41,575 bases of DNA. Origin: Prevotella sp. (GTDB lineage: Bacteria; Bacteroidota; Bacteroidia; Bacteroidales; Bacteroidaceae). Every line of letters starts with the position of its first letter. The first letter of the stretch is position 1. The notes under the pieces were generated by a model. That model was given only the letters and a program-made list of their open reading frames with translations. It ran no database searches and had not been told where the DNA came from. The position numbers and the translations under genes were made by a program. This document shows positions 1 to 41,575 of this stretch, in pieces. The stretch covers positions 1-41,575 of the forward strand of contig JAFTFO010000041.1 in assembly GCA_017449495.1 (NCBI GenBank), read 5' to 3'.

Positions 1-1
1 C

Positions 2-682
2 ACACACATCGCCGAGCCTGCCGCTGCCTGCGTGAAGGCAGGTGCCGACGCCATTTCGGCCATCAACACCATCAAGTCGGTGACGATGACGGCCGAGGCC
101 GAGGTGGCCGGACAGCGCACCATCTCGGGCTATTCCGGTCGTGCCGTGCGGCCTATTGCCCTGCGCCACATCCTGGAACTGGCGCAGATGCGGAACGATT
201 ATCAATTATCAATTGTCAATTGCCAATTTGAGTTAAGCGGCATCGGCGGCATAGAAACCTGGCGTGACGCTTTGGAATTCATCCAATTGGGCTGTAGTAA
301 CGTACAGGTTTGCACCGCCGTCATGCAGTATGGCTACCGCATCATCGACGACCTCACGCTCGGCCTTCAGCGCTACATGGCCCAGCGCGGCATCACGCAC
401 TTGCAGCAGTTGGTGGGTGAACAGTTGTTGAAGTTCCTGAACCCCGACCATCTGGATCGTGAGACCATCGTCTTCCCGAAGATAGACCGCGACCAGTGCA
501 TCGGCTGCGGCCGCTGCTACGTCTCGTGCATGGACGGCGGCCATCAGGCCATTGCCTTCGACACTGCAACCCGTCAGCCCCGCATCGTCGGCACCAAGTG
601 TGTCGGTTGTCATCTCTGCCGACTGGTCTGCCCCACGGGTGCCATCGGTGTTACCAAGCGCATCAATAAAAAAATAAAATAA
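2..682 (+). CDS. preA: NAD-dependent dihydropyrimidine dehydrogenase subunit PreA, 3' part (5' end outside window)
   Basis: This is the C-terminal 226 residues of PreA, the pyrimidine- and FMN-binding subunit that reduces uracil and thymine. The frame is open to the left edge, so the gene starts upstream. Visible landmarks are the barrel segment SGYSGRAVRPIALR, the loop SGIGGIETWRDALEFI, and two C-terminal 4Fe-4S clusters (CIGCGRCYVSC and CVGCHLCRLVC). An odd stretch encoded at about 198-229 is a tandem AATTGAY-type repeat read in frame; it replaces the short linker that normally precedes SGIGGIETW. The PreT partner is not seen and may lie upstream. Identification is firm; whether the repeat-bearing protein is fully active is unknown. 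Confidence 0.93.
   Translation, partial: THIAEPAAACVKAGADAISAINTIKSVTMTAEAEVAGQRTISGYSGRAVRPIALRHILELAQMRNDYQLSIVNCQFELSGIGGIETWRDALEFIQLGCSNVQVCTAVMQYGYRIIDDLTLGLQRYMAQRGITHLQQLVGEQLLKFLNPDHLDRETIVFPKIDRDQCIGCGRCYVSCMDGGHQAIAFDTATRQPRIVGTKCVGCHLCRLVCPTGAIGVTKRINKKIK
198..229. repeat. Intragenic 7-bp tandem repeat (AATTGAY type, reverse orientation)
   Basis: About four units of a 7-base motif (AATTATC/AATTGTC here) lie inside preA and are read in frame. The same motif occurs between genes at 5359-5391, 18824-18856 and 31965-31983. Confidence 0.8.
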
Positions 683-686
683 GTAT

Positions 687-2522
687 ATGCAACAGACATT
701 GAAACTATGGATGCTGGCCGCCATCCTGACACTCAGCGGCGCAACAGTGCTGACATCGTGCGGCAATGTAGACAACAGTATTGTAACCCCGCAGCAACCA
801 CAGCAACCACAGCAGAACAAATACTTCACGCTGTGGAACCCGTGCGAGGCGCTGACGGCCCTGCAGGACTACGTGAAGGACGTGACCAACCCCGCGTCGG
901 CGAACTTCATCCCGGCGGAGGAACGCATCGCCACGTTCGACATGGACGGCACGTTCGTGGGCGAACTCTACCCGACGTACTTCGAGTACAACCTATTAGA
1001 GTACCGCGCACTGGATGATCCAGAATACAGGGACATCGCGCCGGAAGACGTCGTGGAGACGGCACAGGAGATTCGCGACTTCGTGCGCAACGGTAAGAAA
1101 CTGCCCGACCACTTTGATATGAAGCACGCCTACGCTGCTGCCAAGGCCTACTCAGGCATGACACTGGCCGAGTTCGACGCCTACGTGAAGGCCTACGCCC
1201 AGCAGCCCGCTAATGGTTTTTCGGGCATGACCTACGGCCAGAGTTTCTACAAGCCCATGCTTCAGGTGTTCGACTATCTGAAGGCCAATGGCTTTACGTA
1301 CTACGTGGTCAGCGGCTCCGACCGCTTCATCTGCCGCGCACTGACGGAGGCCATCGGCATCCCGTCGAACCGCGTCATCGGCATGGACGTGAAACTGCAC
1401 TCCACCAGCCAGGGGACGGTGGAAGGTGTGGACTACACCATGGGCCGTGAGGAGGATCTCGTGCGCACCGACGAACTCATCATCAAGAACCTGAAGACCA
1501 ACAAGGTGCTGCAGATCTCGCAGGAGATAGGCAAGGTACCCGTGCTGTCGTTCGGCAACAGCGGTGGCGACGCCGCTATGCACAACTACGCATTAGGCAA
1601 CACGAAGTACAAGTCCGCCGCCTTCATGCTCATCGCTGACGATGACCAGCGCGACCATGCCAACCGCGAAAAGGCCCTCACGCTGGGCGAGCAGTGGCGC
1701 ACGGCGGGCTACCACGTCATCTCGATGCGCGACAACTTCAAGACCATCTACGGCGACGGCGTCACGAAGACCGAGTTCACCTTCCCCGCTGATACGAGTC
1801 GGCCTACCGTACAGCGGATTACTGAACGTGGCACGTTGCTTGTCGGAACCACGGGTGACTACCGGCCGCTGTCGTACAGGGAGGCCGACGGCAACTACTG
1901 GGGCTTCGGCATCGAATTAGCTCAGAAGATAGCCGAGCGGCTGGGCGTGGACATCGCGTTTGCGCAGACCTCGTGGCCTACGCTGACTGCCGATGTGCAG
2001 GCCGAGCCGCAGACCTTCGACCTCGCCATCGGCGGCATCACCATCACCGATGCCCGCAAGGAAACGATGCTGATGAGTGACGGCTATCTATGCAACGGCA
2101 AGACCATCCTCTGCCGTGCCGACGAGTCCGACCGTTTCCAGTCGCTGGCCGACATCGACCAGCCCGAGGTGCGCGTGATGGTGAACCCCGGCGGTCTGAA
2201 TGAGAAGTTTGCCAACGAGAACCTGACCCACGCGCAGATTATCGTCCACCAGAAGAACGAGGAAATCCCCTCGCAGGTAGCCGAGGGGCATGCCGACGTG
2301 ATGATAACGGAAATCACTGAGGCCCCGTGGTACGTGCAAAACGACCCGCGCCTGGCCACCCCGCTGCTCGCCGCTCCCTTTACCCACGGCGAAATCGGCG
2401 TGCTGATGCGCAAGGGACAGGACGACCTGCTCACCCTCGTCAACAGCGTCATCGCCCAGATGAAGACCGACGGCACGCTGCGCCAACTCCACGAGAAGTA
2501 TGGGCTGGTGTATGGTTACTAA
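687..2522 (+). CDS. Lipoprotein: HAD-family phosphatase fused to PheC-like (cyclohexadienyl dehydratase/SBP_bac_3) domain
   Basis: A 611-residue secreted two-domain protein. Residues 1-25 form a lipoprotein signal (lipobox TSC, Cys25), followed by a Gln/Pro-rich linker. Residues about 80-345 are HAD: nucleophile motif DMDGT (Asp85, Asp87), a VVSGSD motif, and the acidic loop GNSGGD (290-295). Residues about 375-611 belong to the periplasmic solute-binding fold and resemble cyclohexadienyl (arogenate/prephenate) dehydratase PheC: TTGDYRPLSY, TSWPTL and VNPGGLNEKFANENL closely match that enzyme. Lys472 (NGKT) and Glu545 (ITEITEA) align with residues I recall as catalytic in PheC. It starts four bases after preA ends. 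The dehydratase activity is inferred; a plain amino-acid-binding role is the alternative. Confidence 0.82.
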   Translation: MQQTLKLWMLAAILTLSGATVLTSCGNVDNSIVTPQQPQQPQQNKYFTLWNPCEALTALQDYVKDVTNPASANFIPAEERIATFDMDGTFVGELYPTYFEYNLLEYRALDDPEYRDIAPEDVVETAQEIRDFVRNGKKLPDHFDMKHAYAAAKAYSGMTLAEFDAYVKAYAQQPANGFSGMTYGQSFYKPMLQVFDYLKANGFTYYVVSGSDRFICRALTEAIGIPSNRVIGMDVKLHSTSQGTVEGVDYTMGREEDLVRTDELIIKNLKTNKVLQISQEIGKVPVLSFGNSGGDAAMHNYALGNTKYKSAAFMLIADDDQRDHANREKALTLGEQWRTAGYHVISMRDNFKTIYGDGVTKTEFTFPADTSRPTVQRITERGTLLVGTTGDYRPLSYREADGNYWGFGIELAQKIAERLGVDIAFAQTSWPTLTADVQAEPQTFDLAIGGITITDARKETMLMSDGYLCNGKTILCRADESDRFQSLADIDQPEVRVMVNPGGLNEKFANENLTHAQIIVHQKNEEIPSQVAEGHADVMITEITEAPWYVQNDPRLATPLLAAPFTHGEIGVLMRKGQDDLLTLVNSVIAQMKTDGTLRQLHEKYGLVYGY

Positions 2523-2550
2523 ATAGTATCAAAGGATAAAACAATTATAG

Positions 2551-2655
2551 CTGATCAAAACAGAACAAGGCAAAAGAAAGTGGTGGCACTTCACCCTCCG
2601 CGACGAACCCTTCCCCGATACTTACTTCACCTTCCCCGTTAAGCAACTGAAGTAA
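2551..2655 (+). pseudogene. Remnant of a VanX/DdpX-type D-Ala-D-Ala dipeptidase gene (3' end only)
   Basis: A short reading frame after a stop at 2548 ends at the stop codon 2653-2655. It encodes KWWHFTLRDEPFPDTYF followed by FPV, which is the conserved C-terminal signature of M15D D-alanyl-D-alanine dipeptidases (zinc-ligand motif EWWHF, here KWWHF). No start codon or upstream catalytic region is present, so this is a decayed or deleted gene end, left between the HAD-PheC lipoprotein and the next promoter. Confidence 0.6.
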
Positions 2656-2695
2656 GAAAAATCCTAATTATTGCATAAGTATGGGAGATTTTTCG

Positions 2696-2704
2696 TATCT
2701 TTGC
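2696..2704 (+). promoter_or_regulatory. Bacteroidota -7 promoter box (TATCTTTGC) for the alarmone/partner-switch operon
   Basis: It matches the TAnnTTTG consensus and lies 17 bases before the first ATG of the operon. A TTG at 2671-2673 may be the -33 element, but the spacing (22) is a little long. Confidence 0.7.
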
Positions 2705-2721
2705 ACACATAATTACGCATA

Positions 2722-3291
2722 ATGAGACAAATAGACTCCTCACTACTCGACCGCGCCATCGTCTTTGCCGTCCGCGCTCACCAGAATGTAGAGCGAAAAG
2801 GCAAAGGCTTCCCTTACATTGTGCATCCAATGGAGGCCGTGAGTATTGTAGCTACGATGACTAACGACCAGGAACTACTGGCCGCTGCGGCCTTACACGA
2901 TGTTGTGGAGGACACGGACACGACGGTCGATGACCTGCGTAGAGAGTTTGGGGAGCGGATTGCCTTATTGGTAGAAGCCGAGAGCGACATACGATTAGAT
3001 GGGTCGAGGGCAGACTCATGGCATACTCGTAAGGAGGTTGCCATCGAACGCCTTGCCAATGCATCGCGTGATGCGAAGATCGTGGCACTGGGCGACAAAC
3101 TCTCGAACATGCGGGCCATCGCCCGCGACTATGCCCAGCAGGGTGATGCCCTCTGGAACCTTTTCAACGTCAAGGAACGCAAGGAGCACGAGTGGCACTA
3201 CCGCGGGCTGGCCGACTCGCTACGCGAACTTCAGGACACGTTTGCCTATCAGGAGTTCGAGCGGCTCATTAATCAGGTATTTAAACATTGA
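2722..3291 (+). CDS. Small alarmone hydrolase (MESH1-like HD domain, (p)ppGpp 3'-pyrophosphohydrolase)
   Basis: A 189-residue stand-alone HD phosphohydrolase of the RelA/SpoT hydrolase family, expected to remove the 3'-pyrophosphate of ppGpp-type alarmones using Mn2+. The metal and substrate residues are all visible: His35 (YIVHP), His59-Asp60 with Glu63-Asp64 (LHDVVEDT), and Asp125 (LGDKLSNM). No synthetase, TGS or ACT domain follows. It is the first gene of a tight operon; the synthetase starts six bases after its stop. The pairing with a stand-alone synthetase recalls toxSAS toxin-antitoxin loci where the hydrolase is the antidote, but ordinary alarmone housekeeping is equally possible. 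Confidence 0.88.
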   Translation: MRQIDSSLLDRAIVFAVRAHQNVERKGKGFPYIVHPMEAVSIVATMTNDQELLAAAALHDVVEDTDTTVDDLRREFGERIALLVEAESDIRLDGSRADSWHTRKEVAIERLANASRDAKIVALGDKLSNMRAIARDYAQQGDALWNLFNVKERKEHEWHYRGLADSLRELQDTFAYQEFERLINQVFKH

Positions 3292-3297
3292 AGACGT

Positions 3298-4428
3298 ATG
3301 GACTATCAACTTGACCTACACGGACAGATGCTCATGGAGCAGTACCACGAGCGGCTGCCGCTCTACCAACGGTTGGCCGAATTGGCCGACGAGGCTGTGC
3401 GCAAGGCGCTGAAGGAACAGCACGTGACGGTGACCGTCATGGAGCACCGCGTGAAAGCCGAAAACTCGCTGGCCGGCAAACTGGAACTGAAGGGCGCCAA
3501 GTACCACACGCTCGATGACGTGACCGACATCGTGGGCATGCGCATCGTCACCTTCTACAGTGCCGATGTCGACAAGGTGGCGGCTATCATCAACGAGCTG
3601 TTTGTCGTGGATTGGGACAACTCCATCGACAAGCGCAAACTGCACCGCCTGGATAGTTTCGGCTACAACTCGCTGCACTACATCTGTCGGCTGAAAGACC
3701 CCTCCAACCTCCCCTGCTCGGGGGATGCTTCTGTCACTCCCCCTAAGCAGGGGGAGCCGGAGAGGCTCTACCAACTGCCTTTCGAGATACAGATGCGCAC
3801 AGCCTTGCAACACGTATGGAGTACACTCGATCATGACATTGTCTATAAGGGCGGAGGTGTGAATGTTCCAGATGAGTATCGACGCCAGTTCAATCGCTTG
3901 GCTGGTATGCTTGAACTCGTAGACGAAGAGTTCAGTCGTTTGCGCAACGTGCTGACCGACTACCGCCGGCAGATGCTGGCACTGGAGGCGTCGGGGCAAC
4001 TTGACAAGGTGGATCTGAACAGCGACACCTTCCGTCGCTATTTGGAGGCGCAGCCCTTTGCGCGACTGAACAAGCGCATCGCTGCCATCAACCAGGCCGA
4101 ACTCTACCCCGTGCCCATGATGCCCTTCCTCCGTGTACTTCAGAAGTTGGGCTTTGAAACACTCGGCGAAGTGAACCGGCTCATCGAGGAGCACAGCGAC
4201 GATGCCTACCGCCTGGCCGTCTCGCAACTGGGCACCACCGACCTCGACATTCTCTCAGAGAACATCGGCCTGCAGAACCTCTGCTTCGTCTATGTGCTGA
4301 AGCGGGGCGGTGGCCCTGCCGAACTCTGCCAGATATACGACTGGCTGAACGGTTACGACACAGGAAACATGACGCTGGCCAATGCGTTGTTCGAACTGGC
4401 AAGGACTCTTTTTTCCATCACATCATAG
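3298..4428 (+). CDS. RelA/SpoT-type alarmone synthetase domain protein
   Basis: A 376-residue protein with the (p)ppGpp synthetase fold in residues about 40-190: DIVGMRIVTFY (Asp77 as likely metal ligand), FGYNSLHY, and FEIQMRTALQHVW with Glu163. It transfers pyrophosphate from ATP to GDP/GTP in characterised relatives. It lacks the N-terminal hydrolase domain, which the preceding gene supplies in trans. The C-terminal half (190-376) is helical and not recognised; it makes the protein longer than typical small synthetases. Residues about 135-157 come from GC-rich palindromes at 3709-3756 and look like an insertion. The next gene starts five bases after the stop. Confidence 0.85.
   Translation: MDYQLDLHGQMLMEQYHERLPLYQRLAELADEAVRKALKEQHVTVTVMEHRVKAENSLAGKLELKGAKYHTLDDVTDIVGMRIVTFYSADVDKVAAIINELFVVDWDNSIDKRKLHRLDSFGYNSLHYICRLKDPSNLPCSGDASVTPPKQGEPERLYQLPFEIQMRTALQHVWSTLDHDIVYKGGGVNVPDEYRRQFNRLAGMLELVDEEFSRLRNVLTDYRRQMLALEASGQLDKVDLNSDTFRRYLEAQPFARLNKRIAAINQAELYPVPMMPFLRVLQKLGFETLGEVNRLIEEHSDDAYRLAVSQLGTTDLDILSENIGLQNLCFVYVLKRGGGPAELCQIYDWLNGYDTGNMTLANALFELARTLFSITS
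3709..3756. repeat. Two GC-rich palindromes inside the synthetase gene
   Basis: 3737-3756 is a perfect inverted repeat, CTCCCCCT and AGGGGGAG around AAGC. 3709-3725 is an imperfect one of the same kind. Both are read in frame between the FGYNSLH and FEIQMRT motifs, in a stretch with no counterpart expected in the family. Confidence 0.7.
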
Positions 4429-4433
4429 CAGAT

Positions 4434-5372
4434 ATGAGAGCATCACTTGTTACAATACTACTTTGTTTGGCGGGCCTCACGGCAGAGGCTCAGGAGGAGA
4501 TAGTCTTTACACCCCAGTGGACGGCACAGGCGCAGTTCGCGGGCTACTACGTGGCCGAGGCGAAGGGTTTTTACCGTGAGGCGGGGGTGAAGGTAAAAAT
4601 TCAGCATCCTTCTGCCACGCAACCAGCTATGGCTCGATTACGTTCCAATGAATGTCAGGCCACGACATTGCAGCTCTGTCAGGCGCTGGAGATTGTGGAT
4701 GATGGGATTCCACTGGTAAATATCTTGCAGACATCGATGAACAACGCCATGGTCATCGTCTCGGCAAAGGATAAGGATCCGCTCTCGCAGAAGGGAGCCC
4801 GCGTGGGCATCTGGAGCGTGGGCTTCGGACAGTTGGCCATCTGCATGAGCATCAAGGACCATCTGGACTACCAGTGGGTGCGCATCGCTCAGGGCGTCAA
4901 CCTGTTCGTTGCTGGTGCGCTCGACGCCACGCTGGCCATGAGCTACAACGAGTACTACCAACTGATTCAGGCAGGCATGCAGATCAGCGACAAGGCGGTC
5001 TACCGCTTCTGTGACCACGGCTACAACGTGCAGGAGGACGGCGTCTACATGACTCGCGAATACTACCAGACGCACCGCCAGCAGGCCCGCAAGTTTGCCG
5101 AGGCCAGCCGCAAGGGCTGGGAGTGGGCCGCCCAGCATCCCGACGAGGCGCTGGACATCGTGATGCAGTACGTCGATAAAGACCGCATCGCCACCAACCG
5201 CACGCTGCAGCGCCTGATGCTGAAGGAGGTGCTGCGCCTGCAGGTGGACCGCGAATCGAAGAAACGCGAGTTCCGTCTGCGCCCCGACATGGTGAAACTG
5301 GCCAGCAGGCTGATGGTGGACAACATGATGCTGGGGCGGGAAGTGACGTACGAAGAGTTAATTGACAATTGA
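4434..5372 (+). CDS. NMT1/THI5-like periplasmic solute-binding protein (SsuA/ThiY family)
   Basis: A 312-residue secreted binding protein. Residues 1-20 are a signal peptide ending LTAEAQ. The family pattern follows: FTPQWTAQAQFAGYYVAEAKGFYREAGVKV, then a switch-like segment GARVGIWSVGFG near residue 122. Relatives bind thiamine precursors, sulfonates or nitrate and feed ABC importers, but no permease or ATPase is adjacent. It lies between the alarmone synthetase and a membrane sensor, so it may present a ligand to that sensor (inference). The final codons and the stop lie in the AATTGAY repeat at 5359-5391. Confidence 0.85.
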   Translation: MRASLVTILLCLAGLTAEAQEEIVFTPQWTAQAQFAGYYVAEAKGFYREAGVKVKIQHPSATQPAMARLRSNECQATTLQLCQALEIVDDGIPLVNILQTSMNNAMVIVSAKDKDPLSQKGARVGIWSVGFGQLAICMSIKDHLDYQWVRIAQGVNLFVAGALDATLAMSYNEYYQLIQAGMQISDKAVYRFCDHGYNVQEDGVYMTREYYQTHRQQARKFAEASRKGWEWAAQHPDEALDIVMQYVDKDRIATNRTLQRLMLKEVLRLQVDRESKKREFRLRPDMVKLASRLMVDNMMLGREVTYEELIDN

Positions 5373-5391
5373 TAATTGAAAATTGACAATT
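5359..5391. repeat. 7-bp tandem repeat (AATTGAY) spanning stop and start codons
   Basis: Five units of a 7-base motif. The stop of the upstream gene (5370-5372) is inside the repeat, and the repeat ends directly at the ATG of the next gene. Confidence 0.85.
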
Positions 5392-7767
5392 ATGAAGAAA
5401 ATCATTGCCTATATCCGTCGGCGGCTGTCCGTGAAGCTGAGCCTGTGGGTGGTGCTGTTCGCCGCCGTCATCTTTAACTCGGCCCTCGCCTTCTTCGTCT
5501 GGCAGGCCCGCGAGGCGGTGCACCAGGAGGCTATCAGCCGTGCCACGCAGATCCTCGATAAGACCTCCCTCCGCGTAGAGGGCATTCTGAACCGCGTGGA
5601 AGTGGCCACGCAGATGACCGAGTGGCTGGTGCAGCGACACCCCGACAAGGCCGACTCGATGTTCGTCTACAGCCGCGGCATGCTACTGAACAACCCCGAC
5701 TTCTACAACTGCTCCATCGCCTTCGAGCCGTACCACTTCAAGGACAAGGGTCGCTACTTCTCGGCCTACTCGATGATGAGCGGCGACAGCATCCGCACCA
5801 TCCAGGGCGGCAGCGACCACTACCAGTACTTCTACATGGACTGGTATCTGATGCCCACGCTGATGGACCGCCCGTGCTGGACGGAGCCGTACATGGACTT
5901 CGACGCGCCGACCAACAGTTACGCGATGGTGACCAGTTACTGTCGGGCCATCAAGGACAAGGCGGGACGGGCAATTGGCGTCATCAACACCAGTCTGTCG
6001 CTGAACTGGCTCTCGAAGACCATCTCCGAGACGAAGCCCTATCCCAACTCTTACAGCATCATGATAGGCCGCGGTGGCACGTACTTTGTGCATCCCGACA
6101 CGACGAAGATTACTCGTCAGACCATTTTTACGCAGACCATAGACCAACCCGATACGGCCATGACCGCCCTCGGCCATGCCATGCAGCGCGGCGAGGAGGG
6201 CATGAAGCGGATGGAAATCGACGGCACCGACTGCTACGTTTTCTATAAACCGCTGGGACAGACGGGCTGCTCGATGGCCATCGTCTGCCCGGAGAGCGAC
6301 ATCTTCGGTGGCTTCAACCGGCTGCGCCACATCGTGTGGGCCATCATCACGGTGGGCCTGCTGTTGATGCTCGTCTTCTTCATCCGCATCATCACCCGCG
6401 AACTGCGTCCTCTCGGGCAGTTGGCCCAGGAGACGGAGACCATCGCCTCGGGGCAGTTCGACGCCCAGATTCCCGACCTCCACCGCACCGACGAGATAGG
6501 GCAGCTGAGCCATTCGTTTGCCGGTATGCAGCAGTCGCTCGTGCGCTACATCGAGGAACTGAAGGACACCACCGCGCAGAAGGCTTCGATAGAGAGCGAA
6601 CTGAACATCGCCCGCGCCATCCAGATGGCCATGCTGCCCAAGACCTTCCCGCCGTTCCCCGACTGCGACGAGGTGAGCATCTACGGCCAACTGACACCCG
6701 CCAAGGCCGTGGGCGGCGACCTCTACGACTTCTACATCCGCGACCAGAAACTGTTCTTCTGCATCGGTGACGTGAGCGGCAAGGGCATCCCGGCCTCATT
6801 AGTCATGGCCGTCACACGGGCTTTGTTCCGCACCATCTCCGCCCACGAGGAGCGGCCGGAGCGCATCGTCAGCCAACTGAGCAACACCATTGCCGAGGAC
6901 AACGAGATGAATATGTTCGTCACGCTGTTCGTCGGCGTGATGGACTTACAGACGGGTCACATGGATTACTGCAATGCGGGCCACGATGCCCCTCTGCTTA
7001 TCTCAAAGGACGGAAGCCGTCTTGGGTTGCTTCCAGTCGACAGTAACCTGCCCGCCGGAGTGATGCCGGGCTGGGCGTTCAGCCTGCAGGAAACAGTCAT
7101 CGACAGCGGCACGACCATCTTCCTTTACACGGACGGCCTGACTGAGGCAGAAAATGCCACGCACGGGCAGTTTGGCGACGAGCGTGTGCTTGATACAGCA
7201 CGCAGCATCTGTGCCGATGGCCGCCAATCGCCGCGGTCGTTGGTGGAGCGGATGGTGGACGCCGTCCACGCCTTCGTCGGCGACGCCGAGCAGAGCGACG
7301 ACTTGACGATGATGGCCATACAGTACAATCCCAAGGCTACTGCTGACGGGCTGCGTCACCACTCCATCACCCTGCCCAACGACATCGATACCGTTCCGCA
7401 GTTGCCGGAGTTCATTGACGAGGTGGCCGAGGATGCTGCACTGGACGCATCGCTGACCATGAGCCTGAACCTGGCCATCGAGGAGGCGGTGGTCAACGTG
7501 ATGCAATATGCCTATCCCGAAGGCACGAAGGGCACGGTGAACATCGTGGCCACGATAGCCGACGGCGTGCTCTCGTTCGTCATCAGCGACAGCGGCAAGC
7601 CCTTCGACCCCACAGCCAAGGCAGAAGTCGACACGAAGCTCTCGGCAGAGGAACGTCCCATCGGCGGACTGGGCATCCATCTGGTCCGTCAGATTATGGA
7701 TGACGTCGCCTATGAGCGGAAAGACAACAAGAACGTCCTGACACTCAGCATAAAGGTAAAAAAGTAA
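5392..7767 (+). CDS. Membrane sensor with HAMP, PP2C/SpoIIE phosphatase and RsbW-like kinase domains
   Basis: A 791-residue partner-switching hub. A transmembrane segment near 14-35 and a second near 311-333 enclose an extracytoplasmic Cache-like sensor domain (motifs YMDWYLMPTLMDRPCWTEPY and ATGVI-like AIGVIN). Next come a HAMP linker (ELRPLGQLAQETETIASGQF), a SpoIIE/RsbU phosphatase (about 403-645; AVGGDLYDFY, GDVSGKGIPASLVM, CNAGHDAPL, DDLTMM), and a GHKL anti-sigma-type kinase (about 660-791; LAIEEAVVNVMQYAY, GGLGIHLV). One polypeptide could therefore both phosphorylate and dephosphorylate the STAS protein encoded next. I chose ATG 5392; an upstream TTG at 5383 lies inside the repeat. Confidence 0.92.
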   Translation: MKKIIAYIRRRLSVKLSLWVVLFAAVIFNSALAFFVWQAREAVHQEAISRATQILDKTSLRVEGILNRVEVATQMTEWLVQRHPDKADSMFVYSRGMLLNNPDFYNCSIAFEPYHFKDKGRYFSAYSMMSGDSIRTIQGGSDHYQYFYMDWYLMPTLMDRPCWTEPYMDFDAPTNSYAMVTSYCRAIKDKAGRAIGVINTSLSLNWLSKTISETKPYPNSYSIMIGRGGTYFVHPDTTKITRQTIFTQTIDQPDTAMTALGHAMQRGEEGMKRMEIDGTDCYVFYKPLGQTGCSMAIVCPESDIFGGFNRLRHIVWAIITVGLLLMLVFFIRIITRELRPLGQLAQETETIASGQFDAQIPDLHRTDEIGQLSHSFAGMQQSLVRYIEELKDTTAQKASIESELNIARAIQMAMLPKTFPPFPDCDEVSIYGQLTPAKAVGGDLYDFYIRDQKLFFCIGDVSGKGIPASLVMAVTRALFRTISAHEERPERIVSQLSNTIAEDNEMNMFVTLFVGVMDLQTGHMDYCNAGHDAPLLISKDGSRLGLLPVDSNLPAGVMPGWAFSLQETVIDSGTTIFLYTDGLTEAENATHGQFGDERVLDTARSICADGRQSPRSLVERMVDAVHAFVGDAEQSDDLTMMAIQYNPKATADGLRHHSITLPNDIDTVPQLPEFIDEVAEDAALDASLTMSLNLAIEEAVVNVMQYAYPEGTKGTVNIVATIADGVLSFVISDSGKPFDPTAKAEVDTKLSAEERPIGGLGIHLVRQIMDDVAYERKDNKNVLTLSIKVKK

Positions 7768-7790
7768 AAAAGTAAAACAATAAAAAACTC
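7755..7790. repeat. A-rich GTAAAAA tandem repeat at the 3' end of the sensor gene
   Basis: Three units of a GTAAAAAA-like motif. The last codons (VKK) and the stop of the sensor gene come from this repeat. Confidence 0.6.
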
Positions 7791-7796
7791 AAAACT

Positions 7797-8099
7797 ATGT
7801 TTTTCGAAGTAAAAGAACAGAATGGAGGCATGTACGCCACAGTCAGTGGCCGCCTCGACACCCCCGCAGCCGTCACCGCACAGCAGGAAATCGCTCCCCT
7901 GCTGGAGAATGCCGACAAGGAAATCACCCTCGACTGCACGAATCTGGAGTACATCAGCAGTTCCGGCCTGCGCCTGTTGCTGACCATCCGCAAGGAGGCC
8001 GCAGCCAAGGGCGGCAAGGTCATCGTCGAGCACATCAGCGACGACATCAAGAAGGTGTTTATGATGACAGGTTTCTACAACCTGTTTGAAATCAGATAA
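7797..8099 (+). CDS. STAS-domain anti-sigma factor antagonist (RsbV/SpoIIAA-like)
   Basis: A 100-residue single STAS domain. The phosphorylation loop LEYISSSGLRLLL is present, with Ser56 in the usual DSxG/SSxG position; SGRLDTPAA and FMMTGFYNLFEI are also typical. In the Bacillus paradigm the unphosphorylated antagonist binds the RsbW kinase and frees a sigma factor. No sigma gene is adjacent, so the downstream target is unknown. It is the last gene of the operon that begins at 2722, and the hairpin terminator at 8163-8196 follows. Confidence 0.9.
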   Translation: MFFEVKEQNGGMYATVSGRLDTPAAVTAQQEIAPLLENADKEITLDCTNLEYISSSGLRLLLTIRKEAAAKGGKVIVEHISDDIKKVFMMTGFYNLFEIR

Positions 8100-8162
8100 G
8101 ACCTCGGGGCAACTTCCTTTGCACCGTAACATTTGCATCATGCACATCGAAAAGTGAAAAAT

Positions 8163-8196
8163 AGCCACAGATTATTTTGTAGTCTGTGGCTTTTTT
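8163..8196 (+). terminator. Rho-independent terminator after the STAS gene
   Basis: Stem AGCCACAGA (8163 onward) pairs with TCTGTGGCT and is followed by a run of T. It closes the operon 2722-8099 and overlaps the -33 region of ruvB. Confidence 0.85.
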
Positions 8197-8198
8197 CG

Positions 8199-8207
8199 TA
8201 ATTTTGC
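8199..8207 (+). promoter_or_regulatory. Promoter box (TAATTTTGC) of ruvB
   Basis: It matches TAnnTTTG. A TTTTG at 8175-8179 gives a -33 element at 19-base spacing; that element lies in the loop of the preceding terminator. The ATG is only 10 bases after the TTTG. Confidence 0.75.
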
Positions 8208-8216
8208 ACACGGTTT

Positions 8217-9251
8217 ATGATGGATGAAGATTTCGACATACGCGAAGAACGGTTCTCACAGGGCGAGAAAGACTTTGAGAACGCCCTGCGACCATTAGCC
8301 TTCTGCGACTTCAGCGGTCAGAAGAAAGTGGTGGAGAACTTGCAGGTGTTCGTTGAGGCAGCCAAATACCGTGGCGAGCCCCTCGACCACACGCTGTTGC
8401 ACGGACCTCCAGGTCTGGGTAAGACCACGCTGTCGAACATCATTGCCAACGAACTGGGTGTAGGCTTCAAGATTACCTCTGGCCCCGTGCTTGACAAACC
8501 CGGCGACCTGGCAGGTATCCTCACCTCGTTGGAGAAGAACGATGTGCTCTTCATCGACGAGATCCACCGTCTGTCGCCTGTAGTCGAGGAGTACCTCTAT
8601 TCGGCGATGGAGGACTACCGTATCGACATCATGATTGACAAAGGCCCCTCGGCCCGTTCAATACAGATAGACCTGAATCCGTTTACGCTGGTGGGCGCCA
8701 CCACTCGTAGTGGACTGCTGACAGCCCCGCTCCGTGCCCGTTTCGGTATCAACATGCACTTGGAGTACTACGAGCCGGAGACCCTGCAAAAGATTATCGA
8801 ACGCTCAGCTGACATCCTCGGTGTACCCATCACCGAAGACGCTGCCCTCGAGATTGCAGGCCGCAGCCGGGGAACGCCTCGTATCGCCAACGCCCTGCTG
8901 CGCCGTGTGCGTGACTTCGCCCAGGTGAAGGGTAATGGCAAGATCGACACAAAGATCACGAAGATTGCCCTCACAGCCCTTAACATCGACCAATATGGCC
9001 TCGATGAAATCGACAATAAGATTCTGCTGACCATCATCGACAAGTTCAAGGGCGGCCCTGTGGGCATCACCACCATCGCCACCGCTATCGGCGAGGATGC
9101 AGGTACGGTGGAGGAGGTCTATGAGCCTTTCCTTATTATGGAGGGCTTCATCAAACGCACCCCCCGTGGTCGCATGGTCACAGAGTTGGCTTATCGTCAC
9201 TTCGGCCGTAATCCGTATGGGAATATCATGGAACCGAACCTCTTTGAGTGA
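8217..9251 (+). CDS. ruvB: Holliday junction branch migration ATPase RuvB
   Basis: A 344-residue AAA+ motor that drives branch migration with RuvA. Walker [10 protein letters not shown], Walker B DEIHRL, sensor 1 GATTRSG, arginine finger region LRARFG, and the C-terminal winged helix ([16 protein letters not shown]) are all present, and the length is usual. Two in-frame ATGs (8217 and 8220) are possible starts. The stop precedes coaD by a short spacer made of GTGAAAA-type repeat. Confidence 0.97.
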
Positions 9252-9272
9252 GGAGTGAAAAGTAAAAGGGTA
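9248..9272. repeat. Short GTGAAAA-type repeat between ruvB and coaD
   Basis: Three degenerate units (GTGAGGA, GTGAAAA, GTAAAAG). It includes the ruvB stop codon. Confidence 0.6.
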
Positions 9273-9275
9273 AGA

Positions 9276-9731
9276 ATGAGAACAGGAATATTCGTCGGGA
9301 GTTTCAATCCCTTTACCATCGGACACGATTCCATCGTGCGCCGCGCCTTACCACTGTTCGACCGTCTGGTCATTGGCGTGGTAGGCGACAATGTGCATAA
9401 GACCGATATGCCGTCGGCAGAAGAACGCATGCAGGTGATCCGCGAAATCTATGCCGACGAGCCTCGCATCGAGGTGAAGCCGTATCACGGGTTGGCGATG
9501 GACTTCGCCAAGGCTGAAAATGCCCATTTCATCGTGAAAGGCGTGCGTTCGGTGAGTGACTTCGAGTACGAACAGTGGCAGGCCGACTTCAACCGCCGGC
9601 TGGGCGGCATTGAGACCATTCTGCTCTATACAGAGCCTGAACTGTCCAGCGTGTCATCGAGTGCCTTGCGGGAACTGTCCCATTTCGGTGTCGACATCAC
9701 CCCCTATCTCCCGAAGAAAAGTAAATCATAA
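9276..9731 (+). CDS. coaD: Pantetheine-phosphate adenylyltransferase CoaD
   Basis: A 151-residue nucleotidyltransferase that converts 4'-phosphopantetheine and ATP to dephospho-CoA. The N-terminal GSFNPFTIGHDSIV carries the TxGH motif, FIVKGVRSVSDFEYE is the substrate loop, and SSVSSSALREL is the C-terminal ATP motif. I chose ATG 9276: the in-frame GTG at 9255 would add seven repeat-encoded residues absent from the family. It lies 24 bases after ruvB and is probably co-transcribed with it. Confidence 0.96.
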   Translation: MRTGIFVGSFNPFTIGHDSIVRRALPLFDRLVIGVVGDNVHKTDMPSAEERMQVIREIYADEPRIEVKPYHGLAMDFAKAENAHFIVKGVRSVSDFEYEQWQADFNRRLGGIETILLYTEPELSSVSSSALRELSHFGVDITPYLPKKSKS

Positions 9732-9757
9732 ATCATTTGTAAATCGTTAACAAAGGT

Positions 9758-10168
9758 ATGATCACCTATCAAGCAGAAGGGGTGAAGTTCCCCAATATCA
9801 AAAAGCGTGAGACCTCCAACTGGATTCGCCAAGTGGCAGAATCTTATGGCAAGCGGATTGGCGATATCGGCTATATGTTCGTCAACGACGAAAAGATTCT
9901 GGAGGTGAACAATGAATATCTCGGCCATGATTACTACACCGACATCATCACCTTCGACTATTCAGAAGGGAGGATCATCAGTGGTGACCTCGTCATATCT
10001 CTCGACACCATCTTCACCAATGCTGACAAGTTCGGACGCCCCTACGACGAAGAGCTGCACCGTGTAATCATCCACGGCATCCTGCACCTCTGCGGCCTCA
10101 ACGACAAGGGTCCCGGCGAGCGTGAGATCATGGAAGCCGCCGAAAACAAGGCCCTCGCCATGAGATAA
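9758..10168 (+). CDS. ybeY: Endoribonuclease YbeY (rRNA maturation factor)
   Basis: A 136-residue YbeY/UPF0054 metalloprotein for 16S rRNA 3'-end processing and ribosome quality control. The motif is HGILHLCGLNDKG. The first two histidines are present, but the third metal-ligand histidine of the enterobacterial HGxLHLxGYDH motif is replaced (NDK), which I recall as usual in Bacteroidota. The length is usual, and it follows coaD after 26 bases. Confidence 0.94.
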   Translation: MITYQAEGVKFPNIKKRETSNWIRQVAESYGKRIGDIGYMFVNDEKILEVNNEYLGHDYYTDIITFDYSEGRIISGDLVISLDTIFTNADKFGRPYDEELHRVIIHGILHLCGLNDKGPGEREIMEAAENKALAMR

Positions 10169-10185
10169 ATCACACCCGTCCTATC

Positions 10186-10584
10186 TTACAAATACTCCTT
10201 GAATGCCTCGTCGTACTCTGGACTGGGTGCGAGTTGGCCGTTGACAAGGCAGACGAGTTCCACGGTAGCACGGAAACAGAGCTTCTCGTCACTGGCACGA
10301 TAGATGTCCTGATAGAACCAGTAGCGGAACCCATCTTTCTTGAGGTTAAGGCGAGATATGAACTCGTCATCACAGCGCAGAGGGACCTTGTACTGCAACT
10401 TCATGCTATGGACGACAGCGTCGATGCCCTGTTCGTGGAACTTGGCGAAACTCACGCCGAGGCTTCGGAGGAAGAGATGGCGGGTATGTTCGGCATAGTG
10501 CAGGTAGTTGGCATTGTTTACGATGCCCTCTATGTCGCACTCATAATCGCGTACCGCCATGCGGGTTTCAAAGACGTATTTCAT
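10186..10584 (-). CDS. Acyl-CoA thioesterase, YbgC-like hotdog fold
   Basis: A 132-residue 4HBT family protein. The signature RDYECDIEGIVNNANYLHYAEHTRH has the active-site region near the N terminus, as in YbgC/FadM-type enzymes that hydrolyse acyl-CoA. The substrate is not predictable. It lies 12 bases after the HAD hydrolase gene on the same strand and converges with ybeY, with only 17 bases between them. Confidence 0.88.
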   Translation of the reverse strand: MKYVFETRMAVRDYECDIEGIVNNANYLHYAEHTRHLFLRSLGVSFAKFHEQGIDAVVHSMKLQYKVPLRCDDEFISRLNLKKDGFRYWFYQDIYRASDEKLCFRATVELVCLVNGQLAPSPEYDEAFKEYL

Positions 10585-10596
10585 TCTTATTGAGGT

Positions 10597-11295
10597 TTAA
10601 TATTTCGTGTTGAGCGTTGAAAGAATCTCGTTGAAATGGGCAATTTTCGTCAGTCGGGGATGCTCGATATCCTCGAAATGCTCCAGTTGCCAGGTGACGT
10701 GGAAGGGGATATGGATGGCCGATGCTCCGATATTGAGAGCCGGGGCAATATCACTCTTCAACGAGTTGCCGACCATCAGCAGTTCCTCAGGCATAATCCC
10801 CAAGTGCTCACAAAGTTGCTGGAACTCCACCTCTGTCTTGTCAGACGTGATTTCGACATGTGAAAAGTACTTCGCCAGTCCGCTGCGCTTCAGTTTGTTC
10901 TCTTGATCCTGCAACTCGCCTTTGGTAAAGACGACCAGCCGATAGGGATAGGCTTGCAGTCGCTGCAGGGTATCCTCGACCCCCGGCAACGGAGTGGCAG
11001 GCAGATGAAGCAGCGACTTGCTGTGACAGAGCAGATCGGCCAGTTGTTCTGCGGAGAGACGATCACCCCCTACTCTAAGGGCTGTCTCGATGATGCTGAT
11101 GGTGAAGGCCTTGCAGCCGTAGCCGAGATCGGCCATATTTCCCGATTCTGTTTGGAAGAGTTCCTGAGCCGGGCTTTCGCAATAGGGTGCGATAAGCTGG
11201 TAGAGGTGGTTCTCTACGGCCTCGAAATGCGACTGGCAGTCCCACAGGGTGTCGTCGGCATCGAAGGCAATAACTCTTAACTTTTCACTTTTCAC
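10597..11295 (-). CDS. HAD-superfamily hydrolase
   Basis: A 232-residue cytoplasmic HAD phosphatase. Motif I is AFDADDTLWD, motif II is VVFTKG, and motif IV is LMVGNSLKSDIAPALN; the cap lies between I and II. It resembles YjjG-like nucleotidases, but the substrate is unknown. The only reasonable start is a GTG at 11293-11295, inside a GTGAAAA repeat; a stop lies two codons upstream and no other start fits before the motif. That GTG overlaps the fur stop codon (GTGA), which suggests coupled translation. Confidence 0.88.
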   Translation of the reverse strand: MKSEKLRVIAFDADDTLWDCQSHFEAVENHLYQLIAPYCESPAQELFQTESGNMADLGYGCKAFTISIIETALRVGGDRLSAEQLADLLCHSKSLLHLPATPLPGVEDTLQRLQAYPYRLVVFTKGELQDQENKLKRSGLAKYFSHVEITSDKTEVEFQQLCEHLGIMPEELLMVGNSLKSDIAPALNIGASAIHIPFHVTWQLEHFEDIEHPRLTKIAHFNEILSTLNTKY

Positions 11296-11297
11296 TT
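11280..11297. repeat. GTGAAAA tandem repeat at the fur/HAD junction
   Basis: Two units read GTGAAAA on the minus strand. They carry both the TGA stop of the Fur-type gene and the GTG start of the HAD gene. Confidence 0.75.
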
Positions 11298-11708
11298 CTT
11301 ACAGTGCGGGCATATACCCTTTATCATAAAGTTGACGGCATGGGCCTCAAAGCCTGGCGGCAGGGCAGGCTCAGGCATATCCATGTAATCCAGACAGTAA
11401 GTCTGTTGACACACCTCACAAAAGAAATGCGGATGCTGATCCTCGTCATGGTCGTGGTCGTGGCTGTGGCAGAGTTCGTAGTGTGTGCCGTCACCACTGC
11501 CTTCGATGGCATGCACAAGATGGTGCTCACGGAACAGTGTCAGAGCTCTGAACACATTCGACTTGTCAATAGTTCCGATCCTGCGCTCCAATTCTGCCAG
11601 CGAGAGTGGCTGCATCGATGCTGCCAGTGTCCTGACTACCACGATACGGTTGGCCGTCGGCTTGATGCCATGCTCCTCCAACAGTTTCTCGTATTCCATT
11701 TCGTTCAT
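11292..11708 (-). CDS. Fur-family metalloregulator
   Basis: A 138-residue Fur/Zur/PerR-type repressor: an N-terminal winged helix (KPTANRIVVVRTLAAS) and a C-terminal dimerisation and metal domain. The structural zinc site is Cys97-x2-Cys100 with Cys133-x2-Cys136. A histidine-rich loop (CHSHDHDHDEDQHPHFFC, residues 80-97) resembles zinc-sensing Zur proteins, but the metal cannot be assigned for certain. A promoter box lies upstream at 11744-11752. The HAD hydrolase gene is translationally coupled downstream. Confidence 0.9.
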   Translation of the reverse strand: MNEMEYEKLLEEHGIKPTANRIVVVRTLAASMQPLSLAELERRIGTIDKSNVFRALTLFREHHLVHAIEGSGDGTHYELCHSHDHDHDEDQHPHFFCEVCQQTYCLDYMDMPEPALPPGFEAHAVNFMIKGICPHCKK

Positions 11709-11743
11709 CGCTGTCCTTTCGTCTTATCTTACATTCTGGGTGT

Positions 11744-11752
11744 GCAAAGATA
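11744..11752 (-). promoter_or_regulatory. Promoter box (TATCTTTGC) of the Fur-type gene
   Basis: It matches TAnnTTTG on the minus strand, 35 bases upstream of the ATG. The rest of the 111-base gap to comM holds no other clear feature. Confidence 0.65.
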
Positions 11753-11819
11753 GACAATTATTTCCATTATATGACACAGCAGACTGATAATTTGAGAAAA
11801 ATTAGGAAATCTATCTCAA

Positions 11820-13385
11820 CTATAGTCCACGCTCTGCCCAGTCGCCACGGTCGAGGCTGCGGTAACCGATGGCCTCAGCAATGTGATGACTTTGTACCTT
11901 TTCCGAGCCTTCGAGGTCGGCTATGGTGCGGGCCACCTTGAGAATACGGCTGTAGGCACGAGCCGAGAGCGACAGGCGTTCCATCGCCGTGCGTAGCATC
12001 TCGAGACTCTGAGTGTCGGGCTCTGCATAGAGATGGAGCATACGCTCTGTCATCTGAGCGTTGCAGTAGACCCTTTCCACCCCTCCTTGGTTAGGGAGTG
12101 AGCTGAAGCGTTCCGTCTGGATGTTACGGGCACGGATGACGCGTTCACGGATGGCAGCACTACTCTCACCCGGCTTCATCTGCGAGAGTTGTCCAAAAGG
12201 CACGACTGGTACATCAACGTGCAGGTCGATTCTGTCGAGCAAAGGTCCACTGATCTTCGACAGATAGCGGCCTATCTGCCCGGGCGTACAGACACAATGA
12301 TGCGTCGGATCGCCATAATAGCCACAGGGACAGGGGTTCATCGAAGCAACGAACATGAACGAACATGGGTATTCCACCGTATAACGGGCTCGACTGATGG
12401 TAATCTTACGGTCTTCCAGCGGTTGGCGGAGCACCTCGAGGGTCGTCTTATTGAACTCTGGCAACTCGTCGAGGAAGAGTACACCATTATGAGCCAGAGA
12501 GACCTCTCCCGGCTGTGCCTTGTTAGTACCGCCTGTCATGGCTACCTGCGATACCGTATGATGAGGACTACGGAAGGGACGCTGTGAGATGAGCGACGTG
12601 CCACAAGAGAGTTTGCCTGCCACCGAATGGATCTGTGTTGTCTCTAAGCTCTCTGCCAAAGTAAGAGGCGGCAGGATGCCAGGCAGGCGCTTGGCCATCA
12701 TCGACTTACCACTGCCAGGCGAACCGATCATAATGATATTATGTCCGCCTGCGGCAGCGATCTCCAAGGCGCGTTTCACACCTTCCTGTCCCTTCACATC
12801 GGCAAAGTCGAGGTCAAAGGAACTTTGTCGCTCATAGAACTCCTTACGGGTGTCGACAAAGGTTGGTTCATATATGCTGCTGCCATTGAAGAAACTGATG
12901 ACATCGGCCAGACCATCCATTCCGTACACGTCAAGGTTGTTCACGACTGCCGCCTCACGCACATTCTCCTGAGGCACGATCAGCCCCTTGAATTTCTCCT
13001 TACGGGCACGGATGGCCACAGAGAGAGCACCACTAACAGGCTTCAACTTACCGTCGAGGCCCAACTCGCCGATCATCATATAGTCACCCAACATAGACTC
13101 GCTGACCTTACCATGAGCGGCCAGAATACCAATGGCCAGTGGCAGATCGTAGCCACTGCCTTCCTTCCGGATATCAGCGGGCGAGAGATTGATGGTGAGG
13201 TCGGCCATAGGTGGCTTGAAGCCGTTGTTGGCGATAGCCGCACGGATACGGTCATAACTCTCCTTGACAGCAGTATCTGCCAGACCAGACAGATGGAACT
13301 GCACGCCTCGCGTCATGTTCACCTCAATGGTGATTGTTGCGGCCTCCAGGCCCATGACTTCTGCACAATAGGTTTTGACTAACAT
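11820..13385 (-). CDS. comM: ComM/YifB-family Mg-chelatase-like AAA+ ATPase
   Basis: A 521-residue protein. An N-terminal Lon-like S5 fold domain (TITIEVNMTRGVQFHLSGL) precedes the AAA+ core: Walker A GSPGSGKSMMAKRLPG, Walker B GVLFLDELPEF, and the zinc-like motif NPCPCGYYGDPTHHC. ComM works as a hexameric helicase that helps integrate incoming DNA in natural transformation; related genes also occur in non-competent bacteria. About ten residues near SLPNQGGVER come from a palindromic element at 12081-12098 and look inserted. comF and recX elsewhere in the window fit a DNA-uptake and repair theme, but this is weak evidence. Confidence 0.93.
   Translation of the reverse strand: MLVKTYCAEVMGLEAATITIEVNMTRGVQFHLSGLADTAVKESYDRIRAAIANNGFKPPMADLTINLSPADIRKEGSGYDLPLAIGILAAHGKVSESMLGDYMMIGELGLDGKLKPVSGALSVAIRARKEKFKGLIVPQENVREAAVVNNLDVYGMDGLADVISFFNGSSIYEPTFVDTRKEFYERQSSFDLDFADVKGQEGVKRALEIAAAGGHNIIMIGSPGSGKSMMAKRLPGILPPLTLAESLETTQIHSVAGKLSCGTSLISQRPFRSPHHTVSQVAMTGGTNKAQPGEVSLAHNGVLFLDELPEFNKTTLEVLRQPLEDRKITISRARYTVEYPCSFMFVASMNPCPCGYYGDPTHHCVCTPGQIGRYLSKISGPLLDRIDLHVDVPVVPFGQLSQMKPGESSAAIRERVIRARNIQTERFSSLPNQGGVERVYCNAQMTERMLHLYAEPDTQSLEMLRTAMERLSLSARAYSRILKVARTIADLEGSEKVQSHHIAEAIGYRSLDRGDWAERGL
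12081..12098. repeat. Palindromic insert inside comM
   Basis: CTCCTT and AGGGAG surround GGTT. The architecture is like the palindromes at 3709-3756, and it is read in frame between TERF and VYCNAQM. Confidence 0.5.
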
Positions 13386-13418
13386 AGTATTTTATTTAAG
13401 ATATTGGATAAAGGACTG

Positions 13419-14489
13419 TTAAGGGGACTTGTCGTCCAGCAACGTACGGGCTTTGTCTTGTAGTTCGTTAACCCGTAAGGTGTGAGCGATTATCTTTCCT
13501 TTACTGTCTGTCATGATATTGTCTGGGACATACGACAGGCCAAGCTTCTGAAGCAAGGGACTATCCCACATCTTACCGTCATTGATGGTACTCCACTTCA
13601 CAGAGTCTTTCTCGGCTGTCTTTCTGCATCCTTTCTGGTCAGCATCTACACAAATGCCAATGATCTTCATCTTACCTTCATAGCGATGTTGAAAGAATGT
13701 CAGCTGTCGCTGCATGTTCACACTCTCGTAATTCCATTTAGCCCAGGTAAAGATGACATTCACGGGGGCGTTCAGGTCAGACGACTTGACGGTCTTACCG
13801 TTGATATCCTTTGCGGTGAAACTGGGCAGCGTAGCACCTTCTTTCAGACTCTCCACCCCCCTTATCTTCTCTGCCAAGCCCTTCAGCGACGACTCTTCCG
13901 GCTGCGCCTTATATATATCATTAAGAAGCGCGATAGACTTCTTGTAGTCAGGCTTCGGTATCTGAGTGAAATACTTATTTAACAGGTATAGCGAGATGGG
14001 GGAAGCGGGATTCTCCTTGATGAACGTCTCTGCTGTCCGGGTAGCTTCCGGGGGCGTCATCTGACTGGTCTTCAGACGGAAACTGGTCATCGCCTCATTC
14101 AGGTCAGTACCACTAATACGCGTTTCTTTCAGATGCGAGGCATCACCCTCAATCTCCACATCAACCCGCGGCTCTGCGAAGACAGGCAGTTCAGAGAAGT
14201 TCGGAAAGACCAAGACGAGGGTAGCAGGCTCATCCAAGGCTATTTCATAACGGAATGTGCCTTTCAACACATTTATTGTGTCGAGCCTGTAGGTGCCGTT
14301 CATACCATAGATATAGAGTTCCCCCTGATTGAATCCCTTGAATGTCCCCTCCAGGAGGAAGGTCTGACGATCGGAACCACAGGAAGAAAAGAAGATAGAG
14401 GAAGATAGAAGAAGACAGAAGAAGAATCCTCTTTCTTCCGCCGCAAAAAAGCTGCTGAATTCCTTTATCTTCCTATATCCTTTAAACAT
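13419..14489 (-). CDS. TlpA/thioredoxin-like lipoprotein lacking the CxxC pair (DUF4369-like N-terminal domain)
   Basis: A 356-residue outer-membrane-type lipoprotein. The lipobox is FSSC with Cys37. Residues 40-200 resemble the beta-rich DUF4369 domain of Bacteroidota TlpA-like proteins (FKGFNQGELYIYGMNGTYRLDTI). Residues about 215-350 are an AhpC/TSA-thioredoxin fold. The position of the WCxxC active site reads WNYES (252-256), so both redox cysteines are gone, although the cis-proline loop YVPDN remains. Disulfide exchange is therefore unlikely. The signal peptide is encoded by a GAAGATAGA-type repeat. It starts three bases after the TPR lipoprotein ends, so the two are co-transcribed. Confidence 0.82.
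   Translation of the reverse strand: MFKGYRKIKEFSSFFAAEERGFFFCLLLSSSIFFSSCGSDRQTFLLEGTFKGFNQGELYIYGMNGTYRLDTINVLKGTFRYEIALDEPATLVLVFPNFSELPVFAEPRVDVEIEGDASHLKETRISGTDLNEAMTSFRLKTSQMTPPEATRTAETFIKENPASPISLYLLNKYFTQIPKPDYKKSIALLNDIYKAQPEESSLKGLAEKIRGVESLKEGATLPSFTAKDINGKTVKSSDLNAPVNVIFTWAKWNYESVNMQRQLTFFQHRYEGKMKIIGICVDADQKGCRKTAEKDSVKWSTINDGKMWDSPLLQKLGLSYVPDNIMTDSKGKIIAHTLRVNELQDKARTLLDDKSP
14388..14432. repeat. GAAGATAGA-type repeat encoding a lipoprotein signal peptide
   Basis: Degenerate 9-base units (GAAGATAGA, GAAGACAGA). Read on the minus strand they give the hydrophobic core FFFCLLLSSSIFFSSC. Confidence 0.7.
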
Positions 14490-14492
14490 GTC

Positions 14493-16154
14493 TTACTTCA
14501 GCTCCAAATCATTGTCCGCATAGCTGGCGAACGACGGATCTTTCGTAATTGCATTCTTCAGGGCAGTAGCAGCATCAGCTGTGTTACCCAGGCGAGAGGC
14601 AAGGATAGCCTTCAGATAGTCTGTGGTAGCATCGGGGTTCTTGATGAATTTCAGAGTGTTCTCTGCCGTTGCGTAGTTCTTATTCAGTATCTGAGCCAAG
14701 GCGGCGCTGTTCGAACAGATCTGTCCAAAGTCTCTCTCTGCCTGAGCATAGTTACCCTTGGCGAGGTTCAGATTGCCGAGCACCTCCTGCAGTCCGTTGG
14801 CATCTGTAGCACCTGCTATCAGATTCTCAGCGGTGGCGACATCACCATTCTTCAGCGCTAACAGGCCGAGGTTTGCACTGGCCTCTGGCAGTGCTCCATT
14901 CACAGCCTGAGCCTTCTTAATATACTCATTGGCCAGGTCGTAGTTGCCCTTGGCATACTCAATCGTGGCGATATTGTTATAGGCGCGGGCATCGTTAGGA
15001 TAAACCTTCGCTGCGATCTTATACACATTCTCTGCCTCGTTGGGATCGCTCTTCTGGGCTGCACCATAGAGGAGTTCTTCAATGTTCAACTGGGCGGGAT
15101 CGCTCACGATCTGCTGGGCAATCTGCTCATCGCTGCGGCCGATGGTCTCATAGTTGATGGTCAGGCGCGAACGACGCAGTTGGGGCAGAATGCCGTCAGC
15201 CAGCTCACGGAAAGCCTGAGAGATATTACGGATCTGCTGCTCTCGCTCTTGAGGATCCTGGTACATCGAGAGAACGCGCAGAATAACATCCTTGTCCTGA
15301 ATATCACTGGCCTGCACCAGCTGCTGGAAACCATCCCAGTCCTCCGCAGTGTAATTAGCGTCGACATTGGCATTCATCTTCAGCTTCTTCAACTCCTGAT
15401 TCACATACTGCTCTGTCACCTTCTGACGCTGTCCAGCCAACTTATCGTTCAGAGCCAGTCCACCGTCGGGAGAAGCGTAGGCACTCACCTCGACATTATC
15501 CAGAGCCAGCTTCTCATGGTCGCTGTTGATCTGACTCAGCAACTTCACGAACTCCTGCACGGAATTGTTCTTCAACTCGCTCTTACGAAGCGTGGCCTGC
15601 TGGATGAGGAACTTGATATTGGCCTCCTGTTTCTTCTTGTTGATGCGCTGGTAGCCGTCCAAGGCAAGGGCGGGATTTGCTGTAGCAAGCGTCTTCTTAT
15701 AAAGTTCTGATGTCGCAATAATGCCCGTAGCCACCTTGACGGCAGGCACGTCAAACTTCTTCTTGCCGATGCTGGCGTCGAAGGTCAGATACATGTCAGC
15801 CTTGTTGCAGTCGGCATAGGCGAAGTTGGTCTTCATCGTGTAGTTGCCACCCATCTTGTATAAGATAGTCTGGCCATTGCCTGCCACGTTCTCACCTTGG
15901 AAAGTCGCACTGCTACCCTGTACGGTCACTCCGTTTGCATAACGGAGTTCCGGCACGACTGTCACTACAGCCTTCTTCTTCATATACTTCTCGGGGAAGT
16001 GGCCGTTAATAGTTGCGGGAACGGTACCTGCTTGAGTCTCAAGCGGATTCGGGGTCACGGTGAAGTTGTCGGCAGAAAGGGCTCCCAGTTTAGAGCAGGA
16101 AGCAAAGAGCATCATCGATGCTGCCGACAGGAGAAAGATACTTTTCTTGTTCAT
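14493..16154 (-). CDS. Envelope lipoprotein with OmpA-like motif and TPR repeats
   Basis: A 553-residue lipoprotein with signal MNKKSIFLLSAASMMLFASC (Cys20). A beta-rich N-terminal region follows. The middle contains VSAYASPDGGLALNDKLAGQR, like the peptidoglycan-binding loop of OmpA domains. The C-terminal third has tandem TPR motifs (YPNDARAYNNIATIEYAKGNYDLANEY and the repeats after it). It probably scaffolds proteins at the outer membrane; no specific function is known to me. It lies downstream of tRNA-Leu and is followed three bases later by the thioredoxin-like lipoprotein. No clear TAnnTTTG promoter box is seen in the short upstream gap. Confidence 0.85.
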   Translation of the reverse strand: MNKKSIFLLSAASMMLFASCSKLGALSADNFTVTPNPLETQAGTVPATINGHFPEKYMKKKAVVTVVPELRYANGVTVQGSSATFQGENVAGNGQTILYKMGGNYTMKTNFAYADCNKADMYLTFDASIGKKKFDVPAVKVATGIIATSELYKKTLATANPALALDGYQRINKKKQEANIKFLIQQATLRKSELKNNSVQEFVKLLSQINSDHEKLALDNVEVSAYASPDGGLALNDKLAGQRQKVTEQYVNQELKKLKMNANVDANYTAEDWDGFQQLVQASDIQDKDVILRVLSMYQDPQEREQQIRNISQAFRELADGILPQLRRSRLTINYETIGRSDEQIAQQIVSDPAQLNIEELLYGAAQKSDPNEAENVYKIAAKVYPNDARAYNNIATIEYAKGNYDLANEYIKKAQAVNGALPEASANLGLLALKNGDVATAENLIAGATDANGLQEVLGNLNLAKGNYAQAERDFGQICSNSAALAQILNKNYATAENTLKFIKNPDATTDYLKAILASRLGNTADAATALKNAITKDPSFASYADNDLELK

Positions 16155-16184
16155 ATGATTTATGTTTAGTGTTTTCTAGATTAA

Positions 16185-16201
16185 GGTGCCGCGAGCGGGA
16201 C
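16185..16201. repeat. Copy of the tRNA-Leu 3' end (17-bp direct repeat), inside a hairpin
   Basis: GGTGCCGCGAGCGGGAC here is identical to 16240-16256, the 3' end of the tRNA-Leu gene. The copy is flanked by inverted arms TTAAGGT and ACCTTAA (16181-16206), so it can form a hairpin. It resembles an attachment-site duplication. Confidence 0.75.
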
Positions 16202-16241
16202 CTTAACGGCCGCTTTGCAACATTTCTTGCTACGCAAGCGG

Positions 16242-16327
16242 TGCCGCGAGCGGGACTCGAACCCGCACGACCGTTTCGGGTCAAGGGATTTTAAGTCCCT
16301 CGTGTCTACCAATTCCACCATTGCGGC
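16242..16327 (-). tRNA. tRNA-Leu (anticodon UAA)
   Basis: An 86-base gene without encoded CCA. The 5' arm GCCGCAATGGTGGAATTGG has the class II leucine pattern. The anticodon loop CTTAAAA gives UAA between GGGA and TCCC, a long variable arm follows, and the T arm GGGTTCGAGTCCC is present. The acceptor stem has one A-C mismatch at the sixth pair. A promoter box lies at 16349-16357. Confidence 0.95.
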
Positions 16328-16348
16328 CCACCTTTCCGGTTTTCGACC

Positions 16349-16357
16349 GCAAAGTTA
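16349..16357 (-). promoter_or_regulatory. Promoter box (TAACTTTGC) of tRNA-Leu
   Basis: It matches TAnnTTTG on the minus strand, about 22 bases upstream of the tRNA. TTTG sequences about 20 bases further upstream can serve as the -33 element. Confidence 0.75.
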
Positions 16358-16426
16358 CGTCTATTTCCCCAAACCACCAAACATTTTATCAATTATTTAG
16401 AAATATCACCCATTTAGGGCAACACA

Positions 16427-17044
16427 TCAGTTCCTGGCACGGATCAGCTGACCGTCGAAGGCAGCCTGGTAACGGTAGAGCGACTTGCCACCTTCGCCAG
16501 AGGCAATGGCTCCGTTGTTCACATCATAGTAACGGCCACACTTGGCGCACGACAGTTGAGTGCCGTTCTTCTGCCACGACAGCGGATAGCGGGTGCCACC
16601 GTATTGGCTCAGACAGTTAGAACACTGTCCCTCGTAGGCAACGAGTACATTGTCATAACTACTGGTGCCGATGATGATGCAGTTATTCGCTCCCAACACA
16701 CAGAGCTGCTGGTTCTCACGGTCTGTGCTGAGCACAACATCTTCCGTAGCCCCGTCATAGTTGCGGGTGGTCTTCAGATGACGGACACCTTTCTCTAAAC
16801 TCGCTTCGACCTTACAGAAATGTCCTGGGTTGCCGATAATGGCGGTCAACTGACAGGGCTGTGGGTGCAGTTGCGTGTCGAAGAGGAAGTAACACTGGTA
16901 CTCACGATAAATAGCATCCTCGCTGTTGCAAGATAAGAAGATAAATGAAGATAAAAGGAGATAAAGGAAGATAAAGGACAAATGTCTTCTATCTTCGTGG
17001 CGACAGCCACGTGTCTTCTTCTGTCTCCTTCTATCTACTTTCAT
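16427..17044 (-). CDS. Lipoprotein with paired CxxC motifs (unknown function)
   Basis: A 205-residue lipoprotein. The N terminus is strongly basic, then LSFIFLYLLLSSFIFLSC gives a lipobox with Cys39. The C-terminal half has CSNCLSQYGG and LSCAKCGRYYDVNNG, two CxxC pairs that could bind zinc or iron; the layout recalls a Rieske-like or zinc-ribbon fold, but I see no CxH pairs. The ATG overlaps the argH stop (ATGA), supporting this start and coupled translation. The signal peptide lies in a GAAGATAAA-type repeat. Function unknown. Confidence 0.78.
   Translation of the reverse strand: MKVDRRRQKKTRGCRHEDRRHLSFIFLYLLLSSFIFLSCNSEDAIYREYQCYFLFDTQLHPQPCQLTAIIGNPGHFCKVEASLEKGVRHLKTTRNYDGATEDVVLSTDRENQQLCVLGANNCIIIGTSSYDNVLVAYEGQCSNCLSQYGGTRYPLSWQKNGTQLSCAKCGRYYDVNNGAIASGEGGKSLYRYQAAFDGQLIRARN
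16928..17043. repeat. GAAGATAAA-type repeats and small hairpin at the 5' end of the CxxC lipoprotein gene
   Basis: About six degenerate units at 16928-16980 encode the signal-peptide core. Related units recur at 17012-17040. Between them is the hairpin GTGGCGACAGCCAC near 16997-17010. Confidence 0.7.
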
Positions 17045-18372
17045 CCCAACAATGCTTCTTCTGCCGTCGTCATACGTTCGAAGTGGAAGCCGTCGAGGGT
17101 CTGCTGCATCAGGGCCTGGATCTGGTCGTTGCAGAGGTTGCCGATGGAACCTTCGTGGGTGTGGTGGATGTCGTGACTGGCCTTGAACGTGCCAGCCTCA
17201 ATGTCGAGGCCCACCTTCTTGTAGGCATCTCGGAAGGGCATGCCGTTGGCTGCCAGACGGTTCACCTCCTCGACGCTGAACATCGGGTCGTACATCGGGT
17301 TGTCGAGGATATGCTCGTTCACCTCTATCTTATTTATAATGTAGGCGGCCATCTGCAGACAGTCCTTCAACTCACCAAAGGCTGGCAGGAACACTTCCTT
17401 GATGATCTGCAAGTCACGGAAGTAGCCTACGGGCAGGTTGTTCATGATGAGCGTCACCTGCTGGGGCAGCGACTGGAGTTTGTTACACTTGGCGCGGATC
17501 AGTTCAAACACGTCAGGGTTCTTCTTGTGGGGCATGATCGACGAGCCCGTCGTACACTCCTTCGGCAGTTTCACGAACGAGAAGTTCTGCGAGTTGAACA
17601 GGCAGGCGTCGAAAGCCATCTTGGCGATGGTGCCTGCGATGGTGGCGATGGCGAAGCCCACGTTGCGCTCCATCTTGCCACGACCCATCTGGGCATAGAC
17701 CACGTTGTAGTCCATCGAGTCAAAGCCCAACAGTTCTGTGGTCATCGTGCGGTTCAGGGGGAACGAGGAGCCGTAGCCTGCTGCCGAGCCGAGGGGATTG
17801 CGGTTGGTCATCTTATAAGCCGCCTGCAGGAAGAGCATATCATCCGTCAGACTCTCGGCGTAGGCCCCGAACCAGAGGCCGAAACTCGACGGCATCGCTA
17901 TCTGCAAGTGGGTATAGCCTGGCATCAGCACGTCCTTATACTGGTTCGACTTCTGAATGAGTTCGTCGAAGAGTATCTTCACCTCGTCGGCGATATCCTT
18001 CAGTTCGTGACGGGTGAAGAGCTTCAGGTCTACGAGCACCTGGTCGTTGCGCGAGCGGCCCGAATGGATCTTCTTGCCCATATCGCCGAGCTTGCGAGTG
18101 AGCAGCATCTCCACCTGGGAGTGCACATCCTCCACATCGTCCTCGATCACGAACTCACCGCGTTCTGCCAACTGGTAGATGTTCTTCAACTCCGCCAACA
18201 GTTGCGCCAGTTCGTCCTTCTCCAACAGTCCGATGCTCTCAAGCATGGTGATATGCGCCATAGAGCCCAGCACGTCGTATTTCGCCAGATAGAGGTCCAT
18301 CTCACGGTCCCGTCCCACGGTAAACCGCTCTATCTCCTTATTAATCTCAAAGTTCTTCTCCCAAAGCTTCAT
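17041..18372 (-). CDS. argH: Argininosuccinate lyase
   Basis: A 443-residue enzyme that cleaves argininosuccinate to arginine and fumarate, the last step of arginine synthesis. Landmarks are GRDREMDLYLAKYDV, HSGRSRNDQVLVDLKLF, PGYTHLQ and the fumarase/aspartase signature GSSIMPHKKNPD. I chose ATG 18372 (MKLWEKNFE); the frame extends upstream to 18540 but that part overlaps the SRPBCC gene and is not family-like. It lies in the order pyrE, SRPBCC, argH, lipoprotein. Confidence 0.96.
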   Translation of the reverse strand: MKLWEKNFEINKEIERFTVGRDREMDLYLAKYDVLGSMAHITMLESIGLLEKDELAQLLAELKNIYQLAERGEFVIEDDVEDVHSQVEMLLTRKLGDMGKKIHSGRSRNDQVLVDLKLFTRHELKDIADEVKILFDELIQKSNQYKDVLMPGYTHLQIAMPSSFGLWFGAYAESLTDDMLFLQAAYKMTNRNPLGSAAGYGSSFPLNRTMTTELLGFDSMDYNVVYAQMGRGKMERNVGFAIATIAGTIAKMAFDACLFNSQNFSFVKLPKECTTGSSIMPHKKNPDVFELIRAKCNKLQSLPQQVTLIMNNLPVGYFRDLQIIKEVFLPAFGELKDCLQMAAYIINKIEVNEHILDNPMYDPMFSVEEVNRLAANGMPFRDAYKKVGLDIEAGTFKASHDIHHTHEGSIGNLCNDQIQALMQQTLDGFHFERMTTAEEALLG

Positions 18373-18383
18373 ACTCTTCACTC

Positions 18384-18815
18384 CTACTCGTAATGCACTT
18401 GTGCCAAGGCGTCGGCAATCTTCTCCACAGCTTCCTGAAGGGGCTTCTCGACCATGCTTTTGATGAATGGATTGAGCTCGGCCTTCACCGTGACCTTCAT
18501 CTTCGAGTTCTGCTCGTCGACGGGCAGCACCTGAATCCATACGTTGAAAGGCACAGGCGACTGCACGGTCTCAAACTTCACGCACTTCGGCTCCTCACGG
18601 TCACAGATGCGCAACTTCAACTCGCCGACAGGGGCGACGTTAATAGCCACCGTGTCCTCGTCGAACGTGAAATCGTTGATCTTATCCTCTGGCACACGAT
18701 CCTTCACCTTGTCCAGGTTGCGCAGGTCGCTGATGTTCCGATACACAGCCTCCTGCGGATAAGGAATCTGCTTAACGCTACTCTCAAACTTCGATTCTCC
18801 TCCAAAAAGTCCCAT
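18384..18815 (-). CDS. SRPBCC (START-like) family small protein
   Basis: A 143-residue protein with no signal peptide. The N-terminal SSVKQIPYPQEAVYRNISDLRNL and the C-terminal helix NPFIKSMVEKPLQEAVEKIADALAQV fit the SRPBCC helix-grip fold, which binds hydrophobic ligands. The ligand is unknown. It lies between pyrE and argH, 11 bases before argH, an arrangement I recall as common in Bacteroidales. It ends in Glu followed directly by its stop. Confidence 0.8.
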   Translation of the reverse strand: MGLFGGESKFESSVKQIPYPQEAVYRNISDLRNLDKVKDRVPEDKINDFTFDEDTVAINVAPVGELKLRICDREEPKCVKFETVQSPVPFNVWIQVLPVDEQNSKMKVTVKAELNPFIKSMVEKPLQEAVEKIADALAQVHYE

Positions 18816-18823
18816 AGATTTCT

Positions 18824-18856
18824 AATTGATAATTGACAATTGATAATTGATAATTA
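18824..18856. repeat. 7-bp tandem repeat (AATTGAT/AATTGAC) between pyrE and the SRPBCC gene
   Basis: About four and a half units. It also contains the pyrE stop codon region. Confidence 0.85.
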
Positions 18857-19489
18857 CTGGCACCAAGTGGAGGGACTCTTCCGCCACTCGGCGAGCACGG
18901 CCTTGTCCTCTTCCTTGACATAACCCGTCTTGGCGGCCTCCTCGATCACGGCCTCATAGTTGCTCAGCGTGATGAGTTTCACGCCAGCCTCACGGAAAGC
19001 CTCTTCTGCCACAGGGAAGCCGTAGGTGAACGAGGCCACCATGCCAATCACCTCTACGCCATAGTCGCGCAGAGCCTGTACAGCCTTCAGCGACGAGCCG
19101 CCCGTGGAGATCAGGTCTTCCACCACGACCACCTTCGCGCCCTTCTCGATCTCACCCTCCACCTGGTTGCCCATGCCGTGATCCTTCGGCTTCGGACGCA
19201 CGTAGCTGTATGGCAACCCCAACTGGTCAGCCACGAGGGCTCCCTGAGCAATAGCACCCGTAGCCACACCAGCCACAGCCTCAGCCTCGGGGAAGTTCTC
19301 CTGAATCAGATGGCACAACTCCAACTTCACAAACGAGCGAAGGCTGGGGAACGACAGCGTCTTGCGGTTGTCGGTATAGATGGGCGACTTCCAGCCCGAG
19401 GCCCATGTGAACGGGTCGTTCGGCTGCAATTTGATGGCCTGAATGTCCATCAGTTTCTTGGCAAATTGATTCTTGATATCCATATTCAT
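18854..19489 (-). CDS. pyrE: Orotate phosphoribosyltransferase
   Basis: A 211-residue enzyme that makes OMP from orotate and PRPP. Visible motifs are FTWASGWKSPIYTDNRK, the PRPP-binding loop VVVVEDLISTGGSSLKAV, and the catalytic loop PKPKDHGMGNQVEG. The frame is open upstream to 19600, but a promoter box at 19505-19513 lies inside that extension, so the start is ATG 19489 or 19483 and the leader is only about 10-15 bases. It heads the pyrE-SRPBCC-argH operon. Confidence 0.95.
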   Translation of the reverse strand: MNMDIKNQFAKKLMDIQAIKLQPNDPFTWASGWKSPIYTDNRKTLSFPSLRSFVKLELCHLIQENFPEAEAVAGVATGAIAQGALVADQLGLPYSYVRPKPKDHGMGNQVEGEIEKGAKVVVVEDLISTGGSSLKAVQALRDYGVEVIGMVASFTYGFPVAEEAFREAGVKLITLSNYEAVIEEAAKTGYVKEEDKAVLAEWRKSPSTWCQ

Positions 19490-19504
19490 TCTGTTAATTT
19501 GGGT

Positions 19505-19513
19505 GCAAAGATA
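19505..19513 (-). promoter_or_regulatory. Promoter box (TATCTTTGC) of pyrE
   Basis: It matches TAnnTTTG on the minus strand, 15 bases from ATG 19489, and rules out the longer reading frame. Confidence 0.75.
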
Positions 19514-19652
19514 CGAATAAGTGAGAAGAAAACCAAATGTTTTTTTGAGTTTTCTCGCGCTCGGCTCGCTGCTCGCCACAATATTGTCATAAAAATTCAA
19601 ACACTGGCAGTTATCTTTTGCTCTTTTTGTAAATGTTTGATTATCAAGACTT

Positions 19653-19760
19653 TATGTTTGCACGACTTTTGGGCTAAGGAAACTGGGACTTTCCTGCCTT
19701 GAAACTCTGACTTTCCTGCCTTGAAACTCGGAGAAAGGTGGCACCTTTCTCCGAGAAACA
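19653..19760 (+). other. Non-coding stretch between pyrE and comF: promoter-like box, two direct repeats and a perfect hairpin
   Basis: The 382-base gap 19490-19871 holds no gene I can support. It contains a plus-strand TATGTTTGC box (19653-19661), two identical 21-base copies at 19687-19707 and 19709-19729, and a perfect 13-bp inverted repeat (arms 19727-19739 and 19743-19755, loop GGC). There is no T-run after the hairpin, so it is not a simple terminator. It could be a small RNA or a mobile-repeat relic. Confidence 0.5.
19687..19729. repeat. Two 21-base direct repeats, 22-base period
   Basis: GACTTTCCTGCCTTGAAACT plus C occurs twice with a single base between copies. It leads directly into the hairpin arm. 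Confidence 0.9.
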
Positions 19761-19871
19761 GGCAAGGCTAATTCTGTTGTAAAGTTATTTCGCTTTCAGG
19801 CACCTCTTACTGCGTAAAGTACCATCTCTTATTCCAAAGCTTTATACAAAAGCAAAAAAGAAGGAATGCTC

Positions 19872-20570
19872 TTAACTCTTGGCGAGGCCGAGGGCAAGGA
19901 CGCTAATTCTGACGTTATCGGCCTTACACAATTCTTTGGCACAGGCAATGACGGTGGCACCTGTAGTGACAACATCGTCGACTACGAGCAGATGCTTGCC
20001 CTGAATGGCGGCAGCATCCTTCAGTTCGAAGACGTGCTCCACGTTCTCGTTGCGCTCCCAACGGCCCTTACTGGTCTGGCTCCCCTCGAAGACGCTGCGA
20101 CGAGCCACCTTATTATATATAGGCAGGCCTGTTACCTCGCTGATGCCTCGGGCTATCTCCAGACTCTGATTGTAGCCGCGCTGCCGCTGACGCTTCTTCG
20201 CCAGCGGAATGGGCACAATTCCATCGATTCCATCAAAGAATCCGGAGGATTGCAGTTCCTTCGCCATCAGCCGTCCCATCACCTCGCCGATCTCGGGGTG
20301 GTTCTTGTATTTCAGTTCGTAGAGGATATTAGCCGTCTCAGAATGGGCTTCGTAATAGAAGAGGGCCGCAGCCCGTTCGATGGGTATCTGATGCCAGAAC
20401 AACTTGGCCATCTCGTTCTCGTAAGGGTCTTGCCAGAAACCTGTGCGGGGCAAGTGCAGGTTGCAACGGGCACAGATGGTTTCCTCGCTGACAGTCAGCC
20501 GCCGGCCACACACCACACAGAGCCGAGGGGAAATGAGGTCGAGCACCCTGTGCCAGAAACTTACCACCAT
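19872..20570 (-). CDS. comF: ComF-family phosphoribosyltransferase-like protein
   Basis: A 232-residue protein of the ComF/GntX family, linked to DNA uptake in competent bacteria. The N-terminal zinc motif is CVVCGRRL with CARCNLHLP, and the PRTase signature is LLVVDDVVTTGATV. GIVPIPLAKKRQRQRGYNQS is the conserved substrate loop. It lies 12 bases after recX on the same strand and ends the prmC-recX-comF run. Its exact reaction is unknown in the family. Confidence 0.92.
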   Translation of the reverse strand: MVVSFWHRVLDLISPRLCVVCGRRLTVSEETICARCNLHLPRTGFWQDPYENEMAKLFWHQIPIERAAALFYYEAHSETANILYELKYKNHPEIGEVMGRLMAKELQSSGFFDGIDGIVPIPLAKKRQRQRGYNQSLEIARGISEVTGLPIYNKVARRSVFEGSQTSKGRWERNENVEHVFELKDAAAIQGKHLLVVDDVVTTGATVIACAKELCKADNVRISVLALGLAKS

Positions 20571-20582
20571 AGTATTTACGAT

Positions 20583-21068
20583 TTAATCTTCAGAATACGC
20601 CGATTCATCGTCGACATCGAGGCTTTGGCGGATGATGCTGAAGTCGAAGCCCCGACTGAGGGCGAAACGCACGAGTTTCTGGTTCAGTTCATAGTCGCTT
20701 GCAGCCTTAACGCTCTTCCGCTTTTGTTTCAGCAACGGACGGAGCACGTCGAGATATTCGTTTTCGTCGATTTCATCGAGCACCTGTTGCTGGATATCGG
20801 CATCGATACGTTTCTGCCAAAGTGCCTGTTGTACCTTGCGACGGCCCCACTTATTATAGCGGATCTTATCTTTGACGAAGGCTCGAGCATAGCGCTCATC
20901 GTCGACGTAACGCTCCTTCACAAGTCGGGAAAGGACGCGGTTTTGCACGGTTTCATCGAGTTCCCAACGCCTCATCTTGTCGCGCATCTCTTGCTGGCAA
21001 TGCTCTGCCTGCGCACAGAGGGCGGCCAGTTGCAAGAAGGCTTCTTGTTCTGTGATTTCTTTCTTCAT
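20583..21068 (-). CDS. recX: Regulatory protein RecX
   Basis: A 161-residue all-helical RecX modulator of RecA filaments. Typical tandem three-helix repeats are visible: EMRDKMRRWELDETVQNRVLSRLVKERYVDDERYARAFV and KWGRRKVQQALWQKRI. The start overlaps the prmC stop by four bases (ATGA), indicating coupled translation. recA is not in this window. Confidence 0.92.
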   Translation of the reverse strand: MKKEITEQEAFLQLAALCAQAEHCQQEMRDKMRRWELDETVQNRVLSRLVKERYVDDERYARAFVKDKIRYNKWGRRKVQQALWQKRIDADIQQQVLDEIDENEYLDVLRPLLKQKRKSVKAASDYELNQKLVRFALSRGFDFSIIRQSLDVDDESAYSED

Positions 21069-21910
21069 ATCTTAGTAGCTTTAAGGAATCGTTGCTTGCC
21101 GAACTGGTCAAGGCGGATTTCGATATCGTAGCACGACATCGAACTCAACAGTTCTGAGAGGGCGGTGGCGTAGAGGGGGTTGATCTCAAAGAAGAGGCAG
21201 CCCTTGGGCTTCAGGGCCTTTTGGGCAAATTGGGCGATAGCACGATAGAAGAGCAGGGGATCTTCGTCTGGCACAAAGAGGGCTTCGTAAGGCTCGTAGT
21301 CGAGTACGTTTTTGTCCATTCCATCGGCCTCGCTATGGCAGATATAGGGCGGATTGCTGACAATGATGTCCCAAGGGAGTGAAGAGTGAAGCGTGAAGAG
21401 TGAAGAATCAAGGATGTCGCGATGTTCAAAAAATACATTTGCCTTAAGAGATTTGGCATTGTCCTTGGCGATACGGATGGCATCGTCAGAGATATCCCAG
21501 GCCGAGACCTTGGCCTCAGGCATCTCCAATGCTAACGTGATGGCAATGCAGCCGCTACCTGTTCCGATATCGAGAACACACAACGGGGACTGTCCCTTTT
21601 GTGAGATAATCCATCGGCATAGTTCCTCCGTTTCCGGCCTCGGGATGAGTACACCAGGTGCCACACGGAACTGTCGCCCACAGAAGTCCGTTACACCTAT
21701 TATATATTGTACGGGTTCGCCTTTTTCGAGTCTAAGCATGATTTTTTCCAGTTCTGTTTGGCAGTCTGCGGATAATTCCGTAACTTTGCCGCAGAGAATG
21801 TCTGCCCATGAGAGGCCGAAGCGCTCGTCGAGCACCCAGCGGACGATGGCCCGTGCCTCGCCCGCCTCATAAAGTGGAATCAGTCTGCACCAGAGTTCTT
21901 CGTATGTCAT
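21065..21910 (-). CDS. prmC: Peptide chain release factor N5-glutamine methyltransferase
   Basis: A 281-residue SAM-dependent enzyme that methylates the GGQ glutamine of release factors. Motifs are DIGTGSGCIAITLAL and the catalytic SNPPYI. I chose ATG 21910; the frame runs to 22123, but a promoter box at 21917-21925 lies just upstream of 21910. Residues encoded by 21376-21410 (SSLFTLHSSL) come from a GTGAAGA-type tandem repeat inserted just before the NPPY motif. The leader may be almost absent. Confidence 0.95.
   Translation of the reverse strand: MTYEELWCRLIPLYEAGEARAIVRWVLDERFGLSWADILCGKVTELSADCQTELEKIMLRLEKGEPVQYIIGVTDFCGRQFRVAPGVLIPRPETEELCRWIISQKGQSPLCVLDIGTGSGCIAITLALEMPEAKVSAWDISDDAIRIAKDNAKSLKANVFFEHRDILDSSLFTLHSSLPWDIIVSNPPYICHSEADGMDKNVLDYEPYEALFVPDEDPLLFYRAIAQFAQKALKPKGCLFFEINPLYATALSELLSSMSCYDIEIRLDQFGKQRFLKATKI
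21376..21410. repeat. Intragenic 7-bp repeat in prmC
   Basis: Five units (AGTGAAG, AGTGAAG, CGTGAAG, AGTGAAG, AATCAAG) are read in frame on the minus strand. Confidence 0.85.
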
Positions 21911-21916
21911 TGCGCT

Positions 21917-21925
21917 GCAAAGATA
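21917..21925 (-). promoter_or_regulatory. Promoter box (TATCTTTGC) of prmC
   Basis: It matches TAnnTTTG. Only seven bases separate the TTTG from the ATG, so the transcript may be leaderless. Confidence 0.7.
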
Positions 21926-21928
21926 ACA

Positions 21929-21964
21929 AAAAGTAAAAAGGTAAAAAAGTAAAAAGGTAAAAAA
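21929..21964. repeat. 8-bp A-rich repeat between prmC and ribD
   Basis: Four units alternating AAAAGTAA and AAAGGTAA. The repeat runs directly into the ribD start codon. Confidence 0.8.
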
Positions 21965-22897
21965 ATGATGATGGAAGACGAAAAATATATGCGACGCTGC
22001 ATCCAACTGGCCAAGAACGGACAGCAGAATGCGAAGCCGAACCCCATGGTGGGAGCTGTCATTGTAAGTGCCGACGGACGAATCATCGGCGAGGGTTATC
22101 ATGTGCGCGGTGGTGAGGGACATGCCGAGGTGAATGCCTTTGCCTCAGTGAGTCAGGAGGACGAGGCCCTGCTGCCAGGCGCCACGATGTACGTCTCCTT
22201 AGAGCCCTGTTCTCACTACGGCAAGACGCCTCCCTGTGCCGACCTGATCATCAAGAAAAGGATACGGCGTGTGGTTGTGGGCTGCATCGATGAGTTTGCT
22301 GAGGTGCAGGGTCGTGGCATTCAGAAACTCCGCGATGCAGGCATCGCCGTCGAGGTGGGCGTACTTGAAGCCGAATGTCAGGAGTTGAACCGTCGTTTCT
22401 TCACATTCCATCGAGAACATCGGCCCTATATCATCCTGAAGTGGGCTCAGACAGCCAACGGCTTCATCGACGACCATTTCCTGCCCACACAGATCTCCTC
22501 AGACTTCACGAAGATGCTCAGCCACAAGCTGCGCGCAGAGGAGGATGCCATCCTGGTTGGACGTGTCACCGATGAGCGTGACCACCCCCAGCTGAACGTC
22601 AGGGAGTGGCACGGCCCCGATCCCAAGCGCCTCGTCATCGACCACCAGCATCCCCTGAACCTCAGCAGTCTTCATGCGCATCGCATACAGTCGCTGATTA
22701 TCGAGGGTGGCGCCCAGACACTCAACACCTTTATCGACAAAGGTCTTTGGGATGAGCTACGTGTGGAAACCAACCTCTCAATGACGGTAACAGATGGTAC
22801 CCGCGCCCCCAGGATCCCTGCCGAGGCCAAGGCCAAAGAATGCCGTAAGTACGACGATAGCCTGATTGTGAGTTATCGTCGGCTTAAGGAGAATTAA
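21965..22897 (+). CDS. ribD: Bifunctional riboflavin biosynthesis deaminase/reductase RibD
   Basis: A 310-residue enzyme. The N-terminal deaminase has the zinc motifs GHAEVNAF and EPCSHYGKTPPCADLI. The C-terminal reductase begins at ILKWAQTANGFIDD and includes SLIIEGGAQTLNTF. It makes the ribitylaminopyrimidine intermediate of riboflavin. The protein is shorter than usual (about 340-370): the segment between VIDHQHPLN and RIQSLIIEGG seems to lack roughly 30 residues. It is divergent from prmC. Three tandem ATGs (21965, 21968, 21971 or nearby) leave the exact start open. Confidence 0.92.
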   Translation: MMMEDEKYMRRCIQLAKNGQQNAKPNPMVGAVIVSADGRIIGEGYHVRGGEGHAEVNAFASVSQEDEALLPGATMYVSLEPCSHYGKTPPCADLIIKKRIRRVVVGCIDEFAEVQGRGIQKLRDAGIAVEVGVLEAECQELNRRFFTFHREHRPYIILKWAQTANGFIDDHFLPTQISSDFTKMLSHKLRAEEDAILVGRVTDERDHPQLNVREWHGPDPKRLVIDHQHPLNLSSLHAHRIQSLIIEGGAQTLNTFIDKGLWDELRVETNLSMTVTDGTRAPRIPAEAKAKECRKYDDSLIVSYRRLKEN

Positions 22898-22912
22898 ACT
22901 GCTTAAGAGGTT

Positions 22913-23377
22913 TTATTTACGACCGAAGTCAGCGGGGACTTCACCCCATTTCGAGGTCTCCCATTTGATGATGGGATTACGGAAGTTGTGAGTCTGAAGC
23001 CAGTGTTCGGCTCGGGCTATGATCTGGAAGAGCGGTTCCGTCTGGGGCGTACGCTCCAGTTTGGTTTTGCATTTGCGCTTCGAAACCCAGAGAATGGCGT
23101 TATAAGAGTCGCTGTAGATCGTCTTATCGTGCAAACCCTGATTCCAACAGAGGGCCAAAGCATGCACAATCGCTAAGAACTCGCCGATGTTGTTCGTGCC
23201 GTGCACAGGACCGTAGTGGAACACCCGATAGCCCGTCTGCAGGTCGATGGCCTGATACTCCATCGGTCCAGGATTGCCTGAGCAGGCCGCATCCACCGCC
23301 CAGGCGTCTGCCCTTACCTCTGGAGGCAAGGGCAGCACCGTGTCGTTGCGATATGTCGGGGGATTAACCTCTTTCAT
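22913..23377 (-). CDS. Ribonuclease HI family protein
   Basis: A 154-residue RNase H fold with the DEDD catalytic set visible: Asp29 (VDAACSGNPGP), Glu66 (NNIGEFLAI), Asp90 (YSDSYNAI) and Asp150 (PADFGRK). Such enzymes degrade the RNA strand of RNA/DNA hybrids. It lacks the N-terminal hybrid-binding (viroplasmin-like) domain. The ATG overlaps the argS stop by one base (TAATG), so it is probably translated by coupling to argS. Confidence 0.9.
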   Translation of the reverse strand: MKEVNPPTYRNDTVLPLPPEVRADAWAVDAACSGNPGPMEYQAIDLQTGYRVFHYGPVHGTNNIGEFLAIVHALALCWNQGLHDKTIYSDSYNAILWVSKRKCKTKLERTPQTEPLFQIIARAEHWLQTHNFRNPIIKWETSKWGEVPADFGRK

Positions 23378-25161
23378 TACATGCGTTCTGGAACCTCGAT
23401 GCCGAGGAGGCTCATGCCGCTCTTGATGATCTTAGCCACATTGCGAGCGATGACAAGGCGGACAGCCTTCTTCTGCTCATCAGGCTCATTGAGGATCGAG
23501 TAGTCGTGATAGAACTGATTGAAGACCTTGGTCAGTTCGTAGCAGTAGTTGGCGATGCCAGAGGGCGAATAGTCCTTACCGGCCTGTTCAACGGCAGCGC
23601 CAAACTCGTTCATCTTCTGAACCAATTCCACCTCTTTTTCATTCAGGGATACAGACGAGATGGCTGGTTTTAGTCCTTCTGCCTCTGCTTTACGGAGAAT
23701 CGAACGGATACGGGCATAGGTGTATTGGATGAAGGGGCCTGTATTACCGTTGAAATCGATACTTTCCTCTGGGTTGAAGAGCATATTCTTGCGGGCGTCG
23801 ACCTTCAGGATGAAGTACTTCAGGGCACCCATGCCCACGATGCGGGCTATCTCACGGCGCTCCTCCTCAGTCATATCATCGAATTTGCCCAGTTCCATCG
23901 AGGTCTTATAGGCATCTTCGACCATCAGCGCCATCAGGTCGTCGGCATCGACGACGGTGCCCTCGCGGCTCTTCATCTTACCGTTGGGCAGTTCCACCAT
24001 GCCGTAGGAGAAGTGGGTCAGTTCCTTGCCCCACTTGAAGCCGAGGCGGTCGAGCAGGATGGAGAGCACCTGGAAGTGGTAGTTCTGCTCGTTGCCTACG
24101 ACGTAGATCATCTTGTCGATGGGATAGTCCTGGAAGCGCATCTCGGCCGTACCGATGTCCTGAGTCATATAAACGCTGGTTCCATCGGAGCGGAGCAGCA
24201 GTTTCTGGTCGAGTCCCTCGTTGGTGAGGTCGGCCCAGACGGAGCCGTCGTCGTGGCGCTCGAAGAGTCCCTTGGCGAGGCCCTCCTCCACCTTGGCCTT
24301 GCCCTTGAGATAGGTTTGGCTCTCATAGTAGATCTTGTCGAAGGAAACACCCATCTTCTTGTAAGTCTCATCGAAGCCGGCATATACCCACGAGTTCATC
24401 TTCTCCCAAAGGGCACGCACCTCAGGGTCGTTCTGCTCCCACTTCACCAGCATCTCGTGAGCCTCCTTTATCAGCGGTGCCTCCTGCTTGGCCTTTTCCT
24501 CGTCCATGCCCTTAGCCACGAGTTGTTTGATCTCCTCGCGGTAGTGCTTGTCGAAGGCTACATAGTAGTCACCAATCAGGTGGTCGCCCTTCTTGCCGGA
24601 ACTCTCTGGCGTCTCGCCGTTGCCCCATTTCAGCCAGGCCAGCATCGACTTACAGATGTGGATACCACGGTCGTTCACGATGTTGGTCTTCACCACCTTG
24701 TTGCCGTTAGCCTCCATAATCTGTGCCAGCGACCAACCTAACAGGTTGTTGCGCACATGGCCAAGGTGGAGGGGCTTGTTGGTGTTGGGCGATGAATACT
24801 CGATCATCACCAACGGGCTCTCGTCAGTGGCTTGTTTGGTGCCGAAGTGATCGTCGGCGTCGATGGCCTCCAGCAACTGCAACCAGGCACCGTCGCCCAC
24901 ACTCAGGTTCAGGAAGCCCTTCACCACGTTGAACTTCTCCACGGCGGCGCAGTTCGCCTGCAGGTATTCGCCAATCTCCTGGGCAGTCTGCTCAGGACTC
25001 TTCTTAGCGGCTCGTACAAAAGGAAAAACCACGAGTGTCAGGTTTCCCTCAAACTCACTTCTCGTCTTCTGCAACTGCAACATCTTTTCCGTGGCGTCCA
25101 TGCCATAAAGGGCCTTGACGGCCTCGCCTGCTGCCTTGCTGATCAATGCTTCAATATTCAT
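23377..25161 (-). CDS. argS: Arginyl-tRNA synthetase
   Basis: A 594-residue class I enzyme. The HIGH region is SPNTNKPLHLGHVRNN and the KMSKS equivalent is KMKSREGTVV; the DALR anticodon-binding domain lies at the C terminus (QYTYARIRSILRKAEAEG and YCYELTKVFNQFYHDYSI). I chose ATG 25161, downstream of the promoter box at 25180-25188; the ten extra upstream residues would be encoded by the promoter itself. Confidence 0.97.
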   Translation of the reverse strand: MNIEALISKAAGEAVKALYGMDATEKMLQLQKTRSEFEGNLTLVVFPFVRAAKKSPEQTAQEIGEYLQANCAAVEKFNVVKGFLNLSVGDGAWLQLLEAIDADDHFGTKQATDESPLVMIEYSSPNTNKPLHLGHVRNNLLGWSLAQIMEANGNKVVKTNIVNDRGIHICKSMLAWLKWGNGETPESSGKKGDHLIGDYYVAFDKHYREEIKQLVAKGMDEEKAKQEAPLIKEAHEMLVKWEQNDPEVRALWEKMNSWVYAGFDETYKKMGVSFDKIYYESQTYLKGKAKVEEGLAKGLFERHDDGSVWADLTNEGLDQKLLLRSDGTSVYMTQDIGTAEMRFQDYPIDKMIYVVGNEQNYHFQVLSILLDRLGFKWGKELTHFSYGMVELPNGKMKSREGTVVDADDLMALMVEDAYKTSMELGKFDDMTEEERREIARIVGMGALKYFILKVDARKNMLFNPEESIDFNGNTGPFIQYTYARIRSILRKAEAEGLKPAISSVSLNEKEVELVQKMNEFGAAVEQAGKDYSPSGIANYCYELTKVFNQFYHDYSILNEPDEQKKAVRLVIARNVAKIIKSGMSLLGIEVPERM

Positions 25162-25179
25162 ATCCTTGCAATTTTGGCT

Positions 25180-25188
25180 GCAAAGGTA
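25180..25188 (-). promoter_or_regulatory. Promoter box (TACCTTTGC) of argS
   Basis: It matches TAnnTTTG on the minus strand, 18 bases upstream of ATG 25161. It overlaps the edge of a GTGAAAA repeat. Confidence 0.7.
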
Positions 25189-25193
25189 CAAAA

Positions 25194-25228
25194 AAGAAGT
25201 GAAAAGTGAAAAGTGAAAAGTGAAAAAT
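25194..25228. repeat. 7-bp tandem repeat (GTGAAAA) upstream of argS
   Basis: Four perfect units lie between the symporter gene and argS, where the argS -33 region would be. Confidence 0.9.
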
Positions 25229-25248
25229 ATAGGTAAAGCCTATCCTTT

Positions 25249-26646
25249 TTATCTTTTTTGACTCATTATCAGGCCAAAGAAGGTAAGCAGACCGTTGAGC
25301 ATCAGGAGTTCATAGCCGAAACGATAATTTAAAAAGTGCTGGCATGCGATGTCAAGGGTATAGCAGAGTACGGGCGAGGCGATGCAGATATATGGAACAA
25401 GGCGATCGTTAGGCTGACGACGGGTGAAGAGTCCGAACGCAAACAAGCCGAGCAACGGACCATAGGTGTAACTGGCCAGCGTATAGATGGCGTCGATGAG
25501 GGAGGTGGAATTGATCTGGCGGAACAGCAGGATGAAGAGCACGAAGAACAGACACATGGCGATGTGCGTCTTCTTTCTGAGCGGTTCATTGTCTGGCTGT
25601 CGGCGGATATCCACACAGAAGCAGGTGGTCAGTGAGGTCAGGGCGGAGTCGGCACTGGAGAAAGAGGCAGCTACGATGCCGATAATAAACAAGTGAAGCG
25701 TGACGAGTGAAGTCGAGTTCTGGATAAAACAGGGAAGCAACGCGTCGCCCTTCATCTCTGTGCCAAGTGCCATCGTTAGCAGCACACCCAAAGCGAGAAA
25801 CAACAGGTTGGCGGGAACGAAGGCGACGCCGTAGGAGCACATGTCCTTTTGGGCATCCTTGAGCGTCTTGCAGGTCAGGTTCTTCTGCATCATGTCCTGA
25901 TCCAGGCCCGTCATCACGATAGCAATGAAGGCTCCGCTCAGGAATTGTTTCCAGAAGTGATGAGGCGACAGCCAGTCGTCGAACACGAAGATACGACTCA
26001 AAGGACTATCAGCAACCGCACTAATGGCTTGGCCGACAGACAAATGCAGATGGCCGATGACTGAAAAGATAATCAGGATCAGGGCCGTGAAAAGGCAGAG
26101 TGTCTGGAAAGAGTCGGTGAAGACGAGTGTGCCGATGCCGCCACGACGGGTATAAAGCCAGATGAGCAGCACCATCAGCACCACATTCACGGTGAACGGG
26201 ATGCTGGCAGCATCGAAGACGAACTGTTGCAGGATGATGCAGACGACATAGAACCTCACTGCTGCTCCCGTCATCTTCGAAAGCAAGAAGAAACTGGCGC
26301 CCGTCATATAGGAACGCTCCCCCAGTCGCTGTCCCAGATAGGTGTAGATGCTCGTAAGGTTCTGCCGATAGTAAAGAGGCAGCAGCACGAAGGCAATCAC
26401 CAGATAACCGACGATGAAGCCGAGGCACATCTGCAGATAGGTCATCTGTGACGAGAGCACCATGCCCGGCACCGAGACGAAGGTGACGCCCGAGATGGAG
26501 GCACCCACCATGCCGAAGGCCACCATATACCACGGTGCCCGGCGGTTGGCGCGGTAGAAGGTGTCGTTGTTGGCCCGGCGGCTGGTCACTCGGCTGATGA
26601 GGAACAACACGGCGAAATAGGCGATGACAGTCAGGAGTATCAGCAT
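25249..26646 (-). CDS. Sodium/solute symporter (SSS family)
   Basis: A 465-residue integral membrane protein with about 13 hydrophobic segments. SSS-family landmarks are APWYMVAFGMVGASISGVTFVSVPG near the N terminus and ASFSSADSALTSLTTCFCVD in the second half (sodium-site serines). The substrate is not predictable; sialic acid, sugar or proline relatives exist. I chose ATG 26646, because the longer frame begins at a TTG inside the promoter box. Residues around NSTSLVTLHLF are encoded by a degenerate GTGAAGC repeat at 25690-25716. Confidence 0.9.
   Translation of the reverse strand: MLILLTVIAYFAVLFLISRVTSRRANNDTFYRANRRAPWYMVAFGMVGASISGVTFVSVPGMVLSSQMTYLQMCLGFIVGYLVIAFVLLPLYYRQNLTSIYTYLGQRLGERSYMTGASFFLLSKMTGAAVRFYVVCIILQQFVFDAASIPFTVNVVLMVLLIWLYTRRGGIGTLVFTDSFQTLCLFTALILIIFSVIGHLHLSVGQAISAVADSPLSRIFVFDDWLSPHHFWKQFLSGAFIAIVMTGLDQDMMQKNLTCKTLKDAQKDMCSYGVAFVPANLLFLALGVLLTMALGTEMKGDALLPCFIQNSTSLVTLHLFIIGIVAASFSSADSALTSLTTCFCVDIRRQPDNEPLRKKTHIAMCLFFVLFILLFRQINSTSLIDAIYTLASYTYGPLLGLFAFGLFTRRQPNDRLVPYICIASPVLCYTLDIACQHFLNYRFGYELLMLNGLLTFFGLIMSQKR
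25690..25716. repeat. Degenerate GTGAAG-type repeat inside the symporter gene
   Basis: Units AGTGAAG, CGTGACG, AGTGAAG and TCGAG are read in frame on the minus strand, in a loop before a transmembrane segment. Confidence 0.6.
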
Positions 26647-26654
26647 ATCAGCCT

Positions 26655-26663
26655 GCAAAGGTA
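26655..26663 (-). promoter_or_regulatory. Promoter box (TACCTTTGC) of the symporter gene
   Basis: It matches TAnnTTTG, and only nine bases separate the TTTG from the ATG. Confidence 0.7.
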
Positions 26664-26705
26664 CAAATTTTCCGACGAATAGCGTGCGATATCAGAAAAA
26701 AGATG

Positions 26706-26714
26706 TAACTTTGT
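26706..26714 (+). promoter_or_regulatory. Promoter box (TAACTTTGT) of the MATE gene
   Basis: It matches TAnnTTTG, 36 bases upstream of ATG 26750. It may also serve the rSAM/lipoprotein genes further down. Confidence 0.65.
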
Positions 26715-26749
26715 CGCCTAAATTCATAACGACCATCAACAACAAGCAG

Positions 26750-28054
26750 ATGAATCAGTACGATCGCCAGATACTACAGATAGCCCTGCCTTCGATTGTT
26801 TCGAATATCACCGTGCCGTTGCTCGGGATGATCGATGTGGCTATCGTGGGTCACATGGGCAGTCCTGTCTATATCGGGGCGGTGGCCGTGGGCTCGATGA
26901 TCTTCAACCTGGTCTACTGGCTCTTTGGCTTCCTCAGGATGGGGACGAGCGGCATGACATCGCAGGCTTTAGGGCGCAGAGACCTGACGGAAGTCACAAG
27001 ACTATTGGTACGATCGACGGCGATGGCTTTGGGCATCGCTTTGCTGCTCGTTGTGCTCCAGATACCGATGAAATGGGCTTCTTTTGCGCTGATAGGCCCT
27101 ACGGCAGACGTGGCACCCTTTGCGGAGACCTATTTCTATATCGTCATCTGGGGCGCTCCGGCTGTCTTGGGTCTCTACGGTCTCACGGGATGGTTCATCG
27201 GCATGCAGAACACTCGTATCCCGATGGTCATCTCCATCGGCCAGAACATCGTGAACATCCTCGCCAGCCTCACACTCGTCTATGGCTTCGGCCTGAAGAT
27301 CGAAGGGGTAGCATTAGGGACGGTCATTGCACAGTATGCCGGTTTCATCATGGCTGTGGTGTTACTATACCGTTATTATAGTCGGTTGCGCAGTCATTTT
27401 GTGATGAAGGGAACATTTGTGCGTGAGGCGATGGGGCGTTTCTTTCATGTCAATCGCGACATCTTCCTCCGTACGCTCTGTCTGGTGGCCGTTAACCTCT
27501 ATTTCACTTCAGCAGGTGCCCGGCATGGAGCCGTCATTCTCTCGGTGAACACGGTGATGATGCAACTCTACCTGTTTTTTTCTTATTTCATGGATGGCTT
27601 TGCCTACGCTGGGGAGGCTTTGGGCGGCAGGACCTACGGGGCCAAGAATGCGACAGCCTTCCATGAGACACTTCGGAGACTGTGGCTCTGGACGCTAATG
27701 GTCACAACTGCCTTCACCTTATTATATATAGGTGGTGGTGAGCGGATTGTCGGCCTCTTGACAGACGAGCCGCTGGTGATAGAAACCTCCCGAGCCTATC
27801 TTTGGTGGGTATGGCTCATTCCTGCCGCTGGATGTGTGGCTTTCATCTGGGACGGCATCTTTATCGGCATCACTGCTACAAGGGGCATGCTCGTCTCGTC
27901 GTTTATCTCCGCCTTGTTGTTCTTCGGTGTCTACGAGGCCACAAGAACCGCCATAGGCAATCACGGTCTATGGTTGGCAATGGTCACCTATCTGGCCATG
28001 AGGGGCGTATTGCAAACTATTTGGTACCGATTAAGAATATTTAACGGAATTTGA
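26750..28054 (+). CDS. MATE-family efflux transporter (DinF-like)
   Basis: A 434-residue multidrug and toxin extrusion transporter with 12 hydrophobic segments. The N-terminal LPSIVSNITVPLLGMIDVAIVGHMG is typical of DinF-type MATE proteins, which export cationic compounds by sodium or proton exchange. I chose ATG 26750, after the promoter box; the frame extends to 26624 but that part overlaps the divergent symporter gene. The rSAM/lipoprotein operon starts 55 bases downstream with no terminator between, so co-transcription is possible. Confidence 0.93.
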   Translation: MNQYDRQILQIALPSIVSNITVPLLGMIDVAIVGHMGSPVYIGAVAVGSMIFNLVYWLFGFLRMGTSGMTSQALGRRDLTEVTRLLVRSTAMALGIALLLVVLQIPMKWASFALIGPTADVAPFAETYFYIVIWGAPAVLGLYGLTGWFIGMQNTRIPMVISIGQNIVNILASLTLVYGFGLKIEGVALGTVIAQYAGFIMAVVLLYRYYSRLRSHFVMKGTFVREAMGRFFHVNRDIFLRTLCLVAVNLYFTSAGARHGAVILSVNTVMMQLYLFFSYFMDGFAYAGEALGGRTYGAKNATAFHETLRRLWLWTLMVTTAFTLLYIGGGERIVGLLTDEPLVIETSRAYLWWVWLIPAAGCVAFIWDGIFIGITATRGMLVSSFISALLFFGVYEATRTAIGNHGLWLAMVTYLAMRGVLQTIWYRLRIFNGI

Positions 28055-28109
28055 TGCAAGGTTTTGGGGGTTTCGCAGTTATATAAGAAAGAACAAACAA
28101 AAAAGAATT

Positions 28110-28583
28110 ATGAAAGTAAGGTTTTATCGTTGGTACAATGCATTGCTCTCCTCGCTGCTCGCCATGTTGGGCTTTGCATCTTGTAGTAGTGATGAGGAAG
28201 AGGGTGGTTTTCTTGAGATGTATGGTGTGGTGATTCCGAATTTCGAGTGGCGTGGCACAGTAACGAATGAAGCAGAGGCTCCCATTCTGGGTATTTCGAC
28301 ACAGGTGAAATTTGCGATACAGGATTATGATGATCCTTCGAAAGTGAATTATTATAACGTCGATTCAGTGACGACAGATGCTAACGGGCGCTTTGCTGTT
28401 CGTGTTCCTGACGATAAGGTTTCTAATTTTAAGCTTATCCTTCAAGATATTGATGGAGATGCTAACGGTGGTACATTCCAGTCCGACACGCTGACTTTGA
28501 CAGATCTGGTTGTAGAGGAAATTTCGGACAAAAACACACCCAAAAGGTATGAGATTAAGAACAAAATAAGACTTAAAAAGTAG
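28110..28583 (+). CDS. Putative lipoprotein of the rSAM/lipoprotein system, copy 1
   Basis: A 157-residue lipoprotein; lipobox LGFASC with Cys25. The leader begins MKVRFYRWYNALL and shares 18 of 25 residues with the next gene's leader. The mature part has MYGVVIPNFEWRGTVTNE, VDSVTTDANGRFAV, LILQDIDGDANGGTFQSDT and ends IRLKK. The GxVT...PI...G.FAV layout suggests a carboxypeptidase-regulatory-like beta-sandwich. It matches what I recall of the lipo_with_rSAM family (TIGR04134), always found near its radical SAM enzyme. Unlike copy 2 it has no cysteine beyond the lipidated one. Base composition is more AT-rich than its neighbours. Confidence 0.82.
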   Translation: MKVRFYRWYNALLSSLLAMLGFASCSSDEEEGGFLEMYGVVIPNFEWRGTVTNEAEAPILGISTQVKFAIQDYDDPSKVNYYNVDSVTTDANGRFAVRVPDDKVSNFKLILQDIDGDANGGTFQSDTLTLTDLVVEEISDKNTPKRYEIKNKIRLKK

Positions 28584-28589
28584 AAGAGC

Positions 28590-29078
28590 ATGAAAGTAAG
28601 ATTTAATCGTTGGTACAATGCTGTTTTGACAGCCCTGCTGGGGTTGCTGGGCTTTGAGTCGTGTGATTCGCCTGATGAGTATGGTCCAATTCCATGTGAG
28701 TATGGTACACCATGCGCAGATTATCAGATCTCAGGTATAGTAACAGATGAGAGTAATTCGCCAATAAAAGACATCAAGGTCTCTGCCAAGTTTGTATATC
28801 AGGCGATTGATGGGAGAGTAGAGACTTATGGTGTTGACTCCACTCAGACGGATGGATTGGGCAAGTATGCCTTCGAAAGTCGTAGATTCTATGGTGATCC
28901 TGACCTGAAATTGATTGTCGAAGATATAGATGGTGAGGGCAATGGTGGTGATTTCAAGAGCGACACCATCGACATTGACTACGACAACGCCAAGAAGGTG
29001 AAAGAACCTGCTAAGGGTGATTCCTGGAGCACAGGCACTTATGCCATTAATCAAGATATAAGACTGAAGAAGAAATGA
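28590..29078 (+). CDS. Putative lipoprotein of the rSAM/lipoprotein system, copy 2
   Basis: A 162-residue paralog of the preceding gene, which it follows after six bases. Lipobox LGFESC, Cys25. The mature part contains CEYGTPCADYQISGIVTDE, with two extra cysteines around YGTP, then DSTQTDGLGKYAF, LIVEDIDGEGNGGDFKSDT and the C-terminal IRLKKK. The shared DIDGxxNGGxFxSDT block is the longest conserved stretch between the copies. It is the presumed substrate of the radical SAM enzyme, whose ATG overlaps this stop codon (ATGA). Which residue is modified, if any, is unknown. Confidence 0.83.
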   Translation: MKVRFNRWYNAVLTALLGLLGFESCDSPDEYGPIPCEYGTPCADYQISGIVTDESNSPIKDIKVSAKFVYQAIDGRVETYGVDSTQTDGLGKYAFESRRFYGDPDLKLIVEDIDGEGNGGDFKSDTIDIDYDNAKKVKEPAKGDSWSTGTYAINQDIRLKKK

Positions 29079-30169
29079 AAGCGACCCCACTGACCCTCAA
29101 GAAGAAGATTGCCCTCGAACTGTGGCGGGAGCAGAACAAGTTGGCGGCAAAGGAGCACCCTCTGCGCCAACTCTTCTGGGAGTGTACCCTGCGCTGTGAC
29201 CTCAAGTGCCGCCACTGTGGCAGCGACTGCAAGATGCAGGATGCCTCGAAGGACATGCCAAAGGAAGATTTCTTCCGAGTGCTCGATGGAATCGCGAAAA
29301 AGACCGATCCCCACAAGGTGTTCGTGATCATCTCCGGCGGTGAGCCGCTGATGCGTAAGGATATCGTGGCGTGCGGAGCCGAGATTTATCGGAAGGGGTT
29401 CCCGTGGGGCATGGTGACCAATGCCCTCCATCTCACCCCACAGCGCTTTCAGGGATTACTGAGGGCAGGTATGGGGTCGATGACCATCAGCCTCGACGGT
29501 CTGGAGGAAGACCATAACTGGATGCGGGGCAACGAACGGAGTTTCCAGATGGTGAGTCAGGCCATCGATATGCTCGTGGCTACCGAGGGCTTCACCTTCG
29601 ACATCGTCACCTGTGTCACCCGCCGTAATTATCAAAAACTCGATGAAATCAAGGAATTTCTGATATCGAAAGGCGTGAAGCGCTGGCGACTCTTTACAGT
29701 CTTCCCTGTGGGTCGCGCTGCCCTCGATCCGATGATGCGACTCTCGAACGAGGAGTTCCGTGGGGTCTTTGACTATATTAAAAAGGTACGCGAAGAGGGA
29801 CGCATCCGTGCCGACTACGGTTGTGAGGGCTTCCTCGGCAACTACGAAGGTGAAGTGCGCAACCGTCTCTTCTCCTGTCAGGCTGGGGTCTCGGTAGGCT
29901 CCGTAATGGCCGACGGATCCATCGCCGCCTGTGCCAGCATCCGTGCCGACTATAATCAGGGCAACATCTATGAAGATGACTTCATGGATGTGTGGGAGAA
30001 CCGTTACATGCTGTATCGTGACCGCAGTTGGATGAAGAAGGGCGAGTGTGCCGACTGCAAGTACTTCCGCTACTGTCAAGGTAACGGTATGCATCTCCGC
30101 GACAGAGAAGGAAAGCTATTGCTTTGCCATCTGAAACGACTCAATACCAGTTCTAACAATCCGCTTTAA
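29075..30169 (+). CDS. Radical SAM/SPASM enzyme of the rSAM/lipoprotein system
   Basis: A 364-residue radical SAM enzyme. The SAM-binding cluster motif is CDLKCRHC (Cys41, Cys45, Cys48), followed by ISGGEPLMR and SLDG. The C-terminal SPASM region carries auxiliary Fe-S ligands at about Cys268, Cys286, Cys325, Cys328, Cys334 and Cys351 (CADCKYFRYCQGNG). SPASM enzymes usually modify peptides or proteins. It overlaps the second lipoprotein gene by four bases and corresponds to what I recall as TIGR04133. The lipoproteins are its likely targets (inference). The hairpin terminator at 30219 follows. Confidence 0.9.
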   Translation: MKATPLTLKKKIALELWREQNKLAAKEHPLRQLFWECTLRCDLKCRHCGSDCKMQDASKDMPKEDFFRVLDGIAKKTDPHKVFVIISGGEPLMRKDIVACGAEIYRKGFPWGMVTNALHLTPQRFQGLLRAGMGSMTISLDGLEEDHNWMRGNERSFQMVSQAIDMLVATEGFTFDIVTCVTRRNYQKLDEIKEFLISKGVKRWRLFTVFPVGRAALDPMMRLSNEEFRGVFDYIKKVREEGRIRADYGCEGFLGNYEGEVRNRLFSCQAGVSVGSVMADGSIAACASIRADYNQGNIYEDDFMDVWENRYMLYRDRSWMKKGECADCKYFRYCQGNGMHLRDREGKLLLCHLKRLNTSSNNPL

Positions 30170-30218
30170 TAGACCACAAATAATGTGCATCTTTAATAAC
30201 GCTCAAAAATCCTCTACA

Positions 30219-30256
30219 TGCATCCGTGCTTAGGCACGGATGCAATCGTTTTATTT
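30219..30256 (+). terminator. Terminator after the rSAM gene
   Basis: A perfect 11-bp stem TGCATCCGTGC/GCACGGATGCA with loop TTAG is followed by a T-rich run. It lies between convergent genes, and the minus side also has a run of T, so it may work both ways. Confidence 0.85.
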
Positions 30257-31516
30257 TAGCTGTTTGCCATCAGAAAACGCCTTCCCGACAGTCTTGCCGA
30301 GCTGGATGTAAGTGTGATGTATCGGGTCATAGGTGATAATTCCCATCTTCTCTACGTCAGGGTTGCCGTCTTCTGCCAGATACTTTTCATCGCAGAGGAT
30401 ATTCACGATCTCTGCCACCAGATAATAGCCTGTCTCTGACTCGTCCATCTTCTCTTTCACACGGCACTCCAGAGTAAGAGGCAGATTGGTGAATACAGGT
30501 GCATTCACGTTGGGGGCCTTCTCAATGGTCCAACCTGTGCGAGCCATCTTGTCGGGTGTGTTACGACCACTGACGATACCCACATAGTCGGCAGCCACCA
30601 TTGTCTCTGCCGTAGCGAAGCTGACAGTCAGAGCATCGTTCTCCTTGAGGTTGTCGGTCGTAGCATGTGAGCTCAACGAGATGATGATCTCATGCATGTC
30701 CCACTGACCACCCCAGGCTGCGTTCATAGCATTGGGCTTACCCTCTTTGTTGTAGGTGCCGATAATCAGCACAGGCTGTGGAAGCATCCACGGATTTGAT
30801 TTAAAACTTTTCATAGATTCTACTGTATTAATGTTAGACTTGTTGTTTAATGCTGATTGTATGTCGGCCTCGATACTGGCCATCTTGTCTGTCGGCTCAT
30901 AGCGCTTCATGACTCGACCGTCACGAGAGACAAGGAACTTGGTGAAGTTCCACTTGATATCGGGATTTTTGTCGTAGTTGGCATCCCTCTTGCGCAACAT
31001 CTGGTCCATCATCTTGCCCGTCTGGTCGTTCAGGTCGAAGCCACCAAAGCCCTTCAGCGCCTTCAGATAGGTGAAGAGTGGCGACTCATTCTCCCCGTTT
31101 ACGTCAATCTTATCGAACTGCGGGAACTCGATGTCAAAGTTGGCCGTACAGAACTGGTGAATCTCCTGAATGGTGCCAGGAGCCTGTTCCCCAAACTGGT
31201 TGCAAGGGAAGTCGAGTATCTCCAGCCCTTCAGAATGATACTTCTCATAGAGCGCCTCCAGTTCCTTGTACTGAGGCGTGAATCCGCAACGGGTAGCGGT
31301 GTTTACTATCAGCAGCACCTTACCTTTGTAGTCGGCCAGCGACACGTCCTTGCCTGCATCGTCCTTCACCTTGATGTCGTAAATGCTCTTTTCCTTGCAG
31401 CAGTCGCCGCCGCTTTGTTCCTTGCAGCAGTCGTTGCCGCACGATTTCTTCTCTTGTGCCGAGATTCCCAGCACACACATTGTTGCCATCAGGCAGATAG
31501 TCATTAATTCTTTCAT
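30251..31516 (-). CDS. Secreted fusion: glutathione peroxidase plus flavin-reductase-like domain
   Basis: A 421-residue fusion. Residues 1-20 are a signal peptide; 26-40 are cysteine-rich (CGNDCCKEQSGGDCC). Residues about 45-224 are a glutathione-peroxidase fold: peroxidatic Cys77 (NTATRCGFTPQY), FPCNQFGEQ and KWNFTKFLV. Residues 235-421 are an FMN-binding split barrel of the flavin reductase/flavoredoxin family (MKSFKSNPWMLPQPVLIIGT, NAAWGGQWDM). The linker NNKSNINTVES reads like a former intergenic leader, so the fusion may result from loss of a stop codon; Met235 at 30814 could still start a separate product. It is the third gene of the peroxide operon. Confidence 0.85.
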   Translation of the reverse strand: MKELMTICLMATMCVLGISAQEKKSCGNDCCKEQSGGDCCKEKSIYDIKVKDDAGKDVSLADYKGKVLLIVNTATRCGFTPQYKELEALYEKYHSEGLEILDFPCNQFGEQAPGTIQEIHQFCTANFDIEFPQFDKIDVNGENESPLFTYLKALKGFGGFDLNDQTGKMMDQMLRKRDANYDKNPDIKWNFTKFLVSRDGRVMKRYEPTDKMASIEADIQSALNNKSNINTVESMKSFKSNPWMLPQPVLIIGTYNKEGKPNAMNAAWGGQWDMHEIIISLSSHATTDNLKENDALTVSFATAETMVAADYVGIVSGRNTPDKMARTGWTIEKAPNVNAPVFTNLPLTLECRVKEKMDESETGYYLVAEIVNILCDEKYLAEDGNPDVEKMGIITYDPIHHTYIQLGKTVGKAFSDGKQLK

Positions 31517-31520
31517 AAGT

Positions 31521-31964
31521 CTATTTGTTTTTAAGTGTTTCTATTAACGCATCTAATTCTTGAGCCAGCCGCTGGTAGTCCTCCAGTTTTAGCGGACAGA
31601 CAGCGAGTTGCTCCCCCATGCCTTTGGGTATCATCTGAAAGGCCTGTTCCTCCATTTCACGGCCTTTCTCCGTCAGGCTGACGATCTGCTGGCGCTTGTC
31701 CTGTTCACCCTTTTTGCGAGTGACGAGTCCCAACTTCTCCATGCGTTGGAGTAGGGGTGTGACAGTATTCGTTTCGAGCAGTAGCCTATGGGCGATGTCA
31801 TTCACGGGCTGGACATCTTTCTCCCACAGCACCATCAGCACAAGGTACTGGGGATAAGTGATGCCCAACTCTGAGAACATCGGCGTATAGGCCTGCGTGA
31901 TCAGCCGTGCTGCCGTATAGAGCCGGAAGCAAATCTGATTGTCGAGTTGTAATTCTGCGTGCAT
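31521..31964 (-). CDS. OhrR-type MarR-family peroxide-sensing repressor
   Basis: A 147-residue MarR winged-helix regulator. CFRLYTAARLITQAY carries the N-terminal reactive cysteine that OhrR uses to sense organic peroxides, and YPQYLVLMVLWEKD is also OhrR-like. It lies between two glutathione peroxidase genes. I chose ATG 31964; the upstream TTG is inside the AATTGAY repeat. The likely operator lies at 32589-32650, overlapping the operon promoter. Confidence 0.9.
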   Translation of the reverse strand: MHAELQLDNQICFRLYTAARLITQAYTPMFSELGITYPQYLVLMVLWEKDVQPVNDIAHRLLLETNTVTPLLQRMEKLGLVTRKKGEQDKRQQIVSLTEKGREMEEQAFQMIPKGMGEQLAVCPLKLEDYQRLAQELDALIETLKNK

Positions 31965-31983
31965 AATTGTCAATTGTCAATTA
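31965..31983. repeat. 7-bp tandem repeat (AATTGAC) between gpx and the OhrR-like gene
   Basis: About two and a half units on the minus strand end directly at the ATG. The arrangement is the same as at 5359-5391. Confidence 0.8.
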
Positions 31984-32526
31984 AGTCAGCATGGCTTCAA
32001 TGTCCTTCTCAAAGTCCTTCGGCTCCGTTGTTGGCGCATAGCGTTTGATGGTCTCACCGTCTTTTGAAATCAGGAATTTGGTGAAGTTCCATAAGATGTC
32101 GCTGTCCTTCTCTACGCTCTTGCTGATTTTCTTGAGCATGGCGTGTGTGGCCTTGGCCTTCAGACCCTTATATTCCTCGGTGGGTGCCTGAGCCTTCAGA
32201 TACTCGAAGATAGGCTCGGCGGCAGCACCGTTCACGTCCGTCTTCTTCATAATCTGGAACGTCACGCCGTAGTTCAGCTGGCAGAACTCCTCAATCTGTG
32301 CGTCGTTACCCGGATCCTGCTCCTTGAACTGGTTGCAGGGGAATCCGATGATCACCAGTCCCTTGTCCTTGTATTTCTGGTTCAGTTCCTCCAGTCCAGC
32401 AAACTGGGGCGTGAAACCACACTTGCTGGCAGTGTTCACTATCAGCAGTACCTTACCTTCAAACTCCTTGAAGTCAATCTCTTTTCCTTTGCTCGTCAGA
32501 GCCTTGAAATCATAAATCTTAGTCAT
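31981..32526 (-). CDS. Glutathione peroxidase (thiol peroxidase type)
   Basis: A 181-residue cytoplasmic peroxidase. The active site is NTASKCGFTPQF (Cys in place of selenocysteine), then FPCNQFKEQ and LWNFTKFLI complete the Cys-Gln-Trp set. Enzymes of this type in bacteria usually use thioredoxin to reduce hydrogen or lipid peroxides. It is first in the operon with the OhrR-like gene and the peroxidase/flavin-reductase fusion; the fusion's peroxidase half is a paralog. Confidence 0.94.
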   Translation of the reverse strand: MTKIYDFKALTSKGKEIDFKEFEGKVLLIVNTASKCGFTPQFAGLEELNQKYKDKGLVIIGFPCNQFKEQDPGNDAQIEEFCQLNYGVTFQIMKKTDVNGAAAEPIFEYLKAQAPTEEYKGLKAKATHAMLKKISKSVEKDSDILWNFTKFLISKDGETIKRYAPTTEPKDFEKDIEAMLT

Positions 32527-32567
32527 ACTTTATTTATATTAAAACGTTATTTCTGTCGTTTCCGACG

Positions 32568-32576
32568 GCAAAGGTA
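32568..32576 (-). promoter_or_regulatory. Promoter box (TACCTTTGC) of the peroxide operon
   Basis: It matches TAnnTTTG on the minus strand. A TTG at 19-base spacing lies inside the left arm of the inverted repeat 32589-32602, so a bound repressor would cover the -33 element. Confidence 0.75.
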
Positions 32577-32588
32577 TAAACAATTATT

Positions 32589-32650
32589 TATATCGCAAGC
32601 GATTTAGCTTAAACTTTAAGTATGTTTAACAATAAGTCGCTTGCGATATA
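32589..32650. promoter_or_regulatory. Likely OhrR operator pair (14-bp inverted repeat)
   Basis: TATATCGCAAGCGA (32589-32602) and its exact reverse complement (32637-32650) flank 34 bases. Each arm also contains a near-palindrome, ATCGC-AA-GCGAT, of MarR-operator size. The first arm overlaps the promoter of gpx; the second abuts the araC-type stop codon. Confidence 0.6.
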
Positions 32651-32651
32651 T

Positions 32652-33554
32652 TTAGCTTAGGAAATCCCGAAACCTGGCTGGCGTCATGCCTGTTATACGC
32701 TTAAAGTATTTGCTGAAGAAAGAGGGATTAGGGAAATTCATCTCTTCGGAAATCTGGGCTACAGACTTTTTAGTGTGGCGAAGCTCTATCTGGATTCGGG
32801 TAATCAGCGCACGGTCTATCCATTCCTTGGCGGTGATGCCACTGGCCTGACGGATGACGGTGCCAAGATATCGCTCTGTCAGGCACATTTTCTGAGCATA
32901 GAAGGATATCTGGTGCTCCTGAGGAGCATGGATGTTGACCAAATAGATGAAACGGTCGAAGATAGTCTGTTCACGTGTCTGCACAGCCTGTAGCTGGTCT
33001 GTATATCTACGGAAGAGAGCGTCGTAATGGTGCATCTGGGCTGCCACGAGACTGCTGACGAGCATGCGGTTGTAATCTGGCTGGTGAACAATGTGCCATA
33101 GCGTGTCCACGATATGACGGGCAGTGACGATATCAGCTTCAGAAGCCGGTACCTGAAAGTCTCGCACTTGTCCGTTAAAAGCCGTAGGCAGCTGTCCGGC
33201 AGGGAAGGGCATGGGAAAGCTGTTGGAGAGTGCGAAGCCGAAAATCTCGAGATTGTCAGAGATACGCAGTGGACTAATGATGGTTCCAGGCCCCAGAAAG
33301 ACGACGCTACCTGCAGAAATATGCTTTTCAACAAGGTTGACGTTGACATCGATTGTCCCACGGGCAATAATACCAAGCCGATAATCATTGATACTGAAAG
33401 GTGGCTGTTGCAGCATAACCAGACGGAACACGCTGGGGCTGCCGTAAATGATTGCCAGTTCTTCATTAATGAAAATATCATCGCTCAACTGCTGTTGGTG
33501 TGGCTCGAGGATGGTCCGCATGTGCGAAAGACTCATCAACTTGGGTTCTTTCAT
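32652..33554 (-). CDS. AraC-family transcriptional regulator
   Basis: A 300-residue regulator: an N-terminal cupin-like sensing domain (PPFSINDYRLGIIARGTIDVNVN) and a C-terminal double helix-turn-helix (SVAQISEEMNFPNPSFFSKYFKRITGMTPARFR). It is divergent from the TolC/HlyD/ABC exporter, which it probably activates in response to an exported compound. Its promoter box is at 33579-33587. Confidence 0.9.
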   Translation of the reverse strand: MKEPKLMSLSHMRTILEPHQQQLSDDIFINEELAIIYGSPSVFRLVMLQQPPFSINDYRLGIIARGTIDVNVNLVEKHISAGSVVFLGPGTIISPLRISDNLEIFGFALSNSFPMPFPAGQLPTAFNGQVRDFQVPASEADIVTARHIVDTLWHIVHQPDYNRMLVSSLVAAQMHHYDALFRRYTDQLQAVQTREQTIFDRFIYLVNIHAPQEHQISFYAQKMCLTERYLGTVIRQASGITAKEWIDRALITRIQIELRHTKKSVAQISEEMNFPNPSFFSKYFKRITGMTPARFRDFLS

Positions 33555-33573
33555 TGTCGTTTTGATTTGATTT

Positions 33574-33698
33574 CTGCTGCAAAGATAGTAAAAAGAAAGG
33601 GAACAAATGCCTTTTTCTGCACAAATCGAACAAAAAGAACATAATTCCCCATTTAAGGATAATAATTATCCCGAAAAGAATCCTTACCTTTGCAGCAG
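33574..33698. promoter_or_regulatory. Divergent promoters with mirror-image arms and a central palindrome
   Basis: The araC-type promoter box (minus, 33579-33587, TATCTTTGC) and the tolC box (plus, 33685-33693, TACCTTTGC) are embedded in an 11-bp inverted repeat, CTGCTGCAAAG at 33574-33584 and its complement at 33688-33698. A palindrome, GGATAAT-A-ATTATCC, lies at 33657-33671 where the tolC -33 element should be, and no TTG is found there. This fits an activator site. Confidence 0.6.
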
Positions 33699-33713
33699 CA
33701 AAACAAAAAGGAT

Positions 33714-34973
33714 ATGAAGAAACTGTTGATTGTTATGATGCTGCCAATGATGGCACAAGGACAGACGCTGGAGGAGTGCCAGCAGGCAGCAGAGCAGAAC
33801 TATCCACTGATACGTCAGTACAATCTCATTGAGCAGACGACGGAGTTGACGGTGGCAAACATCCAGAAAGGGTGGTTGCCACAGGTATCGGCATCAGCAC
33901 AGGCGACATATCAGAGCGATGTCGTATCATGGCCAGACCAGATGAAGACCATGATGACAGGCATGGGTGTCGATATGAAGGGGCTGAAGAAAGACCAGTA
34001 TCGTGTGGGTATTGATATCAGTCAGATGCTCTACGATGGCGGTGCCATCAGCAGCCAGAAGGCCATTGCCCGTGAGCAGGGTAAGGTGCAGTTGGCACAG
34101 ACGGAGGTGAACTTGTATCAAGTACGTAAACGCGTTAACGAGATGTATTTCTCGCTGCTGTTACTAAACGAACAGATATTGTTGAACCGTGACTTACAAG
34201 AACTGTTGGAAGGCAACGAACGGAAACTTTCGGCTATGGTAAAAGGTGGCACAGCGGCAGAAAGCGACTGGCAGAGCATGAAGGCTGAACGGCTGAATGT
34301 CATTCAGAAAGCAACAGAACTGGCGTCGCAGAAGCAGATGCTACAGAGAATGCTCTCAACGTTCTGCGGCATTGAGATGAAGGAAGTGCAAAAGCCTGCA
34401 GTAGCATCGGTCGATGGCGTCAATAACCGTCCAGAACTGCGACTTTTTGATGCACAGCTCCGTCTGGCTGATACTCAAGAGAAGGCACTCAATGCGGCAA
34501 TGATGCCGAAGCTGGGGGTGTTTGCACAAGGCTATTACGGCTATCCTGGCTACAATATGTTTGAAGATATGATGTCGCACGACTGGTCGTGGAACGGCAT
34601 GATTGGTGCCCGACTGACATGGAACATCGGTGCCCTTTACACCCGCAAGAACGACAAAACGAAAATCCAGATGCAGCGCCATCTGACCGAGACGAACCGC
34701 GACGTATTCCTCTTCAACAATGACTTGGAGCAGATTCAGCAGAACGAGAACATCACGCGTTACAAGAAACTGATGACCGACGACGATGAAATCATCACCC
34801 TGCGCTCTGCCGTCCGCAAGGCTGCGGAGTCGAAACTCTCGCACGGTATCATCGACGTGAATGATCTGGTGCGTGAAATCAATGCCGAGAATGCTGCACG
34901 TGTGCAACAGTCGATGCATGAAATTGAAATGCTAAAGGAAATATATGACAACAAATACACGACAAATCATTAA
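33714..34973 (+). CDS. TolC-family outer membrane efflux protein
   Basis: A 419-residue outer-membrane channel. The signal peptide is MKKLLIVMMLPMMAQGQ, followed by TLEECQQAAEQNYPLIRQYN, typical of TolC repeats. Long coiled-coil helices (EKALNAAMMPKLGVFAQGYYG and similar) follow. I chose ATG 33714; the longer frame starts at a TTG in the promoter box. It begins an exporter operon with a membrane fusion protein, a double ATPase and two permeases. Confidence 0.92.
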   Translation: MKKLLIVMMLPMMAQGQTLEECQQAAEQNYPLIRQYNLIEQTTELTVANIQKGWLPQVSASAQATYQSDVVSWPDQMKTMMTGMGVDMKGLKKDQYRVGIDISQMLYDGGAISSQKAIAREQGKVQLAQTEVNLYQVRKRVNEMYFSLLLLNEQILLNRDLQELLEGNERKLSAMVKGGTAAESDWQSMKAERLNVIQKATELASQKQMLQRMLSTFCGIEMKEVQKPAVASVDGVNNRPELRLFDAQLRLADTQEKALNAAMMPKLGVFAQGYYGYPGYNMFEDMMSHDWSWNGMIGARLTWNIGALYTRKNDKTKIQMQRHLTETNRDVFLFNNDLEQIQQNENITRYKKLMTDDDEIITLRSAVRKAAESKLSHGIIDVNDLVREINAENAARVQQSMHEIEMLKEIYDNKYTTNH

Positions 34974-34977
34974 GAAT

Positions 34978-35868
34978 ATGCGAAAGATATATGTAATGGC
35001 AAGTGCAGCACTTCTGATGGCCGCTTGCGGAAACAAAGAGAAAGAGTACGATGCCACAGGCACATTCGAGGCTACGGAGACCACCGTCTTTGCCGAACAG
35101 AGCGGTGCGCTGCTGACGTTCAGCGTCAATGAAGGAGACAATATCGAAGCAGATAAGGAGGTGGGACTCATCGACACCATACAGACATGGCTGAAGATCC
35201 AACAACTCAATGCAACCAAGGAGGTCTATCAGAGTCAGAAGCCCGACACGGAGCGTCAGATTGCCGCCACACGCCAGCAACTGGAGAAGGCCAGAACAGA
35301 GCAGCGACGCTATCAGGAGCTCGTCAACGACGGCGCAGCTCCCTCAAAGATGCTCGACGATGCCACCAACCAGGTAAAGGTACTGCAACGACAGCTTGAC
35401 GCCCAAATCTCATCGCTCTCCACCAATACCCGTGCCCTTGACAAGCAGACAGCTGCCGCAGACGTTCAGGTGAGCCAGTTACAGGACCAGTTGCGCAAGT
35501 GCCACATCGTGACGCCTACAAAGGGTTCTGTGCTTGAGAAATATGTGGAACGAGGCGAGTTCGTCAGCATCGGCAAGCCGTTGTTTAAGATGGCAGACAC
35601 AGAGAACATGTATCTACGAGCCTATGTTACCTCGGCTCAACTCCAGAATATCAAACTCGGACAACAAGTGAAGGTCTATGCCGACTATGGTGACGGTCAG
35701 AAGAAAGCGTACGACGGCACCATCTCTTGGATCTCGTCCCGCTCGGAGTTTACGCCAAAGACCATCCTTACCGACGACGAGCGTGCAGACCTGGTATACG
35801 CCACCAAGGTCGCCGTCAAGAACGACGGATATATAAAGATAGGTATGTACGGAGAAGTGAAGTTTTAG
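34978..35868 (+). CDS. HlyD/EmrA-type membrane fusion protein (lipoprotein)
   Basis: A 296-residue periplasmic adaptor. The lipobox is MAACGNK. FAEQSGALLTFSVNEGDNIEADKEV is the first biotinyl-lipoyl half, a coiled-coil hairpin follows (residues about 75-170), and CHIVTPTKGSVLEKYVERGEFV is the second half. It connects the inner-membrane ABC transporter to the TolC-like channel. I chose ATG 34978, four bases after the tolC stop; the longer frame overlaps tolC and lacks a signal. The next gene starts nine bases after the stop. Confidence 0.92.
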   Translation: MRKIYVMASAALLMAACGNKEKEYDATGTFEATETTVFAEQSGALLTFSVNEGDNIEADKEVGLIDTIQTWLKIQQLNATKEVYQSQKPDTERQIAATRQQLEKARTEQRRYQELVNDGAAPSKMLDDATNQVKVLQRQLDAQISSLSTNTRALDKQTAAADVQVSQLQDQLRKCHIVTPTKGSVLEKYVERGEFVSIGKPLFKMADTENMYLRAYVTSAQLQNIKLGQQVKVYADYGDGQKKAYDGTISWISSRSEFTPKTILTDDERADLVYATKVAVKNDGYIKIGMYGEVKF

Positions 35869-35877
35869 TCTGTAGTT

Positions 35878-37338
35878 ATGAATGCCATAGAGGTAAACGG
35901 AGTCTGCAAGAGCTACGGCCGGGTGAAGGCACTCGATGAGGTGTCGTTCACTGTCGGGAAGGGCGAGGTGTTTGGCATCATCGGCCCTGACGGAGCTGGC
36001 AAGACATCACTCTACCGCATTCTCTGTACACTGCTGCTGCCGGAAAAGGGTACTGCCACAGTGGACAACTTCGACACGGTGAAGGAGATGAAAGAGATAC
36101 GTCGTCGGGTGGGATATATGCCGGGGCGCTTCTCACTCTATCAAGACCTGACGGTGGAGGAGAACCTGAACTTCTTCGCAACCCTCTTCGGAACAACCGT
36201 TGAGGAGGGCTATGACAGTATCAAGGCCATCTACAGTCAGATAGAACGGTTTAAGGACCGCAGGGCTGGTGCATTGTCAGGAGGTATGAAACAGAAGCTG
36301 GCACTGAGTTGTGCACTGGTTCATAGTCCGAGCGTGCTCTTTCTTGACGAGCCCACGACGGGTGTCGACCCCGTGAGCCGTAAGGAGTTTTGGGAAATGT
36401 TGGCGACACTGAAGGAGCGGGGTATCACCATCGTGGCCTCTACGCCTTATCTCGACGAGGTACGCCGTTGTGACCGTGTGGCCTTCCTCGACAAGGGTCA
36501 AGTGCGCGGCATCGACACCCCAGAGGTGATACTGGAGCAGTTCAAGGACATCTTCAATCCGCCGGGAATAGAAAAGGAGAGTGCTGGACACACCGAACAG
36601 GAGAACGTCATCGAGGTGGAGCATCTGGTGAAAGCCTTCGGCAACTTCCATGCTGTAGATGACATCTCCTTCACCGTAAGGCGTGGAGAGATATTCGGAT
36701 TCCTTGGTGCCAACGGTGCCGGTAAGACCACTGCCATGCACATGCTCACAGGACTGAACCAGCCGACGAGCGGCACAGGGCGCGTGGCAGGCTTTGACAT
36801 TCGCACGGAACACGAACAGATCAAGCGTCACATCGGATATATGTCGCAGAAGTTCTCACTCTACGAAGACCTGACCGTCAGCGAGAATATCCGGCTCTTT
36901 GCAGGCATCTATGGGATGGGAAGTGAAGAGATAAAAGTGAAAAGTGAAAAGCTGCTGGAGGATTTGCAGTTTGCCGACCATAAGGACGATCTCGTGTCAT
37001 CACTGCCGCTGGGATGGAAACAGAAGCTGGCCTTCTCCGTCTCCATCTTCCATGACCCCGGTGTGGTGTTCCTCGATGAGCCGACAGGCGGTGTCGACCC
37101 TGCCACTCGCCGCCAGTTCTGGGAACTTATCTACGATGCTGCTGCACGGGGCATCACCGTCTTCGTAACCACTCACTATATGGATGAGGCGGAATATTGT
37201 GACCGTATCTCTATCATGGTCGACGGTAAGATCAAGGCCCTCGGCACACCTGACGAACTGAAGCAGCAGTTCCATCAGCCAGATATGGATCATGTGTTTA
37301 CCTATCTTGCCCGTCAGGCGTCACGCTCCTCTGATTAA
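35878..37338 (+). CDS. ABC transporter ATPase with two nucleotide-binding domains (YbhF-like)
   Basis: A 486-residue tandem ATPase. NBD1: Walker A GPDGAGKTS (36-44), signature LSGGMKQKL, Walker B LFLDEPTTGVDP. NBD2: Walker A GANGAGKTT (about 276), a degenerate signature LPLGWKQKL (common in YbhF-type proteins), Walker B VFLDEPTGGVDP. It powers the two permeases that follow. Residues near EEIKVKSEKLLEDL in NBD2 are encoded by a GTGAAAA repeat at 36921-36952. The export substrate is unknown. Confidence 0.93.
   Translation: MNAIEVNGVCKSYGRVKALDEVSFTVGKGEVFGIIGPDGAGKTSLYRILCTLLLPEKGTATVDNFDTVKEMKEIRRRVGYMPGRFSLYQDLTVEENLNFFATLFGTTVEEGYDSIKAIYSQIERFKDRRAGALSGGMKQKLALSCALVHSPSVLFLDEPTTGVDPVSRKEFWEMLATLKERGITIVASTPYLDEVRRCDRVAFLDKGQVRGIDTPEVILEQFKDIFNPPGIEKESAGHTEQENVIEVEHLVKAFGNFHAVDDISFTVRRGEIFGFLGANGAGKTTAMHMLTGLNQPTSGTGRVAGFDIRTEHEQIKRHIGYMSQKFSLYEDLTVSENIRLFAGIYGMGSEEIKVKSEKLLEDLQFADHKDDLVSSLPLGWKQKLAFSVSIFHDPGVVFLDEPTGGVDPATRRQFWELIYDAAARGITVFVTTHYMDEAEYCDRISIMVDGKIKALGTPDELKQQFHQPDMDHVFTYLARQASRSSD
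36921..36952. repeat. Intragenic GTGAAAA repeat in the ABC ATPase gene
   Basis: Three to four units are read in frame, in a helical linker of NBD2 just before its signature motif. Confidence 0.75.
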
Positions 37339-37350
37339 CGTAATGGATTT

Positions 37351-38406
37351 ATGAAGCAGTTTATATCATTTGTACAGAAGGAAGCCATACATATCCTGCG
37401 CGACCGTCGCACGATGCTCATCCTCTTCGGCATGCCCATCGTGCTGATGCTCCTTTTCGGCTTTGCCATCACCAACGACGTGAAGAATGTCCGCACGGTA
37501 GTGGTCACCTCGCAAATGTCACCGCAGACGCAACAGGCCGTAGAACGACTGGCCACCTCAGAATATTTTATCATCGTTGCCACTGTGCCTACCCCTAAGG
37601 ATGCCGAACTGATGATACGCAGTCAGAAAGCAGATCTCGCTATTGTCTTCGCTGCCCAGCGACAAGGGGTGCAGTTCATAGTCGATGGTGCTGATCCGAA
37701 TATGGCTCAGCAGTGGATTAACTATGCGCAGCAGACCATGGCGGCAGCAAATTTTTCACTCTTCACTATTCACTCTTCACTTTTATACAACCCCCAGATG
37801 AAATCAGCCTACAACTTCGTGCCGGCCATTATGGGTATGCTTCTGCTGCTTATCTGTGCGATGATGACTTCCGTCTCGATCGTACGGGAGAAGGAGCGGG
37901 GTACGATGGAGGTACTGCTCGTATCGCCCGTCCGCCCCCTGATGATCATCGTGGCGAAGGCTGTGCCCTATCTGTTACAGGCCTTCCTGATACTGATCAT
38001 CATCCTCACGATGTCGGCCACGGTGCTCGATGTGCCGTTGGCAGGTTCTCTCGGATGGATCATCCTGGTCTCCCTGATCTATATCCTGCTGGCCCTCTCA
38101 CTGGGTCTGCTCATCTCTAACGTGGCCCAGACGCAGTTTGTGGCACTGCTCGTTTCGGCGATGGTACTGCTCCTCCCTACGGTGATGCTCTCAGGCATGC
38201 TCTTTCCCATAGAGTCGATGCCGCGCATCCTCCAGTGGGTGTCGGCAGTCATTCCGCCGCGCTACTATATCAGCGCCATGCGCAAACTGATGATTATGGG
38301 TGTCGGCATCGATGGTGTGCTGACAGAGGTGCTTGTACTCTGTGTGATGACTGCCCTGCTGCTTTTCGTTGCACTTAAGAAATTCAACAAACGACTTGCC
38401 GTATGA
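37351..38406 (+). CDS. ABC-2 type permease (YbhS-like)
   Basis: A 351-residue permease with one N-terminal transmembrane helix, a large extracytoplasmic domain, and five C-terminal helices (NFVPAIMGMLLLLICAMMTSVSIVREKERGTMEVLLVSP is the conserved core). It forms a heterodimer with the next gene product, as in YbhFSR exporters. Residues NFSLFTIHSSL just before LYNPQMKSAYNFVP are encoded by a tandem repeat at 37751-37786. Confidence 0.92.
   Translation: MKQFISFVQKEAIHILRDRRTMLILFGMPIVLMLLFGFAITNDVKNVRTVVVTSQMSPQTQQAVERLATSEYFIIVATVPTPKDAELMIRSQKADLAIVFAAQRQGVQFIVDGADPNMAQQWINYAQQTMAAANFSLFTIHSSLLYNPQMKSAYNFVPAIMGMLLLLICAMMTSVSIVREKERGTMEVLLVSPVRPLMIIVAKAVPYLLQAFLILIIILTMSATVLDVPLAGSLGWIILVSLIYILLALSLGLLISNVAQTQFVALLVSAMVLLLPTVMLSGMLFPIESMPRILQWVSAVIPPRYYISAMRKLMIMGVGIDGVLTEVLVLCVMTALLLFVALKKFNKRLAV
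37751..37786. repeat. Intragenic 7-bp repeat in the first permease gene
   Basis: Units TCACTCT, TCACTAT, TCACTCT and TCACTTT (complement of the GTGAAAA type) are read in frame. Confidence 0.85.
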
Positions 38407-39497
38407 CACTACGCTATCTCATTCAAAAGGAGTTCCTGCAGATTCGGCGTAACTCGTTTATGCCGAAGATCATCCTCATCTTCCCGGTGATGGTCATGTG
38501 CGTCATGCCATGGGTGATGAACCAGGAGGTCAAGAATATCGTGGTCGATGTGGTGGATAACGACCGTTCTGTCATCAGCCAGCAGTTCGTCCACCGCATA
38601 GAGTCGAGCCATTACTTTATCTTCGGTGGACAGAAGGCATCCTACGCCGAGGCACTGCGGGATGTTGAGCAGAGTCGGGCAGACATCATCGTCGAGATTC
38701 CCAACGACTATAGCCGCCATCTGGCTTCGGGCCGGAATCCACAGGTGCTTATTGCCGCCAATGCCGTCAACGGCACAAAAGGTTCCATCGGCGCGTCGTA
38801 TCTCAGTCAGATTGTTAATGGTAATCTCTCATCGCCCACCGCTCACTCCACACTCCTCACTCCACACTCCTCACCCCTCACATTATACAACAAGGGACAG
38901 AACTATAAAGTCTTTATGATTCCCGCCCTGATGGGTATTCTGATGATGATGCTCTGCGGCTTTCTGCCCGCCCTGAACATCGTCGGAGAGAAAGAGAAGG
39001 GTACCATCGAGCAGATCAATGTCACGCCCGTCAGCAAGTGGTCGTTTATCCTGGCCAAGCTGATCCCCTATTGGATGATAGGCCTGCTGGTGCTCACCGT
39101 CTGTCTGCTCCTCTCGTGGGCCATCTACGGCATAACGTGTCAAGGACCGCTTTGGCTGGTCTATCTCCTGGCGGTGCTGCTGGCACTGTTCTTCTCTTCG
39201 TTTGGCCTGATCGTATCCAACTACAGCGACACGATGCAGCAGGCGATGCTCGTCATGTGGTTCTTCGTCGTCTGCCTGATGTTGCTCTCGGGCCTCTTCA
39301 CCCCCACCCGTTCCATGCCCGCATGGGCCTACCTGACCACCTACGTCAATCCCATGCACTATTTCATCGATGCCATCCGCACCGTTTTCATCCGGGGAGG
39401 CGGTTTCACGGCCATTGCCCATCAGCTGACCGCCCTCACCCTCATCGGCCTCATCATGGGCGTTTGGGCAGTGTTCAGTTACAAGAAGAACAGCTGA
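38403..39497 (+). CDS. ABC-2 type permease (YbhR-like)
   Basis: A 364-residue permease with the same topology as its neighbour: conserved core FMIPALMGILMMMLCGFLPALNIVGEKEKGTIEQINVTPV. The ATG overlaps the previous stop (ATGA). Residues PTAHSTLLTPHSSPLT, just before LYNKGQNYKVF, come from a tandem repeat at 38841-38884, at the same structural place as the insert in the sister permease. It is the last gene of the exporter operon; a hairpin follows at 39515. Confidence 0.92.
   Translation: MTLRYLIQKEFLQIRRNSFMPKIILIFPVMVMCVMPWVMNQEVKNIVVDVVDNDRSVISQQFVHRIESSHYFIFGGQKASYAEALRDVEQSRADIIVEIPNDYSRHLASGRNPQVLIAANAVNGTKGSIGASYLSQIVNGNLSSPTAHSTLLTPHSSPLTLYNKGQNYKVFMIPALMGILMMMLCGFLPALNIVGEKEKGTIEQINVTPVSKWSFILAKLIPYWMIGLLVLTVCLLLSWAIYGITCQGPLWLVYLLAVLLALFFSSFGLIVSNYSDTMQQAMLVMWFFVVCLMLLSGLFTPTRSMPAWAYLTTYVNPMHYFIDAIRTVFIRGGGFTAIAHQLTALTLIGLIMGVWAVFSYKKNS
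38841..38884. repeat. Intragenic 7-bp repeat in the second permease gene
   Basis: Units CACTCCA, CACTCCT, CACTCCA, CACTCCT, CACCCCT and CACATTA are read in frame. Confidence 0.85.
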
Positions 39498-39514
39498 TAC
39501 CCTTTTATAATCAA

Positions 39515-39548
39515 AGAATTAGGGTGTGGGATACCTAATTCTTATTAA
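39515..39548 (+). terminator. Hairpin after the exporter operon
   Basis: A perfect 10-bp stem, AAGAATTAGG and CCTAATTCTT, with a 10-base loop. It is AT-rich and followed by a weak T-rich stretch, so it is a plausible terminator. Confidence 0.65.
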
Positions 39549-39627
39549 TCTGTTTTCGCGTCTTGCCAGGCATCATGCAAATGCAAATGCCTAACTTTTG
39601 AGTATTGCACAGTTCACGGAATCGCCG

Positions 39628-39636
39628 TACCTTTGC
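39628..39636 (+). promoter_or_regulatory. Promoter box (TACCTTTGC) of the flavodoxin gene
   Basis: It matches TAnnTTTG; a TTG at 39605-39607 gives a -33 element with 20-base spacing. It lies inside a longer open frame and so supports the start at 39673. Confidence 0.75.
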
Positions 39637-39672
39637 ACCCACAAAGATTTAGCCATTAAAGATAGAAAAGAA

Positions 39673-40167
39673 ATGAACGCAACAATTGTAGTTTACGGTT
39701 CCTCAACAGGAACATGCGAGGCTATCGCTGAGAAGATAGCCCAGAAGCTTGGCTGCGAGGCCATCAACGTACAAGACTTGACAGCCGCGGTTGTCGAGAG
39801 TAACCAGAACCTGATTCTCGGCACCTCGACATGGGGTGCAGGCGAACTTCAGGACGACTGGTACGACGGCCTTCGGGTGCTTCAGAGTGCCAATCTCGCA
39901 GGTAAGACCGTCGCCCTCTTCGGCTGTGGCGACAGCGAGTCGTATAGCGACACCTTCGTGGGAGGCATCGGCGAATTGTATAATGGTATCAAGGAGAGCG
40001 GTGCGCACTTCGTGGGCGCTGTCAGCACCGACGGTTATACCTTCGACGACTCTGAGGCCGTTGTGGATGGTAAGTTCGTGGGACTCCCCCTCGACGATGT
40101 GAACGAGGATGACAAGACGGATGCCCGTATCGATGCGTGGGTAGCCGAGATTTCACCCAACCTTTAA
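39673..40167 (+). CDS. Flavodoxin
   Basis: A 164-residue FMN electron carrier. The phosphate-binding loop is YGSSTGTCEAIAEKIA, and the isoalloxazine loops are STWGAGELQDDWYD and GCGDSESYSDTFVGG. It is a long-chain type with the inserted strand near SAHFVGAVSTDGYTFDDSEAV. It probably replaces ferredoxin in low iron. I chose ATG 39673, after the promoter box. DUF2023 follows after three bases. Confidence 0.95.
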   Translation: MNATIVVYGSSTGTCEAIAEKIAQKLGCEAINVQDLTAAVVESNQNLILGTSTWGAGELQDDWYDGLRVLQSANLAGKTVALFGCGDSESYSDTFVGGIGELYNGIKESGAHFVGAVSTDGYTFDDSEAVVDGKFVGLPLDDVNEDDKTDARIDAWVAEISPNL

Positions 40168-40170
40168 GCA

Positions 40171-40530
40171 ATGATGGAACAGACGGTAGAGAGACAGCCG
40201 GAGGCCAGGGTGCTGATGAATCACATCTATGAATATAAGAAAGGTGTGCGCAGGATGATCCTCTTCACCTGCAACCGCCGTTTTGAGCCCTTTGTCACTC
40301 AGCGCCTGTGCCGCCAGTCCATCGACTACGTGGTGCAGTCTGCGGGTAAGGAGAATGTCAACGTCTACTTTGGCCGCAAGGAGTGTCTCGATGCCATCCG
40401 CCTGTTCGTCACCCGTCCGCTGAATGAGCTCTCGCCCGAAGAGGACTTTATCCTTGGTGCGATGCTCGGCTACGACATCTGTGCCCAGTGCGAGCGCTAC
40501 TGCGAACGGTGTAAAAGAAGAAATTCATAA
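40171..40530 (+). CDS. DUF2023 family protein, flavodoxin-linked
   Basis: A 119-residue protein of unknown function that I recall as DUF2023, often next to flavodoxin in Bacteroidota. It is small and mixed alpha/beta (MNHIYEYKKGVRRMILFTCNR, VNVYFGRKECLDAIRLF). The C-terminal tail has Cys104, Cys107, Cys111 and Cys114 in a CxxCxxxCxxC pattern, which could bind metal or act in redox chemistry. The three-base gap to flavodoxin suggests a shared job, perhaps as partner or maturation factor. Confidence 0.8.
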   Translation: MMEQTVERQPEARVLMNHIYEYKKGVRRMILFTCNRRFEPFVTQRLCRQSIDYVVQSAGKENVNVYFGRKECLDAIRLFVTRPLNELSPEEDFILGAMLGYDICAQCERYCERCKRRNS

Positions 40531-40554
40531 AGTATTTGTTTAGTTTAGTTATGG

Positions 40555-40587
40555 GGTGCTTGCCGTGAGGCAAGCACCTTGTTCTTA
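40555..40587 (+). terminator. Terminator after the flavodoxin/DUF2023 operon
   Basis: A perfect 10-bp stem, GGTGCTTGCC and GGCAAGCACC, with loop GTGA, followed by TTGTTCTT. Confidence 0.85.
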
Positions 40588-40692
40588 TAGATATGTGTTA
40601 ATTAATAATAAATTATGTAGATAAAGTGAGGTGTTTTGTGTGGTTTACAGTTATATATGTATGTAGAGAGTTATCATCTAAATTGAATTGTA

Positions 40693-40893
40693 ATGAAGAA
40701 ATTTGTATCTGTTCTTTCGCTTATCATGGCGTCTGTATGTGCTCCGGAAGCATCTGCCCAGATTGCTGATGGGTTCTATCACATCAGGAATGTTACTACT
40801 GGGCGTTGTATCAGCATCAACGACACTGACCCCGGGAATTATAAGGTAAACTGGACGTCGGGGAGTGTGAACCTGGCCGGACTGAGGACCTGA
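40693..40893 (+). pseudogene. Truncated gene for a secreted protein (N-terminal fragment)
   Basis: 66 codons. A clear signal peptide (MKKFVSVLSLIMASVCAPEASAQ, cleavage after AQ) is followed by IADGFYHIRNVTTGRCISIND, the start of a beta-trefoil-like or related repeat domain seen in longer secreted Bacteroidota proteins (recalled, not searched). The frame stops abruptly at 40891-40893. The transposase gene of the neighbouring element lies just beyond, so an insertion or deletion probably removed the rest. Confidence 0.6.
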
Positions 40894-40917
40894 TCAAAGG
40901 GACGGTTCCAGTGATCA
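40891..40917. repeat. Possible end of the RAYT-associated element
   Basis: GGGACGGTTCC (40899-40909) lies between two TGATCA copies (40891-40896 and 40912-40917), 10 bases beyond the transposase stop codon and exactly where the secreted-protein gene is cut. Confidence 0.45.
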
Positions 40918-40927
40918 TTTTCATTCT

Positions 40928-41575
40928 TCATATTTTTTGTATTACACCAAACGATACGCCAGTCAGCCTTGAGAGTTGTCGGATACCAGCCCCGAATGAC
41001 TTTGCAGACCTAAGCACTTCATCCCTCCGTCCCTTTTCGAGGCTTTGGACCATCAAAGGATTTGTAATACCCTGCTTGTCAAGCAGGAACGCTCTTATCT
41101 CACTGTCACTGACATGCTTGTCGGTGTCAACATCAATATCCAATATGCCATACTCCTCCACAGGAGTACAAACAAGTTCTGCCAACGCTTCACAGGAAAT
41201 TCTTGAAAACACCACACTCGTGGCGCAGACCCCGTCGGTATGTGACACATACTCAGACCAACTGCTCCAAGGGTATTCTGACACATGTTTCACCAGACCG
41301 GCCTTGACTGGGTTCTGATGAATATACCGTAGCAGCGTAACAAAGTATTCCATACTGTTCACCGGCTCGCTGCGGAACCTGTCTTGAAATAGGTGCCCGT
41401 TACGCTCGTACTTGCGGTTGAAATACTGAGCGTACAGAATTCCTATTCGTTTGACAGCATCACTCACTCCCTCGTCCTTCTCCTGTACAAGCAGATGGAG
41501 ATGGTTGCTCATCAAGCAATAGGCATATATATGGCATGACGGTTGAATACGTAGGCCGTTATCATCAGTCCTCTC
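40928..41575 (-). CDS. RAYT-like (REP-associated, Y1/IS200-type) transposase, 5' end outside window
   Basis: 215 residues of an HUH-type single-strand transposase. MSNHLHLLVQ is the HUH metal motif, and FNRKYERNGHLFQDRFRSEPV with YIHQNPVKAGLV is characteristic of the REP-associated transposase branch. The frame is open to the right edge (residues ERTDDNGLRIQPSCHIYAYCL precede the HUH motif), so the N terminus lies outside. The catalytic tyrosine should be in LLRYIHQNPVKA. Such proteins act on short palindromic repeats and are usually single copy. Confidence 0.85.
   Translation of the reverse strand, partial: ERTDDNGLRIQPSCHIYAYCLMSNHLHLLVQEKDEGVSDAVKRIGILYAQYFNRKYERNGHLFQDRFRSEPVNSMEYFVTLLRYIHQNPVKAGLVKHVSEYPWSSWSEYVSHTDGVCATSVVFSRISCEALAELVCTPVEEYGILDIDVDTDKHVSDSEIRAFLLDKQGITNPLMVQSLEKGRRDEVLRSAKSFGAGIRQLSRLTGVSFGVIQKI

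Follow-up and report, generated by a model that had tools for sequence, protein, structure and literature searches.

A conserved Tyr-Gly word in lipoproteins encoded beside TIGR04133 radical SAM/SPASM enzymes, and a possible splicease-like chemistry

Where a radical SAM/SPASM gene closes an operon of two lipoprotein genes, the question arises whether the lipoproteins are its substrates, which residues it would act on and by what chemistry. Such an operon lies in the window analysed here, by which we mean the whole stretch of 41,575 nucleotides of contig JAFTFO010000041.1 (Prevotella sp., probably of gut type, genome 68% complete). Its genes and their parts are the following:

28110..28583, + strand: lipoprotein 1, candidate substrate, TIGR04134; 157 aa, lipobox Cys at residue 25, 81.4 bits
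28218..28235, + strand: M-Y-G-V-V-I, followed by P, residues 37-42 of lipoprotein 1, candidate modified site; Y38 and G39 are invariant columns
28590..29078, + strand: lipoprotein 2, candidate substrate, TIGR04134; 162 aa, 122 bits
28677..28718, + strand: E-Y-G-P-I-P-C-E-Y-G-T-P-C-A, residues 30-43 of lipoprotein 2; two YG words in the stretch from lipid anchor to domain
28923..28967, + strand: acidic block DIDGEGNGGDFKSDT, starting at residue 112 of lipoprotein 2; a feature of the domain, not a conserved site
29075..30169, + strand: radical SAM/SPASM enzyme, TIGR04133; 364 aa, 579.1 bits, cluster motif WECTLRCDLKCRHCGS

The layout described in an earlier note on this DNA is borne out by the coordinates: the lipoprotein genes are six bases apart (28583 and 28590), the second overlaps the radical SAM gene by four bases (ATGA), and the near-identical leaders agree in 18 of 25 residues (56 of the first 75 nt are the same). 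The rSAM/lipoprotein families named in that note were recovered by the NCBIfam models, both lipoproteins scoring over the cut-off of TIGR04134 (39.8) and the enzyme over that of TIGR04133 (425); NCBIfam types both models as hypothetical equivalog. Pfam finds Radical_SAM and SPASM in the enzyme, both over cut-off, and a carboxypeptidase-regulatory-like domain, below cut-off, in the lipoproteins. The G+C content is 42-44% in the lipoprotein genes, compared to 55% in the enzyme gene and 53% in the window. Beyond the operon, on the minus strand, a 421-aa ORF (30251-31516) fuses a glutathione-peroxidase (GSHPx) domain (136 bits) to a flavin-reductase-like domain (43.5 bits), and a second GSHPx gene is found at 31981-32526.

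Based on an alignment of 37 TIGR04134-like proteins, four columns are invariant, namely Y38, G39, G91 and, within the signal peptide, G21; YG is present in 37/37 and YG.P in 35/37. The criteria for the set were profile match and length, not the word itself, although the profile used includes the YG columns. Of 52 lipoproteins of 140-185 aa from outside the window, 35 entered the alignment, so that the short type is largely missing. The acidic NGG block, which the earlier note had proposed as marker of the site, did not survive this comparison. Its words DIDGDANGGTFQSDT and DIDGEGNGGDFKSDT are both found in the window lipoproteins, which speaks for a modified block, but D.DGxxNGG occurs in 4 of the 37 relatives (D[IVTAS]DG in 23), and the YG carriers of unrelated type described below do not match the TIGR04134-like domain profile. 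As YG is invariant and D.DGxxNGG rare, we regard YG as the conserved site and the block as a feature of the domain; modification of the block is extremely improbable and was rejected. The words CEYGTPC and EMYGVVI had rightly been noticed, but were read as a difference between the copies, while it is their common part, YG, that is invariant; of the two YG words of lipoprotein 2, the second occupies the invariant columns. In the predicted structure of this protein (mean pLDDT 88.5), both words lie within a low-confidence stretch at about residues 21-40 (pLDDT 55-63), between a signal helix (2-19) and beta strands that begin at 42. A sequence search of lipoprotein 2 against the PDB gave no match.

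The Cys residues on either side of YG in CEYGTPC could also suggest a thioether from Cys to a residue near YG, and if the lipobox Cys is counted, 100 of 133 YG.P sites have a Cys no more than 12 residues away. The other 33 of these sites have no Cys at this distance, however, and in the 146 sites chosen for comparison the residue before YG is C in 43 only, always the lipobox Cys (otherwise mostly E, V, M, K, L or A), so that such a bond is very improbable. Because the chosen sites favoured those with a Pro in reach, their +3 Pro count is inflated; the YG.P counts given here are unaffected. Within the TIGR04134-like sites chosen, YG is located 1-14 residues past the lipobox Cys in 95/97, and is directly preceded by it in 43/97.

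Among 392 genomes sampled from the order, TIGR04133 exceeds its cut-off in 97 and TIGR04134 in 58. The pairing of the two is directly observed: TIGR04133 is present in 53 of the 58 TIGR04134 genomes vs 44 of the 334 others (over cut-offs; Fisher p 1.2e-32; the two genome listings were matched by eye). Two further TIGR04134 genomes (G301 and G247) hold only TIGR04133 relatives of 344-355 bits, and another (G362) a TIGR04133 fragment with a TGA. Lipoproteins that are common without the enzyme, which would speak against the substrate role, were not found, as just 2 of the 58 genomes (G199 and G263) are without TIGR04133 at E 1e-20. Measured by these cut-offs, more genomes have the enzyme than the lipoprotein family, and one may ask what the substrates of the remaining enzymes are.

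We turned to the gene neighbourhoods and took stretches of at most about 10 kb, one for every enzyme place over cut-off, five for weaker ones and 20 for lipoproteins located away from any over-cut-off enzyme (one of which, L198, had a weaker enzyme). Counting the window, this gave 141 sequences with 124 enzyme ORFs. At 98 of these 124 ORFs, a profile built from the window's two lipoproteins recognised a same-strand TIGR04134-like frame. In the first 70 mature residues, 97/98 of these enzyme-adjacent lipoproteins contain YG and 85/98 YG.P, compared to 29/59 and 20/59 for lipoproteins of other types near the enzymes, and 6/75 and 0/75 for lipoproteins elsewhere in the same loci. Shuffled sequences gave a mean of 32.2/157 and a maximum of 49 in 200 runs, the observed count being 126. 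Furthermore, a small ORF with YGx(1-3)P adjoins 115/124 enzyme ORFs vs 13/122 control anchors. Nine places are missed by this rule: four (L126, L143, L170, L176) have a YG lipoprotein outside it, two (L154, L180) sit at the end of a contig, and for the last three (L102, L109, L140) the rules applied find no neighbour with YG. One adjacent TIGR04134-like lipoprotein, in L176, is without YG.

The 26 enzyme places without a TIGR04134-like neighbour bear on the substrates of the remaining enzymes: 18 have a lipoprotein of another type with YG, three (L122, L123, L132) another small ORF with YGx(1-3)P, and five neither of these, two of them at contig ends. The lipoproteins of other type include helical ones (VYGSPEV) and short low-complexity ones (KYGVPVN), five genes of the latter kind standing in a row in L130. 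In L132 (1-4698), a carrier of about 119 aa, in which no lipobox was found, displays three VEC(I/V)YGPPPG repeats beside a TIGR04133 enzyme. The words of these unrelated carriers are mostly YGxP, with some exceptions (MYGVRRN, DYGVIRV). A carrier domain as definition of the system was rejected, YG carriers being of several unrelated types. L136 and L146 each contain a tandem pair of TIGR04133 enzymes, adjoined by YG lipoproteins of two different types.

Away from the enzyme, the word is kept less strictly. Of 15 TIGR04134-like lipoproteins without an adjacent enzyme, 11 contain YG and 8 YG.P, and 3 of the 23 TIGR04134-like frames in loci without enzyme have no YG at all (L190, L194 and one in L201). 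Three genomes, G263, G847 and G199, contain the lipoprotein but no TIGR04133 match better than E 1e-20. In two of them the domain is kept and the Tyr lost: the G263 lipoprotein reads GNGSPYAKF, compared to EYGTPSAKF in its relatives, and that of G847 reads NKTPHADY, resembling the NKMPHADY of a second paralog in G117, a genome which does have the enzyme. In G199, YG is kept in both lipoproteins despite no enzyme having been detected. Given the small numbers and the incompleteness of G847 (75% complete), the Tyr losses should be taken as support and not as proof.

One could still argue that the lipoproteins are mere partners or scaffolds, that YG is a docking word and that the true substrate is to be sought elsewhere, and this reading gains from any modification being so far a prediction. 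The presence of multiple YGxP words in one carrier, the unrelated carriers and the loss of Tyr in two enzyme-less genomes nevertheless fit a modified site better, so that we consider docking improbable. The substrate role, which the earlier note had put forward as an inference, is supported by co-occurrence and motif: the lipoproteins are very probably the substrates, with YG as the site, and the enzyme would act on this motif.

How would such an enzyme find its substrate? Its predicted structure (mean pLDDT 91.5) displays a barrel pattern and a SPASM part, with one helix at the N-terminus and nothing that resembles an RRE domain; nor was an RRE partner such as PlpY seen in the window operon, which consists of three genes only. 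The signal peptides of 142 enzyme-adjacent lipoproteins have a median length of 25, vs 22 in 75 control lipoproteins, and an Arg together with Trp or Tyr near their start is found in 34% vs 11%. Along with the invariant G21, these traits fit a role as leader, which the signal peptide would then take over.

By sequence, the enzyme has seven distant matches in the PDB, the best being PqqE (E 9.8e-10), and 13 invariant Cys residues are common to 39 aligned enzymes. It is not a plain member of the PlpX family: on TIGR04103, the model which we take to be equivalent to IPR026482, it scores 110.9 bits against a cut-off of 725, and four other SPASM families score higher. On a scan of IMG/VR, which gave five relatives of 26-34% identity, a phage origin was likewise rejected. 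In one IMG/VR contig, filed as viral (L331, about 4586-6005), a distant radical SAM relative (26%) directly follows a 113-aa ORF of spliceotide type, starting with MGMPMLMYGVALNEA.

Splicease-like enzymes were searched for more widely. In 395 genomes of the phylum, TIGR04103 gave seven matches at E < 1e-60, none over cut-off, the best two of which adjoin peptides of 56-59 aa that contain xYGV or xYGA. When named genomes were scanned with ten aligned enzymes, at least 79 loci were obtained; among the matches listed, an xYG-type ORF (adjacent xYG peptides or YGxP repeats, a pattern written after viewing the neighbour words) lies on the same strand in 52/79 and on the opposite strand in 13/79. 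For 11 enzymes of this splicease-like group, TIGR04133 ranks third or fourth among the models, in every case behind TIGR04103 and TIGR03913, in three also behind TIGR04053 and in two behind AhbD. The enzyme of L206 (G634, a genome of the same class as that of the window) is identical to one of Flavobacterium tructae. TIGR03913 is over its cut-off in L250 (Caulobacter), L251 (Calothrix) and L257 (Oscillatoria), while the Flavobacterium type of L206 reaches 525.9 against 591.75. The proteins next to the enzymes of L210 (2955-3596) and L215 (5035-5796) hold six KYGYP repeats and nine YG words; both enzymes score on TIGR04103 as well as TIGR04133, and L210 belongs to the window's own family. In Methanosarcina (L301, L304), HCGS-type enzymes lie near very short ORFs ending in RPLYGVPLK, and the YG word may thus exist in archaea too.

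A careful tree of 61 rows, containing 17 of the 42 dereplicated TIGR04133 rows and not PlpX itself, and with its root not inferred, falls into three sides: the splicease-like rows (97/89), TIGR04133 with L212 and L214 (100/100), and an outgroup of AhbC, AhbD, TIGR04053-like, PqqE and other SPASM rows, which a 99/97 branch parts from the other two. Long or oddly composed rows were left out (L223, L227, L325, the outgroup rows L218 and L219, and the splicease-like L299); a quick tree that included them gave the same groups, except that L320, labelled outgroup, stood among the splicease-like rows and was relabelled. TIGR04133 alone has a support of 89/27, and its place is not certain because of a long stem (1.61) and the root not having been inferred. 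G49, S50 and W204 are shared by TIGR04133 and the splicease-like rows (at least 97% of each) and occur in 0/12 outgroup rows, G49 and W204 being partly built into the splicease-like set, which was fetched partly by patterns with CxHCG and WQ.Q. The boundary of the system is marked by L212-L214, TIGR04133-like enzymes of 222-247 bits without a YGxP neighbour; the two of them in the tree set have no HCGS, and L213 reads HCTC.

Citations for the PlpXY splicease and its spliceotides include Morinaka 2018 and, as the main splicease survey, Scott 2022. PlpX, assigned to IPR026482, was characterised together with the RRE protein PlpY (PMC11002830, excerpts). PlpXY spliceases excise tyramine at XYG, with MYG and LYG as natural sites, and the published splice tags include GPIRPLYGLPI and GAVAAGYGVVFPG (PMC10533398, excerpts). 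The latter, as we read it, derives from a natural core in which G replaces M. Placed in FtsZ, it was marked unmodified at the sole position listed, and short PIRP-GYG-LPI tags were unmodified at several (PMC10533398). MYGVVIP in copy 1 of the window and EYGVVFP in a lipoprotein of L131 are close to GAVAAGYGVVFPG, and YGxP is close to GPIRPLYGLPI; a spliceotide-type XYG site is present in both window lipoproteins.

Other radical chemistry at YG has to be weighed against splicing, be it a three-residue cyclophane from the Tyr ring to the residue after Gly, epimerisation or cleavage of the Tyr side chain. By score TIGR04133 falls outside the splicease family, Tyr is invariant, and at position +2 T, S or V prevail, residues that have a beta hydrogen. 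Against this, Gly is invariant in the aligned set, although a cyclophane is not known to require it, and among 133 YG.P sites Pro occupies +2 in 7 and Ala in 6. MftC, which acts on Tyr and an adjacent Val (PMC8326336, excerpts), is among the families that outscore TIGR04103 on the window enzyme; on the other hand, MYGVV and YGxP resemble the published splice tags (PMC10533398, excerpts) and the nearest enzymes in the tree have adjacent xYG peptides. These alternatives taken together seem rather unlikely to us. That the enzyme is splicease-like and edits the lipoproteins by splicing is, judging from words, neighbours and tree, moderately probable, the chemistry being what we infer.

TIGR04133 would then be a peptide-modifying radical SAM/SPASM enzyme whose substrates, mainly surface lipoproteins, would be marked by XYG(x)P and not by a domain. 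It would recognise the preprolipoprotein in the cytoplasm prior to export, perhaps with the signal peptide as leader, as suggested by the lack of an RRE-like domain in the enzyme model and of a further operon gene, and would act on the Tyr-Gly of the flexible stretch next to the lipid anchor. Excision of tyramine (about -135.07 Da) would remove most of the Tyr from the chain, and the edited lipoprotein would be exported, lipidated and displayed on the surface, where it would carry an electrophilic ketoamide close to the membrane. The function would lie in protease trapping or covalent tethering. An anti-protease role at the cell surface would be plausible, since spliceotide products have been described as protease inhibitors (PMC11117315, excerpts); together with these, the I42 inhibitor domains with YG/YA repeats discussed below suggest, but do not show, such a function. 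As a whole, the wider picture is tentative: folded, membrane-anchored surface proteins might be backbone-edited by tyramine excision with the export signal as leader, their surface alpha-ketoamides might act as covalent protease traps or tethers, and one branch (43/97 TIGR04134-like sites) might rebuild the lipid-bearing Cys into an N-terminal lipidated alpha-keto-beta-amino acid.

The YG site turns the TIGR04133/TIGR04134 pair into a question for one experiment, with a predicted change of mass. Should splicing prove true, anchored surface proteins would join small peptides as objects of backbone editing, and their natural ketone would offer a handle for labelling. The accessions TIGR04133 and TIGR04134 were not mentioned in the literature searched, and no connection of TIGR04133 with YG and splicing turned up among the matches listed, although Scott et al. 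2022 (Chem, doi 10.1016/j.chempr.2022.09.017) may cover part of it. In the main text of a survey of Bacteroidales RiPP clusters, the word "lipoprotein" occurs 0 times (PMC10352776).

Several known systems invite comparison. PlpXY and the spliceotides share with the window system a SPASM radical SAM enzyme, the XYG site, the MYGVV and YGxP words (PMC10533398, excerpts) and a neighbouring group in the tree, which holds splicease-like rows but not PlpX itself. Unlike in PlpXY, the window enzyme would act on a membrane lipoprotein that has a folded domain, an RRE was not seen, the operon has no further gene and the enzyme scores below the TIGR04103 cut-off. The TIGR03913 maturases of GDL-motif peptides possess the same WExTxxCNxxCxHCGS motif as the window enzyme, and at L250, L257 and the Flavobacterium loci the adjacent peptides, some 55-65 aa long, have xYGV or xYGA close to the N-terminus (none of this kind was seen beside L251); they differ by a longer enzyme and by small peptides without lipobox. 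Chagasin-type Inhibitor_I42 proteins with YG or YA repeats, for example KYGxP (L215) and KYAxP (L291), adjoin related enzymes, but unlike the window substrates are not lipoproteins. Inhibitor_I42 exceeds its cut-off (27.2) in L291 and L295, narrowly misses it in L215 (26.8) and L309 (25.2), and was not found in L210, L296, L298 and L305. The I42 inhibitor of L291 (3138-3941; 43.8 bits), next to a splicease-like enzyme, carries KYAAP/KYATP repeats, and the Gly of YG may therefore not be absolute across the wider group. The rSAM/lipoprotein system TIGR04133/TIGR04134, finally, is the same as that of the window, with both models over cut-off, adjacent genes and co-occurrence; the NCBIfam pair ties the enzyme to one lipoprotein domain, whereas the common feature found here is YG, mostly as YGxP.
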